Shown: positions 1 through 53,905 of the stretch, one piece after another
How the letters are laid out: every line of letters starts with the position of its first letter
Position numbering within the stretch: the stretch's first letter is position 1
DNA from: Desulfovibrio sp.
Lineage (GTDB): Bacteria > Desulfobacterota > Desulfovibrionia > Desulfovibrionales > Desulfovibrionaceae
DNA: 53,905 nucleotides
NCBI GenBank assembly: GCA_031269345.1
Contig: JAISZH010000168.1
Coordinates: forward strand, 1-53,905
Direction of reading: 5' to 3'
Notes under the pieces: generated by a model
The model's input: the letters and a program-made list of their open reading frames with translations, nothing else
Told to the model about the DNA's origin: nothing
Database searches by the model: none
Translations under genes and position numbers: made by a program

Positions 1-19
1 GTTAATTTTCTATTTGGAA

Positions 20-85
20 TTGGAAGGCGCGACAGGATGTCGCGGCGAAATGCGAAGCATTTCGGAGGCAAGGTGAACCAAAGTT
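20..85 (+). repeat. Repeat family D, copy D1: hairpin cgcgac-aggat-gtcgcg followed by hairpin gaaatgc-gaa-gcatttc
   Basis: Matches in inverse orientation the sequence at about 5900-5965; both hairpins visible. Confidence 0.6.
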
Positions 86-99
86 TTCGCTGCAGCCGA

Positions 100-136
100 C
101 AGATAAAAATTGAAGGGCGTAATTTTTATCTGGAAT
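100..136. other. Strong hairpin cagataaaaatt...aatttttatctg
   Basis: 12-bp perfect inverted repeat. Confidence 0.6.
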
Positions 137-257
137 ACGAATTGCCCCTTATGGGGAAACCCACAGTAAAATACATCCGCCGCGTTCTTTTTTGGAATAA
201 GCCGCTGATTCGCGCCGTTTCCGGCACGATTTTTGCCCGGAGAAGGAGAGAGCAACC

Positions 258-298
258 CTACAAAACCGCGCCTTTTCCCAAAGGCGCGGTTTTGTCGT
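258..298. terminator. Intrinsic terminator-like hairpin (possibly bidirectional)
   Basis: caaaaccgcgccttttcccaaaggcgcggttttgtcgttt: long GC-rich stem with A/T flanks. Confidence 0.65.
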
Positions 299-344
299 TT
301 CCCTCACCGGGGCGCGGTTTTCCGCGTTCCGGTTTTTTTTTCGC

Positions 345-404
345 GCAGCCGGTGAAGAAACGAGAAATTCGCTCTTCACCGGCTGCTTCTTTTGTTGCTG
401 TACC
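345..404 (+). terminator. Intrinsic terminator-like hairpin
   Basis: cagccggtgaagaaacgagaaattcgctcttcaccggctgcttctttt: long stem followed by T-rich tract. Confidence 0.6.
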
Positions 405-537
405 CACACACCCGCCATAGGGCGGGAGCAAAGATGAGGACTCCCTGCCAATAGCTGATGGGGCACTCAAAAGTTTTGTGGGAACAATTTTTTATAAAAT
501 TGGCTGAATATGGCGAATAATCAGGATTTTTGATTTA

Positions 538-652
538 GAGCAGTTCACGGTGAACTGCTCTGCAAGGATTTGTGTGCAAATCCTTGCCGTGAAACAGGAG
601 CAGGCGGGCTTTGCCCGCCGTAAGCGAGCTGTTTCAAGCGTTAATTGCTCTA
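538..652 (+). repeat. Dispersed structured repeat family A, copy A1
   Basis: gagcagttcacggtgaactgctc + gcaaggatttg-tgtg-caaatccttgc + gaaacag..ggcgggctttgcccgcc..ctgtttc hairpins; same architecture recurs at about 9.1, 30.9, 38.3 and 47.7 kb. Confidence 0.8.
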
Positions 653-695
653 GTAGGCGGTAATATTTACATAACATCACAGCGGGGAACATCTT

Positions 696-3149
696 ATGAC
701 AACAAAAATAAAGATTATTACTGGTTTTATTGTGATGATCATTATAATTTCTTCCATTTCTATAATTGGATATCGAGGATTATCGGCTACTTCAGCGCTG
801 TTTGTGGAATTTGGCGATTCCGCGTCCCTTAACGTGGTTTCAAGTGATACAGTCAGTAACATCAATGCTTCAGCCTATTACCTTGAGAAATTTATGCGGC
901 TATCTGATATTAAAGACATGGAACGCTCAATCTCGGCACAGGAAAAATCACTGGAACTTGTGCGAGTGGCAATTACGCATAGCCGGGATCCTGGGCATAC
1001 AGAAGAATTGCGGCAGGCAGAGAAAATTCTTATTGAATATGTATCCACCCTCAAATTGATGAAGGGAAATCTCGGAGCATGGTATAACGACTTCAACAAA
1101 ATTATTGTTCAAGGTCTTGAAAAGGCTGAACAAACCCTTGCGGACGTCGGGGACATGGCCGTCACGATCAATAATACCGATGCTCTTGCCAAGCTGAACA
1201 GTGTTTGGCGTTTGCTCGTCAACCTTGATACCGCGCTCAGCAGTTTCCGGCAAAGCGGCACACCGGAAAATGCCCGCCGGGTTGATAACCTCCTCGGACA
1301 AGCATCTACCATTAATGCACTTTTTCAATCGACACTAAAATCGGAAAAAGGCAATAACTATTTCGCCGAGTATAAAAGGCTGTTTGACGCTATCATTGAC
1401 ACATATAAGAAGCACAAATCCGCTGTAATTCAGACCGAATCAATTCTGGAGCAAACGTATAAATGGGATGCCATACTCGAAGGAGCAAGCGTGAAAATCA
1501 GCTCTGAAGCAGATGCTGAGCAAAAGAAGAAGCATACTCAATTTGTGGAGTTTAACAGCAATACGATATTTTCCATGCTTCTTTTTTCCGGGCTCGGTCT
1601 TCTGATCGGCATAGTTTTCGCGGCTTTTATCATTTATGGCTTGATTGCTGCCCTGAACAAAATTTCCGGCCTCGCCGAGGCTGTTGCTGGCGGTGATTTT
1701 GATCATGCTGCCACTATCAGAGAAAAAGGCGAAATAGGAAAAGTAGCTGAAGCCATACAGCGCATTCCCCATACTTTGAGAACTATTCTCCAGGATTATC
1801 TGGATCTTGAACAAAAAATTGCACATGGGGCAATCTCCGCAAAAGCGGACAAATCAAAATATCACGGCGGTTTTTCTATTCTTGTGGAAGGCACGAACAA
1901 AATTCTTGGGTGCTTCAATTTCCTCATTGACAATATCCCTTCGCCTGTCGTCGTGCTGAACAATGATGCAAAAATTGAGTACATGAATACCGCGGCCCAA
2001 AATGTGGGCGGTTCCCAATTCCAGGGAAAAACCTGCAAACAGGTGTTCAACTTCGAAGATGACGGCACTGATGCGGATGCTCTCCGCAGGGCCGCCGCCA
2101 CACTACAGCCAGCCAGCGGAGAAACCACGGCTCATCCCGGAGACAAAGCTCTGGACATCAGGTATACGGCCATCCCCCTGGTGGACCCAAGCGGAAAGCT
2201 CACCGCCCTGCTCCAATTGCTCGTCGATCTCACCGAGATCAAAACACGCCAGCGGACAGTCCTGCAGGTCACGACCGAGGCGGCGGAAATAGCCAACCGT
2301 GTTGCCGCCGCTTCAGAAGAACTTGCCGCCCAGGTGGAAGAAATATCCCGTGGTTCAGAGGTGCAACGCGCCAGGGTGGAAACCACGGCTTCGGCTATGG
2401 TGGAAATGAATTCTGTGGTCCTCGAAGTGGCTCAAAATGCGAGCAAAGCTTCGGAGCAGAGCGAAATTACCCGCTCCAAGGCCGAAAGCGGCGCGGAATC
2501 GGTCAACAACGTGGTCAAGTCCATCGGCCATGTTAACGAGGTGGCTTCCACCCTTCAGGTCAATATGCAGGAGCTTGGCACCCAGGCCGAGAGCATTAGC
2601 GAGGTCATGAACGTCATTTCAGATATCGCTGATCAGACCAATCTGCTTGCTCTTAATGCCGCCATTGAAGCGGCACGGGCGGGGGAAGCCGGGCGCGGGT
2701 TCGCCGTGGTGGCTGACGAGGTACGCAAACTGGCCGAGAAGACCATGCTGGCCACCCAGGAAGTGAGCGCCAAAATCCGCGCCATTCAGCAATCCTCCCG
2801 CACCAATATTGAGGCTGTGAACACCGCCGTCAGCAGTATAATGACAGCCAACGGCCTTGCGGATTCCTCCGGCGTGGCACTGAAGGAAATCGTGTCCTTC
2901 GCTTCCAATAGTTCCGCTATTGTGTCCTCAATCGCCACCGCCGCCGAGGAGCAGAGCGCGACCTCCGGGGAAATCAGCCATGCCATTGAGGAGATAAACC
3001 GCATTGTGGGTGAAACCAGCAACGGCATGGTTCAATCCTCTGCGGCCGTGCAGGAACTTTCCCACATGTCCCAGGAACTGCGCCGGGTGATGGACAAGCT
3101 TGACGAAAAGGGCCTTCCGCAGACAAAGCCAGCCTTGGCGAAAGCATGA
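696..3149 (+). CDS. Methyl-accepting chemotaxis protein (TM, HAMP-like, PAS-like, MCP signalling domain)
   Basis: 817 aa; signalling hairpin [43 protein letters not shown]; two TM segments. Confidence 0.93.
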
Positions 3150-3493
3150 GGCAATCCCAACCGGCGCCTACGGGAACCGGGTGCGATAAATACTGCGCCG
3201 CGTCCGGCGGGGCGATACGCTGCAACCCGCTGCCTGCCGCATCCGCAGCCTCGGCGCTGGCGTCACCACGCATAGGCACAACATGGCCTAAAAATTGTTA
3301 TTTTTTTAAAAGTTCCGGTGAGGGAATATCCCCCATGTCCGGATATCCTGGCGATTTTGCCTTTTTGCGTGGTGGATTCTGATATAGGTTGTTGTCGAAA
3401 TCGCCGCGGTTTTATAGCTCAACATAGTAACATGAAGTGCCGCCCGGATTGTCGCCCCACAGGGCCAATCTATCAATATGCAAGGAGGGTAAC

Positions 3494-5011
3494 ATGTCAG
3501 ATTCAAAAAAGAAATCCGGAATCAGCCGGCGTGCTGTGTTGAAAGGCGCTGCGGTTACCGGCGCGGCTGCTCTGGTGACGCCGTTGTCCACGACGACGGC
3601 GGAGGCGGTGCCACCGCCGGACAAATGGGATCAGAGCGTTGACGTCGTGGTCGTCGGAACCGGCTACGCCGGTTTGTCCGCCGCCGTTGAGGCCAAAGAC
3701 GCCGGCGCGAACGTGCTCGTTATCGACAAGGCGGACATTGTCGGAGGGAATTCCGTCATCGCGAGCGGCGGATACAACTGCGCCGATCCTGAGAGGCAAA
3801 AACCTCAGGGCATTGAAGATTCCCCGGATTTGCATTTCGCGCAAACCATGGCCGGCGGAGATTTCCGGGCTGATCCGGCCAAAGTGCGCTACTATGTAGA
3901 TCACGCCCTGGACGGTGTGAAATGGCTGGAGAAACTCGGCGTTGTTTTCGAACCGAAGGTGTACACCATCGTCGGCGCGATCCACCCCAGAAGCCATGAC
4001 CCCGTCAATCACGGGCGCGGCGGGGCCATTATCGCTGTATTGAAAAAAAATGTCGAAGAGCGGCAAGTACCCGTGCGCCTGAGTTGCGCCCTGAGCGGCA
4101 TTGTGCGTCGCAATCCACTGGACGGAGAGGTTCTGGGAGTGCAGGTTAAAGAAGGGAGAGGGGTCAAGCACATTGAGGCCAAGCGCGCCGTGGTGCTCGC
4201 CACGGGCGGTTTCGGGGCGGATGTGCCCTTCCGTTCCAAATATGCCCCGCAATACGACGACAAACTCCCGACGACCAATGTGCCCTGGGCCACAGGCGAG
4301 GCGCTGTGCTATTCACAGGATGTGGGCGCCGATGTCGTCGGCATGGACTATATCCAGCTACTGGTAGCCTGCAACTACTTCACAAAAAAATACGGCGACA
4401 TCGCCAACCTCGGCGTTGATCACGCCGTTTTTCTCAACCTGAAGGGCAAACGCTATGTGGCGGAAGACGCCAGACGCGATGTTCTGGCCGGGAGCACCAT
4501 GGCTCAGCCGGAAAAGGTGTTTCTCTGGGTCGCCGATGACCGGGCGGCCAAGCGATACACTTTGGACAGGATCAAGGTGTCTCTGGACAAGGGCTTGTGC
4601 TTTACCGCTCCCACACTGGAGGAGCTGGCCGCGATACTGGAAGGGAAGCTGAAGGTTCCGCCTGCGGATTTTCTGGCCTCCGTCAAGCGCTACAACGAAC
4701 TTGTCGCCTCCGGCAAGGACAGCGATTTCGGGAAAAAGGACGTCAACCTCAAAACTCTTGAGAAAGGGCCGTTCTGGGCAAGTCCGACCCAGGCGGGGGT
4801 GCATCACACTATGGGAGGTTTGCGTACAACGCCCACAACGGCGCAAGTGCTGGACAGGCTCGGCAAAATTATTCCCCGTCTGTATGCCGCCGGCGAAGTC
4901 ACCGGCGGCGTGCACGGCACAAACAGGCTGGGAGGCAACGCCACCAGCGACTGCATTGTCTTTGGACGGTTAGCCGGACAGTTGGCGGGTAAGGAGCCTC
5001 GAAGGGCGTGA
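3494..5011 (+). CDS. Tat-exported FAD-dependent fumarate reductase/flavocytochrome c-type flavoprotein
   Basis: Tat motif SRRAVLKG, dinucleotide-binding VVVVGTGYAGLSAAVEAKDAGANVLVIDK, C-terminal YAAGEVTGGVHGTNRLGGNATSDCIVFGRLAG; AGGAGGGT SD before ATG 3494 (ORF track start is upstream). Confidence 0.9.
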   Translation: MSDSKKKSGISRRAVLKGAAVTGAAALVTPLSTTTAEAVPPPDKWDQSVDVVVVGTGYAGLSAAVEAKDAGANVLVIDKADIVGGNSVIASGGYNCADPERQKPQGIEDSPDLHFAQTMAGGDFRADPAKVRYYVDHALDGVKWLEKLGVVFEPKVYTIVGAIHPRSHDPVNHGRGGAIIAVLKKNVEERQVPVRLSCALSGIVRRNPLDGEVLGVQVKEGRGVKHIEAKRAVVLATGGFGADVPFRSKYAPQYDDKLPTTNVPWATGEALCYSQDVGADVVGMDYIQLLVACNYFTKKYGDIANLGVDHAVFLNLKGKRYVAEDARRDVLAGSTMAQPEKVFLWVADDRAAKRYTLDRIKVSLDKGLCFTAPTLEELAAILEGKLKVPPADFLASVKRYNELVASGKDSDFGKKDVNLKTLEKGPFWASPTQAGVHHTMGGLRTTPTTAQVLDRLGKIIPRLYAAGEVTGGVHGTNRLGGNATSDCIVFGRLAGQLAGKEPRRA

Positions 5012-5055
5012 CGCGGATGTCCGCCTGAGACGTTTCCCTCGCTTACACATCTGAC

Positions 5056-5101
5056 GGGTGCGCCGTTGCTACATTGAGACGGCGCACCTGGCATTTTTAT
5101 T
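5056..5101 (+). terminator. Intrinsic terminator after flavoprotein gene
   Basis: ggtgcgccgt...acggcgcacctggcattttta. Confidence 0.7.
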
Positions 5102-5114
5102 TGACAAGGGGTGT

Positions 5115-5891
5115 TCAGAAGTCCGGACGCCTCCCTCCGCTTTGCAGAAAGACGCTGTCCATCCCGTAAGCCAGGAAGGTATATCCGGCCTCAAGCTTCT
5201 CCCGCAAGGCGGCGGCATCCGGCCAGACCACATGGTAGCCTTTGCCGATTTTGTATTCGTCCGCCTTGCGTTCTACAAGCGCCAGCGCCTCCAGAAATGT
5301 CGGCTCGTCAAAACGCGCCGTAATACCCATGGAGGCGGAAAGGTCATAAGGGCCGACCATGCAGGCGTCCAGGCGCGGATGCGAAAAAATTTCGTCCAGG
5401 CGCTTCACGGCGTTGATGTGCTCGATCTGGGCCACCAGGACTATCTCCTGCCCGATACCGGAAGGCCCGAGATGGGCGTCGAAATCCCGCCCGTAGGCAT
5501 TGGCCCGGCAAAAGCCCACTCCGCGCCGTCCCCCGGCGAATTCCCGCCCGCCCGGATATAGGCTTTGGGCAATAGCCCGATCAAGCTGCTCCCGGCTTTC
5601 GATCATGGGAAAAATAAGGCCGGCGGCGCCGGAATCCAGAGCGTACTTGCCCTGGGTCAGCCCCGCTTCGGCCAGACGCGCGAAAGGCGCGGTCCCCCAG
5701 CGTTCAAGGGCGCGGAACACGTCCGGGAGATGCGCGCGCGTAAAGGCGCCATGTTCCATATCTACGGCCGCCCATTCATAGCCCATGCGGGCGATGATTT
5801 CCGCTGTCTCCGGACTTGGCAGTTGCAGCCAGGTGCCGACACAGGCCCGGCCAGCGCGGATCTTCCGCCTGATTTCCGCATTTGACGACAT
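5115..5891 (-). CDS. HpcH/HpaI-family aldolase
   Basis: 258 aa; GTWLQLPSPETAEIIARMGYEWAAVDMEHG..., FPMIESREQLDRAI, VGPYDLSASMGI. Confidence 0.9.
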   Translation of the reverse strand: MSSNAEIRRKIRAGRACVGTWLQLPSPETAEIIARMGYEWAAVDMEHGAFTRAHLPDVFRALERWGTAPFARLAEAGLTQGKYALDSGAAGLIFPMIESREQLDRAIAQSLYPGGREFAGGRRGVGFCRANAYGRDFDAHLGPSGIGQEIVLVAQIEHINAVKRLDEIFSHPRLDACMVGPYDLSASMGITARFDEPTFLEALALVERKADEYKIGKGYHVVWPDAAALREKLEAGYTFLAYGMDSVFLQSGGRRPDF

Positions 5892-5899
5892 GTTCCCCT

Positions 5900-5965
5900 C
5901 CTTCTTGCCTCCCGAACCGCTTCGCGTTTCGGCGCGGCATCCTGCCGCGCCATATCAATTCACTG
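5900..5965 (-). repeat. Repeat family D, copy D2, in the 5' leader of the aldolase gene
   Basis: Reverse strand ggcgcggcaggatgccgcgccgaaacgcgaagcggttcgggaggcaagaaggagggg; homologous to D1. Confidence 0.6.
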
Positions 5966-6256
5966 TAAAAATTATGACAATCTTTATCGCGAATTGGCAT
6001 TACGCCGTTTGTTCCTGTCCAACATGCGATATATGGTGGACAGAGTCTGAATCCGCCCGTACCTTCCCGCCTTTAGCGCCATACCTGCCTACCGGGAAAC
6101 ACGGCCTATCATTACATATTTTAATGCGAATTGGAATAATACTGTTCCTGATGTTGATTATAATTATTTGTAAAATAAAATAGTTACAGGGAGAAAATAC
6201 GATATTGTCCAAAGGCAGAACAAAAAAATACATTTATGTAATTTGTCGGCATATCC

Positions 6257-6351
6257 TCAAATTTCGTTCCACGAGCGGATGAGGGCTTCGTAGATGTCTT
6301 TGGCCGCGCGCAACTGATCCAGAGGGCAGGATTCATTAGTTTTAAGCGATA
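6257..6351 (-). pseudogene. C-terminal fragment, possibly of an M20-type peptidase
   Basis: Reverse-strand frame reads *RHVSLKTNESCPLDQLRAAKDIYEALIRSWNEI*; protein-like but with an upstream stop. Confidence 0.35.
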
Positions 6352-6358
6352 CATGGCG

Positions 6359-7393
6359 CTAGAATCCTATCAACTCTCTGACCCCTTCCATGGTCTTTGC
6401 GGCTTCTGCCCTGGCTTTCTCGTTTCCGGCCTCCAGTACCTCCCGCACAAAACCCGGCTTCGCATCCAGAAAAGCGCGGCGCTCGCGCATAGGCGCAAGA
6501 AAAGCCTCAATCCCGCGCAAAAGTATTGCCTTGCAGTCCACACAGCCAATGCCGGCGCTAAGACACCCCGCGCGGATCTCCGCCTGGGTCTGCTGATCCG
6601 TAAGCAGTTCATGATAGGGGAAAAGATTGCAGTGTTCCGGGTTGCCGGGGTCTTTGCGCCGCAGTCTGGCCGTATCCGTGAGCATTTCCCTGATTTTGGG
6701 GGCGATCGTGTCCATGCCCTCGGAGAGCAGAATGCCGTTGTTATAGCTTTTGGACATCTTTCGCCCGTCAAGCCCCGGACATTTGGGCTGAGGAGTGAGG
6801 CGGGCCTCTGGTTCGGGAAAGAACTCGCCATAGAAATTGTTGAAACGGCGGGCTATCTCACGGGCAATCTCCAGGTGCGGAAGCTGGTCCTGCCCCACCG
6901 GCACCCACTGCGGGCGGTACATTATGATGTCCGCGGTCATCAGCACCGGGTAGCCCAAAAAGCCGTAAGTGCCGAGATCCTTGTGGCTCAGCTGCTGCAA
7001 CTGTTCTTTATAGGTGGGACAGCGCTCAAGCCAGCTCACCGGGGTAATCATGGACAAAATCAGGTGCAGTTCGGCCGTTTCCTTGATCCGCGACTGCTGA
7101 AAAATGACCGCCCGCTCCGGGTCCAGTCCCGCCGCCAGCCAATCCTTGACCATTTCGGGAATAAATTCCCTTATGCGCGCGGCTTCTTCATATTCGCTGG
7201 TCAACGCATGCCAGTCGGCCACGAAAAAAAAGCTTTTCAACTCATCCTGCATGGCGAGCCAATTTTTTATAGCTCCGAAATAATGACCGATATGCAGCGA
7301 GCCGGTCGGGCGCATCCCGGACAAACTGCGCTTGGCCGCGTCCTTGTTCAGCATGGACGTTGTCTTGCCTGGCGACACCGTATCCTCCTTCAT
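6359..7393 (-). CDS. trpS: Tryptophanyl-tRNA synthetase
   Basis: SGMRPTGSLHIGHYFGAIKNW, class I KMSKS (GRKMSKSYNN). Confidence 0.95.
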   Translation of the reverse strand: MKEDTVSPGKTTSMLNKDAAKRSLSGMRPTGSLHIGHYFGAIKNWLAMQDELKSFFFVADWHALTSEYEEAARIREFIPEMVKDWLAAGLDPERAVIFQQSRIKETAELHLILSMITPVSWLERCPTYKEQLQQLSHKDLGTYGFLGYPVLMTADIIMYRPQWVPVGQDQLPHLEIAREIARRFNNFYGEFFPEPEARLTPQPKCPGLDGRKMSKSYNNGILLSEGMDTIAPKIREMLTDTARLRRKDPGNPEHCNLFPYHELLTDQQTQAEIRAGCLSAGIGCVDCKAILLRGIEAFLAPMRERRAFLDAKPGFVREVLEAGNEKARAEAAKTMEGVRELIGF

Positions 7394-8091
7394 GAATGGA
7401 AAAACCTCTGCACGTAAAACAACCCGGCCGGGACACTGAAGAGCAGGGTGATGAAATCAACGCTGGCGCTTATCAGCGGCACGAGAACATAGCGGAAAAA
7501 CCCCGTGCCCACCAGCAAAACAATAATGAACATCCCGTAGCGGCCAAGCTGCATATAGGCAAAAGCGAGAGGACGCGGCAGGATTCCGGCCAGAATATGG
7601 CTGCCGTCAAGCGGGGGGATGGGCATGAGGTTGAACCAGCACAAGGCGCAGTTGATGGAAATGCCCAGCCAGGCCGACTGGGCGATCAAGAGCAGAACAA
7701 TTGAGGCGGAAAACCCGGCCTGGGCCAGGTTGAGCGCAAATTTCAAAATCAGGGCGCACAAGCAGGCCGTCAGGAAATTGCTCAGGGGACCGGCCAGGGA
7801 AACCAGTATCGAAGCCAGACGCGGGTTTCTGAAAAAACGCGTCTGCACGGGCACCGGCTTGGCCCAGCCGATGATGAAGGGACTGAACAGCGCCGTGAAG
7901 ACGAAAATACCCAGTCCCATCGGGTCGATATGTTTTATCGGGTTCAAGGTAAGCCGGCCCAGGTGTTTGGCGGTGGGATCGCCCATTTTGAAGGCGGTGT
8001 AACCGTGGGCGACCTCATGGCATATTATACCGAAAAGGGCCGGCACGAAGGCCAGCCCGAAATTGAGAAGGGATGATGTGAACTCACGCAT
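7390..8091 (-). CDS. Site-2 protease family (M50) membrane metalloprotease
   Basis: HEVAHGYTAFKMGDPTAKHLGRLTLNPIKHIDPMG; ATGA overlap with trpS. Confidence 0.92.
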   Translation of the reverse strand: MREFTSSLLNFGLAFVPALFGIICHEVAHGYTAFKMGDPTAKHLGRLTLNPIKHIDPMGLGIFVFTALFSPFIIGWAKPVPVQTRFFRNPRLASILVSLAGPLSNFLTACLCALILKFALNLAQAGFSASIVLLLIAQSAWLGISINCALCWFNLMPIPPLDGSHILAGILPRPLAFAYMQLGRYGMFIIVLLVGTGFFRYVLVPLISASVDFITLLFSVPAGLFYVQRFFHS

Positions 8092-8115
8092 GGTGAACCG
8101 CGGGCGACAAGTCCG

Positions 8116-8487
8116 TCAAGCCTTTTTCTCAGCGAACACCCGCTTGATCGTATCCTTCAGCATGGTCAGATCGACTGATTTGACGACGTAGGCGTCGGCG
8201 GCTATGGACTTGAGATCGTACTGGAAGCTGTCGTAAGAAGTGCTTAAAATCACGGGCAGAGCGCTGTCCGCGGCACGGATGATCTGCAGGATATCCAAAC
8301 CGGTCAAAGGGTTGCCTTCAAGCTTTATATCAAGAATCACGGCATCAGGCTTTTCTTTGGCTATCACCTCCATTATGGGGGTGCGGCCGTCCGTGAGCGC
8401 AACGCTATACTCGCCGCCTTCCAGTTCTTCCTGGTACAACAGGCGGATATGGAGTTCGTCGTCCACTACAAGGATCTTCTTGCGCAT
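8116..8487 (-). CDS. Response regulator (receiver domain)
   Basis: MRKKILVVDDELHIRLLYQEEL...DAVILDIKLEG...VVKSVDL; ATG 8487 preferred over longer ORF. Confidence 0.88.
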   Translation of the reverse strand: MRKKILVVDDELHIRLLYQEELEGGEYSVALTDGRTPIMEVIAKEKPDAVILDIKLEGNPLTGLDILQIIRAADSALPVILSTSYDSFQYDLKSIAADAYVVKSVDLTMLKDTIKRVFAEKKA

Positions 8488-8512
8488 AGTGAACCTCCGT
8501 TTACAAATATGT

Positions 8513-8662
8513 ACACTGAAAAGCAAATTTTTCAATGCAGGAACATCAGCCGGAAACGGCGTTTTCCGGCTGACTTGCTTTGCCATGTTGTACATCGGCC
8601 TTGCGGCCGGCGTACTGGTTTCCGGCAACCCGCAAGCTGCCGTGTCCCGATTTCCTTTAAAA
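8513..8662 (+). repeat. Repeat family C, divergent copy C1
   Basis: ctgaaaagcaaatttttcaatgcag + tcagccggaaacggcgttttccggctga. Confidence 0.55.
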
Positions 8663-8809
8663 TCTTACCCCGCCCTATATCACGCGTCAAACATTATTAT
8701 AAGGAAATGACAAATTTTCCCTCCGTTCGCGGGAAAAGGGTTCCAGCGAAAAAGGACCCGCGCCCGGTTCCGGAACGCTCCTGTTTTCCGTCCGCGCGAC
8801 CGGGAAAAT

Positions 8810-9070
8810 ATGCATTGTGTTCAGGGAGGCAAATTGCTAGAATGGGATAATGAGACAGCATTCAGCTTCAATCCGGGAAAAGCCGTGTCCATAGGCGATC
8901 GCCTCGCCCGGGGCATCCTGATCGGAGGCGCGGTCGGCGCCTTGTATGTCGTTTTCGGCTATGGCTCCAATATGTTCTTAGCGGTGGGGGCAGGCGCCCT
9001 GGCCGGGTTTCTGGCCGGGCTGACGCGGGCCATCCTGGACAAAAGGCGCAAGGATGACAAGCCTGATTAA
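8810..9070 (+). CDS. Small glycine-rich membrane protein, function unknown
   Basis: 86-aa ORF with two glycine-zipper-like hydrophobic segments. Confidence 0.55.
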   Translation: MHCVQGGKLLEWDNETAFSFNPGKAVSIGDRLARGILIGGAVGALYVVFGYGSNMFLAVGAGALAGFLAGLTRAILDKRRKDDKPD

Positions 9071-9075
9071 CTTAT

Positions 9076-9197
9076 GGCGTGTTAACTTCAAACGTCAACA
9101 CGCCCCGCAGGGGTTTGCCCCGCAAACCCCTGCCGCGAGATGCCCGCGGGTGGGCTTTGCCCGCTGTCAGGCAAGCGTCTCAAGCGTAAATGCTATA
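9076..9197 (+). repeat. Repeat family A, divergent copy A2
   Basis: ggcgtgttaac/gtcaacacgcc and gcaggggtttg-cccc-caaacccctgc hairpins; ends aagcgtaaatgctata like other A copies. Confidence 0.6.
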
Positions 9198-9205
9198 GGG
9201 CTGCT

Positions 9206-10114
9206 TTGTTTAAAAACTACCACATAGTAATTTTCAAGGATCGGGAAGGCGGTTTCCGCAAGCTGCGCATGCGCGGCTGGTTCGGAGTTTTCATATTCCT
9301 GCTTGTCTGCGCCTCAATCGGGTCAGCCGTATATTTTTTCGGTTATTATACGGAATCTGTCGTGCTGGCCCGCAGGCTGGCCGACGCGCAAAAGCTCCTG
9401 CGCGCCCAGACCGCCCAGATACTGAGCCTTGCGGGCAAGGTCGAAAGCCTTGAAAAGGACGTGCGCCGGGTGCAACTGTTCGACTCCAAACTGCGTGTGC
9501 TCCTGAACGTGGACAAAGATACCCCCGAGGAAAACGAGGACCGGGCGGAAACCCAGGCGCGCGTCGGGGAGATGGTCAACCCGCTGCTCCTTGCCAGGCA
9601 CCGCGAGCTTTTCATGCGCCGGCTGCACAGCGTTGTGGACGAACTCTCCGGTTCGGTGAGCCTTGAGGAGGTAGGGCAGCAGACCCTCGTCACGCTTTTG
9701 CGCGGCAACAAGGATTCCCTGCTCTCCACTCCGTCCATCTGGCCCGTCCGGGGCACGCTGACCTCCGGTTTCGGCCTGCGCCGTTCCCCCATCTCAGGTT
9801 CTGAACGCATGCACCAGGGTCTCGACATATCAAATCGTATCGGCACGCCGATTCGCGCCCCGGCGCGCGGGGCGGTGACTTTCTCCGGGCCGGACGGGGC
9901 GTACGGCATCTGCATAACCATCGACCACGGCAACGGCATAGCCACTCGCTACGCCCATCTTTCCAAGTCCTCGGTAAACGTCGGCGATTATGTGCAACGC
10001 GGCGACGTTATCGGCTACTTGGGCAATACCGGACGCAGCACCGGCCCGCACCTGCACTATGAGGTGCATGTGCGCGGAATGCCGGTCAACCCCATGCGCT
10101 ATATTCTCAACTGA
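9206..10114 (+). CDS. M23-family (LytM/NlpD-like) peptidase with N-terminal TM and coiled coil
   Basis: GLDISNRIGTPIRAPARGAVTFSG...GNGIATRYAHLSKSSVNVGDYVQRGDVIGYLGNTGRSTGPHLHYEV; ORF-track start 9140 lies inside repeat A2, TTG 9206 is an alternative. Confidence 0.88.
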   Translation: MFKNYHIVIFKDREGGFRKLRMRGWFGVFIFLLVCASIGSAVYFFGYYTESVVLARRLADAQKLLRAQTAQILSLAGKVESLEKDVRRVQLFDSKLRVLLNVDKDTPEENEDRAETQARVGEMVNPLLLARHRELFMRRLHSVVDELSGSVSLEEVGQQTLVTLLRGNKDSLLSTPSIWPVRGTLTSGFGLRRSPISGSERMHQGLDISNRIGTPIRAPARGAVTFSGPDGAYGICITIDHGNGIATRYAHLSKSSVNVGDYVQRGDVIGYLGNTGRSTGPHLHYEVHVRGMPVNPMRYILN

Positions 10115-10124
10115 GGCGCGGGCC

Positions 10125-10724
10125 ATGAGACTTTCTCCCGAATTTCTGCGTAATCTGGCTGAGGCGTTAAGCCCTCTGTCGCATAGTCTGGCCGCTGGTG
10201 TGCTCATTCGCCCCATTCCCCAGCCGCCCCTGAAACTTTCCGGGGAAGAGGAACTGTCCGCCGAAGGTTCGGACAACCCCGTCGACCTGTGCCTGGATCT
10301 TGACCGCATGCTCAAAGAATGCGCCCCGGCCATGCGCGAGGCAATGCGGGAACTCCGCGAATGCGGTTCCGGCAGCCAGGAGCAACTTGAAGAAATAGTG
10401 GACGAGCTGGCTTCCCCCGCTCTGGACCTTGTGGACATGGCTCGCCGCGTCTGGGAATGCCCTTTCCCGCGCGAGGCGGAAACAGCGCGGATTATGCTGG
10501 CGACCCTGGCCGAGGCTCCGGTGACCCAGCTTCTGCAATGGATACTGGAGATCATGCATACGACCATAGATCCCTGGTCCATAGCCGACAACCCGGAACA
10601 TCCGGACATAAGCTTCGAGCTTGAAATCCCCGACCAGCCCGTGCGCGAGGCCCTTGCCCGCTGGCGCAAGCGCCACCCCGGCGTGCTGCCGGAGGAAGTA
10701 CTGCGCTACGAACACAAGTATTGA
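10125..10724 (+). CDS. Conserved hypothetical protein
   Basis: ORF from ATG 10125 in the same orientation as flanking genes; no recognised domain. Confidence 0.7.
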   Translation: MRLSPEFLRNLAEALSPLSHSLAAGVLIRPIPQPPLKLSGEEELSAEGSDNPVDLCLDLDRMLKECAPAMREAMRELRECGSGSQEQLEEIVDELASPALDLVDMARRVWECPFPREAETARIMLATLAEAPVTQLLQWILEIMHTTIDPWSIADNPEHPDISFELEIPDQPVREALARWRKRHPGVLPEEVLRYEHKY

Positions 10725-10850
10725 TGCCCGCATTGAAAAGCAACCTTTCCCTTGCGGCGAAGGCGGCCGTCGGGCGCCGTTCGGATTTCCACGCGAAAAT
10801 CTGTAAAATGGCGCATTTTCTTTGAAATCCGAATAAGACAGGCAAATCAC
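10722..10850 (+). repeat. Repeat family C, partial copy C2 (middle hairpins missing)
   Basis: tgatgcccgcattgaaaagcaacctttcc...gatttccacgcgaaaatctgtaaaatggcgcatttt. Confidence 0.6.
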
Positions 10851-10857
10851 AAATCCA

Positions 10858-11352
10858 ATGCCGCCGGCCCGCATCATCCCGCCCCCTCCGCCCGGGTTTT
10901 CCGGCTGGGAGGAACTCATGCGCGAAGCTCTCCATGAGGCCGAAGCGGCTGGACAGCGCGGCGAAGTGCCAATCGGGGCCTTGCTCGTCCGTTGGGACGG
11001 CGCCATATCAGGACGGGCCGGCAATGAGGTCGAGGGCCGGCGCGACCCCACGGCGCACGCGGAAATGCTCGCCCTGCGGCGGGCGGCGCGCGGGGCCGGG
11101 AGCGCCCGTCTCGAAGGATGCTTTTTGATCTCCACACTGGAGCCCTGCCTGATGTGCGCGGGAGCCTTGCCCCACGCCCGTCTGGCCGGTCTGGTCTACG
11201 GCGCCCGCGACGCTGCCGCCGGGGCGGTGGATTCCTGCCTGGAGGGACTGGACCAGCCTTTTTTGAACCACCGGGTCTGGCGCCTGGGCGGGGTGCTGGA
11301 AGACGAGTGCGCGAAACTGTTGCGCGATTTTTTCCTCGCCAGACGGACATGA
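10858..11352 (+). CDS. tadA: tRNA-specific adenosine deaminase
   Basis: PTAHAEMLALRRAA and TLEPCLMCAGAL zinc motifs. Confidence 0.92.
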   Translation: MPPARIIPPPPPGFSGWEELMREALHEAEAAGQRGEVPIGALLVRWDGAISGRAGNEVEGRRDPTAHAEMLALRRAARGAGSARLEGCFLISTLEPCLMCAGALPHARLAGLVYGARDAAAGAVDSCLEGLDQPFLNHRVWRLGGVLEDECAKLLRDFFLARRT

Positions 11353-12461
11353 GAGAAACAAAAGCCATCCATATCGGTGGGGTTCAGATCGGCGGCGGCG
11401 CTCCTGTTGTGGTGCAGAGCATGACCAACACCGATACCCGGGACGCGGAGGCCACGCTGGAGCAGATCGGGCGTCTGGCCCAAGCCGGTTGCGAACTGGC
11501 GCGCGTGGCCGTGCCGGACGAAAAGGCAATCGCCGCGCTGCCCCGCATCTGCGCTCTCTCTCCCCTGCCGGTCATAGCCGACATTCACTTCAGCAGCGCT
11601 CTTGCCGTTTCCTCCCTGGAGGCGGGCGCGGCCGCCCTGCGCATCAACCCCGGCAACATCGGCGGCGAGACAAGACTCGCCAGGGTCGCTGACGCCGCCA
11701 AGGCGCATCGGGCAAGCATAAGGATAGGGGTGAACGCCGGTTCTCTGGAAAAAGACCTGCTCGAACGCTATGGAGGGCCGGGGCCGGAAGCAATGGTGGA
11801 AAGCGCGCTCAACCACGCGCTGCTCCTTGAGCGGCACGGATTTGAGGATATCAAGCTCTCCCTGAAATCCTCAGACGTCATGAGCACCATAGCCGCCTGC
11901 CGTCTGGCGGCGAAACGGTGCGCCTATCCCCTGCATCTCGGCGTCACCGAAGCCGGCACCCTGGCGCGCGGCCTGGTGAAATCGGCGCTGGGCATAGGCA
12001 TCTTGCTCTCCGAAGGGATTGGAGATACAATAAGAGTTTCGCTTACGCACGATCCGGTGCGGGAAGTCGCGGCCGCCTACCATATCCTTGGGGCATTGAA
12101 CCTGAGACGGCGCGGGCCGGAAATAATCTCCTGCCCGACTTGCGGACGCACGGAAATCGACCTCATAGGGCTCGCTGAAGCCGTAGAGGACAAACTGCAG
12201 GGTATTGCGGAGCATTTTACGGTGGCCGTGATGGGCTGCGTGGTCAACGGTCCCGGGGAAGCGCGCGAGGCCGATGTAGGCATAGCGGGCGGACGGGGGA
12301 AAGGCCTGATTTTCCGCAAGGGAAAAGTTTCCCGCAGCGTCAGCGGAGATCGCGCGGCGTTGCTCGCCGCCCTGGAAAGAGAGATTGACCTAATGCGGCG
12401 GGAAGCGCCCGGAGATCGAACGTTTGCGGCTGATCCCCGAATTTACGCGGCGGATGATTGA
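11349..12461 (+). CDS. ispG: 4-hydroxy-3-methylbut-2-en-1-yl diphosphate synthase (flavodoxin)
   Basis: IHIGGVQIGGGAPVVVQSMTNTDTRDAEATL, SCPTCGRTEIDL, MGCVVNGPGEAREADVGIAGG; ATG 11349 overlaps tadA stop. Confidence 0.95.
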   Translation: MRETKAIHIGGVQIGGGAPVVVQSMTNTDTRDAEATLEQIGRLAQAGCELARVAVPDEKAIAALPRICALSPLPVIADIHFSSALAVSSLEAGAAALRINPGNIGGETRLARVADAAKAHRASIRIGVNAGSLEKDLLERYGGPGPEAMVESALNHALLLERHGFEDIKLSLKSSDVMSTIAACRLAAKRCAYPLHLGVTEAGTLARGLVKSALGIGILLSEGIGDTIRVSLTHDPVREVAAAYHILGALNLRRRGPEIISCPTCGRTEIDLIGLAEAVEDKLQGIAEHFTVAVMGCVVNGPGEAREADVGIAGGRGKGLIFRKGKVSRSVSGDRAALLAALEREIDLMRREAPGDRTFAADPRIYAADD

Positions 12462-12510
12462 ATTTCCTGGACAGAAGACTGAATTTCCGCCGAAAACAAG
12501 GAGTTGACGT

Positions 12511-12909
12511 ATGAAGAACGTGAAGAAGACCGTGGATTTCGTCCCGGACTTCGAAAAAGGCGGGGGGCTGATCCCGGTGATCGCCCAGGATGACAAAAGC
12601 GGCGAAGTGCTTATGCTGGCTTATATGAACGAGGATGCCTGGAAGAAAACCCTGGAGAGCGGAGAGGCGCATTACTGGAGCCGGAGCCGCAAAGCCCTGT
12701 GGCATAAGGGCGACACCTCCGGGCATGTGCAAAAGCTTGTATCCGCGCGCCTGGACTGCGACAACGACGCCCTGCTTTTACGCATTGAGCAGATCGGCGG
12801 CGCCGCCTGCCATGAAGGTTACAGGAGCTGTTTTTTCCGCGAACTGCGCAACGGAAGCGCCGCCTACTGTTCCCCCCTGATCTTCGACCCCGAGGAGGTC
12901 TATAAATAA
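12511..12909 (+). CDS. hisI: Phosphoribosyl-AMP cyclohydrolase
   Basis: [46 protein letters not shown]. Confidence 0.95.
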
Positions 12910-13787
12910 TGTCCGGGCAAACTCTGAAACTGGCCATCCCCAAAGGTTCGCTGGAAGATGCCACACTCGCCCTCTTCGCCAGGTCCGGATGGAAAATTTC
13001 CATGCAGCACCGCAATTATTTCCCGGCAGTAAATGACCCGGAGCTTTCCATCAGCCTTTGCCGCCCGCAGGAAATGGGCATGTACGTCGGCGAAGGCATT
13101 CTTGACGCCGGCCTCACCGGCAAGGACTGGGCCATGGAAAGCGGCGCGGATTTGGTGGTCGTTGCGGATCTGGTTTACTCCAAGCTGAGCAATCGCCCGG
13201 CCCACTGGGTTCTGGCCGTAGCCGGGGATTCTCCCTATCACAAGCCGGAGGATCTGGCGGGCAAACGCGTTGCCACCGAAATTATGGGTCTCACCCGGAA
13301 ATATTTTGAAGGGCGCAATATCCCCGTGACCATAAACTACTCGTGGGGGGCGACCGAGGCCAAAGTCATAGAAGGTCTGGCCGACGCCATAGTGGAAGTC
13401 ACGGAAACCGGCGCTACCATCCGGGCCAACGGATTGCGCGTCATTGACGAAGTTCTGGCTACCAACACCCAATTAATCGCAAACCGCGAGGCCTGGGCCG
13501 ACCCCTGGAAGCGCAAAAAAATCGAACAGATTACCATGCTCCTGCAGGGCGCTCTGCGGGCGGAGTCTCTGGTGGGGGTCAAGATGAACGTCCCGGCGGG
13601 CAGACTGGACGCTGTTCTGGCCCTCGTGCCCTCCCTGAATTCTCCGACCATCGCGCATCTGCACGATTCCGACTGGCTCTCTCTGGAAATAGTGATTGAA
13701 ACCAGCGTGGTGCGTGAACTCATCCCCATGCTGGTGGAAGCCGGGGCGCAGGGCATCATAGAATACTCATTGAACAAGGTGATATGA
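12909..13787 (+). CDS. hisG: ATP phosphoribosyltransferase (long form)
   Basis: LKLAIPKGSLEDATLALFARSGW, DAGLTGKDW, C-terminal regulatory domain. Confidence 0.95.
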   Translation: MSGQTLKLAIPKGSLEDATLALFARSGWKISMQHRNYFPAVNDPELSISLCRPQEMGMYVGEGILDAGLTGKDWAMESGADLVVVADLVYSKLSNRPAHWVLAVAGDSPYHKPEDLAGKRVATEIMGLTRKYFEGRNIPVTINYSWGATEAKVIEGLADAIVEVTETGATIRANGLRVIDEVLATNTQLIANREAWADPWKRKKIEQITMLLQGALRAESLVGVKMNVPAGRLDAVLALVPSLNSPTIAHLHDSDWLSLEIVIETSVVRELIPMLVEAGAQGIIEYSLNKVI

Positions 13788-14872
13788 ACGCAAGACAGGG
13801 CTGCGGCGCTGAAGTCCGTCCCGGCGGAGAATGCGTCAGCTCCGGCGACGCCCGCGTCAGCTCCGGCGATGCCCGCATCAGCCCCGGCGGCGCCCGCGTC
13901 AGCCCCGGCGACGCCCGCATCAGCCCCGGCGATGGGGGCGCCCGTCCAGGCGGCGCGCCAGGCTTCCCCCTGAAGCCACGGCATATCTATGGGATTCTCG
14001 GGGATCGCCTGGGGCACAGCTTAAGCCCGGCCTTTCACAACTTGGCTTTCGCCCGCGCCGGCTATCCCGGAGTCTATTGTCTTTTTGAAAGACAAAAGGA
14101 GTCTTTGCCGGAATTTTTCCGGGCCGCGCGTGCCCTGCCCCTGGCGGGCTTGAGCGTCACCATTCCCCACAAGGAGCATGTGCTCCCTTTCCTTGACCGG
14201 CTCAGCGACCGGGCTCGTCTGGCGGGGGCCGTGAATACCGTGCTTTTCGCCGCGGAAGGGGTTTTGGGGGACAATACGGATATAGCCGGATTTCTTTCGC
14301 CTCTGCGCGATTATGCGGCAAAAATGAAATTCCCTGACGAAGCGTTGGTCCTCGGGGCCGGCGGGGCCGCCCGCGCCGTACTGGCCGGTCTGCTGGAACT
14401 GGGATTTGCGAAAGTCAGCGTAGCGGCCCGCCGTCCGGAAAAGGCGCGCGAGTTGCTGGCAGCCCTGCCTTGGGAGAAGACGACCCGGATTTTTGCTTTG
14501 GCCTGGGAGGATCGAGTGTCGGCCCTGAGCGGGAGAGAGGGGGTGCTGGTGGTCAATGCGACCCCGCTTGGCATGCAGGGCGTGCATCCGGGCGCAAATC
14601 CGCTTCCCGATGAGGCGTTTGCCCTGCTTTGCCGAAAAGAGGGAGAAAACCTGGCCGGTGCGGACAAAGCCGCCCCTTCCCTGGTTTATGATCTGGTGTA
14701 TGCCCCCCGGCTTACCCCTTTTCTTGCGGCGGCGCGGGAGCGGGGGCTGGCCTGCCTGGACGGAACGGGTTTTTTCGTCGCTCAGGCCGCCGCGCAATTT
14801 TGCCTCTGGACCGGACTCGAACTCTCCCTTGCGGATGCCGGACGGATTTTGGAAGAATATGGCATCAAATAG
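13784..14872 (+). CDS. aroE: Shikimate dehydrogenase with N-terminal repeat extension
   Basis: YGILGDRLGHSLSPAFHN, VTIPHKEH, LGAGGAARAVLAGL; ATGA overlap with hisG. Confidence 0.93.
   Translation: MNARQGCGAEVRPGGECVSSGDARVSSGDARISPGGARVSPGDARISPGDGGARPGGAPGFPLKPRHIYGILGDRLGHSLSPAFHNLAFARAGYPGVYCLFERQKESLPEFFRAARALPLAGLSVTIPHKEHVLPFLDRLSDRARLAGAVNTVLFAAEGVLGDNTDIAGFLSPLRDYAAKMKFPDEALVLGAGGAARAVLAGLLELGFAKVSVAARRPEKARELLAALPWEKTTRIFALAWEDRVSALSGREGVLVVNATPLGMQGVHPGANPLPDEAFALLCRKEGENLAGADKAAPSLVYDLVYAPRLTPFLAAARERGLACLDGTGFFVAQAAAQFCLWTGLELSLADAGRILEEYGIK
13833..13937 (+). repeat. In-frame tandem repeat, 5 x 21 bp, inside aroE 5' end
   Basis: Units gc(g/a)tcagc(t/c)ccggcg(a/g)(c/t)g(ccc/ggg) encoding (V/I)S(S/P)G(D/G)AR. 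Confidence 0.9.
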
Positions 14873-14896
14873 TCGAAAAAGAGAAGGATACGCATC

Positions 14897-15448
14897 ATGT
14901 TGACTGTCCGTAACGCCGCCCTGTTTTTCTCCGCCCCGTGCCTTCTGTCCCTTCTCTTTACAGCCTTGCCCATCCTGCCCGGCATACAGGCCAAGGCCGG
15001 GTCTTCCCCCGTTCATCTCGCGGCCGGTCCCGTCCGCGGACTGGGCACGCTCAGACCGCTTCCGCCCCTGCGCGCTTCTCCCCCTTCCCCATACAGCAAC
15101 AACCCTCAGGATTTCCACAGGGGCTATGTCGGCAACAGTCCGAACGATCCCTGGCACAGGGACAACGACTTCAAAGCCCGCGACTACCAGTTGCGCTATG
15201 GTCCCCAGCCGGAATACGCCGCCCCTCCGAGATCTTACGATCCGGCGGCCCCAGGCCCGAGCATCGACCCGCCTTCAGTCCTCTCCGGGCCTGACATGCC
15301 GGAATCCTTGGACAAAAAAACCATGCCCCTTATCCCGGACCCGGCGCGGGCGCAAAAAAAATCCGCGCGCGCCGGAAAAACCGCCCGCGACGCTGAAAAA
15401 CACAGCCCGGGCGACGCGGATTCCCTGCGCCGCATCGCCCCGAACTGA
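14897..15448 (+). CDS. Secreted proline-rich hypothetical protein
   Basis: N-terminal hydrophobic signal-like segment then P/S/R-rich region. Confidence 0.6.
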   Translation: MLTVRNAALFFSAPCLLSLLFTALPILPGIQAKAGSSPVHLAAGPVRGLGTLRPLPPLRASPPSPYSNNPQDFHRGYVGNSPNDPWHRDNDFKARDYQLRYGPQPEYAAPPRSYDPAAPGPSIDPPSVLSGPDMPESLDKKTMPLIPDPARAQKKSARAGKTARDAEKHSPGDADSLRRIAPN

Positions 15449-15635
15449 ACGCGCCGGTCTTTGCCCCTTCACCCATAACATATTGGTTGTACTCCATCAT
15501 TTTAAAAAATACAAAAAATTTCCCCCCAACCTCTTTTCAAGAGCGAATACGGCATTATAATTAGCTCGTTTCGGGGATATTTTCCCAACTACATGGAAAC
15601 CAGAAAAACTCAATTTTCCCGGAGGTTCTTGCATT

Positions 15636-15923
15636 ATGAAGCTTACGCCCCTTAACGACCGTGTCCTGGTCAAGCGCCTTGAAAGCGAAGAAAAGACCGC
15701 TGGAGGCCTGTTTATCCCGGATACCGCCAAGGAGAAACCCTCCAAAGGCGAAGTCATCGCTGTGGGACCCGGCAAAACCGCTGAAAACGGCAAGGCCATC
15801 GCTATGACCGTGAAGGCCGGCGATGCGGTGCTGTTCAACAAATACGCCGGCACTGAGATCAAACTGGACGGAGTGGATCACCTGGTCATGCGTGAAGACG
15901 ACATTCTCGCCATCATCGGCTGA
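15636..15923 (+). CDS. groES: Co-chaperonin GroES
   Basis: [46 protein letters not shown]. Confidence 0.97.
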
Positions 15924-15968
15924 TCGCCCTAATAACCCGCAAAAAGCAAATTTCAGGAGTAATTAAAG

Positions 15969-17618
15969 ATGCCCGCCAAAGAACTGATTTTCGATTCCAA
16001 AGCCCGCGAGCGCCTTTGCCGGGGCGTGGATGTCCTTGCCAACGCGGTCAAAGTGACCCTCGGTCCAAAAGGCCGCAATGTGGTTATTGAAAAATCCTAC
16101 GGCTCGCCGGTGATCACCAAGGACGGAGTAACCGTCGCCAAGGAAATCGAACTTGAGGACAAGTTTGAGAACATGGGCGCGCAGATGGTCAAGGAAGTCG
16201 CTTCCAAAACCAGCGATATCGCCGGCGACGGCACCACCACGGCAACCATTCTTGCCCAGGTCATTTACAAAGACGGGGTGAAGCTGGTGGCCGCCGGGCG
16301 CAATCCCATGTCCATCAAGCGCGGTATCGACAAAGCCGTCGCCCGCCTTGTCATTGAGCTTGAAAGCATAGCCAAGCCCACCCGCGACCCGAAGGAAATA
16401 GCCCAGGTCGGCACCATCTCCGCCAACGCCGACAGCACTATCGGCAACATCATCGCTGAGGCCATGGGCAAAGTGGGCAAGGAAGGGGTGATCACCGTGG
16501 AGGAAGCCAAGGGCTTGGAAACAACCCTTGAGGTTGTGGAAGGAATGATGTTTGACCGCGGTTATCTCTCTCCCTATTTCGTCACCAACGCGGACAAGAT
16601 GATCTGCGAAATGGACGAGCCGCTCATCCTCATCAACGAGAAGAAGGTATCCAGCATGAAGGAAATGCTGCCCGTGCTTGAGCAGGTCGTCAAGATGGGC
16701 CGTCCTTTGGTCGTTATCGCCGAGGATGTGGACGGCGAGGCCCTGGCTACCCTGGTGCTGAACAAACTGCGCGGTTCCCTGCAGGTTGTGGCCGTCAAGG
16801 CCCCCGGCTTCGGAGACCGCAGAAAGGCCATGCTTCAGGATATCGCCATCCTTACCGGCGGCCAGGTCGTATCCGAGGAGATGGGCACAAAGCTTGAAAA
16901 CCTCTCCTTGTCCGATCTCGGCACCGCCAAGCGCGTGCTGATCGACAAGGACAACACCACCATAATCGACGGCGCCGGCAAATCCGATGACATCAAGGCC
17001 AGGGTCAAACAGATCCGCGCCCAGATTGAGGAAACCACCTCCGATTATGATCGCGAAAAACTTCAGGAACGTCTGGCCAAGATCGTGGGCGGCGTGGCCG
17101 TCATCCATGTCGGCGCGGCCACGGAGACGGAAATGAAGGAAAAGAAAGACCGCGTGGAGGACGCCCTGCACGCCACCCGCGCGGCCGTTGAGGAAGGCAT
17201 CGTGCCGGGCGGCGGCGTTGCTTATCTGCGCATATCCAGGGCCTTAGACGACGTGAAGCCGGCGGACGACGACGAGGCCGCCGCGGTTTCCCTGGTGCGC
17301 CGGGCCATTGAGGAACCACTGCGCCAGATCGCCAACAATGCTGGCTTTGAGGGCAGCATAGTCGTGGAGAAAGTGCGCGAGCACAAGGACGGCTACGGTT
17401 TTGACGCAGCCATAGGCGAATACTGCGATCTGAACAAGGCCGGGATCATCGATCCCAAGAAGGTGGCGCGCATCGCCCTGCAGAACGCGGCTTCCGTCGC
17501 CTCTCTGCTCCTTACCACCGAATGCGCCGTGGCCGAAAAGCCTGAGCCCAAGAAAGACATGCCCCCGATGGGTGGCGGAATGGGCGGCGGAATGGGCGGA
17601 ATGGGCGGTATGTACTAG
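15969..17618 (+). CDS. groEL: Chaperonin GroEL
   Basis: [47 protein letters not shown] tail. Confidence 0.98.
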
Positions 17619-17713
17619 TGCTCACGCCGCCTTCGGCGGCGCGCCCCCCCTTGCGGGGTTGCGACTATTGCCGCGTGACGCGACAATAGTCCGCCGGAAT
17701 ACCCGAAAAAGCA

Positions 17714-17766
17714 AAAACGGCAGCGGCCCGCTTCCCCCCAACGGGAAACGGGCCGCTGTTTTTTTC
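17714..17766 (+). terminator. Intrinsic terminator downstream of groEL
   Basis: cagcggcccg...cgggccgctgttttttt. Confidence 0.85.
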
Positions 17767-17842
17767 ATCTGAATTGGCATTGTCAAGCGGAGGGCGCGCG
17801 CGTATACTCCAGTCTCCCGATCAGGCCCGGTCCGGGTCTGAT

Positions 17843-17990
17843 TACTGATATCCGCATTGAAAAGTAAACTTTTCCCCGCGGAGAATCGTCAGCCGAAAAT
17901 GCGGTTTTCGGCTGACTGTCGCCGCTTTGCGGCGACAGCGGCCGCCGGGCCGCTGTTCAGATTTCCAGGCGGAAATCTGTAATCAGTGCA
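17843..17990 (+). repeat. Repeat family C, full-length copy C3
   Basis: actgatatccgcattgaaaagtaaacttttc; tcagccgaaaatgcggttttcggctga; gtcgccgctttgcggcgac; acagcggccgccgggccgctgt; agatttccaggcggaaatct. Confidence 0.85.
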
Positions 17991-18051
17991 TTGATAACTT
18001 GTAAATTCTCCCGATCAGGCCATAAAAGCCGCCGGGGATGGAGAGATTGTC

Positions 18052-18963
18052 ATGCGTCTAGTCACCCGCTCCGATTTCGACGGACTTGCCTGCGCCGTGC
18101 TTCTTAACTATTTGGGTCTGATTGATCAGTATCAATTCGCCCACCCCAAGGACATTCAAGATGGCCTGATCGAAGCAAACGAAAACGACATTCTGGCAAA
18201 CGTGCCTTACGTCAAGGGCTGCGGCATGTGGTTCGACCACCACAGCAGCGAAAACGAGCGCGTCGGCACCATAGAGGTCAAGGGCAGTTCCCGGCTTTCG
18301 CCAAGCGCCGCCCGCGTGATCTGGGATTATTACGGCGGCCGCTCCAAGTTTCCCGCTGCGTTGGACGCCATGCTGGAAGGCGTTGACAAGATGGACAGCG
18401 GCAGGCTTACGGCCGAAGAGATTAAAAATCCCGGCGGATGGGTGCTGCTGGGCTTTGTCATGGACCCCCGTACGGGACTTGGGCGCTATCGCGACTACCG
18501 CATAAGCAATTACCAGCTCATGCTGGACATGATAGGATACTGCTCAAGCAAATCCGCGGAGGAAATCCTTGACCTCCCCGACGTGAAAGAACGCACCGTG
18601 CGCTATTTCACACAGCAGAAAGAGTTTGAAGCAATGCTCAAACGTTGCTCCTCTGTTCACGGCAACGTGCTTTATGTGGATTTGCGCAACGAAGAGGAAA
18701 TTTTCTCCGGAAACAGATTCACCGCTTATGCCCTGTACCCGGAGTGCAACGTCAGCATACAGGTGATCTGGGGTCTGAAAAAACAGAACGTGGTGGCGAC
18801 TGTGGGACACTCGATTTTGAACCGCACCTGCTCCGTGGACGTGGGCAGCCTGATGCTCAAATACGGCGGAGGCGGCCACCTGCGGGTCGGGACCTGCCAG
18901 TTGCCCACTGAAAAGGCCGATGAGAGCATTCAGGAAATACTGAGCGCCATGCAGGGGCGATAG
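18052..18963 (+). CDS. DHH-type phosphoesterase / exopolyphosphatase-like protein
   Basis: RSDFDGLACAVLL, WFDHHSSE, C-terminal GGGGHLRVGTCQ. Confidence 0.8.
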   Translation: MRLVTRSDFDGLACAVLLNYLGLIDQYQFAHPKDIQDGLIEANENDILANVPYVKGCGMWFDHHSSENERVGTIEVKGSSRLSPSAARVIWDYYGGRSKFPAALDAMLEGVDKMDSGRLTAEEIKNPGGWVLLGFVMDPRTGLGRYRDYRISNYQLMLDMIGYCSSKSAEEILDLPDVKERTVRYFTQQKEFEAMLKRCSSVHGNVLYVDLRNEEEIFSGNRFTAYALYPECNVSIQVIWGLKKQNVVATVGHSILNRTCSVDVGSLMLKYGGGGHLRVGTCQLPTEKADESIQEILSAMQGR

Positions 18964-18976
18964 CGTTTACACCCGG

Positions 18977-19189
18977 ATGGAGCAAAAGACAAAAGAACTC
19001 GTCATCAACGGCGAGAGCCGTCTGTGCGCAGCGCACAGCCTCTCCGATCTTCTGAAGGAGCTCGGCCTCGGGGAGAGCGCCGTCGTTGCTGAAATCAATG
19101 GTAAAATCGTCAGCCGGCAGGACTTCGCCGTGACAATTCTCGCCTTTGGCGATAAAATCGAACTGGCGCGCTTTGTCGGCGGAGGCTGA
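18977..19189 (+). CDS. thiS: Sulfur carrier protein ThiS
   Basis: 70 aa ending FVGGG, upstream of thiG. Confidence 0.88.
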
Positions 19190-19215
19190 AACGCCGGGCG
19201 CAACGGAACAGGCAT

Positions 19216-20049
19216 ATGGATAATTCAGCGCAAGCGCCGCTACAAACGGCCGAAGACCCTTTGTTCATAGGCGGGGTGGGCCTTAAGTCCCGTCTTTTTC
19301 TCGGCACCGGCAAGCTGGGGAGGGAAGAACTGATCCCGGAGATTGTCGCGGCCGCGGGCGTCCAGGTGATAACCGTGGCCTTGCGCCGGGTGGACCTGAG
19401 CGACAAAAGCGGCAACGTTCTCTCCCACATACCCGTGCACGTACAACTTCTGCCCAACACCTCCGGGGCGCGCACCGCCGAGGAGGCCGTGCGCATCGCC
19501 CGTCTGGCCAGGGCCTGCGGAACCGGGAACTGGATCAAAATTGAAGTAATCAACGACTCCGTAAACCTGCTGCCGGACGGCTATGGCACGGCCAAAGCCA
19601 CGGAAATCCTGGCCAAAGAGGGTTTCGTGGTCCTGCCTTACATCAATCCCGACCTTTATGTGGCGAGAGACCTGGTCAACGCGGGGGCGGCGGCGGTGAT
19701 GCCCCTGGGAGCGCCAATAGGCAGCAACAGGGGCTTGCGGACCAAAGAGATGATCCGCATCCTCATTGAAGAAATAGATTTGCCGATAATTGTGGACGCG
19801 GGACTCGGGGTTCCTTCGCACGCCTGCGAAGCCATGGAAATGGGCGCGGCGGCCTGCCTGATCAACACGGCCATAGCGACGGCCTCCGATCCGGTGCATA
19901 TGGCCGAAGCCTTCGGGTTGGCCGTAGCCGCCGGACGCGCCGCCCTTCTGGCCGGGCCGGGCCGTTCCCTGGTCGCCGGCGCCTCCGCCTCCTCCCCGGA
20001 AACAGGCAAACTTACCGCTTTTCTTGAGGCGAACGCCGCTTCCGGATGA
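19216..20049 (+). CDS. thiG: Thiazole synthase
   Basis: [46 protein letters not shown]. Confidence 0.95.
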
Positions 20050-20051
20050 AG

Positions 20052-20198
20052 TTTCGGCTACAGATTTCCGCATGGAAATCCGAACAGCGGCCCGGCGGCC
20101 GCTGTCGCCGCGAAGCGGCGCAAGCCAGCCGAAAACAGCGTTTTCGGCTGACGATCTTCCGCAGGGAAAAGTTTACTTTTCAATGCGGATATCAGTAA
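20052..20198 (-). repeat. Repeat family C, copy C4 (reverse orientation), filling the thiG-thiH gap
   Basis: agatttccgcatggaaat...cagcggcccggcggccgctg...gccgaaaacagcgttttcggctgac...gtttacttttcaatgcggatatcagtaatt. Confidence 0.85.
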
Positions 20199-20199
20199 T

Positions 20200-21462
20200 T
20201 TGGATGCCATCATGACCGAAAAAAGCTTTATTCCTCTTGGCGACGGTTTTTTCCACCAGCTCGCGGACAAGAAACGCGTTTTCGCCGCGGCGGCGCAAAA
20301 GGCCGAAAACGCCGGCAGGGAGGACGTACTCCGCGCGATAGGCAAAAGCGTCCTCGACGAGGATGATTTCGTACTGCTTACAAGTCCTGCGGCAAGCCGG
20401 GAACTGGAGGCCCTGGCCGAACGGGCGCTGTCCGAAACCCTGCGCCGTTTCGGAAGGGCGAAACAGCTTTTCGCTCCGCTCTATCTCAGCAATTATTGCA
20501 CAAACAGCTGCGTCTACTGCGGCTTTCACGCCGGTCCGGGCATAAAACGCAAGGCGCTCTCCCCGGACGAGATTGAAACGGAACTCAAAGCTCTGGCGGC
20601 CACCGGTCTGCGCCAGGTGTTGCTCCTGACCGGAGACGCCCCGAAACGGACCGGGGGGAGTTATATAGCGCTGGCCGTGGACATGGCGGCGCGTTATTTC
20701 CCCACCGTTGGGATAGAGGTTCCGGCGCTGACCCTTGAAGAATACGCGCAGATCGCCAAAGCCGGGGCCGGTTCCATGACCATGTTCCAGGAAACCTACG
20801 ATCAGCGGCTCTATGCCCGCCTGCACCCGGCCGGACCCAAACGCGTTTTCGCAAATCGTCTGGACGCCCCGCATCGGGCGCTCATGGCCGGTATCCGGCA
20901 GGTCAATTTCGGCGTCCTGCTCGGCCTTGGAGACTGGCGTTTTGACGTTTTCATGATGGCCGCGCACGCCCGCTTCCTGCAACGCATGTTTCCCGAGGCG
21001 GAAACCGCCTTTTCCCTGCCCCGCCTGCGTCCGATAGGCGAGCGTAAAAACGGCGGCGACGAGAACGGACGGGTCTTTGTCCCTTCGCCCGTCAAGGATC
21101 GCGACTTTGTCCAGGCGTTGACGGCCCTGCGCTGTTTCGTGCCTCAGGCCGGCATAACCTTGTCCACGCGCGAGAGCGCTTTTATGCGCGACAGGCTCCT
21201 TCCCCTCGGGGTAACGAAAATTTCCGCCGGAGTTTGCACCGGCGTCGGTGGATACGCTCAGCCGGCACCCGAAAAAACCGTGCAGTTCTTCATAGACGAC
21301 GAGCGCAGCGTGGACGAGATGCGGGATTCTCTGGGGAAACTCGGTTTTCAGCCCGTGTTCTCCGACTGGCTCCTGCCGGAAAAAGGGGAACTGCCCCTCT
21401 CGCAGGCGTTGCGCCGTTCGCTCGGAGACCTCGGTCATCACAAATCCCGCGCCCCTTTCTGA
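20200..21462 (+). CDS. thiH: 2-iminoacetate synthase (radical SAM) ThiH
   Basis: LSNYCTNSCVYCGFHAG radical SAM motif and ThiH-like domain. Confidence 0.93.
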   Translation: MDAIMTEKSFIPLGDGFFHQLADKKRVFAAAAQKAENAGREDVLRAIGKSVLDEDDFVLLTSPAASRELEALAERALSETLRRFGRAKQLFAPLYLSNYCTNSCVYCGFHAGPGIKRKALSPDEIETELKALAATGLRQVLLLTGDAPKRTGGSYIALAVDMAARYFPTVGIEVPALTLEEYAQIAKAGAGSMTMFQETYDQRLYARLHPAGPKRVFANRLDAPHRALMAGIRQVNFGVLLGLGDWRFDVFMMAAHARFLQRMFPEAETAFSLPRLRPIGERKNGGDENGRVFVPSPVKDRDFVQALTALRCFVPQAGITLSTRESAFMRDRLLPLGVTKISAGVCTGVGGYAQPAPEKTVQFFIDDERSVDEMRDSLGKLGFQPVFSDWLLPEKGELPLSQALRRSLGDLGHHKSRAPF

Positions 21463-21469
21463 GACCGCC

Positions 21470-22105
21470 ATGATCCCCTTTCCAGACACGGATATCTACT
21501 GCATCACCGATTCCCGGCAAAGCCTGGGGCGCTCCAATGTGGACGTGGTCCGGCTTATGCTTGAGGCCGGAGCGCGCGTAATCCAGTATCGGGAAAAGAA
21601 TTTGAAGGCCGGGCAAATGTTGAAGGAATGCCTGGAAATACGCGCCCTGACCATGGAGCGCGGGGTCTGTTTCCTGGTGAACGACTATCTGGACATCGCT
21701 CTTTTGGCAGATGCGGACGGGGCGCACATCGGGCAGGACGACATTCCTCTGTCCGAGGCGCGTGGGCTTTTGGGGCACAAGCGCGTCATAGGCGTATCCA
21801 CGCACCGCTGGTCGGAGGCCGAGGCCGCGATCACCGGCGGAGCGGACTATATCGGCGTCGGACCCATTTTCCCCACTGCCACCAAAACCGCCACCCCGCC
21901 GGTGGGATACGCCTACCTGGAAGAGGCTGCCGCCAAATGCCCCATACCTTTCGTCACCATAGGCGGGATAAACGAAAATACCATCGCCGGCGCTGTAGAA
22001 CGAGGAGCGCGCTGTTGCGCCGTGGTTTCCGCCATCACCATGTCCGAAGACATCGCGGGAAAAATGCAACTGCTGCGCAAGCTTATGAGCGAGGCCCGCA
22101 AATGA
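21470..22105 (+). CDS. thiE: Thiamine phosphate synthase
   Basis: VIQYREKN, DGAHIGQDDIPLSEAR, YIGVGPIFPTATK, FVTIGGI. Confidence 0.95.
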   Translation: MIPFPDTDIYCITDSRQSLGRSNVDVVRLMLEAGARVIQYREKNLKAGQMLKECLEIRALTMERGVCFLVNDYLDIALLADADGAHIGQDDIPLSEARGLLGHKRVIGVSTHRWSEAEAAITGGADYIGVGPIFPTATKTATPPVGYAYLEEAAAKCPIPFVTIGGINENTIAGAVERGARCCAVVSAITMSEDIAGKMQLLRKLMSEARK

Positions 22106-22983
22106 GCGCGCCGTCTGAGGGCAAAGCCCGCCCGGCGCCTGTCCGTCCGGTGATTCTGAGTGTGGCCGGCTCCGATTCCGGGGGAGGGGCGGGCATCCAG
22201 GCGGATATGAAAACCATAACGGTCCTCGGCGCTTTCGGAGTTTCGGTGCTGGCCGCCTTAACCGCCCAGAACGGGGCGCAGGTGCGCGGGGTCATGGAGA
22301 TACCGGCCGATTTCGTGCTGTTGCAGTTGGCCGCCGTGCTTGAGGGCTTTCCCGTGAAAGCCGCCAAAACCGGCATGCTGGCAACAACCGGGGTTATCGA
22401 GGCCGTTGCCGGGGCCTTGAGCCAAAACAGACGCACCTTCCCGCTGGTCGTAGACCCGGTATGCGCGAGCCAATCCGGTCACAGCCTGCTGCGCCCGGAG
22501 GCGGAAGACGCCATGCGCGTCCTCCTGCTCCCGGAGGCGGATATCCTAACCCCCAACAAGCCGGAAGCCGAGTTGTTGGCGCGCGTACGCCTGAAAGACG
22601 GGGCAGATCCGCGTCCTTTGCTGGACCGCCTGCACGCGCTCGGGGCAAAGGCGGTGCTGCTCAAAGGCGGACATTTTAAAAAATTTTCCGGCCAGACCCT
22701 GATTACTGACTGGCTTTCCTTGCCGGGTCAGGAACCGAAGGCTTTCTCCCATGCGCGCATAGAAACCGTCAACACCCACGGGACCGGATGCGCCCTGTCC
22801 GCCGCTTTGGCCGCCTTTTTGGGCTTCGGTTTGACTCTTGACGAAGCGGTGCGCAAGGCTCAGCAATTTTTAAGCGCCGCCCTGGCCTCATCCTTTACCC
22901 CCGGCATAGGGGCGGGTCCCCCGGACTTTTTTGCGGGAAGCGGCTTTGCCCCTTCAACACCATGGACATATTCGACATCATAG
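22102..22983 (+). CDS. thiD: Hydroxymethylpyrimidine (phosphate) kinase
   Basis: VAGSDSGGGAGIQADMKTI, LTPNKPEAELL, NTHGTGCALSAALAA; true start ATG 22102. Confidence 0.93.
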   Translation: MSAPSEGKARPAPVRPVILSVAGSDSGGGAGIQADMKTITVLGAFGVSVLAALTAQNGAQVRGVMEIPADFVLLQLAAVLEGFPVKAAKTGMLATTGVIEAVAGALSQNRRTFPLVVDPVCASQSGHSLLRPEAEDAMRVLLLPEADILTPNKPEAELLARVRLKDGADPRPLLDRLHALGAKAVLLKGGHFKKFSGQTLITDWLSLPGQEPKAFSHARIETVNTHGTGCALSAALAAFLGFGLTLDEAVRKAQQFLSAALASSFTPGIGAGPPDFFAGSGFAPSTPWTYSTS

Positions 22984-23642
22984 GCCCGGTGATGATCGGG
23001 CCCTCCAGTTCCCACACCGCCGGAGCGGTGCGGATAGGAGCGGTGGCGCGGAAAATCCTCGGGGGGAAAATCACCCGTGCCGAAGTCTTCTTTGCCGGCT
23101 CTTTCGCGGAAACCTTCCGGGGCCACGGCACGGACAAGGCGATCCTTGGCGGCCTGCTGGGGATGCAAAGCGATGACGAGCGTATTCGCGACAGCTTCCG
23201 CCATGCCGAAGAGGCGGGAATTGAATTTGTTTTCACCACGATCAGCCTGCCGCGCGCGCACCCGAATACGGTCAAAATCCATCTTGCCGGGGAAAACGGA
23301 GGAGAATGCGCCGTACAGGGCGCTTCAGTCGGAGGCGGGAACATACTGATCACCGATGTGAACGGAATGGAGACCGCATTCAGCGGCAAAGCCGATACCC
23401 TTATAATTCCCCACCGCGATATGCCCGGAGTAATAGCCTCCGTAAGCTCCCTGATGGCGGATTACGGAGTAAACATCGGCAATTTCCGCCTTAACAGGCC
23501 GCACAAAGGCTTCCAGGCGGTCATGACCGTGGAACTGGACGGGGGCATCCCGGACGAGGCCTTGCGCCTGCTGACCCGGCTCAAGTATGTGGACAGCGTC
23601 GTCTACCTGCCAGTTAACCGGAACGGAGACGCGCGGTGTTGA
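22962..23642 (+). CDS. sdaAB: L-serine dehydratase, Fe-S dependent, beta subunit
   Basis: FDIIGPVMIGPSSSHTAGAVRIG; C-terminal ACT-like. Confidence 0.92.
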   Translation: MDIFDIIGPVMIGPSSSHTAGAVRIGAVARKILGGKITRAEVFFAGSFAETFRGHGTDKAILGGLLGMQSDDERIRDSFRHAEEAGIEFVFTTISLPRAHPNTVKIHLAGENGGECAVQGASVGGGNILITDVNGMETAFSGKADTLIIPHRDMPGVIASVSSLMADYGVNIGNFRLNRPHKGFQAVMTVELDGGIPDEALRLLTRLKYVDSVVYLPVNRNGDARC

Positions 23643-24508
23643 GTTACTCATCCCTGGCTGAACTGGTCGTTGCGGCGACGGAGGCCAAAAGCTCCATTGC
23701 GCGGGTGGCGTTGCGCGATCAGGCGGAACAAATCGGCCTCGGACAAGAGCAAGTCTACGCGCGGATGCGGGACAACCTGCTGGTTATGCGCGAGGCGGCA
23801 ATTCGCGGTCTGACGGGCGAGTTGCATTCGCCAAGCGGTCTTTCCGGCGGAGACGGCCTGAAAATGGAACGTCGCGCGCAACACGCGCCCTTGTCGGGGG
23901 TCTTCTGCGCCAAGGCCATAGCCCGCGCTCTGGCCATAGCGGAGTACAACGCCGCCATGGGCAGGATCGTAGCCGCGCCCACGGCCGGGTCCTGCGGCAT
24001 CCTCCCGGCCGCGCTTCTGACCATGATCGAGGAAACCGGGGCAAGCGAGGAGAGCGCGGTCATGGCGCTGTTCACCGCAGGCGCCGTGGGGCTGGTCATA
24101 GCCAATGTGGCGTGCATATCCGGGGCCGAGGGCGGCTGCCAGGCGGAATGCGGCAGCGCGGCCGCCATGACTGCGGCGGCCTTGGTGGAAATGGCCGAAG
24201 GCGCGCCGCAGGCGGCGGCCGATGCCGCGGCCGTCGCCCTGAAAAATCAGATGGGACTTGTCTGCGACCCCGTGGCCGGACTGGTGGAGACGCCCTGCAT
24301 AAAGCGTAACGCGGGCGGGGTCATGTGCGCGATTGCCGCCGCTGATATGGCCCTGGCCGGGATAAAAAGCGTCATACCCGCGGATGAGGTCATAGAGGCC
24401 ATGCGCGCCGTAGGCGCGGCCATGCCGCAGAGCCTGCGCGAAACGGCTCGGGGAGGTCTTGCGGCCACCCCCACCGGTATTGCCCTGAAACAGAAAATTT
24501 TCGGATAA
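23636..24508 (+). CDS. sdaAA: L-serine dehydratase, Fe-S dependent, alpha subunit
   Basis: APTAGSCGILPAALLTM, CISGAEGGCQAECGSAAAMTAAAL, DPVAGLVETPCIKRN. Confidence 0.93.
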   Translation: MLSYSSLAELVVAATEAKSSIARVALRDQAEQIGLGQEQVYARMRDNLLVMREAAIRGLTGELHSPSGLSGGDGLKMERRAQHAPLSGVFCAKAIARALAIAEYNAAMGRIVAAPTAGSCGILPAALLTMIEETGASEESAVMALFTAGAVGLVIANVACISGAEGGCQAECGSAAAMTAAALVEMAEGAPQAAADAAAVALKNQMGLVCDPVAGLVETPCIKRNAGGVMCAIAAADMALAGIKSVIPADEVIEAMRAVGAAMPQSLRETARGGLAATPTGIALKQKIFG

Positions 24509-24522
24509 GCGCCGCGTAATTC

Positions 24523-24567
24523 CGATTCCGGATCAAACATGTATTAATGTTTGATCCGGAATCAGTG
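24523..24567. other. Near-perfect long hairpin gattccggatcaaacat-gtatta-atgtttgatccggaatc
   Basis: About 17-bp inverted repeat without a T tract. Confidence 0.75.
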
Positions 24568-24654
24568 CGTCAGCATCTTGCATAAGAAAATTTTACAAGT
24601 TATTCGAATTTCGGATAAAAGTGTTTCAATTTTATCCGGAACTGGAATCGCGTC

Positions 24655-24722
24655 TGCCCGCGCAGGCGCCAAAACCGTAGGTTTTGCAAGGAGCAGGCGG
24701 GCTTTGCCTGCCTGCGGCTTTC
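24655..24722 (+). repeat. Repeat family A, partial/degenerate copy A3
   Basis: gcaaggagcaggcgggctttgcctgcctgcgg. Confidence 0.4.
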
Positions 24723-24725
24723 CAA

Positions 24726-24905
24726 ATATTGATAGCCGCATTGAAAAGTAAACTTTTCAATGCGGTGGGATCGTCAGCCGAAAACGTGGTTTTCGGCTGA
24801 CTTGCGCCGCTTCGCGGCGATTGCGGCTCGGCGGCCGCTGTTCAGGTTTCCATGCGGAAATCTCTAAAATGGCACATGTTATTATTTGGAATCCGAATTA
24901 GGCAG
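24726..24905 (+). repeat. Repeat family C, copy C5
   Basis: gcattgaaaagt-aa-acttttcaatgc perfect stem; gtcagccgaaaacgtggttttcggctgac; gcgccgcttcgcggcg; tail shared with C2. Confidence 0.85.
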
Positions 24906-25174
24906 CGTCGTCACGATACATATAACACACTGAATGCATTTGGTATTTCTTGGTGTCGCGACGTGCAATTAATTTAATGATTTCATGGCGTTATATGCCA
25001 TATGGCGATACCGCCCAAGCCAATTAAAATTTTTCTGCGGATTGCCGCACGGAACTCCGTTGAATCAGTCGATCAATAAGCTTGACAGGCGCCGGCCGCC
25101 CAGTTTTGCAATTGCGGCCCGAGGCGCGCTGGAGGCCCCGCTCTCGGCGGCGTTCCAGGGAGAAAACAGGAAAT

Positions 25175-26425
25175 ATGTCAGGAAGCAAAAACAATCATTC
25201 GAAGACATTACGGCACATACATGTGTCAGAACTCAAACCGGGCATGTATGTGGTGGATGCAGGCATAACTTGGGCCAGCAGGCCCTATCTGTACATGAAA
25301 GAGGGACTCATCACGACCGAGGAGCAGGCGCGGCGCATAGCGGATGAGGGCTACCTTGAGAGCTATATTGATCTCACCCGCTCCACGCGGAAGTTTGAAG
25401 TCACCCCTTTCAAGGAAACCTTCAATCTTGAGGAAACCGAAAAACCTTTTCTTTTCAAGCCTCGGGTGCCTCTGGCCGAAGAGGTGAGCGCCGCCGCCGA
25501 GGTCCACGACGATACAGTCGGTTATGTGCGCAATTTCATGAGCGATATCCGCACCGGCAAGCTCGACATGGCTCCGGCCTTCGATTTTATGGGCAAAATC
25601 ATGGCGAGCATGGAACGCAACGTCAACGCCATGCTGAGTCTCTGCCGTCTGCGGCGGGTGGACAGTTACACTTATATGCACTGCGTGAATGTGAGCGTGT
25701 TCTCGAGCATGTTTTCCCGCTACCTGGGGATGGGTGAGAACAAAGCCTTGTGCCTTGGGTTGTCCGGCCTGTTCCATGACTTGGGAAAAGCGCTCGTTCC
25801 CGCGCAAATCCTGAACGCGCCGCGTAAATTGAACCCCGAGGAGCGAGCCCTGATGAATTCCCACCCTACTTTGGGCTATGAGCAAATCAAGGACATTCCC
25901 GGCATAACCCCGGAAGTGCCTCTGGGAATGCTGCACCATCATGAGAAATACAATGGCAGCGGCTATCCTTCCGGCCTCTCCGGTGACTCCGTATCCAAGA
26001 CCGGCTACATAATCGCCCTGGCCGACGTCTATGATGCCCTGACCAGCAAGCGCGTCTACAAAGACGGGATGACCCCGCACCAAGCCCTGGGAATCATGTA
26101 TGAAGAGATGCGCGGCAGGGACTTGCACCCGGAACTGCTGAACAAGTTCATCAAGATGCTTGGCGTGTATCCCATCGGCAGCGTGGTGGAGATGTCGGAC
26201 GGCAGTTGGGGAGTTGTGAGCGGCTGTAACGTGGACGCGCCGATCAAGCCTGTGGTCACTTTGGTCAGGGACGCCCAAGGTCATGCCGTGCCGGAGACTG
26301 ACGTGGACCTCTCCGCCGCTGACGTCCAATTAAGCATCAAACGTTGCGTGCCGGCCGAGACCACAAACATAAACCCGGCCCAGGTCCTGCGCCTGCCGCC
26401 CGGCGCGCCCGAACACAATTGCTGA
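25175..26425 (+). CDS. HD-GYP domain protein (putative c-di-GMP phosphodiesterase)
   Basis: GLFHDLGKALVPAQILN, HPTLGYE, HHEKYNGSGYPSGLSG, ALADVYDALTSKRVYKD; start ATG 25175. Confidence 0.92.
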   Translation: MSGSKNNHSKTLRHIHVSELKPGMYVVDAGITWASRPYLYMKEGLITTEEQARRIADEGYLESYIDLTRSTRKFEVTPFKETFNLEETEKPFLFKPRVPLAEEVSAAAEVHDDTVGYVRNFMSDIRTGKLDMAPAFDFMGKIMASMERNVNAMLSLCRLRRVDSYTYMHCVNVSVFSSMFSRYLGMGENKALCLGLSGLFHDLGKALVPAQILNAPRKLNPEERALMNSHPTLGYEQIKDIPGITPEVPLGMLHHHEKYNGSGYPSGLSGDSVSKTGYIIALADVYDALTSKRVYKDGMTPHQALGIMYEEMRGRDLHPELLNKFIKMLGVYPIGSVVEMSDGSWGVVSGCNVDAPIKPVVTLVRDAQGHAVPETDVDLSAADVQLSIKRCVPAETTNINPAQVLRLPPGAPEHNC

Positions 26426-26557
26426 TTTCTGCGGAAATCAATAAACATCCGCCGTGATCCCGATGCGCCGCGAAGCGGCGCAAGCCAGCCGAAACCCACG
26501 CTTTTCGGCTGACGATTCTGCGTTAAAAAGTATGCTTTTCAACGCATGTATCAGTAA
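26423..26557 (-). repeat. Repeat family C, copy C6 (reverse orientation)
   Basis: gatttctgcggaaatc...gcgccgcgaagcggcgc...cagccgaaacccacgcttttcggctg...gcgttaaaaagtatgcttttcaacgc. Confidence 0.8.
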
Positions 26558-26573
26558 ACGCGAGGAAGTTCAT

Positions 26574-26756
26574 ATGCGCATAAGCGTCAAGGACATCGTA
26601 CCCCTGTTCTTTTTCGCCGGGGTCGCCCTTTCCCCGGCCGCTCTGGAACATTTCGGCCACGCTCTGGATGATACGATCTCCCAATACATAGTGATGGTCG
26701 GGGGTCTGGGCCTTCTTTATTTCACGCTTTCCCTGCTGACGAAAACAGGCAGGTAA
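26574..26756 (+). CDS. Small membrane protein, function unknown
   Basis: 60 aa MRISVKDIVPLFFFAGVALSPAALEHFGHALDDTISQYIVMVGGLGLLYFTLSLLTKTGR; SD-like aggaag. Confidence 0.55.
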   Translation: MRISVKDIVPLFFFAGVALSPAALEHFGHALDDTISQYIVMVGGLGLLYFTLSLLTKTGR

Positions 26757-26814
26757 CCGGAAGTCATCGCAAAATTTCTTTGCGCTTCATATTCCGCAAG
26801 TCCAAGGGGGACAT

Positions 26815-29067
26815 ATGGGTACGGAACTTTGCATTCACGGTCATTTTTACCAGCCTCCGCGCGAGGATCCATGGCTTGGCGGCGTCCTTGCCGAATCCAG
26901 CGCCGCGCCCATGTTGAACTGGAACGAGCGCATCCTGCGCGAGAGCTACGCCCCCTTGTCCTTCGCCCGCCGTCTGGACTCCGAAGGCCGCATCGCGGAC
27001 ATCATGAACTGCTATGAATGGATAAACTTCAATGTCGGCCCGACTCTGCTGCGCTGGATGCGCTCCTCCTCCCCGGAAACCGTCCGGCGCATGCGCGAGG
27101 GCGATGCCAACAGCCTTGCGCGCTGGGGCCACGGCAACGCCATGGCCCAGGTCTATCACCATATAATAATGCCTCTGGCTACGGATGAGGATCGCCGCAT
27201 CGAAACGCACTGGGCCATAGAAGATTTCCGCTTCCATTTCGGACGTGCCCCGGAAGGCATGTGGCTTCCGGAATGCGCGGTGGACCTGCCCTCACTGGAG
27301 ACCTTGGCCGGGGCGGGCATAAGTTTCGTCGTCCTGGCCCCGCGCCAGGCAAAGGCCGTGATCCTGGGAGGCAGAAGCGTCCCGGTCACGGAAAACAGCC
27401 TGGACTGCGGAGAACCCTACAAGATAAGCCTTCCCTCGGGAAAATCGATTCAGGCGGTTTTCTATAACGGCAATCTCTCACAAAGCATAGCCTTTGAGGG
27501 ACTTTTGCGTAGCGGCGAAGATTTCTGGCGGAGAATAGCCGAAGAATCCGCCACCCTGCCTGTGAAGGGCAGGAAAAGCTCTCTGCTCACCCTGGCCACA
27601 GACGGCGAAACTTACGGACATCATTTCGTATTCGGAGAAATGGCTCTGGCCTATGTGCTGGCGCAGGGCTATGCCGGGCGGGACGATATCAGCCTGACCA
27701 ACATAGGCGCATATATCGCCGCCCATCCGCCCCGCCTGGAAGTTGAGCTGCATGAACCCTCGTCCTGGAGCTGCACGCACGGGGTGGGGCGATGGATGCG
27801 TGACTGCGGCTGCCGGGACGGAGGCCACAGCGACTGGAATCAAAAATGGCGCGGCCCCCTGCGCGACGCCCTGAACCTGATGCGCTTCAAGGTGCGCGAA
27901 CACTTTGATAAAGCAGGCGGAGACTGCTTCACGGACAAGAACGCGGCGCTGCTGGACTATGGCCGCGTCCTGACCAACCCGAAACAGGGCGAGGACTTCG
28001 CGCGCGTTTGGATCAAAGACGGAAAGCGGGATATGGCCTTCAAGCTTCTGGACATGCAGGAGCAATCCCTGGCCGCCTTTGCCAGTTGCGCCTGGTTCTT
28101 TGACGACATCGCCCGCATTGAGCCGGAAAACGCCATGATCTTCTCTCTCAGGGCCATGGAGTTGCTGCTGGAATGCCGGGGTCCGGACATCAGGGAAGAT
28201 GTGGCGAAGGTCCTGGAAAAAGCCTGCTCCAACCAAAGCGGCGCTGGCACCGGCCGGGATGTTTTCGAACATGAAGCCGTGGCGCGAAGCCAAAATCCGG
28301 CAAGCCTCTGCCTTCTTGCTCTGGCTCTGTCCGACGCGCGCGGCAAAGCATTACAACCCGGAGAATCCATAAGACAGGACTGGCCGCGCCTGAGTGTGGA
28401 GGTGCTGTGCGGGGGGGAAAACCCGCCGCAGGGCACGGCGATCATCCGGTCCGGGCATGAAGATCGGGGAATGCGCCATCACTGGCGCATGGAAAACGTC
28501 TCTGGCGCGGATAATCCGCCTCTCGCCGAAATGAGTCTGTCCACGTTCCCCGAAGACCCGGCGTCCGGCCGGACCTCAAGCCGCAGCATCCGGGATTTCG
28601 CCCGTCCTCTGCTGGACTGGCTGCAAACAACGCGCCTTGACATACTACAGCAAAAACTGGAGGAAGAGCTTTCCGTCCGGGCCGCGCAGGCCGCCTCCCT
28701 TATTCTGCCCTGGGAGGAATGGCAGAGCGGGGTGCCGCGCCCGGATCTCTGGGCCGGCCTCGCCCCCTATCTGGCCCTTGAATACATGAATAACCGGTCT
28801 TTGGAGGAAAAAAAGCGCCTGCAGCTCGGGGCCATTCTCATCCGGCTGCTGGACGGACAGACGCGGGAGATGACGGCCAGGCTTCTGAACCGGGACATCC
28901 TCGCGGCGCTGGATGCGGGCGAAAGCGATGCGGCGCTCGCGCTTATGATGCGCAGGGCGCGACAAATCATACCGGATATGGACTGGTGGGAGGCGCAGAA
29001 CAGAATCTGGCTCCTCGGCCCGCGCCGCTATCCTCAATGCGCCCGCGAGCTTAATTTTTTCCTCTGA
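26815..29067 (+). CDS. Glycoside hydrolase family 57-like protein (DUF3536-type)
   Basis: CIHGHFYQPPREDPW start, GMWLPECAVDLPSLETLAGAGISFVVLAP, TDGETYGHHF. Confidence 0.85.
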   Translation: MGTELCIHGHFYQPPREDPWLGGVLAESSAAPMLNWNERILRESYAPLSFARRLDSEGRIADIMNCYEWINFNVGPTLLRWMRSSSPETVRRMREGDANSLARWGHGNAMAQVYHHIIMPLATDEDRRIETHWAIEDFRFHFGRAPEGMWLPECAVDLPSLETLAGAGISFVVLAPRQAKAVILGGRSVPVTENSLDCGEPYKISLPSGKSIQAVFYNGNLSQSIAFEGLLRSGEDFWRRIAEESATLPVKGRKSSLLTLATDGETYGHHFVFGEMALAYVLAQGYAGRDDISLTNIGAYIAAHPPRLEVELHEPSSWSCTHGVGRWMRDCGCRDGGHSDWNQKWRGPLRDALNLMRFKVREHFDKAGGDCFTDKNAALLDYGRVLTNPKQGEDFARVWIKDGKRDMAFKLLDMQEQSLAAFASCAWFFDDIARIEPENAMIFSLRAMELLLECRGPDIREDVAKVLEKACSNQSGAGTGRDVFEHEAVARSQNPASLCLLALALSDARGKALQPGESIRQDWPRLSVEVLCGGENPPQGTAIIRSGHEDRGMRHHWRMENVSGADNPPLAEMSLSTFPEDPASGRTSSRSIRDFARPLLDWLQTTRLDILQQKLEEELSVRAAQAASLILPWEEWQSGVPRPDLWAGLAPYLALEYMNNRSLEEKKRLQLGAILIRLLDGQTREMTARLLNRDILAALDAGESDAALALMMRRARQIIPDMDWWEAQNRIWLLGPRRYPQCARELNFFL

Positions 29068-29073
29068 CGGGAC

Positions 29074-30120
29074 ATGAGCGGCGCGACTGAAAAACTTCTT
29101 GTCTGGATCGGCAACCCCTTCTTTTGCAAGGAAATGGAAAAATTCGGCTGGCGCGTCGCGTATCAGCCGTACAGACCGGGGAGTTTCCACACCATCGAAA
29201 GCGTTCTGGAACTCACCGGAGGCGAACGGCCGGATCTGATCCTGGCCGCCGACGCCAGCGTTCCCCCTTTTCTGCTCGGCATGGAAACCTTTCCCTGGCT
29301 GACGGCCTTCTACGCGGTGGACGCCCATATCCACAGCTGGTACCATATCTACGCGCAGGGATTTGATATCTGTCTTGTTTCCCTGCAGGAGCGCATGCCG
29401 TTTTTTACCCGGCGCCTCCTTGACCCATCCCTTGTCTGGCATTTCCCTCCCTACGCCAGGACCGAGTGCCGCCCATCCGCAAATCGGCCGGAAAAGGAAT
29501 GGGATATGGTCTTTGTAGGCAACGTCTCGCAGGAACGCCAATCCAGACGAGCGGCCTTTCTCTCCGAAACAGCGGGGAAATTTCCCGGCCTGCGCGTTTT
29601 CCCCAAGGGCTTTTTCCCGGATATTTATCCAAAATCCAGGCTGATCCTGAACGAATGTTCATATGGAGAACTGAATTTTCGCGTTTTCGAGGCCTTGGGC
29701 ATGGGCGGGTGCCTGCTCACACCCGACATCGGCCCGGCTTTGACGGACATGTTCAGGGACGGGGAAGAACTCTTCACCTATCCGGCCTATGACACGACGG
29801 CCCTGGTAGAGTTGGCCGGGCGTCTGCTCCATGACGCTCCCCTGCGCGAGAAAACGGCAGCGGCCGGACTTGCCCGCATAGATGACCGACACCGCGCAAG
29901 CCATCGCGCTGAAGAACTTTCCCGGAAACTGCACGACCTTTTGAGCGTCGGCAAAGCCGAAAGCCTGGTCGCCACGCGCCTGGCCAAGGCAGCGGAAATC
30001 CACCACAATTTCCTCCGCCCCCTCTATCTGCACCACGCGGAAAGTCTGGAAGCCGACTTCATGCGGGAGGCATTTCTGTCGGCGGCCAAAGGCGTGAATT
30101 TGCCAAGAAGCGGATTTTGA
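29074..30120 (+). CDS. Glycosyltransferase, CgeB-like
   Basis: RLILNECSYGELNFRVFEALGMGGCLLTPDIGPALTDMFRDGEELFTY. Confidence 0.8.
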   Translation: MSGATEKLLVWIGNPFFCKEMEKFGWRVAYQPYRPGSFHTIESVLELTGGERPDLILAADASVPPFLLGMETFPWLTAFYAVDAHIHSWYHIYAQGFDICLVSLQERMPFFTRRLLDPSLVWHFPPYARTECRPSANRPEKEWDMVFVGNVSQERQSRRAAFLSETAGKFPGLRVFPKGFFPDIYPKSRLILNECSYGELNFRVFEALGMGGCLLTPDIGPALTDMFRDGEELFTYPAYDTTALVELAGRLLHDAPLREKTAAAGLARIDDRHRASHRAEELSRKLHDLLSVGKAESLVATRLAKAAEIHHNFLRPLYLHHAESLEADFMREAFLSAAKGVNLPRSGF

Positions 30121-30164
30121 TATACAAAGCGTTGCGCCGCTCTTGAAAGCGGCGTTGAAGCAGC

Positions 30165-30812
30165 ATGAAAAACGCCGAAAAAAAAACAGACAATTCTCTG
30201 CGCATGATCCGGGAGCACGCGGAAAAGGGCGCTGTCCTGCGCCGGAGCTTTTTTGCGGAAAACGCCAGGCTGATAGCGGCCGCCGCCCTGCGCATCGCAG
30301 CGACCCTTGCGCGCGGCAACAAGCTTCTGCTCTGCGGCAACGGCGGCAGCGCCGCCGACGCCCAGCACATTGCCGCCGAATTCGTGAACCGTTTCCTTAT
30401 GGACCGGCCGCCGCTACCCGCCCTGGCCCTGACCACGGACACTTCCATACTGACAGCAATCGGAAATGATTTCGGCTTCGATCAGGTCTTCGCCAAACAG
30501 GTGCGGGCTTTTGGGAGAAGCGGGGACATGCTTGTGGTTCTGACCACCTCCGGCAACAGCGCGAATCTGATCCCGGCGTTGGAAGCCGCGCGGGAAACCG
30601 GCATGTATTGTCTGGGCATCACGGGAAACCGCGGGGGGAAAGCCGGACCGCTCTGCGACGCGCTGATCAATGTCGCGGAAACAAGCACCCCGCTGATCCA
30701 GGAAATGCATATCGCCGCTGCCCATTTACTTTGCGAGCTCACTGATTATTATCTCTTCGACAATGTGAGGGTATTGGCGCCGTTGCTGGAGCCGGGCCAA
30801 CCTCAGACCTAG
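30165..30812 (+). CDS. gmhA: SIS-domain phosphoheptose isomerase
   Basis: LLLCGNGGSAADAQHIAAEFVNRFLMDRPPLPALALTTDTSILTAIGND. Confidence 0.93.
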   Translation: MKNAEKKTDNSLRMIREHAEKGAVLRRSFFAENARLIAAAALRIAATLARGNKLLLCGNGGSAADAQHIAAEFVNRFLMDRPPLPALALTTDTSILTAIGNDFGFDQVFAKQVRAFGRSGDMLVVLTTSGNSANLIPALEAARETGMYCLGITGNRGGKAGPLCDALINVAETSTPLIQEMHIAAAHLLCELTDYYLFDNVRVLAPLLEPGQPQT

Positions 30813-30821
30813 TGCGCGGTT

Positions 30822-31053
30822 AAACGCCGAAGCGGGCGTAGGTTGGAGAGGGCCGGGTGCATCATCTGAAAGGTAAAATGCTATAGAGCAGTTCACGAAT
30901 GAAACGGGTGAACCGCTCTGCGGGGATTTGCCGGCAAATCCCTGCCGCGAAACAGGAGCGCAAAACAGGAGCGCGAAACAGGAGCGCAAAACAGGAGCGG
31001 GCGGGCTTTGCCCCCCCTCCGTAAGCGAACTGTTTCAAGCGTTGATTGCTCTA
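30822..31053 (+). repeat. Repeat family A, copy A4, with 5' extension and internal tandem expansion
   Basis: gccgaagcgggcgtaggttggagagggccgggtgcatcatct... shared with A7; 4x (a/g)aaacaggagcg array. Confidence 0.85.
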
Positions 31054-31077
31054 AAACCGATCCACAGGAGGCGGTAC

Positions 31078-31317
31078 ATGCCTATCTATGAATATAAATG
31101 CCGAAGATGCGGGATTGAGTTCGAGGAACTCGTTTCAGGCGAAGCTGTCCCTCCCTGCCCCGGCTGCGGAGACAAATCCCCTGACCTTCTGATGTCCGCC
31201 GTCTGCGTGCGCGGTTCCTCTCCCGACTTTTCCGGGGCGGATATTCCGCCCGTTTCCGGCGGCGCAGGCGGGTGCTGCGGCTGTTCGGCCTCCAGTTGCG
31301 CGGGATGCGCGCACTGA
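31078..31317 (+). CDS. FmdB-family zinc-ribbon protein
   Basis: MPIYEYKCRRCGIEFEELVSGEAVPPCPGCGDK. Confidence 0.9.
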   Translation: MPIYEYKCRRCGIEFEELVSGEAVPPCPGCGDKSPDLLMSAVCVRGSSPDFSGADIPPVSGGAGGCCGCSASSCAGCAH

Positions 31318-31327
31318 CGCCAAACTG

Positions 31328-32278
31328 ATGCGCGGTCTTACCATAGCGACACGCGGCAGCAAGCTGGCCCTGTGGCAAGCGGAGCACATCCGCGCTCTTC
31401 TGATGGAGGAACACCGGCTTGACGTCAGTCTCCTCGTTCTGAAAACCAGGGGTGACGTCATCAAAGACGCCCCTATTTCCGGGATGGACGGCAAAGGCTT
31501 TTTCGTCAGGGAAATAGAGGATGCCTTGCTGGACGGGCGCGCGGATCTGGCCGTGCATTCCATTAAGGACCTGCCCATGAAACTGCCCGCCGGTCTTAAA
31601 CTCGGGGCCGTGCCCGCGCGCGCCTCCGCGCATGATCTGCTCCTCAGTTTCCGCTATTCGGATCTGTCCGCCCTGCCCGAGGGGGCGAAAGTCGGAACCG
31701 GCAGCCCCCGCAGACGGGCGCAGCTTCTGGCCGAGCGCCCGGACCTTGACGTAAGCCCCTTGCGCGGCAATGTGGATACGCGCATAAAAAAACTTGAGCG
31801 CGGCGATTTCGCTGCTGTGGTCATGGCCGCGGCCGGGCTGGAGCGCCTCGGCCTTTGCGTTACCCATATGCATGAGCTTGCGCCGCCGCGTTTTTTGCCC
31901 GCGCCCGGACAGGGCGCTCTGGGTCTGGAATTTCGCGCTGATCGTGTGGATGTGGAATCCATGCTGGCTTTTCTGGACGACCCGCAAACCAGGGCCTGCG
32001 TCGAGGCCGAGCGCGCCTTTCTGGACGGGCTGGGGGGAGGCTGCCTTGCCCCTGTGGCGGCTTTTGCCTCCTTCGAAGGCTTTCCGAATTCCCCGCTTGC
32101 CTTGTGCGGGCTTTTGGCCGACCTGGACGGGACACGCATCATCAGGCAAAGGCAAAAAGGGCAAGCAGGGGAAGCGCGCGGGCTGGGGCTGGCCCTGGCC
32201 GAATCAGTCCTGGCGGCGGGAGGAGATGAAATTATAAACGACATTGCCCATAAACCCGGCAAGGAACCGGAAAGATGA
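31328..32278 (+). CDS. hemC: Porphobilinogen deaminase (hydroxymethylbilane synthase)
   Basis: TIATRGSKLALWQAEHI, VHSIKDLPM, PAPGQGALGLE, GGGCLAPVAAFA. Confidence 0.96.
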   Translation: MRGLTIATRGSKLALWQAEHIRALLMEEHRLDVSLLVLKTRGDVIKDAPISGMDGKGFFVREIEDALLDGRADLAVHSIKDLPMKLPAGLKLGAVPARASAHDLLLSFRYSDLSALPEGAKVGTGSPRRRAQLLAERPDLDVSPLRGNVDTRIKKLERGDFAAVVMAAAGLERLGLCVTHMHELAPPRFLPAPGQGALGLEFRADRVDVESMLAFLDDPQTRACVEAERAFLDGLGGGCLAPVAAFASFEGFPNSPLALCGLLADLDGTRIIRQRQKGQAGEARGLGLALAESVLAAGGDEIINDIAHKPGKEPER

Positions 32279-34803
32279 AACGCCGCCTGATCACCCGCGC
32301 GCGCGCTTTCGCCGGGATAAAAAGCGAAAGGGCCGCAACGCCGGCGCAACGCCCGCTTATACAGCCCGTCCCTGCGGAAAAACTCCGCGCCTGGCTTCCG
32401 CCCGAACGAATTCCCTTCAAAAGCAGCCTGGACGTTCCGCTGAACGGGAAACGCCATCTGTCGCAGCAACGCGCCCTTGACGCCCTGAAGCTCGGCCTGC
32501 ACATCAGCGCCTCCGGTTTCAACATCTACCTCTCCGGAGAGGCGGACCTCGGGCGCAGTGTTCTGTTGCGCGATCTTCTCGTGCCCTACGCAAAAAAAGG
32601 CCAGACCCCGCCGGATCTGGTCTATGTCTACAATTTCCGGGACCCGGACAGCCCGGTGCTGGTCAAACTTGCGGCCGGACAGGGGCGGAAAATCAAAAGC
32701 GCCCTGGCCAAGGCTTTCGCCCGTATCCGCAAGGAAATACTGCGGCGCATGGAACAAACCCCGCACACACAGAGCCGCTCCCTGCTCATGAGCAGGCTGC
32801 ACACCCGGCGCGAGCGCCTGATGAAACAGATGAACCGCATGGCCATGACCAGGGGTTTCAACCTGGGTCTTGACGATTCCGGGGGTATGACCATCTATCC
32901 GCTACTTGAGGGAAAACGCCTGAGCGAACAGGAATTTGAAGGTCTGGAACCACCTTTGCGCGCCGAACTCAAGCTGAAAAGCGAAACCCTGCTTGAGCCG
33001 ATCAGCGCCTTTATGCGCAAACTGGCCAAAGTCGAGGAGGATTTCCTGGACCAGGAGCGCTCTCTGGAACGCGATCTGCTGCAAGAAGTTCTGAAACTCT
33101 GCCTGGAACCTCTGGAAAAAAAATTCGCTTCCGTGGACGAGGAAAAAAAGCTGGCGGCTTTTTTCCGGGACCTTCGCGAGCATACTTTGGAAAATATGGA
33201 ATCCCTGCTTCCCCCGGATTTCCAGTTGAAATCCCAGCGCCACCAGCCCGCGCCCGCCCCCTATTCCTATGATCCGCAACCCCAGTATGACCTGACCCCG
33301 CGTTATGACGTGAACCTGTTTGTGGACAACGCCGAATGCGGCGGAGCGCCGGTTGTTTTTGAAAACCACCCCACACTGGCCAATCTCATGGGCTGCGTGG
33401 AGCGGGAATCGGAAATGGGCGCTTTGGTCACCGACTTCACCCTGATTAAGTCGGGCAGCATCCACAGGGCCAACGGCGGCTATCTGATCCTGCGCATGGA
33501 GGACGCGCTGCAATACCCGGAGGCATGGGAGGCGCTTCTGCGCTCGTTGCGCGCCGGACGCGCCCGCATGGAAGAAGCGGAGAGTGAAAGCGCCGGGCGG
33601 GCCAAGGGCATAAGCCCCGAACCTGTGCCCCTGTCGCTCAAAGTCATTCTGGTAGGCAAAGAAGACTTGTACGAAATGCTGCTTATGGCGGACGACCGTT
33701 TCAGCAAGCTTTTCAAGATCAAGGCCCATCTTTCCGAACACATGCCGCGCAACGGCGTCGGCATCCGCACCTACCTTTCGCACATGCGCCGCATCATTGA
33801 GGACGACGCGCTGCTGCCCTTTGATCAGGGGGCCATGGCGGGCCTTGTGGACTACGGCTCGCGCATCATTGAGGATCAGCAGAAGCTCTCGCTCAAATAC
33901 CCGATTCTGCGCGAGGTTATGGTCGAAGCCTCGGCCCAGGCATCGCTTGGGGGCAAGAAAAAAGTCAGCGCGGTCATTTTGCGCAAGACGCTGGACGCGC
34001 GCAATTTCCGCTCGAACCTGGTCGAAGAGGCCTTCATGGAGGAATACGACCGGGGCATCATCAAGGTCGCGACCAGCGGTGAAGCTGTGGGAAAAGTGAA
34101 CGGACTCTCCGTTTCTTTTTACGGGGACTTTGAATTCGGCCTGCCGCACGAAATTTCCTGCACGGTTGGCGCTGGCACCGGGGGGATCATAGATCTTGAG
34201 CGGGACGCGGAACTGGGTGGCCCTATCCACACCAAGGCCATGATGATCCTGAAAAGCTACCTGGTAGGCGCCTTTGCCCGCAACAAACCACTGGTGCTGA
34301 CAGGCAGCCTGGGTTTTGAGCAGAACTACAGCGGCGTTGAAGGCGACTCCGCCTCCGGGGCTGAGTTGGCCGCCCTGATCTCGGCCCTTTCAGGAGTCCC
34401 CCTGCGCCTGTCTTTGGCCTTCACCGGCGCTCTGGGCCAGGACGGACGCATTATGGCCGTAGGCGGGGTGACCCGCAAGATCGAAGGGTTCTTCCAAGTC
34501 TGCAAGCGCCAGGGTCTGACCGGCGAACAGGGAGTGATCCTGCCCAGGGACAACCTCTGCCACGTGCTGTTGCAAGGCGAGGTCTTCGAGGCGGTCAGGA
34601 CCGGAAAATTCCATATCTACGCGGTAAGCCACATCAGCGAAGCCATGGAGATATTGGGCGGCCTGCCCAGCGGCAAGGCCGGACGCGACGGGACTTACGA
34701 GAAGGGAACCATTTACGCCTTGGCGGACGCGCGCCTCGCGGAGCTAACTCGCATTTCTCTGCGCTGCAACGGCGTCACGGCCTCATCACAACCTTTTCGA
34801 TAG
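32275..34803 (+). CDS. Lon-like (S16) ATP-dependent protease, AAA_32-type
   Basis: C-terminal [22 protein letters not shown]...[22 protein letters not shown]. Confidence 0.9.
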
Positions 34804-35355
34804 CACGGCGGTGACCGGCACATCCTCGTGGTAGCCCACGGAGCGGGTCTGAACCTTGCTTATAGCGTCCACAACCTCCGCGCCTTCGATGACTTTGCCG
34901 AACACGCAGTATCCCCAGTCCTGGCCTTTGGGCGCCTTGTGGTTGAGAAAGGCGTTGTCCTTGGTATTGATGAAGAACTGGGAGGTGGCCGAGTGCGGAT
35001 CATTGGTGCGGGCCATGGCGATGCTGTATTTGACGTTGGGAAGCATATTGGCGGCCTCGTTGCTGATTGGAGCCCGCGTCTTCTTTTCCCGCATGTCGGC
35101 GGTCATTCCCCCGCCCTGGATCATAAAATCGCGGATGACGCGATGGAATATTGTCCCATCGTAAAAGCCGTCCTCCGCATAACTGCGAAAATTTGCCGCC
35201 GTAAGCGGCGCCTTGTCAAAATCCAGCTCAATGACGATAAGGCCCATGCTCGTATGCAGTTCCGCCATATTCCTTTCCTTTCCCGCCGCATGCGCGGGCG
35301 TCGCCACAAAGGCCATAAAGGCGAAAACCGCAATAATATTCATAAGATAACTCAT
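34786..35355 (-). CDS. Cyclophilin-type peptidyl-prolyl isomerase with signal peptide
   Basis: [42 protein letters not shown]; signal [23 protein letters not shown]. Confidence 0.93.
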
Positions 35356-35649
35356 GAAATCCGCTCCGTGGACGTTGGCGTGTAAGCGCGTTTGCCGTAC
35401 AAACGGACGTCTGCCGGCTTGTGAGTGCCGTTTCACAATTCCATTTCCGAATAATCTCATGTTCAAATGAATAAAACAACATGCTCTTGGACAATACGGC
35501 AATTTGCTGATAAAAATTTCCGGCGTTCAATCAGGCGGGGCAGTGGTTTCAGCAAGCCGTGGAAAAGAGGGTGTACGGGGCTGGTTGTACCGTCGTTAAT
35601 CTCAAATTGCGGGGTCACTACGGGCTGTTTAATGCAATCTCCGGGAAAT

Positions 35650-36660
35650 ATGGAGGTTTTCGCGGGCAAAACCTGCGTTGTCTTCCGCCTGGGGCGGTTT
35701 GGGGATGTGGTTTTGGCCAGCGGCGTGCTCAAGCGCTGGGCTTGTGAATTCGGCCTCAATTTCGTTTTTGTGACCGGGAGCGAATTTGCTCCCCTGTTTC
35801 GCCATGCCGCCTTTGTCAAAGAGACCATAAGCCCGCCGTCAGACCCCGATCCCATGAATTTTTTCCTTTTCTGCCGTGAAACGGCCGAGCGTTTTCGGGG
35901 CAGCCCGCTCATCGACCTGCACGGCGCCTTGCGTTCGCGTCTTTTGTCCTTGCTCTGGCGGGGGCCTGTGCTGCGTTACCCCAAAAACGCCTTGGCCCGC
36001 CGTCTTTTTCTTGCCTCAGGCGGAAAACTGTTCAAAAATAATTTGCTCGCCTGTAATGTGCCGCAACGCTACTATCAGACCTTGGGCTTGCGTCCGCCCC
36101 CGGCCGCGGAGCTTCGGCCGCGCCTCTGCTTTTCCGAAGAAGAACTGCGCGCGGCCCGCGCCAGGCTGGACGGGATATTTAATCCCGGAGCACGGCCTGT
36201 CGCCCTGCACATCCACGCCGCTCACCCGCTGAAAGCCATTCCTGCAACAACAACCCGGCCACTGCTCGCCCTGCTCAAGGAGCGGGGAATTCCCTGTCTG
36301 GTCCTCGGCCGGGGCGAGGCCCTTCTGCCGGAAAACCGGGCGGATTTGACCAACAAGACCTCTTTGCGCGAACTTGGCGCCCTGCTTTCCCTATGCCGTG
36401 TCCTGGTCAGTCCGGATTCCGGGCCGCTGCATCTGGCAGCGGCCGTTGACACCCCCGTTGTCGCCCTCTTCGGTCCCACTACGCGCGAGTGGGGATTTTA
36501 TCCTTGCGGGCCGCGCGACATTGTGCTTGAAAAAGAACTTTCCTGCCGTCCCTGTTCCCTCCACGGAGGGCTGCGTTGCGGCACTGGCGGACAATGCCTG
36601 TCTTCGATTGCCGCCGAAGATGTGATGCGGGCTATTGAACAAGGCGGCTGGACAAGTTAA
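35650..36660 (+). CDS. Glycosyltransferase family 9 (heptosyltransferase-like)
   Basis: VFRLGRFGDVVLASGVLKRW; SPDSGPLHLAAAVDTPVVALFGPTTREWGFYP; start could also be ATG 35632. Confidence 0.88.
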   Translation: MEVFAGKTCVVFRLGRFGDVVLASGVLKRWACEFGLNFVFVTGSEFAPLFRHAAFVKETISPPSDPDPMNFFLFCRETAERFRGSPLIDLHGALRSRLLSLLWRGPVLRYPKNALARRLFLASGGKLFKNNLLACNVPQRYYQTLGLRPPPAAELRPRLCFSEEELRAARARLDGIFNPGARPVALHIHAAHPLKAIPATTTRPLLALLKERGIPCLVLGRGEALLPENRADLTNKTSLRELGALLSLCRVLVSPDSGPLHLAAAVDTPVVALFGPTTREWGFYPCGPRDIVLEKELSCRPCSLHGGLRCGTGGQCLSSIAAEDVMRAIEQGGWTS

Positions 36661-36681
36661 AATAAATGAAAGCATATCGTT

Positions 36682-36703
36682 TTGAGCAGTTCACGAATGA
36701 GGT
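36682..36703 (+). repeat. Truncated family A terminus (A5)
   Basis: gagcagttcacgaatga directly upstream of next CDS. Confidence 0.5.
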
Positions 36704-36709
36704 GCCGTG

Positions 36710-37168
36710 ATGTCTCTTTCCGCGATTGTCGCCGAAGAACAGAAAGAGCGTGAGCTTTTCGCCTCCATACTTGAGATGTCCCGGCAAGAAGACTGTCCTT
36801 TGCGCGATCTCTTCGCGCTGACCCTGCGGCTGGCGAATCCGGGTTGCGCCGAGGACGAGGTGCTGGAAAAAACCCGCCTCTATGAAGGATATCTGGCAAA
36901 TCCACCGAATGGCGCCGATGAGTTAGGCAATCCCCGCTGGATCAGCCTGACTGTGGACGACGAACGAATGCGGCAGGACGCGGCAGGGCGGCAGGACATG
37001 GCGTCGGGGATCAGGGCGAGTGACGGGGTCTTCCGGCGCCGCCAGGGCGTGTGGGGCATTTTGAAAGGCCTGCTCCGGCGGTCGGGCGGACAAGCCCGGC
37101 GCACCGTCCAGCATCTCATACCAAGTTGCATTCAAACTCGTTTGAATGCAAGCCGCCAACGGTTTTGA
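36710..37168 (+). CDS. Hypothetical protein; 3' end merges with a palindromic repeat
   Basis: ORF with plausible N-terminal coding content; terminal codons overlap gcattcaaactcgtttgaatgc palindrome. Confidence 0.45.
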   Translation: MSLSAIVAEEQKERELFASILEMSRQEDCPLRDLFALTLRLANPGCAEDEVLEKTRLYEGYLANPPNGADELGNPRWISLTVDDERMRQDAAGRQDMASGIRASDGVFRRRQGVWGILKGLLRRSGGQARRTVQHLIPSCIQTRLNASRQRF

Positions 37169-37300
37169 AAAACGGGGGAAGCCTGATTTTTCAAAAAGTT
37201 GCGGGCGGCGGCTTCGCCAACTCAATTCGCTTTCTATCGAAAGCAAATCGGCGTCAAGCGTAAGTGCAATAAGAGGTTTCAGACCATAAAGGAATTTTTG

Positions 37301-38134
37301 ATGAAAAATTTTCTGATTTCGGGCTGCCTGTTTTACGTGGCGCTTCTTGCCGGCTGCGTGACCACGGGTGGCGGCGGCGGGGGAGGAGGCGGCAGTCTGA
37401 GCGCGCAGGTGGAAAAACATGAACGGCAGATTCAGGGCCTTTTGACCCAGGTCGGCCAGGTGGAGCAGGTGTTGCCCGGCCAGGCCGAGATGTGGTCGCA
37501 GATGCAGACCATGCGCCAGGAGTTGAACGCCCTGACCGGAAAAATTGACGATTTGCGCATTTCCGGCGGAGGAGCGGGAGACCCCGGGTTACGGGATCGC
37601 GTTTCGCGCCTTGAGAGCGTTGTGCGCCAGATGGCCGCGCAGTTGTCGGTCAATGTGGACAGCCTGAATGCCTCCGATGCGGGTGGAACCAGACCCTATC
37701 AGCAACCGCCGGTGCCAGCGGTTTCCGCTACCGTCACGCCTGCCGCCCAGCCCGCGGACAGGGCGACGGCCATCTACGAAGCCGGCATAAAATCCTTTGA
37801 TCAGCGCCGTTACAAGGAGGCGGTTTCTTCCTTCAAGGGTTTTTACGCCGCCTACCCGGAGCATAAGCTGGCCGGAAACGCCCATTTCTGGGAAGGGGAG
37901 TCCTGGTTCCAACTCAAGGATTACGCCAGAGCGGCCCTGGCGTACCAGGAGGTAATAGCCAAGTTTCCCGGCAGCCCGAAATTGCAGTCGGCCATGTTGA
38001 AGCAGGGCATGGCCTTAAGCGGCGCGGGCAAGAAACAGGCCGCGCGCGAGCGGCTTAACGAACTGCTGGCGCGTTACCCCAACAGCCCGGAGGCCACCAG
38101 AGCAAAGCAGCTTCTGGCCGACAGCAAATTCTAG
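37301..38134 (+). CDS. cpoB: Tol-Pal system protein YbgF/CpoB-like, lipoprotein-type signal, TPR
   Basis: [11 protein letters not shown] lipobox; coiled coil; [44 protein letters not shown]. Confidence 0.88.
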
Positions 38135-38366
38135 AGCGGTTCACGAAGGAAACCAGGAAGGTAGCATGGGCCTTCAGGTCCATGCGTCTTGCGCTTGGGC
38201 GGGGTCGGACTATCCGGTCTGAAGGCCGGGGTCTCAAACCGTAAAGGAAGCTCAGATGAGTGAACCGCTCTGCAAGGATTTGCGTGCAAATCCTTGCCGC
38301 GAAACAGGAGCAGGCGGGCTTTGCCCGCCGTAAGCTAACTGTTTCAAGCGGAACGGGCGCAGGTCG
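38132..38366 (+). repeat. Repeat family A, copy A6, interrupted by a ~104-bp insert (38154-38257)
   Basis: tagagcggttcacgaaggaaac [insert] gagtgaaccgctctgcaaggatttgcgtgcaaatccttgccgcgaaacaggagcaggcgggctttgcccgcc. Confidence 0.85.
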
Positions 38367-38393
38367 GAGAAGATCAAACGGTTGGGGGAGGAA

Positions 38394-39515
38394 ATGTCCA
38401 AGTACGGAAAAACGCTTGTTTTAAAGCTCGGAACGAGCGTCCTCACCTTGGGCGGGAGCAAGCTCAACAAGGCGCATATGGTCGAGGTCGTCCGCCTCTG
38501 CGCCGGGGCCGTTGCCGCAGGGCGCAGAATTATCATTGTTTCTTCCGGGGCCATTGCCGCCGGGCGCGAACACCTCAATTTCCCTTCTCTTCCCCCGGTC
38601 TTGTCCTCCAAGCAGCTTCTTGCCGCGGTCGGGCAAAGCCGCCTTATCCAGACCTGGGAGCAGCTTTTTGCCATCTACAACCTGAACATCGGGCAGATGC
38701 TGCTGACACGCGCCGATCTTGAAGACCGCGAACGTTTCCTTAATGCCCGCGACATGTTGAACGCCCTGCTTGACAACGGCATTATACCGGTTGTCAATGA
38801 AAACGATGCCGTGGCGGTGTCCGAGATCAGAGTGGGGGACAACGACAATCTCTCGGCCCTGGTCGCGGTTCTCGCCCAGGCGGACCTGCTGGTGTTGCTC
38901 ACGGATATGGACGGGCTGCATACCGCCGACCCCCGCCTTGAACCGGAGGCCACGCTGATCCGGCGTATTGAGAATATTGATGATTCCCTGCTCCAGATGG
39001 CCGGAGGTCCGGTGTCCGGCTTGGGCATAGGCGGCATGGCCACCAAGATTCAGGCGGCGGAGATAGCGACGCGCGCAGGGATAGGCGTCGTCATAGCCCG
39101 GGGGACGGAAAATTCAATGCTGGCCGATATTTTGCAAGGCAAGGAAAGGGGCACTTTTTTCATGCCCCGGCGCACGCCGCTGGAGCAGCGCAAGATATGG
39201 ATCTTCGGCGCCCCCCCCGCCGGCGCCCTGAGCATTGACGCCGGAGCTGTAAACGCCTTGGTCAAAGGCAAAAGTTCCCTGCTTCCCGCCGGCATAACCG
39301 CCGTCGAAGGGACCTTCGCCAGAGGCGACGTGGTGCGCATCCTGGATCCGGACGGACGGGATTTGGCGCATGGAGTGCCGCGCTATAACAGCGACGCCCT
39401 GTCCATGATCCGGGGCCGGCGCTCGGATGAGATCGGGGCGGTGCTCGGTTATGAATATGGTCCGGTGGCCGTCCATCGCGACGACTTGATTATGCTGGAG
39501 CATTGCAATTTTTGA
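38394..39515 (+). CDS. proB: Glutamate 5-kinase
   Basis: [37 protein letters not shown] domain; ggggagga SD. Confidence 0.96.
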
Positions 39516-39546
39516 CCGGCCGAACGACCGGGATCGGAGGTGGAGC

Positions 39547-40830
39547 GTGGACGCGGAAAAAGACGGGAAAGGCGGCATTGATCTTGAATTCATGGGCAGG
39601 CAGGCGCGCGCCGCGGCCCTGGTTCTGGCCGGATTGGACAGCCCGCGCAAAAACGCGCTGTTGATGTCTTTGGCCCAAGCTTTGGATGAGGCCCTTCCGG
39701 ACATTCTCGCGGCCAATGCCGAAGATGTCGAAACCGCCCGTTCCCAAGGGATGAGCGAGGGTCTTCTGGACCGTATGCTGTTGGATGAAAAACGCCTGCG
39801 CGGCATAGCCGCGGATGTCCGCTGCACGGCCGCCCTGCCGGACCCGGTGGGGACGGTTATGGACGGGCGCAGGCTGGATTCCGGACTTTTCCTCACGCGC
39901 CGCCGCGTGCCGCTGGGGGTGGTTGCGGCTGTCTATGAGGCCAGGCCGAATGTGACCATAGACATCGCCTCCCTGTGCCTGAAAACCGGCAATGCGGTCA
40001 TTCTGCGCGGCGGCAAGGAAATTTTGCATTCCAACGCCGCCCTGGTCGGGGTCGTCCGCGCCTGCCTGGAAAAAGCCGGGCTTCCGGCGGCCTGCGCGCA
40101 GCACGTCAATTCTCCGGACCGGGCGCTGCTGATGGAGCTTATGCATATGGACGCATACGTGGACATGCTGATCCCGCGAGGAGGCGAGGGCCTGCACCGC
40201 CTGTGCAGGGATGAATCCAGCATCCCGGTCATTACCGGGGGCATTGGGGTCTGCCATATATATGTGGACGCCAGAGTGGATGCGGACAGGGCCCTGCCGG
40301 TCATTGAAAACGCCAAGATGCAGCGCCCGAGCGCATGCAACTCCGTTGAGACCCTGCTCGTCCACAAGGATATTGCCTCTTCCTTTCTGCCGCGTCTGGC
40401 CGCGCGTCTGATCCCTCTGGGCGCGACCCTGCACCTTGATCCCGGGGCCGAGGTCGCGCTGGGCGGCGCTTATCCTTCCGTTCCGGTGCGCGAGGGCGAC
40501 TATGGCAAGGAATGGTTGAGCTATGACCTGAATGTGCGGGTGGTATCCGGGCTGGACGAGGCGCTGGAGCATATCCGCATCCACGGCACAGCCCATTCGG
40601 AGGCCGTACTCACGGAGGATCTGGCTGTGGCCGAGCGTTTTGTCAACGAGGTCGACGCCTCGGCCGTCTATGTGAACGCCTCGACCCGCTTCACGGACGG
40701 AGGACAGTTCGGTTTGGGCGCGGAAGTGGCCATAAGCACGCAGAGGCTGCATGCGCGTGGCCCTATGGGGCCGGAGGCTTTGACCACCTGGAAGTGGATA
40801 GCCCACGGGAATTACAGCGTCAGGGAATAA
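39547..40830 (+). CDS. proA: Gamma-glutamyl phosphate reductase (GTG start)
   Basis: [51 protein letters not shown]. Confidence 0.96.
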
Positions 40831-40837
40831 TTCTCCA

Positions 40838-42745
40838 ATGTGCGCAGCCGCGCGAACACTGCCGGGGCAAAAGGCGTTGGACCTCAGTGGGGTCAAGCGG
40901 TCCTTGCCTGAGGCCCTTGCATCGGCTGTCGTGCCCGAGCATTCCGTGGCCTTTATGCGCGCCATGTCGGGCGGCGTTGCTTTTTATGAAGGGGAGTTTA
41001 TCTTTCTTCACGCCGAGGATTGGTTGATGGGCATCGGCTATCCTTTGCGCGAGGCCGCCCTCTTCGAGCTTGCCGATGCGAACAGCCCGGCGGCGCTGGA
41101 CAACGCCCTTTCTTTTGAAGCCGCCCTGAAAGCGGTCCTCGGACGCACAAAGGCGAGATCGTGCTGGGCCATTGCCCCGCTCCTGCCGGAACGGCTTGAG
41201 CCTTTTACAGAGTGCCGCGACCAGTATTACCTTCTCAACAGGGATTCTTCAGTGCCGAAAAACTTGCGGAGGCCGCTGGAAAGCGTCGCCCGCCGTCTTT
41301 CGATCACCGAAGATCGTCTGTTCACCCCCGCCCATCGAAGACTCTGGGCCGAATTTCTGGGGCGCGCGCCGATGCGGCCCAACGTGCGGGAGCTCTACGC
41401 CCGCACGGAAGCCGTGCTGGCGGTGAGCCGGGCCTCCATGGCGAAAGAAGGCGCTGCGCGAAACGAAACCTTTTTGGATTTGCGTTTGCTGAACGCCTGG
41501 CATGAGGACGGCTCGCTGGCCGCCTCGCTTCTCCTTGATTACAGCCCCCCGGCCTTTTGCGCTTATATGATTGGCGCGCATTCCAAAGAGCGCTACTCCC
41601 CGCACGCCACGGATCTGCTTTTTGCTGAAATGCTTGTGAGGGCGCGCAGGGAGAACAAACGATTCATTCATCTGGGTCTTGGCGTTAACGAGGGCATCAC
41701 GCGTTTCAAGCGGAAATGGGGCGGACGGGCGGCCCTGCCATACGTTATGGCGTCCTGGACCGAAGACGGCGGCGCCGGATACGGTCAAAGGCGCGGCAGC
41801 GATGCAATCGGAGCGGCGGCGCGGGCCATACTGGCCATGCCCGCCGATATGAGCAAACAGCAGATTTTCGACGGGTTCGCGCAGCAGCGCACTTTTGCCA
41901 TGATTTTTGAGGTTGCCGGGCAGGGCGCTGTTTCCTATCTTTGCGGTTCCGCGCACTTTTTCCGCTATTCTTTCGAGTTTTCCTTCCGCGAATTGTTCGA
42001 GCCGCTGCATACGGTGGTTTTTGAAGGGCCTCTGGACGAGGCTTTTCTCGCGGCGGTGGAGTCCAGCGGGCGCAGCCCCGAACCGGGCTCGCCCAGAATC
42101 GTTGACCTTCTGACGGAGCGGGACATCGCGCGTCTTGAACGCGCCGTATACGGTCCTGAAGGGAGTTTGCTCCGCCTGCTGGGCCTGTCCGCTCCACGGC
42201 GGATCGATCTGCGGGATCTTCTGTCCAATGCCCGGCCCTGGTTCGCCTTTTTTTCTATCTGGGTTGCCTATCTTGAGCGGCTCGGCTGGCGGGAGTCTGT
42301 GGATCTCGAAGCCTGGCGCACGGCCAAAGACATGGGCAAGGCGGTTATCGCCATGGAAAACATTGACGAACAGCTCGATTCGCTGCAGTCGGTGCCCATA
42401 GAACGCATTGCGGATTTTTTCCGCCGTTGCCGCTTGTGGCCCGCCTGCGTCAAGCGCAACGTAAGCAGCTACCTGAACGGCGACTTAGGCGGCATGATGG
42501 GTAGCAGCATCGAATTTCCGTCACGAACGGAAATGGTCATCGACCGGAGGGATGAGCGTTTTCGCAGGCGCATGCGTCCTTTTCTTGAGGCGGGCGGCTG
42601 CGCGGTGTTCGTGGGCACGGCTCACCTGGTAGGGCTTATTCCCATGCTTGAGGCCGACGGCTTTGCCGTGCGTCAGGTGTACCCAAGCCTCAGACTCAAG
42701 CTCCGGGCGGCCGCGAAACGTCTGTGCGCCGGCAAAAAAACGTGA
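40838..42745 (+). CDS. Fusion protein: N-terminal FemAB/GNAT-like acyltransferase region + C-terminal TraB/GumN-like domain
   Basis: HLGLGVNEGITRFKRKWGGRAALPYVMASW then YLCGSAHFFRYSFEFSFRELFEPLHTVVFEGPL ... VFVGTAHLVGLIPMLEADGFAVRQV; 7-bp gap after proA. Confidence 0.75.
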   Translation: MCAAARTLPGQKALDLSGVKRSLPEALASAVVPEHSVAFMRAMSGGVAFYEGEFIFLHAEDWLMGIGYPLREAALFELADANSPAALDNALSFEAALKAVLGRTKARSCWAIAPLLPERLEPFTECRDQYYLLNRDSSVPKNLRRPLESVARRLSITEDRLFTPAHRRLWAEFLGRAPMRPNVRELYARTEAVLAVSRASMAKEGAARNETFLDLRLLNAWHEDGSLAASLLLDYSPPAFCAYMIGAHSKERYSPHATDLLFAEMLVRARRENKRFIHLGLGVNEGITRFKRKWGGRAALPYVMASWTEDGGAGYGQRRGSDAIGAAARAILAMPADMSKQQIFDGFAQQRTFAMIFEVAGQGAVSYLCGSAHFFRYSFEFSFRELFEPLHTVVFEGPLDEAFLAAVESSGRSPEPGSPRIVDLLTERDIARLERAVYGPEGSLLRLLGLSAPRRIDLRDLLSNARPWFAFFSIWVAYLERLGWRESVDLEAWRTAKDMGKAVIAMENIDEQLDSLQSVPIERIADFFRRCRLWPACVKRNVSSYLNGDLGGMMGSSIEFPSRTEMVIDRRDERFRRRMRPFLEAGGCAVFVGTAHLVGLIPMLEADGFAVRQVYPSLRLKLRAAAKRLCAGKKT

Positions 42746-42746
42746 T

Positions 42747-43751
42747 TCAGGGTTTTTTCCCCCATAAGCCTGACACACGGCTCAAAAAGCCTGGTGCAAG
42801 CGTCTTTTTGCCGCCAGCCGGCAGTTGCCACGAGGTTTCAACATAGGGGAGAAAGGGCTGGGCCTTCCATTTTTTTTTGAAAAAACCGATGCCGCTGTTG
42901 ATGCCGAGGCCGAGGTTCATGCGGCTGTGCCCCATGGTTTCCGCATGGCTCAGCAGGCGGGCGAGAAGGAGGTCGGCGCTGCCCGGCGGCGCAGTTTTCC
43001 GGCGAAAGGCGAACATGTAAAAAGCCGTGTGCAAACCGCTGAAGTCGCCTATGCTGAAAGCCGTGAGCCGCCCGTCGTTCAGGCGGGCCGAGACGAGAAG
43101 CACGTTCCGCGCCTCCCCGGGCGCATCGTCGGGTTCTTGTAGGGCGTAGCGATTGATGGAGGAAAACACCGCCCTTGTACCGGGCGGCAGAGGGCGCGTA
43201 TCGAGGTATTCCCGCACGATATCCGCGTGCTCGTCGCTCCAGGCTTCAATTTCAACGGTGAGATCGCGTCCGGCCCTGGTGAGCATGTTGCGGAGCTTCT
43301 GCCCGACGGGCGGCGCTGGTATCGGCAGCCGCCAATACAGGTCGGCGCGGCTTTCGGCGTCGCTTGGAGCTTCTTTCGGGCGGTAGGGCGCCAGCACAGT
43401 GACCGAGGAACAGCTTTTTGCCAGTTCCTCAAGAGCTTCGTGCAGAGACGGGGGTTCGGGAAAAGGCGATCCGGGCGCCGGACGGGGCTGCGCCTCGCCA
43501 GCCTCTTTGCCCGGGCCGCCGGACCAGTCAGGATCTCCTCTGCCCTTAGCGTCGCAACTTGATGGCGAATACCGGGGTTCCGCCCGGGGAGCGCCGGAGT
43601 AGGCCGCCAGAACGGCGTGCCCTTCGTGAATATACGCGGCGTACTCGCGGCAGAGCAGAGCGCGCCTGCCGGAAACCGCGCGCACATAGTGCACGAGTTG
43701 TTCGGGCACGACGGCCTCGGCCGTGATATGGGAAAGTGACGCGCCAAACAT
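42747..43751 (-). CDS. FemAB/GNAT-like acyltransferase, paralogue of N-terminal half of the 40838-42745 product
   Basis: MNLGLGINSGIGFFKKKWKAQPFLPYVETSWQLP; start taken as ATG 43751 since the longer ORF-track N-terminus is antisense to the radical SAM gene. Confidence 0.75.
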   Translation of the reverse strand: MFGASLSHITAEAVVPEQLVHYVRAVSGRRALLCREYAAYIHEGHAVLAAYSGAPRAEPRYSPSSCDAKGRGDPDWSGGPGKEAGEAQPRPAPGSPFPEPPSLHEALEELAKSCSSVTVLAPYRPKEAPSDAESRADLYWRLPIPAPPVGQKLRNMLTRAGRDLTVEIEAWSDEHADIVREYLDTRPLPPGTRAVFSSINRYALQEPDDAPGEARNVLLVSARLNDGRLTAFSIGDFSGLHTAFYMFAFRRKTAPPGSADLLLARLLSHAETMGHSRMNLGLGINSGIGFFKKKWKAQPFLPYVETSWQLPAGGKKTLAPGFLSRVSGLWGKKP

Positions 43752-43784
43752 GCGGAGCTTCCGGCCTTTCCTGTGGAGGCAGTG

Positions 43785-44864
43785 ATGAAAACGCCAAGCG
43801 GACGAACCGACCCTTTTGACGACCCTTCCCTGCGCGGTCCTGGGGTCTGGCGTTCGCTGCGTGAAGCCTTCGGCGGCCTGCGCCGTCTGCTGGCCGTGGC
43901 CCAGGTGGAGGTGACGTCGTTTTGTCCCGGCGGCTGTGTCTATTGTCCGCATACCACCATGAAGGGCAGATGGAAAGCGCGACACATGCGCCCCGAAACC
44001 TTTGTCCGTCTGTGGCCGCTTTTTCTCGAAACCGAGCGGGTGCATTTGCAGGGCTGGGGCGAACCATTGCTGCACCCGCGTTTTCTTGACATGGTTTCCC
44101 TGGCCCGAAGGGCCGACTGCCGCGTTTCCACCACCACCTGCGGCCTTGTAATGCACGAACCGCTGGCCGAAGGCATTGTGCAAAGCGGCATCGACATCAT
44201 GGCTTTTTCCCTCACCGGCACATCCGAGGCCGCCAACAAGGCCGCCAGAACCGGCGTCGACTTCGGACGGCTTCTTGATGCCGTCCGGCTTTTGCGGCGG
44301 GTGCGCGAGAAAAGAATGGCCGTCCATCTTGAAATTCATTTCGCCTATCTGGTGCTGGCAAGCCAGATGGACGAAGTTCTGGCTTTGCCCGACCTGATGC
44401 AGGAGCTTGGCGTGCACGCGGCCGTTGTCAGCACTTTGGACTATATTCCCACAGCGGCATGGAAGGACGAGGCGTTCGCCCCGCATGAAAAGGGCAAGAC
44501 CGCCAGGGCCGGGGCGCTGCTGGAAGAAGCCTCGGCCAGGGCTGCCGGCATGGGCCTTGCCCTTTACTATTCCCTGCCGGGGGACAGCCCCGGCAGCACC
44601 TGCCTCGAACATCCGGAAAAAAGCGTCTACGTTGATGCGGAGGGCAATCTGTCCCCCTGTATCTACGTCAACCTCCCCACAGAGGATGAAGACCCAATGC
44701 GCCGCGTGTTCGGCTCGGCGCTTGCGATGAACCCCCTTGACATATGGCGCGGGGATGATTTTTCCGCCTTTCGCGAGGCCATGGTTTTTCGCAGGCCGGA
44801 CGCCCCCTGCGTTGAATGTCCCAAACGCTTCGCCTCGGGCAACAGGCTGACCTTGTCGCCATAA
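43785..44864 (+). CDS. Radical SAM protein with SPASM-like C-terminus
   Basis: VEVTSFCPGGCVYCPHTTMKGRW (CxxxCxxC), C-terminal CLEHPEKSVYVDAEGNLSPCIYVNLP...CVECPKRF; GGAGG SD. Confidence 0.88.
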   Translation: MKTPSGRTDPFDDPSLRGPGVWRSLREAFGGLRRLLAVAQVEVTSFCPGGCVYCPHTTMKGRWKARHMRPETFVRLWPLFLETERVHLQGWGEPLLHPRFLDMVSLARRADCRVSTTTCGLVMHEPLAEGIVQSGIDIMAFSLTGTSEAANKAARTGVDFGRLLDAVRLLRRVREKRMAVHLEIHFAYLVLASQMDEVLALPDLMQELGVHAAVVSTLDYIPTAAWKDEAFAPHEKGKTARAGALLEEASARAAGMGLALYYSLPGDSPGSTCLEHPEKSVYVDAEGNLSPCIYVNLPTEDEDPMRRVFGSALAMNPLDIWRGDDFSAFREAMVFRRPDAPCVECPKRFASGNRLTLSP

Positions 44865-44935
44865 TCGCCAGTTCGGGGATCTCCCGCGATCTTTCGTTGG
44901 CAGGAAGCCGTCAAAACGGATGATAATGGATGAAA

Positions 44936-45028
44936 TTACGGATATCCGCATTGAAAAGTAAACTTTTCTCTGCGGAGGATCGTCAGCCGAAAACGCGGTT
45001 TTCGGCTGAGTTGCGCCGCTTCGCGGCC
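44936..45028 (+). repeat. Repeat family C, truncated copy C7, fused to B1
   Basis: gatatccgcattgaaaagtaaacttttctctgcggaggatcgtcagccgaaaacgcggttttcggctga...gcgccgcttcgcggc. Confidence 0.85.
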
Positions 45029-45114
45029 AGAGCAATTTCACTTTGAAATTGCTCTGACGGCCGCGAGAGCGGACGCCCGCCGCGAATGCGCAAGCTCAAT
45101 TTATTTGCGCTGTT
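45029..45114 (+). repeat. Repeat family B, copy B1
   Basis: agagcaatttcactttgaaattgctctgacggccgcgagagcggacgcccgccgcgaatgcgcaagctcaatttatttgcgctgtt. Confidence 0.85.
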
Positions 45115-45943
45115 ATTTCTGGCAGAGCGGGCAATATACGGTGCCGCGCCCGGCGATTCTGGCCGATTTGAGGGTTTTGCCGCAGGATAGGCAGTTTTGG
45201 CCGCCACGGCCGTATACCGAGAAGGAGTTCTGGAATGCCCCGGCCCGCCCGAAGGCGTCGCGGTAGTCGCGGATGGAGCTGCCGCATTCGGCTATGGATC
45301 GCAGAAGAATTTCGCGCAAGGCGCCGGCGAGGGCGCGCAGCTGCGCCGGGTTCAGGGAGGAGGCGGGCCGTTGCGGGGCAATCCCCGCCTGGAAAAGGGC
45401 TTCATCGGCGTAGATATTGCCTATGCCCGCCACGTTCCTTTGATCGAGCAGGGCTGCCTTGACCGAGATTTTGCGCCCATGGAACGCGTTCTGGAGGCAG
45501 ACCGCCAGGTCTTCCGGGGCCAGTTCCAGGGGTTCCGGGCCGAGAGCGGCGTAAAAGGTCCAAGCCGCGAGATCGGCCGGGCGCATGATCCGACAATAGC
45601 CGAAGGTACGCATGTCGTCAAAAAACAGGCGTTCTCCGCCGTCAAGGTTCAAAATCAGTCTGGTGTGTTTTGTGGCCGGAGTATTTGCCGGGTAAACGAA
45701 AAACCGTCCGGTCATCTTGAAGTGGAAGGCCAGGATCAGGTCTGCCTTCCCGGACAGGCGCATCAACAGCAATTTGGCGCGGCGATGGATGTCGGTTACG
45801 GTGCTGCCGGGCAGCGCGGGGAGCAAGTCCGTTCCGGCCTGCAAGACCTTTGGCCCAGGCACTTCCAGGGAATCGATCCTCCGCCCCAGAATTTGCTCTT
45901 TCAGGGTTCTGGCTATGGTTTCAACTTCGGGCAGTTCGGGCAT
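45113..45943 (-). CDS. mutM: Formamidopyrimidine-DNA glycosylase
   Basis: MPELPEVETIARTLKEQILGRRI, zinc finger CLSCGKTLKSARIAGRGTVYCPLCQK; start ATG 45943. Confidence 0.96.
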   Translation of the reverse strand: MPELPEVETIARTLKEQILGRRIDSLEVPGPKVLQAGTDLLPALPGSTVTDIHRRAKLLLMRLSGKADLILAFHFKMTGRFFVYPANTPATKHTRLILNLDGGERLFFDDMRTFGYCRIMRPADLAAWTFYAALGPEPLELAPEDLAVCLQNAFHGRKISVKAALLDQRNVAGIGNIYADEALFQAGIAPQRPASSLNPAQLRALAGALREILLRSIAECGSSIRDYRDAFGRAGAFQNSFSVYGRGGQNCLSCGKTLKSARIAGRGTVYCPLCQK

Positions 45944-46029
45944 GGTTTGCGCGTATGCGTTTACATCATTTTGTTTCGGGATTGTCGCTTGACGGCGGTT
46001 TTGTCCGCCTGCGCCAATCCCACGGCCGT

Positions 46030-46114
46030 TACGAAGCCGTGCTTCGCAACGTCGGAGCGCGTCGGGCGTCCGCTCTCGCGGCCGCGAGAGCGATTTCAAA
46101 GTGAAATTGCTCTA
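46030..46114 (-). repeat. Repeat family B, copy B2 (reverse orientation)
   Basis: gggcgtccgctctcgcggccgcgagagcgatttcaaagtgaaattgctcta = inverted B1 core. Confidence 0.8.
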
Positions 46115-47389
46115 AATGTCCCGCACGCGCACCCGGTGGATCCTGTTTTTATCCATATCCGCGACTGTAAAGCGTTTGCCGCCGATCTCTATGGAGTCTC
46201 CAGCATGCGGGATGCGGTCCAGTTCTTCCATGAAGCAGGCGGATATGATTTTGTTTTCGTCAGTCTCCTTGTCCGGGCAGTGGAGATTGATGCGTTCTTC
46301 AAGGTCTCTCAGGGACATGTCTCCGGATATGTTGTAGCTGCCGTCGTCGCAGGCGATTATGTCCGGCTCTTCCTTGTCGAACTCGTCCTGGATGTCGCCC
46401 ACTATGGCCTCTACTATGTCCTCCATGCTTACGATGCCTTGCCAGACTCCGTATTCATCGATCACTATGCAGAATTGCTGGCGTTTGCTTTGCATCCTGT
46501 GCAGGAGGGCGTCCAGGCGGAGAGTTTCGTGGGCGTAGACGGGAACGCGCAGGATGGGGCGCAGGGTGGCTGGTCCCTTTGCGCGTAGCACGTCTTTTAT
46601 ATGCACGAAGCCTATTATGTCGTCCCTGTTGTCCTCGTAAACCGGAAAACGCGTGTGTCCGCTTTTTTCGGCGGTTTCCAGGAGTTTGTCCCTTTTTTCG
46701 TTTATGTAGAGGGACACGGTGTCCATGCGGTGCACCATTACGTCTTTGGCCGTTTTCTGATAGAAGCTGAAGATATTGCCCAGCATGCGTCCTTCGTCTT
46801 TGTCAAGCTGTCCACCCTTGCTGGAATCCATGATCAGCATGCGCAATTCGTCCGCCGAATGTGCGTGTTCGGATTCAGAGGCCGGGTGGATGCCGATGAT
46901 CCCGATGATGGCGTTGGAGATGCCGTTCATGACCATGACCATTGGCAGGCATAGGAAGTAGAAGAAACGCATGGGCCGCGCCGTAAAGAGCACGGTGGTT
47001 TCCGCCTTTTGAATGGAGATGGATTTCGGAACCAGTTCTCCGAAAATGACGTGCAGCAGGGTAATGACGCTGAACCCCACGATAAAGGAGAGAGATTCAA
47101 TCAGGGTTGGATTGTCCACATAAAACAGGTCGAACAGTGGTTTAAGGAGCACCGCCATGGCCGGTTCGCCCAGCCATCCGAGGCCCAGGCTTGCGAGGGT
47201 GATGCCGAGCTGGCATACGGAGAGATAGGCGTCAAGGTGATTTTCGCCGAAGAGGGCGCTTTTGGCCCGTTTGTCTCCGGATGCCGCGAGCAGATGGAGG
47301 CGGGTTTTCCTGGCCTTCACGAAGGAAAATTCCGCCGCCACGAAAAAGCCGTTCAAGGCGACCAGAAAAATGGCCAGGATCAACATCAT
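46112..47389 (-). CDS. CNNM/HlyC-CorC family membrane protein (DUF21 + CBS pair + CorC_HlyC)
   Basis: LILAIFLVALNGFFVAAEFSFVKARKTRL, VMVHRMDTVSLYINE, IVIDEYGVWQGIVSMEDIVEAIVGDIQDEFD; TTG 47446 is an alternative start. Confidence 0.92.
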   Translation of the reverse strand: MMLILAIFLVALNGFFVAAEFSFVKARKTRLHLLAASGDKRAKSALFGENHLDAYLSVCQLGITLASLGLGWLGEPAMAVLLKPLFDLFYVDNPTLIESLSFIVGFSVITLLHVIFGELVPKSISIQKAETTVLFTARPMRFFYFLCLPMVMVMNGISNAIIGIIGIHPASESEHAHSADELRMLIMDSSKGGQLDKDEGRMLGNIFSFYQKTAKDVMVHRMDTVSLYINEKRDKLLETAEKSGHTRFPVYEDNRDDIIGFVHIKDVLRAKGPATLRPILRVPVYAHETLRLDALLHRMQSKRQQFCIVIDEYGVWQGIVSMEDIVEAIVGDIQDEFDKEEPDIIACDDGSYNISGDMSLRDLEERINLHCPDKETDENKIISACFMEELDRIPHAGDSIEIGGKRFTVADMDKNRIHRVRVRDI

Positions 47390-47488
47390 GCCGGTGTACA
47401 CGGCGAATTTCTCCCGCTCCTGCGCGGAGCGTGGGCCTTGGGGCAAATGCCGGTCTTTCCCGGCGACCTCACCGGGCGCCGGTTCGCA

Positions 47489-47579
47489 TTAGAGCAATTT
47501 CACTTTGAAATTGCCCTGGCGGCCGCGAGAGCGGACTCCCGCCGCGAAGGAGTAAGCGCAATTTATTTGCGCTGTTGAA

Positions 47580-47580
<1 letters not shown>
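47489..47580 (+). repeat. Repeat family B, copy B3
   Basis: tagagcaatttcactttgaaattgccctggcggccgcgagagcggactcccgccgcgaaggagtaagcgcaatttatttgcgctgttgaa. Confidence 0.85.
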
Positions 47581-47765
<185 letters not shown>

Positions 47766-48109
47766 GGATGCGGCTGCTCAAGCATAACTCGCATAGGGGC
47801 AGGCTGACAAGGTAATTTTGCCTTTTGTCGCGCCGCGGCGGATTTGCCGCGGGCATGCCTTGCCTGTCAGGTTTTGCGTGGCTTGACCGGGCGCAAACCA
47901 GGAAGGAAAAAATGCTTGAATAATATTTGAAGCGGGGTTAATAGGTAGCACTGCTTGTTTTCAGCAGTGATCCGACGCGACTTGGCGGCGTCTTCCACGT
48001 CCCCCGCGATTTTTTGTGAAATCAGGGTTTGTCCGTTTCGCAAAAAATCAGGCATAAAACAAGTACGCCCGTTTGATGCAGATCGGTGTAAAGGCGCGTT
48101 TTTGACCCT

Positions 48110-48185
48110 GCCGGGGTAGCTCAGTTGGTAGAGCAGCGGACTGAAAATCCGCGTGTGGGCAGTTCAATTCTGTCCCCCGGCACCA
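48110..48185 (+). tRNA. tRNA-Phe (anticodon GAA), CCA encoded
   Basis: GCCGGGGTAGCTCAGTTGGTAGAGCAGCGGACTGAAAATCCGCGTGTGGGCAGTTCAATTCTGTCCCCCGGCACCA: complete cloverleaf. Confidence 0.97.
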
Positions 48186-48199
48186 CATAAAAATCTCAC

Positions 48200-48244
48200 G
48201 AAGTCCCGCAAGAGGCAAAAAACCTTGCGGGACTTTGATTTTCT
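48200..48244 (+). terminator. Intrinsic terminator after tRNA-Phe
   Basis: aagtcccgcaagaggcaaaaaaccttgcgggactttgatttt. Confidence 0.8.
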
Positions 48245-48298
48245 GGAGATTGGTTGTCTCATGCCGTTTCATAAAGTGCCTTGACATACCGCTATAAA

Positions 48299-48380
48299 GG
48301 GGGCAACTACGGGGGCAAGCTCAGCAAGTGGTTTTATTGCTGAAAGAAGTTGCCCCTATGCCCCTTACAGATACGGCTTG
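48299..48380 (+). pseudogene. Relic of a tyrosine-integrase 5' end with GGGGGCAACT-type direct repeats (relic 1)
   Basis: GGGGGCAACTACGGGGGCAAG ... ATGCCCCTTACAGATACGGCT = MPLTDTA, typical DUF4102-type integrase N-terminus, then non-homologous. Confidence 0.5.
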
Positions 48381-48720
48381 GAATTCAGTCTTTAATAGAT
48401 CAGTATTGATTCGCTATTATTATTGACCTGCCTTTTCTGCGACGCTGGTAGCCGAGAACTGGTAGAACATTCAAAAATGCACAAGGATGGCTTAGTGCGA
48501 GGTGAATACTGGACGGAACCATCGCCTAAGAGGGGATTCAAGCGGAACATTTGCATCATACGGAAAGACGAGTGAGAACGTATGGCGGGGCGGCGGTTAC
48601 CAGAGGAATCCGGTGCTGCCTGCCTTGCAACGAAAAGCCAGTAACCTGCCGATATAGCCCCAATCTGTGTCTTGAAAAAGAATATTCGGGCAACTCATAA
48701 AATATGGATGGGGGCCGATT

Positions 48721-50682
48721 ATGAAAATTTCCACTATTCTTGACTATGTTGATAATGGTCATATGGCCTTACCGGAATTCCAACGGGGCTTTGTCTGGAC
48801 TCGAGACAAGGTGCGCTGGTTATTCGATTCTCTGTACCACAAATATCCTGTGGGCAGTTTGCTGGTATGGGGTACGGAATCTCAAACCGCAATCCACCGG
48901 GGGGATGGGCAGATCACTCCCGGCGTGGTAAAACTGCTTCTTGATGGTCAACAACGATTGACTTCTCTTTATGGCGTTGTGCGCGGCAAGCCTCCCAAGT
49001 TTTTTGATGGGGATGCCCAAGCTTTCACGGGCCTCCATTTCCATCTTGCTTCCGAAACTTTTGAATTTTATCAGCCTGTTAAAATGAAAGGCGATTCCCT
49101 GTGGATCAACGTGAGCGAGTTGTTCCAGAAAGGACATACAGGGCATGGGGAAGTCATCCAGCGTTTGCTTGGCAACCCGGAATATGCCGCCCATGTGGGC
49201 GAGTATTCCCAGCGCCTGGGGAATTTGCTGGGTATCATTGAAACGGATTTGCATGATGACACTATAACTGGCGCGGATAAAAGCCTTGACGTGGTAGTGG
49301 ATATTTTCAACCGGGTCAATAGTGGCGGCACAAAACTATCTAAAGGCGATCTCGCTTTGGCTAAAATCTGCGCCGCATGGCCGGGTGGTCGTCAAGCCAT
49401 GAAAGTCAAGCTTAAGGAGTGGGAACATGCAGGGTACAACTTTACGCTGGACTGGTTGCTGCGTTCCATGAATACCGTCCTGACGGGTGAGGCGCAATTC
49501 TTGTACCTGCATGGGCGCGATGTGGATGAGGTACAGAATGCACTGGAGAAAGCCGAAAGATACATTGACACTTGCCTCAATTTGATTGGCGGAAGATTGG
49601 GCCTAGACCATGACCGCGTACTTTTTGGCCGTTTCGGCATTCCTGTCATGGCCCGCTATCTTGACCTCCGTAATCAACAGCATCTTGGCCCGATGGACGA
49701 CAAGGAACGGGACAAGCTCCTGTTCTGGTTCGTTCAGGCGGGTATGTGGGGCCGTTTTTCCGGTTCAACAGAAGGCAATATCGACAAGGACTTAGGCGCA
49801 TTGGAAGGAGAGAACGGAGGTTTGGACAACTTGTTGGAGACTCTGCGCCTGTGGCATGGAGGCTTGCGGGCCGAACCTGGGCATTTCAGCGGCTGGAGCC
49901 TTGGCGCACGTTTTTACCCTGTCCTCTATATGCTCACACGTATGGGAAATGCCCTTGATTTAGGCACTGGCCTACCGCTAAAAGCCAATCTTTTGGGCAA
50001 AATGAATAAGCTGGAAGTGCATCACATTTTTCCCAAGGCTCAGCTCTATAAGCGCAAATACGATAAATCGGCTGTAAACGCCTTGGCTAACTTCTGTTTT
50101 TTAATCAAAGACAGTAATCTGAGTATCAGAGACAGGCTGCCGGAAGAGTATTTCCCAGAAGTGGAACAAGCACACCCCGGCGTGCTAGCTTCACAATGGA
50201 TTCCTATGGATACAGATCTTTGGAAAATAGAGAATTTTTCAGTTTTTTTGAATGCACGTAAAGAGTTATTGGCAGAAGAGCTTAATCGGCACATGGAAGA
50301 TTTATTGCATGGAGATACTCACTGGTTGAGCAGTTCTGCCGCTATACCTGATGAACCGATCTTTGCAGACAAGATTAATGATGAAGAGCTGGACAGTTAT
50401 GTATATGATTTAAATGCTTGGATGACAATGCAAAATCTACCAGCAGGTATCATTTCTTATGATTTGGCTGATCGTGAAACGGGAAAACAAAAAGCAGTGA
50501 TTGATTTAGCTTGGCCTAACGGAATTTTGGAAAACCTAAGCCCACCTGTAGCCGTGCTTTTCAATGAAGAGCCTGGAATTATTTCCCTGGCAAACGAGTA
50601 TGGTTTGCGTTGCTTTACCAGCGTTACAGCTTTCCAGAAATATGTTGAATCCGAGATTAAGACAGATATTGGTGAAAAATAA
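48721..50682 (+). CDS. DUF262-family protein with HNH-like motif (GmrSD-type, putative defence nuclease)
   Basis: MALPEFQRGFVWTRDKVRWLFDSLYHKYPVGSLLVW, LLDGQQRLTSLYG (DUF262); LEVHHIFPKAQLYKRKY...ALANFCFL (HNH/DUF1524-like). Confidence 0.85.
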   Translation: MKISTILDYVDNGHMALPEFQRGFVWTRDKVRWLFDSLYHKYPVGSLLVWGTESQTAIHRGDGQITPGVVKLLLDGQQRLTSLYGVVRGKPPKFFDGDAQAFTGLHFHLASETFEFYQPVKMKGDSLWINVSELFQKGHTGHGEVIQRLLGNPEYAAHVGEYSQRLGNLLGIIETDLHDDTITGADKSLDVVVDIFNRVNSGGTKLSKGDLALAKICAAWPGGRQAMKVKLKEWEHAGYNFTLDWLLRSMNTVLTGEAQFLYLHGRDVDEVQNALEKAERYIDTCLNLIGGRLGLDHDRVLFGRFGIPVMARYLDLRNQQHLGPMDDKERDKLLFWFVQAGMWGRFSGSTEGNIDKDLGALEGENGGLDNLLETLRLWHGGLRAEPGHFSGWSLGARFYPVLYMLTRMGNALDLGTGLPLKANLLGKMNKLEVHHIFPKAQLYKRKYDKSAVNALANFCFLIKDSNLSIRDRLPEEYFPEVEQAHPGVLASQWIPMDTDLWKIENFSVFLNARKELLAEELNRHMEDLLHGDTHWLSSSAAIPDEPIFADKINDEELDSYVYDLNAWMTMQNLPAGIISYDLADRETGKQKAVIDLAWPNGILENLSPPVAVLFNEEPGIISLANEYGLRCFTSVTAFQKYVESEIKTDIGEK

Positions 50683-50842
50683 ATGCAAAAAAATTGGGAG
50701 TGCTTGTGGAAAGCCAAAATACCGCGCAGAAAAGAAGCTTAGCGCGATGAGTATCTGATGAGAGGTATCTGTGCCTTTGCTAATGCCCAGGGCAGCACCT
50801 TTCTGAAATCTCAAGAGACAGCGTAATGGAGAAGATGACGAC

Positions 50843-51853
50843 ATGAAACCCGACAGTTCTGAACTTGTCATCTACCAAACTGAAGACGGCAGAACAAAAA
50901 TTGACGTGCGGATGGAGGAGGAAACCGTCTGGCTAACCCAAGCCCAGATGGTTGATTTGTTCCAGACGACCAAGCAGAATGTCAGCCTGCATATCAATAA
51001 TGCTCTCAAGGATGGCGAGCTTGAGGAGAGTTTAGTTGTCAAGGAATACTTGACAACTGCCGCTGACGGCAAAAGCTACAACACAAAGCACTATAATCTG
51101 GATGTCATCATTTCTGTCGGCTACCGGGTGAAATCCCTGCGCGGCACGCAGTTCCGCCGCTGGGCGCTGGCGGTTCTTCGGGAGTATCTCGTCAAGGGCT
51201 TCGCCATGAACGACGACCTCCTGAAAAAAGCGGGCGGCGGCGATTACTGGCGGGAACTTCTGGAGCGCATCCGCGACATTCGCTCCAGTGAAAAGGTGTT
51301 CTACCGGCAAGTGCTTGACCTGTACGCCACCAGCGTTGACTATGACCCGCACACGCCGGAATCGCAAAAATTCTTCAAAGTGGTGCAGAATAAAATCCAC
51401 TACGCCGCCCACGGCCATACCGCGCCGGAAATCATCGCCGGGCGGGTCAATGCCGAACTGCCCTTCATGGGTCTGACCACCTTCGCCGGGGCAAGGCCGG
51501 TCAAAAGCGATGTGGGCATCGCCAAAAACTATCTGCGCGAGGAAGAACTGGCGACTCTGAACCGCATGGTTTCGGCCTTTTTCGATCTGGCTGAACTGCG
51601 CGCCATGCAACATCAGCCCATGTATATGAAAGACTGGCTGGCGGAACTGGACGACTTTGCCGGGCGCTACGGCAAGGGCATACTCCCGGATGCCGGGCGG
51701 GTCAGCCATGCAGAAGCGCTGGATAAGGCGGAGCAGGAATACGAGAAATACCGCCATCTGACGGACGCGGAACTTTCGCCGGTGGAGCGCGAATTTCTGG
51801 ACAGCCTCAAGCGGACGCAGAAAAAACTGGCGAGGAAGACAAAAAAGGACTAG
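50843..51853 (+). CDS. RhuM-family protein
   Basis: VWLTQAQMVDLFQTTKQNVSLHINNALKDGELEESLVVKEYLTTAADGKSYNTKHYNLDVIISVGYRVKSLRGTQFRRWA. Confidence 0.92.
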   Translation: MKPDSSELVIYQTEDGRTKIDVRMEEETVWLTQAQMVDLFQTTKQNVSLHINNALKDGELEESLVVKEYLTTAADGKSYNTKHYNLDVIISVGYRVKSLRGTQFRRWALAVLREYLVKGFAMNDDLLKKAGGGDYWRELLERIRDIRSSEKVFYRQVLDLYATSVDYDPHTPESQKFFKVVQNKIHYAAHGHTAPEIIAGRVNAELPFMGLTTFAGARPVKSDVGIAKNYLREEELATLNRMVSAFFDLAELRAMQHQPMYMKDWLAELDDFAGRYGKGILPDAGRVSHAEALDKAEQEYEKYRHLTDAELSPVEREFLDSLKRTQKKLARKTKKD

Positions 51854-51943
51854 GCTGATTCCCACGGCACATAGGGGGGATTGAATTGTCCCCTCGCAGA
51901 CATTGCCAGATTGAACCGCTGATACTTTATATGAGATTTTTTT

Positions 51944-52004
51944 GGGGGCAACTCTGGGGGCAACTTATATGCCTGTAACTGATATAAATCATATTTTTCA
52001 ATGA
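51944..52004 (+). pseudogene. Second integrase 5'-end relic with the same GGGGGCAACT repeat pair (relic 2)
   Basis: GGGGGCAACTCTGGGGGCAACTTATATGCCTGTAACTGATATA = MPVTDI, stop after 11 codons. Confidence 0.45.
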
Positions 52005-52041
52005 GATACCCTGTAATCTTTGTTCTGTCCCCCTAAATTCA

Positions 52042-52073
52042 GGGGGTTAGATGCATCATCTAACCCTTTTTTA
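52042..52073 (+). terminator. Intrinsic terminator
   Basis: gggttagatgcatcatctaacccttttttactg. Confidence 0.8.
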
Positions 52074-52197
52074 CTGTGCCTGTTCCGGATCTGCACTTTA
52101 CCGTCCACCGGCGGCAAAAGGGATGCTGCCAGCTACCGGCTTCCGGGGTGACGTGCGCATAAAAAGCCGCTGACACGTTACACAGCAGAAAATCAGC

Positions 52198-53905
52198 ATG
52201 AGCAATCCCTTTTTCGACCGGCCGATCCTCAACTCGCCATATGCCGTACCTGAACGTCACTGGCAACTGAACGACGAAGGCCAGCCGACTCAAAAAATCA
52301 ACGAATTTCGCCGCCCGGCCAGTTTCATCACGCCTATCCCCAATCCTCAGAAATCCAAGGGCAAATCTAAGCAATTCAAGCTTCTGGCGGATGCCACCGC
52401 AAAGGCCATTTCCTCCGAAAGCCAGGAATACGAACTTACCACAATCATCAACGCGCTTCGGGGCGCGGTGGCTGAATGGCGCAAGGATGACCCCAAAAAC
52501 TGGAAAGTCACGCCGGAGACCACTCGATTGCTCCAACATTGGCGGCATCACAAATTCAGTGGATACCGTCCTTTTTTTTGTCAGCTTGAGGCCGTGGAAA
52601 CAGCGATATGGCTGACGGAAGTGGCGCCGAACGCCGGGAAAAAGGGGGAGCGCTTTCTTGAGCGTTTGAAAACCGCCAATTTGGAAGCCAACCCCGGCCT
52701 GAGCCGTCTGGCTTTGAAACTTGCCACCGGCGCGGGCAAGACCACGGTAATGGCAATGCTCATCGCATGGCAGACCGTCAATTCCGCCCGTTATCCCAAC
52801 AGCAGACGATTCACTCACGGTTTCCTTGTCGTCACCCCCGGCATCACGATCAAAGACCGTCTGCGCGTTTTACTGCCCACGGATGTGGACAGCTACTATC
52901 AATCCAGAGAACTGCTCCCCTCGGATATGCTTCTGGATATTCAGAAGGCGAAAATTGTCATTACCAATTTTCATGCCTTCAAACAGCGCGAAAAAACGGA
53001 ACTGTCCAGCACGGGGCGCGCCCTGATCAACGGCAGACACGCCAGTGACGAAAGCAAAATTAACACTGTTGAGCCTGAAGGACAAATGCTCCAGCGGGTT
53101 ATGGGCAGCCTGATGAGCATGAAGAATATCATGGTATTTAACGATGAAGCCCATCACTGCTACCGGGAAAAACCCGGCGACAAAGAAGATGTGAAGATTC
53201 AGGAAGGCGAAGACAAAAAAGACGCAACCAAAGAAGCCAATGACAACAACGAAGCGGCCCGCCTCTGGATTTCCGGTCTTGAGATTGTGCAGAAGAAACT
53301 CGGCGTCTCCCGCATATTCGATCTTTCAGCCACGCCGTTTTTTCTGCGCGGTTCAGGCTACAAGGAAGGGACGCTGTTTCCCTGGACAATGAGCGATTTT
53401 TCCCTCATGGACGCCATTGAATGCGGGATTGTGAAGCTCCCCCGCGTTCCCATAGCCGACAATCTGCCCGATGCCGCTGACGATATGCCCAAGTTCCGCG
53501 AACTCTGGAAGCATATCGGCAAGGACATGCCTAAATCCGGACGATCTTCAAAATTCAATGATCCGCAAGCCCTGGAATTGAAAAATCGGATTCTGCTCGT
53601 CAATGCGCTGAAAGCCTTGTACGGGCATTATGAAAAGACTTTCCATCTATGGGCGGATGCGAAGATTGACGTTCCACCCTGTTTTATCATCGTCTGCAAC
53701 AATACCTCCACCTCCAAGCTGGTTTATGACTACATCTCCGGCTATGCCCACGGTGAGAGCGGCGTCTTTTTCGACAGCAAATTTCCCCTGTTCAGCAATT
53801 ACGATGAGAACGGCAATCCCTACCCAAGGGCGCGGACGCTCCTTATTGACAGCCGGCAACTTGATTCCGGCGAAAAATTGAGTGAGGATTTCCGCAAACT
53901 CAACG
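52198..53905 (+). CDS. Type III Res-like restriction endonuclease/DEAD-family helicase, 5' portion (continues beyond window)
   Basis: MSNPFFDRPILNSPYAVPERHWQLNDEGQPTQKI..., LALKLATGAGKTTVMAMLIAWQ (Walker A), IMVFNDEAHHCYREKP (DEAH), FDLSATPFFLRGSG (motif III); open to window edge, absent from the ORF track. Confidence 0.9.
   Translation, partial: MSNPFFDRPILNSPYAVPERHWQLNDEGQPTQKINEFRRPASFITPIPNPQKSKGKSKQFKLLADATAKAISSESQEYELTTIINALRGAVAEWRKDDPKNWKVTPETTRLLQHWRHHKFSGYRPFFCQLEAVETAIWLTEVAPNAGKKGERFLERLKTANLEANPGLSRLALKLATGAGKTTVMAMLIAWQTVNSARYPNSRRFTHGFLVVTPGITIKDRLRVLLPTDVDSYYQSRELLPSDMLLDIQKAKIVITNFHAFKQREKTELSSTGRALINGRHASDESKINTVEPEGQMLQRVMGSLMSMKNIMVFNDEAHHCYREKPGDKEDVKIQEGEDKKDATKEANDNNEAARLWISGLEIVQKKLGVSRIFDLSATPFFLRGSGYKEGTLFPWTMSDFSLMDAIECGIVKLPRVPIADNLPDAADDMPKFRELWKHIGKDMPKSGRSSKFNDPQALELKNRILLVNALKALYGHYEKTFHLWADAKIDVPPCFIIVCNNTSTSKLVYDYISGYAHGESGVFFDSKFPLFSNYDENGNPYPRARTLLIDSRQLDSGEKLSEDFRKLN

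Follow-up and report, generated by a model that had tools for sequence, protein, structure and literature searches.

FemX, MprF (A-PGS, L-PGS), DhpH, Orf11, Sbb17 and Sba18 are GNAT-fold transferases that depend on aminoacyl-tRNA. DhpH has an F328-K329 pair, in which K329 is analogous to FemX Lys305 (PMC12945691). In the TraB/PrgY/GumN and TIKI superfamily (PF01963), the TIKI active site consists of 2His/2Glu, with residue roles as given in PMC6254334. Among radical SAM enzymes, the twitch-type dehydrogenase BtrN catalyses a two-electron oxidation (PMC9012708). In the Pearlin route to 3-thiaglutamate, an amino acid is appended from aminoacyl-tRNA, modified and then proteolytically released (PMC9016710).

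Here we describe a conserved and previously undescribed set of four enzyme domains drawn from the first three of these groups. We analysed a window of 53,905 nt from Desulfovibrio sp. (contig JAISZH010000168.1), in which the stretch 40838-44864 contains three genes that together are the fused form of the set: the double-GNAT (FemX / LPG-synthase-like) domain GN, the hydrolase domain TB, the second double-GNAT protein PA and the radical SAM protein RS. The way in which we propose this module to work is analogous to the Pearlin logic. However, the Pearlin route builds on a peptide scaffold with the help of a LanB-like ligase; the module shares none of those genes and no scaffold was found for it.

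Two paralogous double-GNAT proteins

The first gene (40838..42745, plus strand) starts 8 bp past proA and encodes the GN-TB fusion, an open reading frame of 635 aa (AlphaFold2 model, pLDDT 83.8). Among 22 aligned GN-TB sequences, orthologue identity is 47-55%. The GN domain occupies aa 22-312 (40901..41773, plus strand), and PA is a separate protein of 334 aa (42747..43751, minus strand; model pLDDT 84.9, pTM 0.82). A double-GNAT fold is predicted for both, with Foldseek E values of 1e-7 to 4e-10 at probability 1.00. The top matches were FemX, A-PGS and MprF for GN, and MprF, A-PGS and L-PGS for PA, with Sbb17/Sba18 also present; all are distant (TM about 0.5, identity 10-16%), and many CoA-dependent GNATs match too. 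Profile comparison with hhalign (probability 100%, E 5e-39) makes PA unambiguously a true paralogue of GN, in agreement with the earlier note on this DNA, which had paired the minus-strand protein with the N-half of the fusion.

Family profiles recognize these proteins unevenly. PF13480 (Acetyltransf_6; cut-off 22) is exceeded by PA (26.4 bits, 8.6e-6) and by the GN of D. piger (29.4 bits), whereas the GN of the window does not reach it (14.1 bits, E 0.054). Similarly, PA of the window scores 25.1 bits against PF09924 (LPG_synthase_C), under the cut-off of 27.5, and LPG_synthase_C matches are found in 21 of 24 PA proteins. A search of solved structures by sequence returned no match to GN or PA. 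Profile comparison with a second, genus-wide LPG_synthase_C-family protein detected no relation, in what was a weak test with 2 of 12 sequences on the wrong strand.

Both proteins contain an invariant F-K dyad, which by its motif and its place in the fold is a candidate counterpart of the FemX-like dyad. In GN it lies within F290-K291-x-K293-W294 (41705-41719, plus strand), an FKxKW motif invariant across 68 loci; in PA it is F291-K292 (42876-42881, minus strand), conserved across loci. GN and PA resemble the FemX/MprF/DhpH group in having two GNAT domains, an F-K pair near the C-terminus and their best structural matches. In contrast to that group, they are two co-occurring paralogues that have a TIKI hydrolase and a radical SAM enzyme as fusion partners or neighbours, and the sequence relation is very weak. 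By structural analogy, we infer that GN and PA may be tRNA-dependent.

Hydrolase and radical SAM components

TB (aa 346-635; 41873..42742, plus strand) matches PF01963 along essentially the full profile (positions 2-263 of 263, aa 356-613; 103.3 bits against a cut-off of 26.8, 2.6e-29). Together with the double-GNAT model of GN, this match bears out the earlier description of the 635-aa protein as a fusion of a GNAT-like N-half and a TraB/GumN C-half. On the plus strand, H373 (41954-41956), E396 (42023-42025) and H596 (42623-42625) are present in 68 of 68 loci, and by profile position they probably equal the TIKI catalytic residues. Judged from sequence, the active site of TB is intact; the Glu of the RRSP ExH motif, two residues before the first His, is Ser/Thr in TB. 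Unlike other members of the TIKI superfamily, TB is predicted to be a cytosolic partner domain of a transferase, without a signal peptide.

RS (43785..44864, plus strand) comprises 359 aa from the likely start at ATG 43785, which has GGAGG ahead of it and is preferred over GTG 43773 (363 aa). It matches Radical_SAM (PF04055, 9.6e-17) and SPASM (PF13186, 2e-7), and its CxxxCxxC cluster motif (C51, C55, C58; 43923..43946, plus strand) is invariant across 68 loci. A full SPASM domain has two auxiliary clusters and about seven extra Cys. RS has four conserved C-terminal Cys (C277, C296, C346 and C349; 44601..44819, plus strand), arranged as C-x18-C ... CxxC, and the pattern C-x(15-24)-C ... CxxC recurs in 61 of 73 RS proteins. 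Four such Cys predict a single auxiliary [4Fe-4S] cluster of the twitch type. Thus, the radical SAM assignment of the earlier note and its CxxxCxxC motif hold, but the SPASM-like C-terminus is a twitch rather than a full SPASM domain, and the peptide substrate that had been suggested on this ground is not implied.

The closest solved structure to RS by sequence is BtrN (4e-12), which belongs to the twitch dehydrogenases with the same four auxiliary Cys, although RS, unlike BtrN, is not part of an aminoglycoside pathway; RS also resembles PqqE. Its best NCBIfam relatives are TIGR04311 (putative metalloenzyme maturase) and TIGR04317 (tungsten oxidoreductase maturase), matched by 22 of 22 aligned members. 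We rejected membership in either, since RS scores 116 bits against a curated cut-off of 400 for the former and 100 against 380 for the latter.

None of the three window proteins has a segment exceeding a mean hydropathy of 1.7 over 19 residues, and a signal peptide is absent from GN, TB, PA and RS. The parts of the module are therefore cytosolic in character as far as sequence can tell, and nothing indicates the envelope polymer once put forward as a target.

Conservation and linkage of the four domains

All four domains occur at 75 of the 101 loci examined. Across 149 Desulfovibrionaceae genomes, PA and RS are present in 23 of the 23 genomes with GN-TB (p=3.9e-26). In other Desulfobacterota families, GN, TB, PA and RS are separate neighbouring genes in unfused operons; the fusions observed are GN-TB, GN-TB-PA and PA-RS. 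Fused genes are thus the derived state of four separate genes, with the fusions arising later, and GN-TB and PA-RS suggest half-modules of GN with TB and PA with RS. Distances of the module genes correlate (r=0.86-0.93), and where the genes are unlinked, the remaining ones usually lie elsewhere in the same genome. Carriers include the gut species Desulfovibrio piger, as well as Bilophila and Mailhella; one record outside the phylum is from Clostridia.

That the module exists and that its genes are linked is nearly certain, and GN, TB, PA and RS almost surely constitute one functional unit. The earlier note had staked its proposal on domain confirmation and on co-occurrence in other genomes. 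Pfam and structure models confirmed the domains, and co-occurrence, operons and fusions support its view of the three genes as an undescribed, functionally linked set. It had also taken the fusion with a convergent paralogue as the form of the system; the genes are as described, but the form derives from four genes and the inversion is local. Convergent PA is confined to this genome and its nearest relative, L074, and being common to both, is not an assembly error. A phase switch of PA via inverted repeats was considered and rejected, its borders having no convincing repeats. No constant fourth or fifth partner gene was universal in the neighbourhoods, the commonest neighbour being a YeiH-type permease.

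Probable association with sulfite respiration

Dissimilatory sulfite reduction is the strongest context signal of the module. The dsrA gene is present in 28 of 30 carrier genomes, compared with a background of 190 of 395 (shared ancestry ignored). In four genomes it lies 3.5-8 kb from PA-RS or the whole module; no dsr genes were seen beside the module in Desulfovibrionaceae. A YeiH-type permease adjoins the module in about 15 loci, with none in the window's own genome, and TusA and sulphur-transport genes are also on record. The dsrA association and the permease adjacency are new observations. Distribution and context together point to a link with sulfite respiration, for which the module is nonetheless dispensable, because it is found in only about 15% of the genomes with dsr.

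The position directly after proBA, noted previously, is correct but has no functional meaning: same-genus genomes keep the GT9-ybgF-proBA block without the module, so the adjacency is incidental. In Desulfonatronospira, proA lies 1.4 kb from the fusion with unrelated genes in between.

As the earlier note had found for this locus, no precursor peptide was recognized: among all short ORFs within 800 bp of about 100 loci, there was no conserved family. A short-ORF cluster spanning 31 loci was discarded as a precursor, since its members lie within the fusion gene, on the strand opposite the GN-TB linker.

Discussion

Joint inheritance, almost exclusively in sulfite respirers, suggests that the four domains probably carry out one tailoring reaction there. 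We propose, with a probability of about 0.4, that in sulfite-respiring bacteria the module performs a tailoring that depends on aminoacyl-tRNA and follows the order 'append, oxidise, release'. GN and PA would act as soluble FemX/LPG-synthase-type transferases, moving an amino acid from aminoacyl-tRNA onto an acceptor; RS would oxidise either the attached group or the acceptor by two electrons; and TB would cleave an amide or ester bond, so that the product is released or edited. This product would most likely have a role in sulfite respiration; it could, for instance, be a modified cofactor, a small metabolite or a protein terminus at the dsr step. More tentatively, the pathway could be specific to sulfite respirers and yield an aminoacyl-derived cofactor, or a modified protein or siroheme-linked group, at dissimilatory sulfite reductase.

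Other donors and acceptors can be envisaged. GN and PA might instead be Acetyltransf_6-type N-acyltransferases that use CoA donors on an amine, with TB as the deacylase, as PA and the D. piger fusion pass the PF13480 cut-off and the structural matches include CoA-dependent GNATs such as VipF and one linked to clavulanic acid. We consider this rather unlikely, because such matches rank below the tRNA-dependent enzymes, a Q/R-x-x-G-x-G/A CoA loop is not clear by eye before the helix starting at D259/D260, and the F-K dyad resembles that seen in FemX-like enzymes. The prominence of MprF, A-PGS and L-PGS among the matches of PA would fit a soluble system in which PA and GN attach amino acids to a membrane lipid, TB reverses this and RS modifies the lipid head or amino acid. 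That too is improbable: none of the four parts is a flippase or other membrane component, lipid genes are not consistently nearby across loci, and the presence of two transferases together with a radical SAM enzyme would be left unexplained.

A ribosomally derived peptide (RiPP) with its precursor encoded elsewhere in the genome would accord with the peptide substrates of many twitch/SPASM enzymes, the resemblance of RS to PqqE and the peptidase activity of which TIKI enzymes are capable. However, with no conserved short ORF beside the module, no peptide exporter common to the loci and a small molecule as the substrate of BtrN, this appears distinctly unlikely. A mobile defence or counter-defence module is more improbable still. 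Its distribution is patchy, its neighbourhoods vary, RS weakly matches pVip as a radical SAM protein, and the window carries a GmrSD-type gene 4 kb downstream; yet GN-TB and PA matched no PADLOC system model, RS fits maturase models far better than viperin, plasmid and phage collections gave no match, and the neighbours are metabolic and sulfur genes rather than defence islands.

If the donors in the tRNA-dependent tailoring are as we propose, the module would be a new tRNA-dependent pathway; otherwise it is still a set of four co-dependent enzymes, described as a system in no family library or paper that we found. Dissimilatory sulfite reduction is the source of hydrogen sulfide in gut, sediment and groundwater. 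A module nearly confined to sulfite reducers, and built from families of known chemistry, offers a concrete target for finding its molecule.

A three-gene locus confirmed in the window

All three genes that an earlier note had proposed as a candidate undescribed system, an acyltransferase fusion, an acyltransferase paralogue and a radical SAM/SPASM gene, sit where that note placed them. The 635-aa fusion (GN-TB, 40838-42745) carries its TraB domain at residues 356-613 (E 2.6e-29), which forms the hydrolase half TB, and its double-GNAT N-half, GN, has almost no library match by sequence. The second double-GNAT protein, PA, lies on the minus strand at 42747-43751 and matches Acetyltransf_6 over the cut-off; the third protein, RS, matches the Radical_SAM and SPASM profiles. 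The suspected paralogy of GN and PA is borne out by an hhalign alignment of 263 columns (E 5e-39). AlphaFold2 models of GN-TB (pLDDT 84, pTM 0.52) and PA (pLDDT 85, pTM 0.82) are good within domains, and the pTM of 0.52 makes the placement of GN relative to TB unreliable. None of the three window proteins contains a membrane segment.

Elsewhere in the window, a 653-aa GmrSD-type (DUF262) protein, possibly a type IV restriction component, is encoded 4 kb downstream of the module (48721-50682). Similar intergenic stretches seem to recur at ~45030-45110, 46060-46104 and 47540-47578; their spurious translations share GRPLSRP...FQSEIAL, and they are probably a repetitive intergenic element. Two spurious ORFs (~38260-38340 and 47660-47740) share a 22-letter protein string, which suggests another dispersed repeat or two element copies.

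The four domains form one unit

The proposed system recurs in other genomes. The fusion was found in 23 of 149 genomes of the window's family, and all 23 also carry PA and a close form of RS (Fisher p 3.9e-26, kinship ignored); the sole case of RS alone is one 64%-complete genome. A scan of species genomes added 80 loci, among them Desulfovibrio piger ATCC 29098, Bilophila, Mailhella, Desulfobulbus, Syntrophobacteraceae and Desulfobacterales, although its patterns were biased toward the fused clade. All four domains were present on the stretch read in 75 of 101 loci, a count with a few duplicated records and many incomplete loci that end at contig ends. Copies of PA or RS that do not adjoin GN-TB were found at other places in the same genome, either singly or as a PA-RS pair, and unlinked RS was recovered in 7 of the 9 genomes tested for it. 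Flanking genes vary among genomes, and the linkage is therefore not due to general gene-order conservation. We conclude that GN, TB, PA and RS near certainly exist as one unit. A distant RS relative (36% identity; L051:6702-7715, genome G090) has no GN, TB or PA adjoining, and its locus contains a YeiH-type permease.

A phylum-wide search gave 33 matches in 395 genomes. In some families each domain has its own gene and the four genes adjoin, commonly with overlaps of a few bases. A tree of 68 complete modules, rooted at its midpoint, shows one origin for the GN-TB fusion (58 loci, support 1.0), one for a GN-TB-PA single chain (11 loci) and at least two for PA-RS fusion. This pattern, together with operons split into GN-TB and PA-RS (L176, L178), suggests two half-modules. 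The window is sister to Desulfovibrio Ncb351_bin103; PA is inverted in these two only, and in the latter a MATE transporter and a LysA-like decarboxylase intervene. In genome G199, a 658-aa chimera (L210:5453-7429) joins GN to half of TB and the C-terminal portion of RS and lacks both PA and the radical SAM CxxxCxxC; it is what an internal deletion left behind in a module that is decaying as a whole.

No conserved short reading frame was found near the module, in agreement with the earlier failure to recognize a precursor peptide. PADLOC has no model matching GN-TB or PA, and a literature search found no paper combining these four enzyme domains.

Association with sulfite reduction genes

Across the phylum sample, 28 of the 30 genomes that carry a genuine module also have dsrA, versus 190 of 395 overall; of the two exceptions, one is 80% complete and the other is a fragment. 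Among good-quality genomes, the proportions are 22/22 carriers versus 149/306 (p 3e-7, shared ancestry uncorrected). In some genomes the genes are also neighbors: the order in G320 is PA-RS-YeiH-IscU-NifS-dsrA-dsrB, and G270 has the same order up to its contig end. This run, PA-RS followed by a YeiH-type permease, iscU, nifS and dsrA, is read at L204:5709-14001 and L211:1-6264, with dsrB in L204. A CobB-like amidase gene stands at the L204 end. RS and dsrA are 6.4 kb apart in G227 and 7.9 kb in G455. The YeiH-type permease (PF03601; 1 to 3 copies per genome) adjoins a module gene in ~15 distinct loci from several families, a number for which the chance expectation is a rough estimate; other sulfur genes next to the module are TusA and a sulphur-transport protein (L168), a TauE/SafE protein (D. 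piger) and, in one family, ahbC-hemB-ahbD of the siroheme-dependent haem pathway. In Desulfovibrionaceae, the window included, no dsr linkage to the module was seen; the window's genome has dsrA and lacks the YeiH-type permease. In Mailhella, a CstA-type permease lies directly 3' of the GN-TB-PA/RS pair in most loci (L060, L063, L065, L066, L072, L086, L095-L098 and others); in other lineages YeiH, TauE or MATE transporters adjoin the module.

Predicted chemistry

TB passed PF01963 membership tests and retains H373, E396 and H596, the counterparts of the TIKI active-site residues (PMC6254334), in all 68 loci compared. Of the radical SAM/SPASM assignment of RS, the radical SAM part stands and the full SPASM does not: RS has a twitch domain, with a conserved BtrN pattern of CxxxCxxC plus four further Cys. 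Enzymes of the BtrN type catalyse two-electron oxidations (PMC9012708). Profile tests ruled out RS as a TIGR04311 or TIGR04317 member.

MprF, A-PGS, L-PGS and FemX rank at the top of Foldseek searches with PA and GN, and the aminoacyl-tRNA-dependent peptide synthases Sbb17 and Sba18 are also among the matches. Across 68 loci, GN and PA show little or no variation at F-K-x-K-W, D259/D260, H166/H175 and D128/D137. The F328-K329 pair of DhpH is catalytic and analogous to FemX Lys305 (PMC12945691), and thus both GN and PA look competent. They have the fold, and apparently the motif, of FemX/LPG-synthase enzymes, yet their scores pass the curated cut-offs in some cases only, and we therefore describe them as working like these enzymes rather than as members. 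By analogy, aminoacyl-tRNA would be the leading donor. A separate soluble LPG_synthase_C-family (DUF2156) protein (G000:C137:9836-10618; relatives L192-L203) occurs in every one of the 26 genomes of the same genus, family and order that were searched.

The most economical reading of the module is append-oxidise-release, for whose chemistry we give a probability of about 0.4. GN and PA would attach an amino acid, RS would oxidise, and TB would cleave. The acceptor or product may be a metabolite, the terminus of a protein, or a group close to siroheme.
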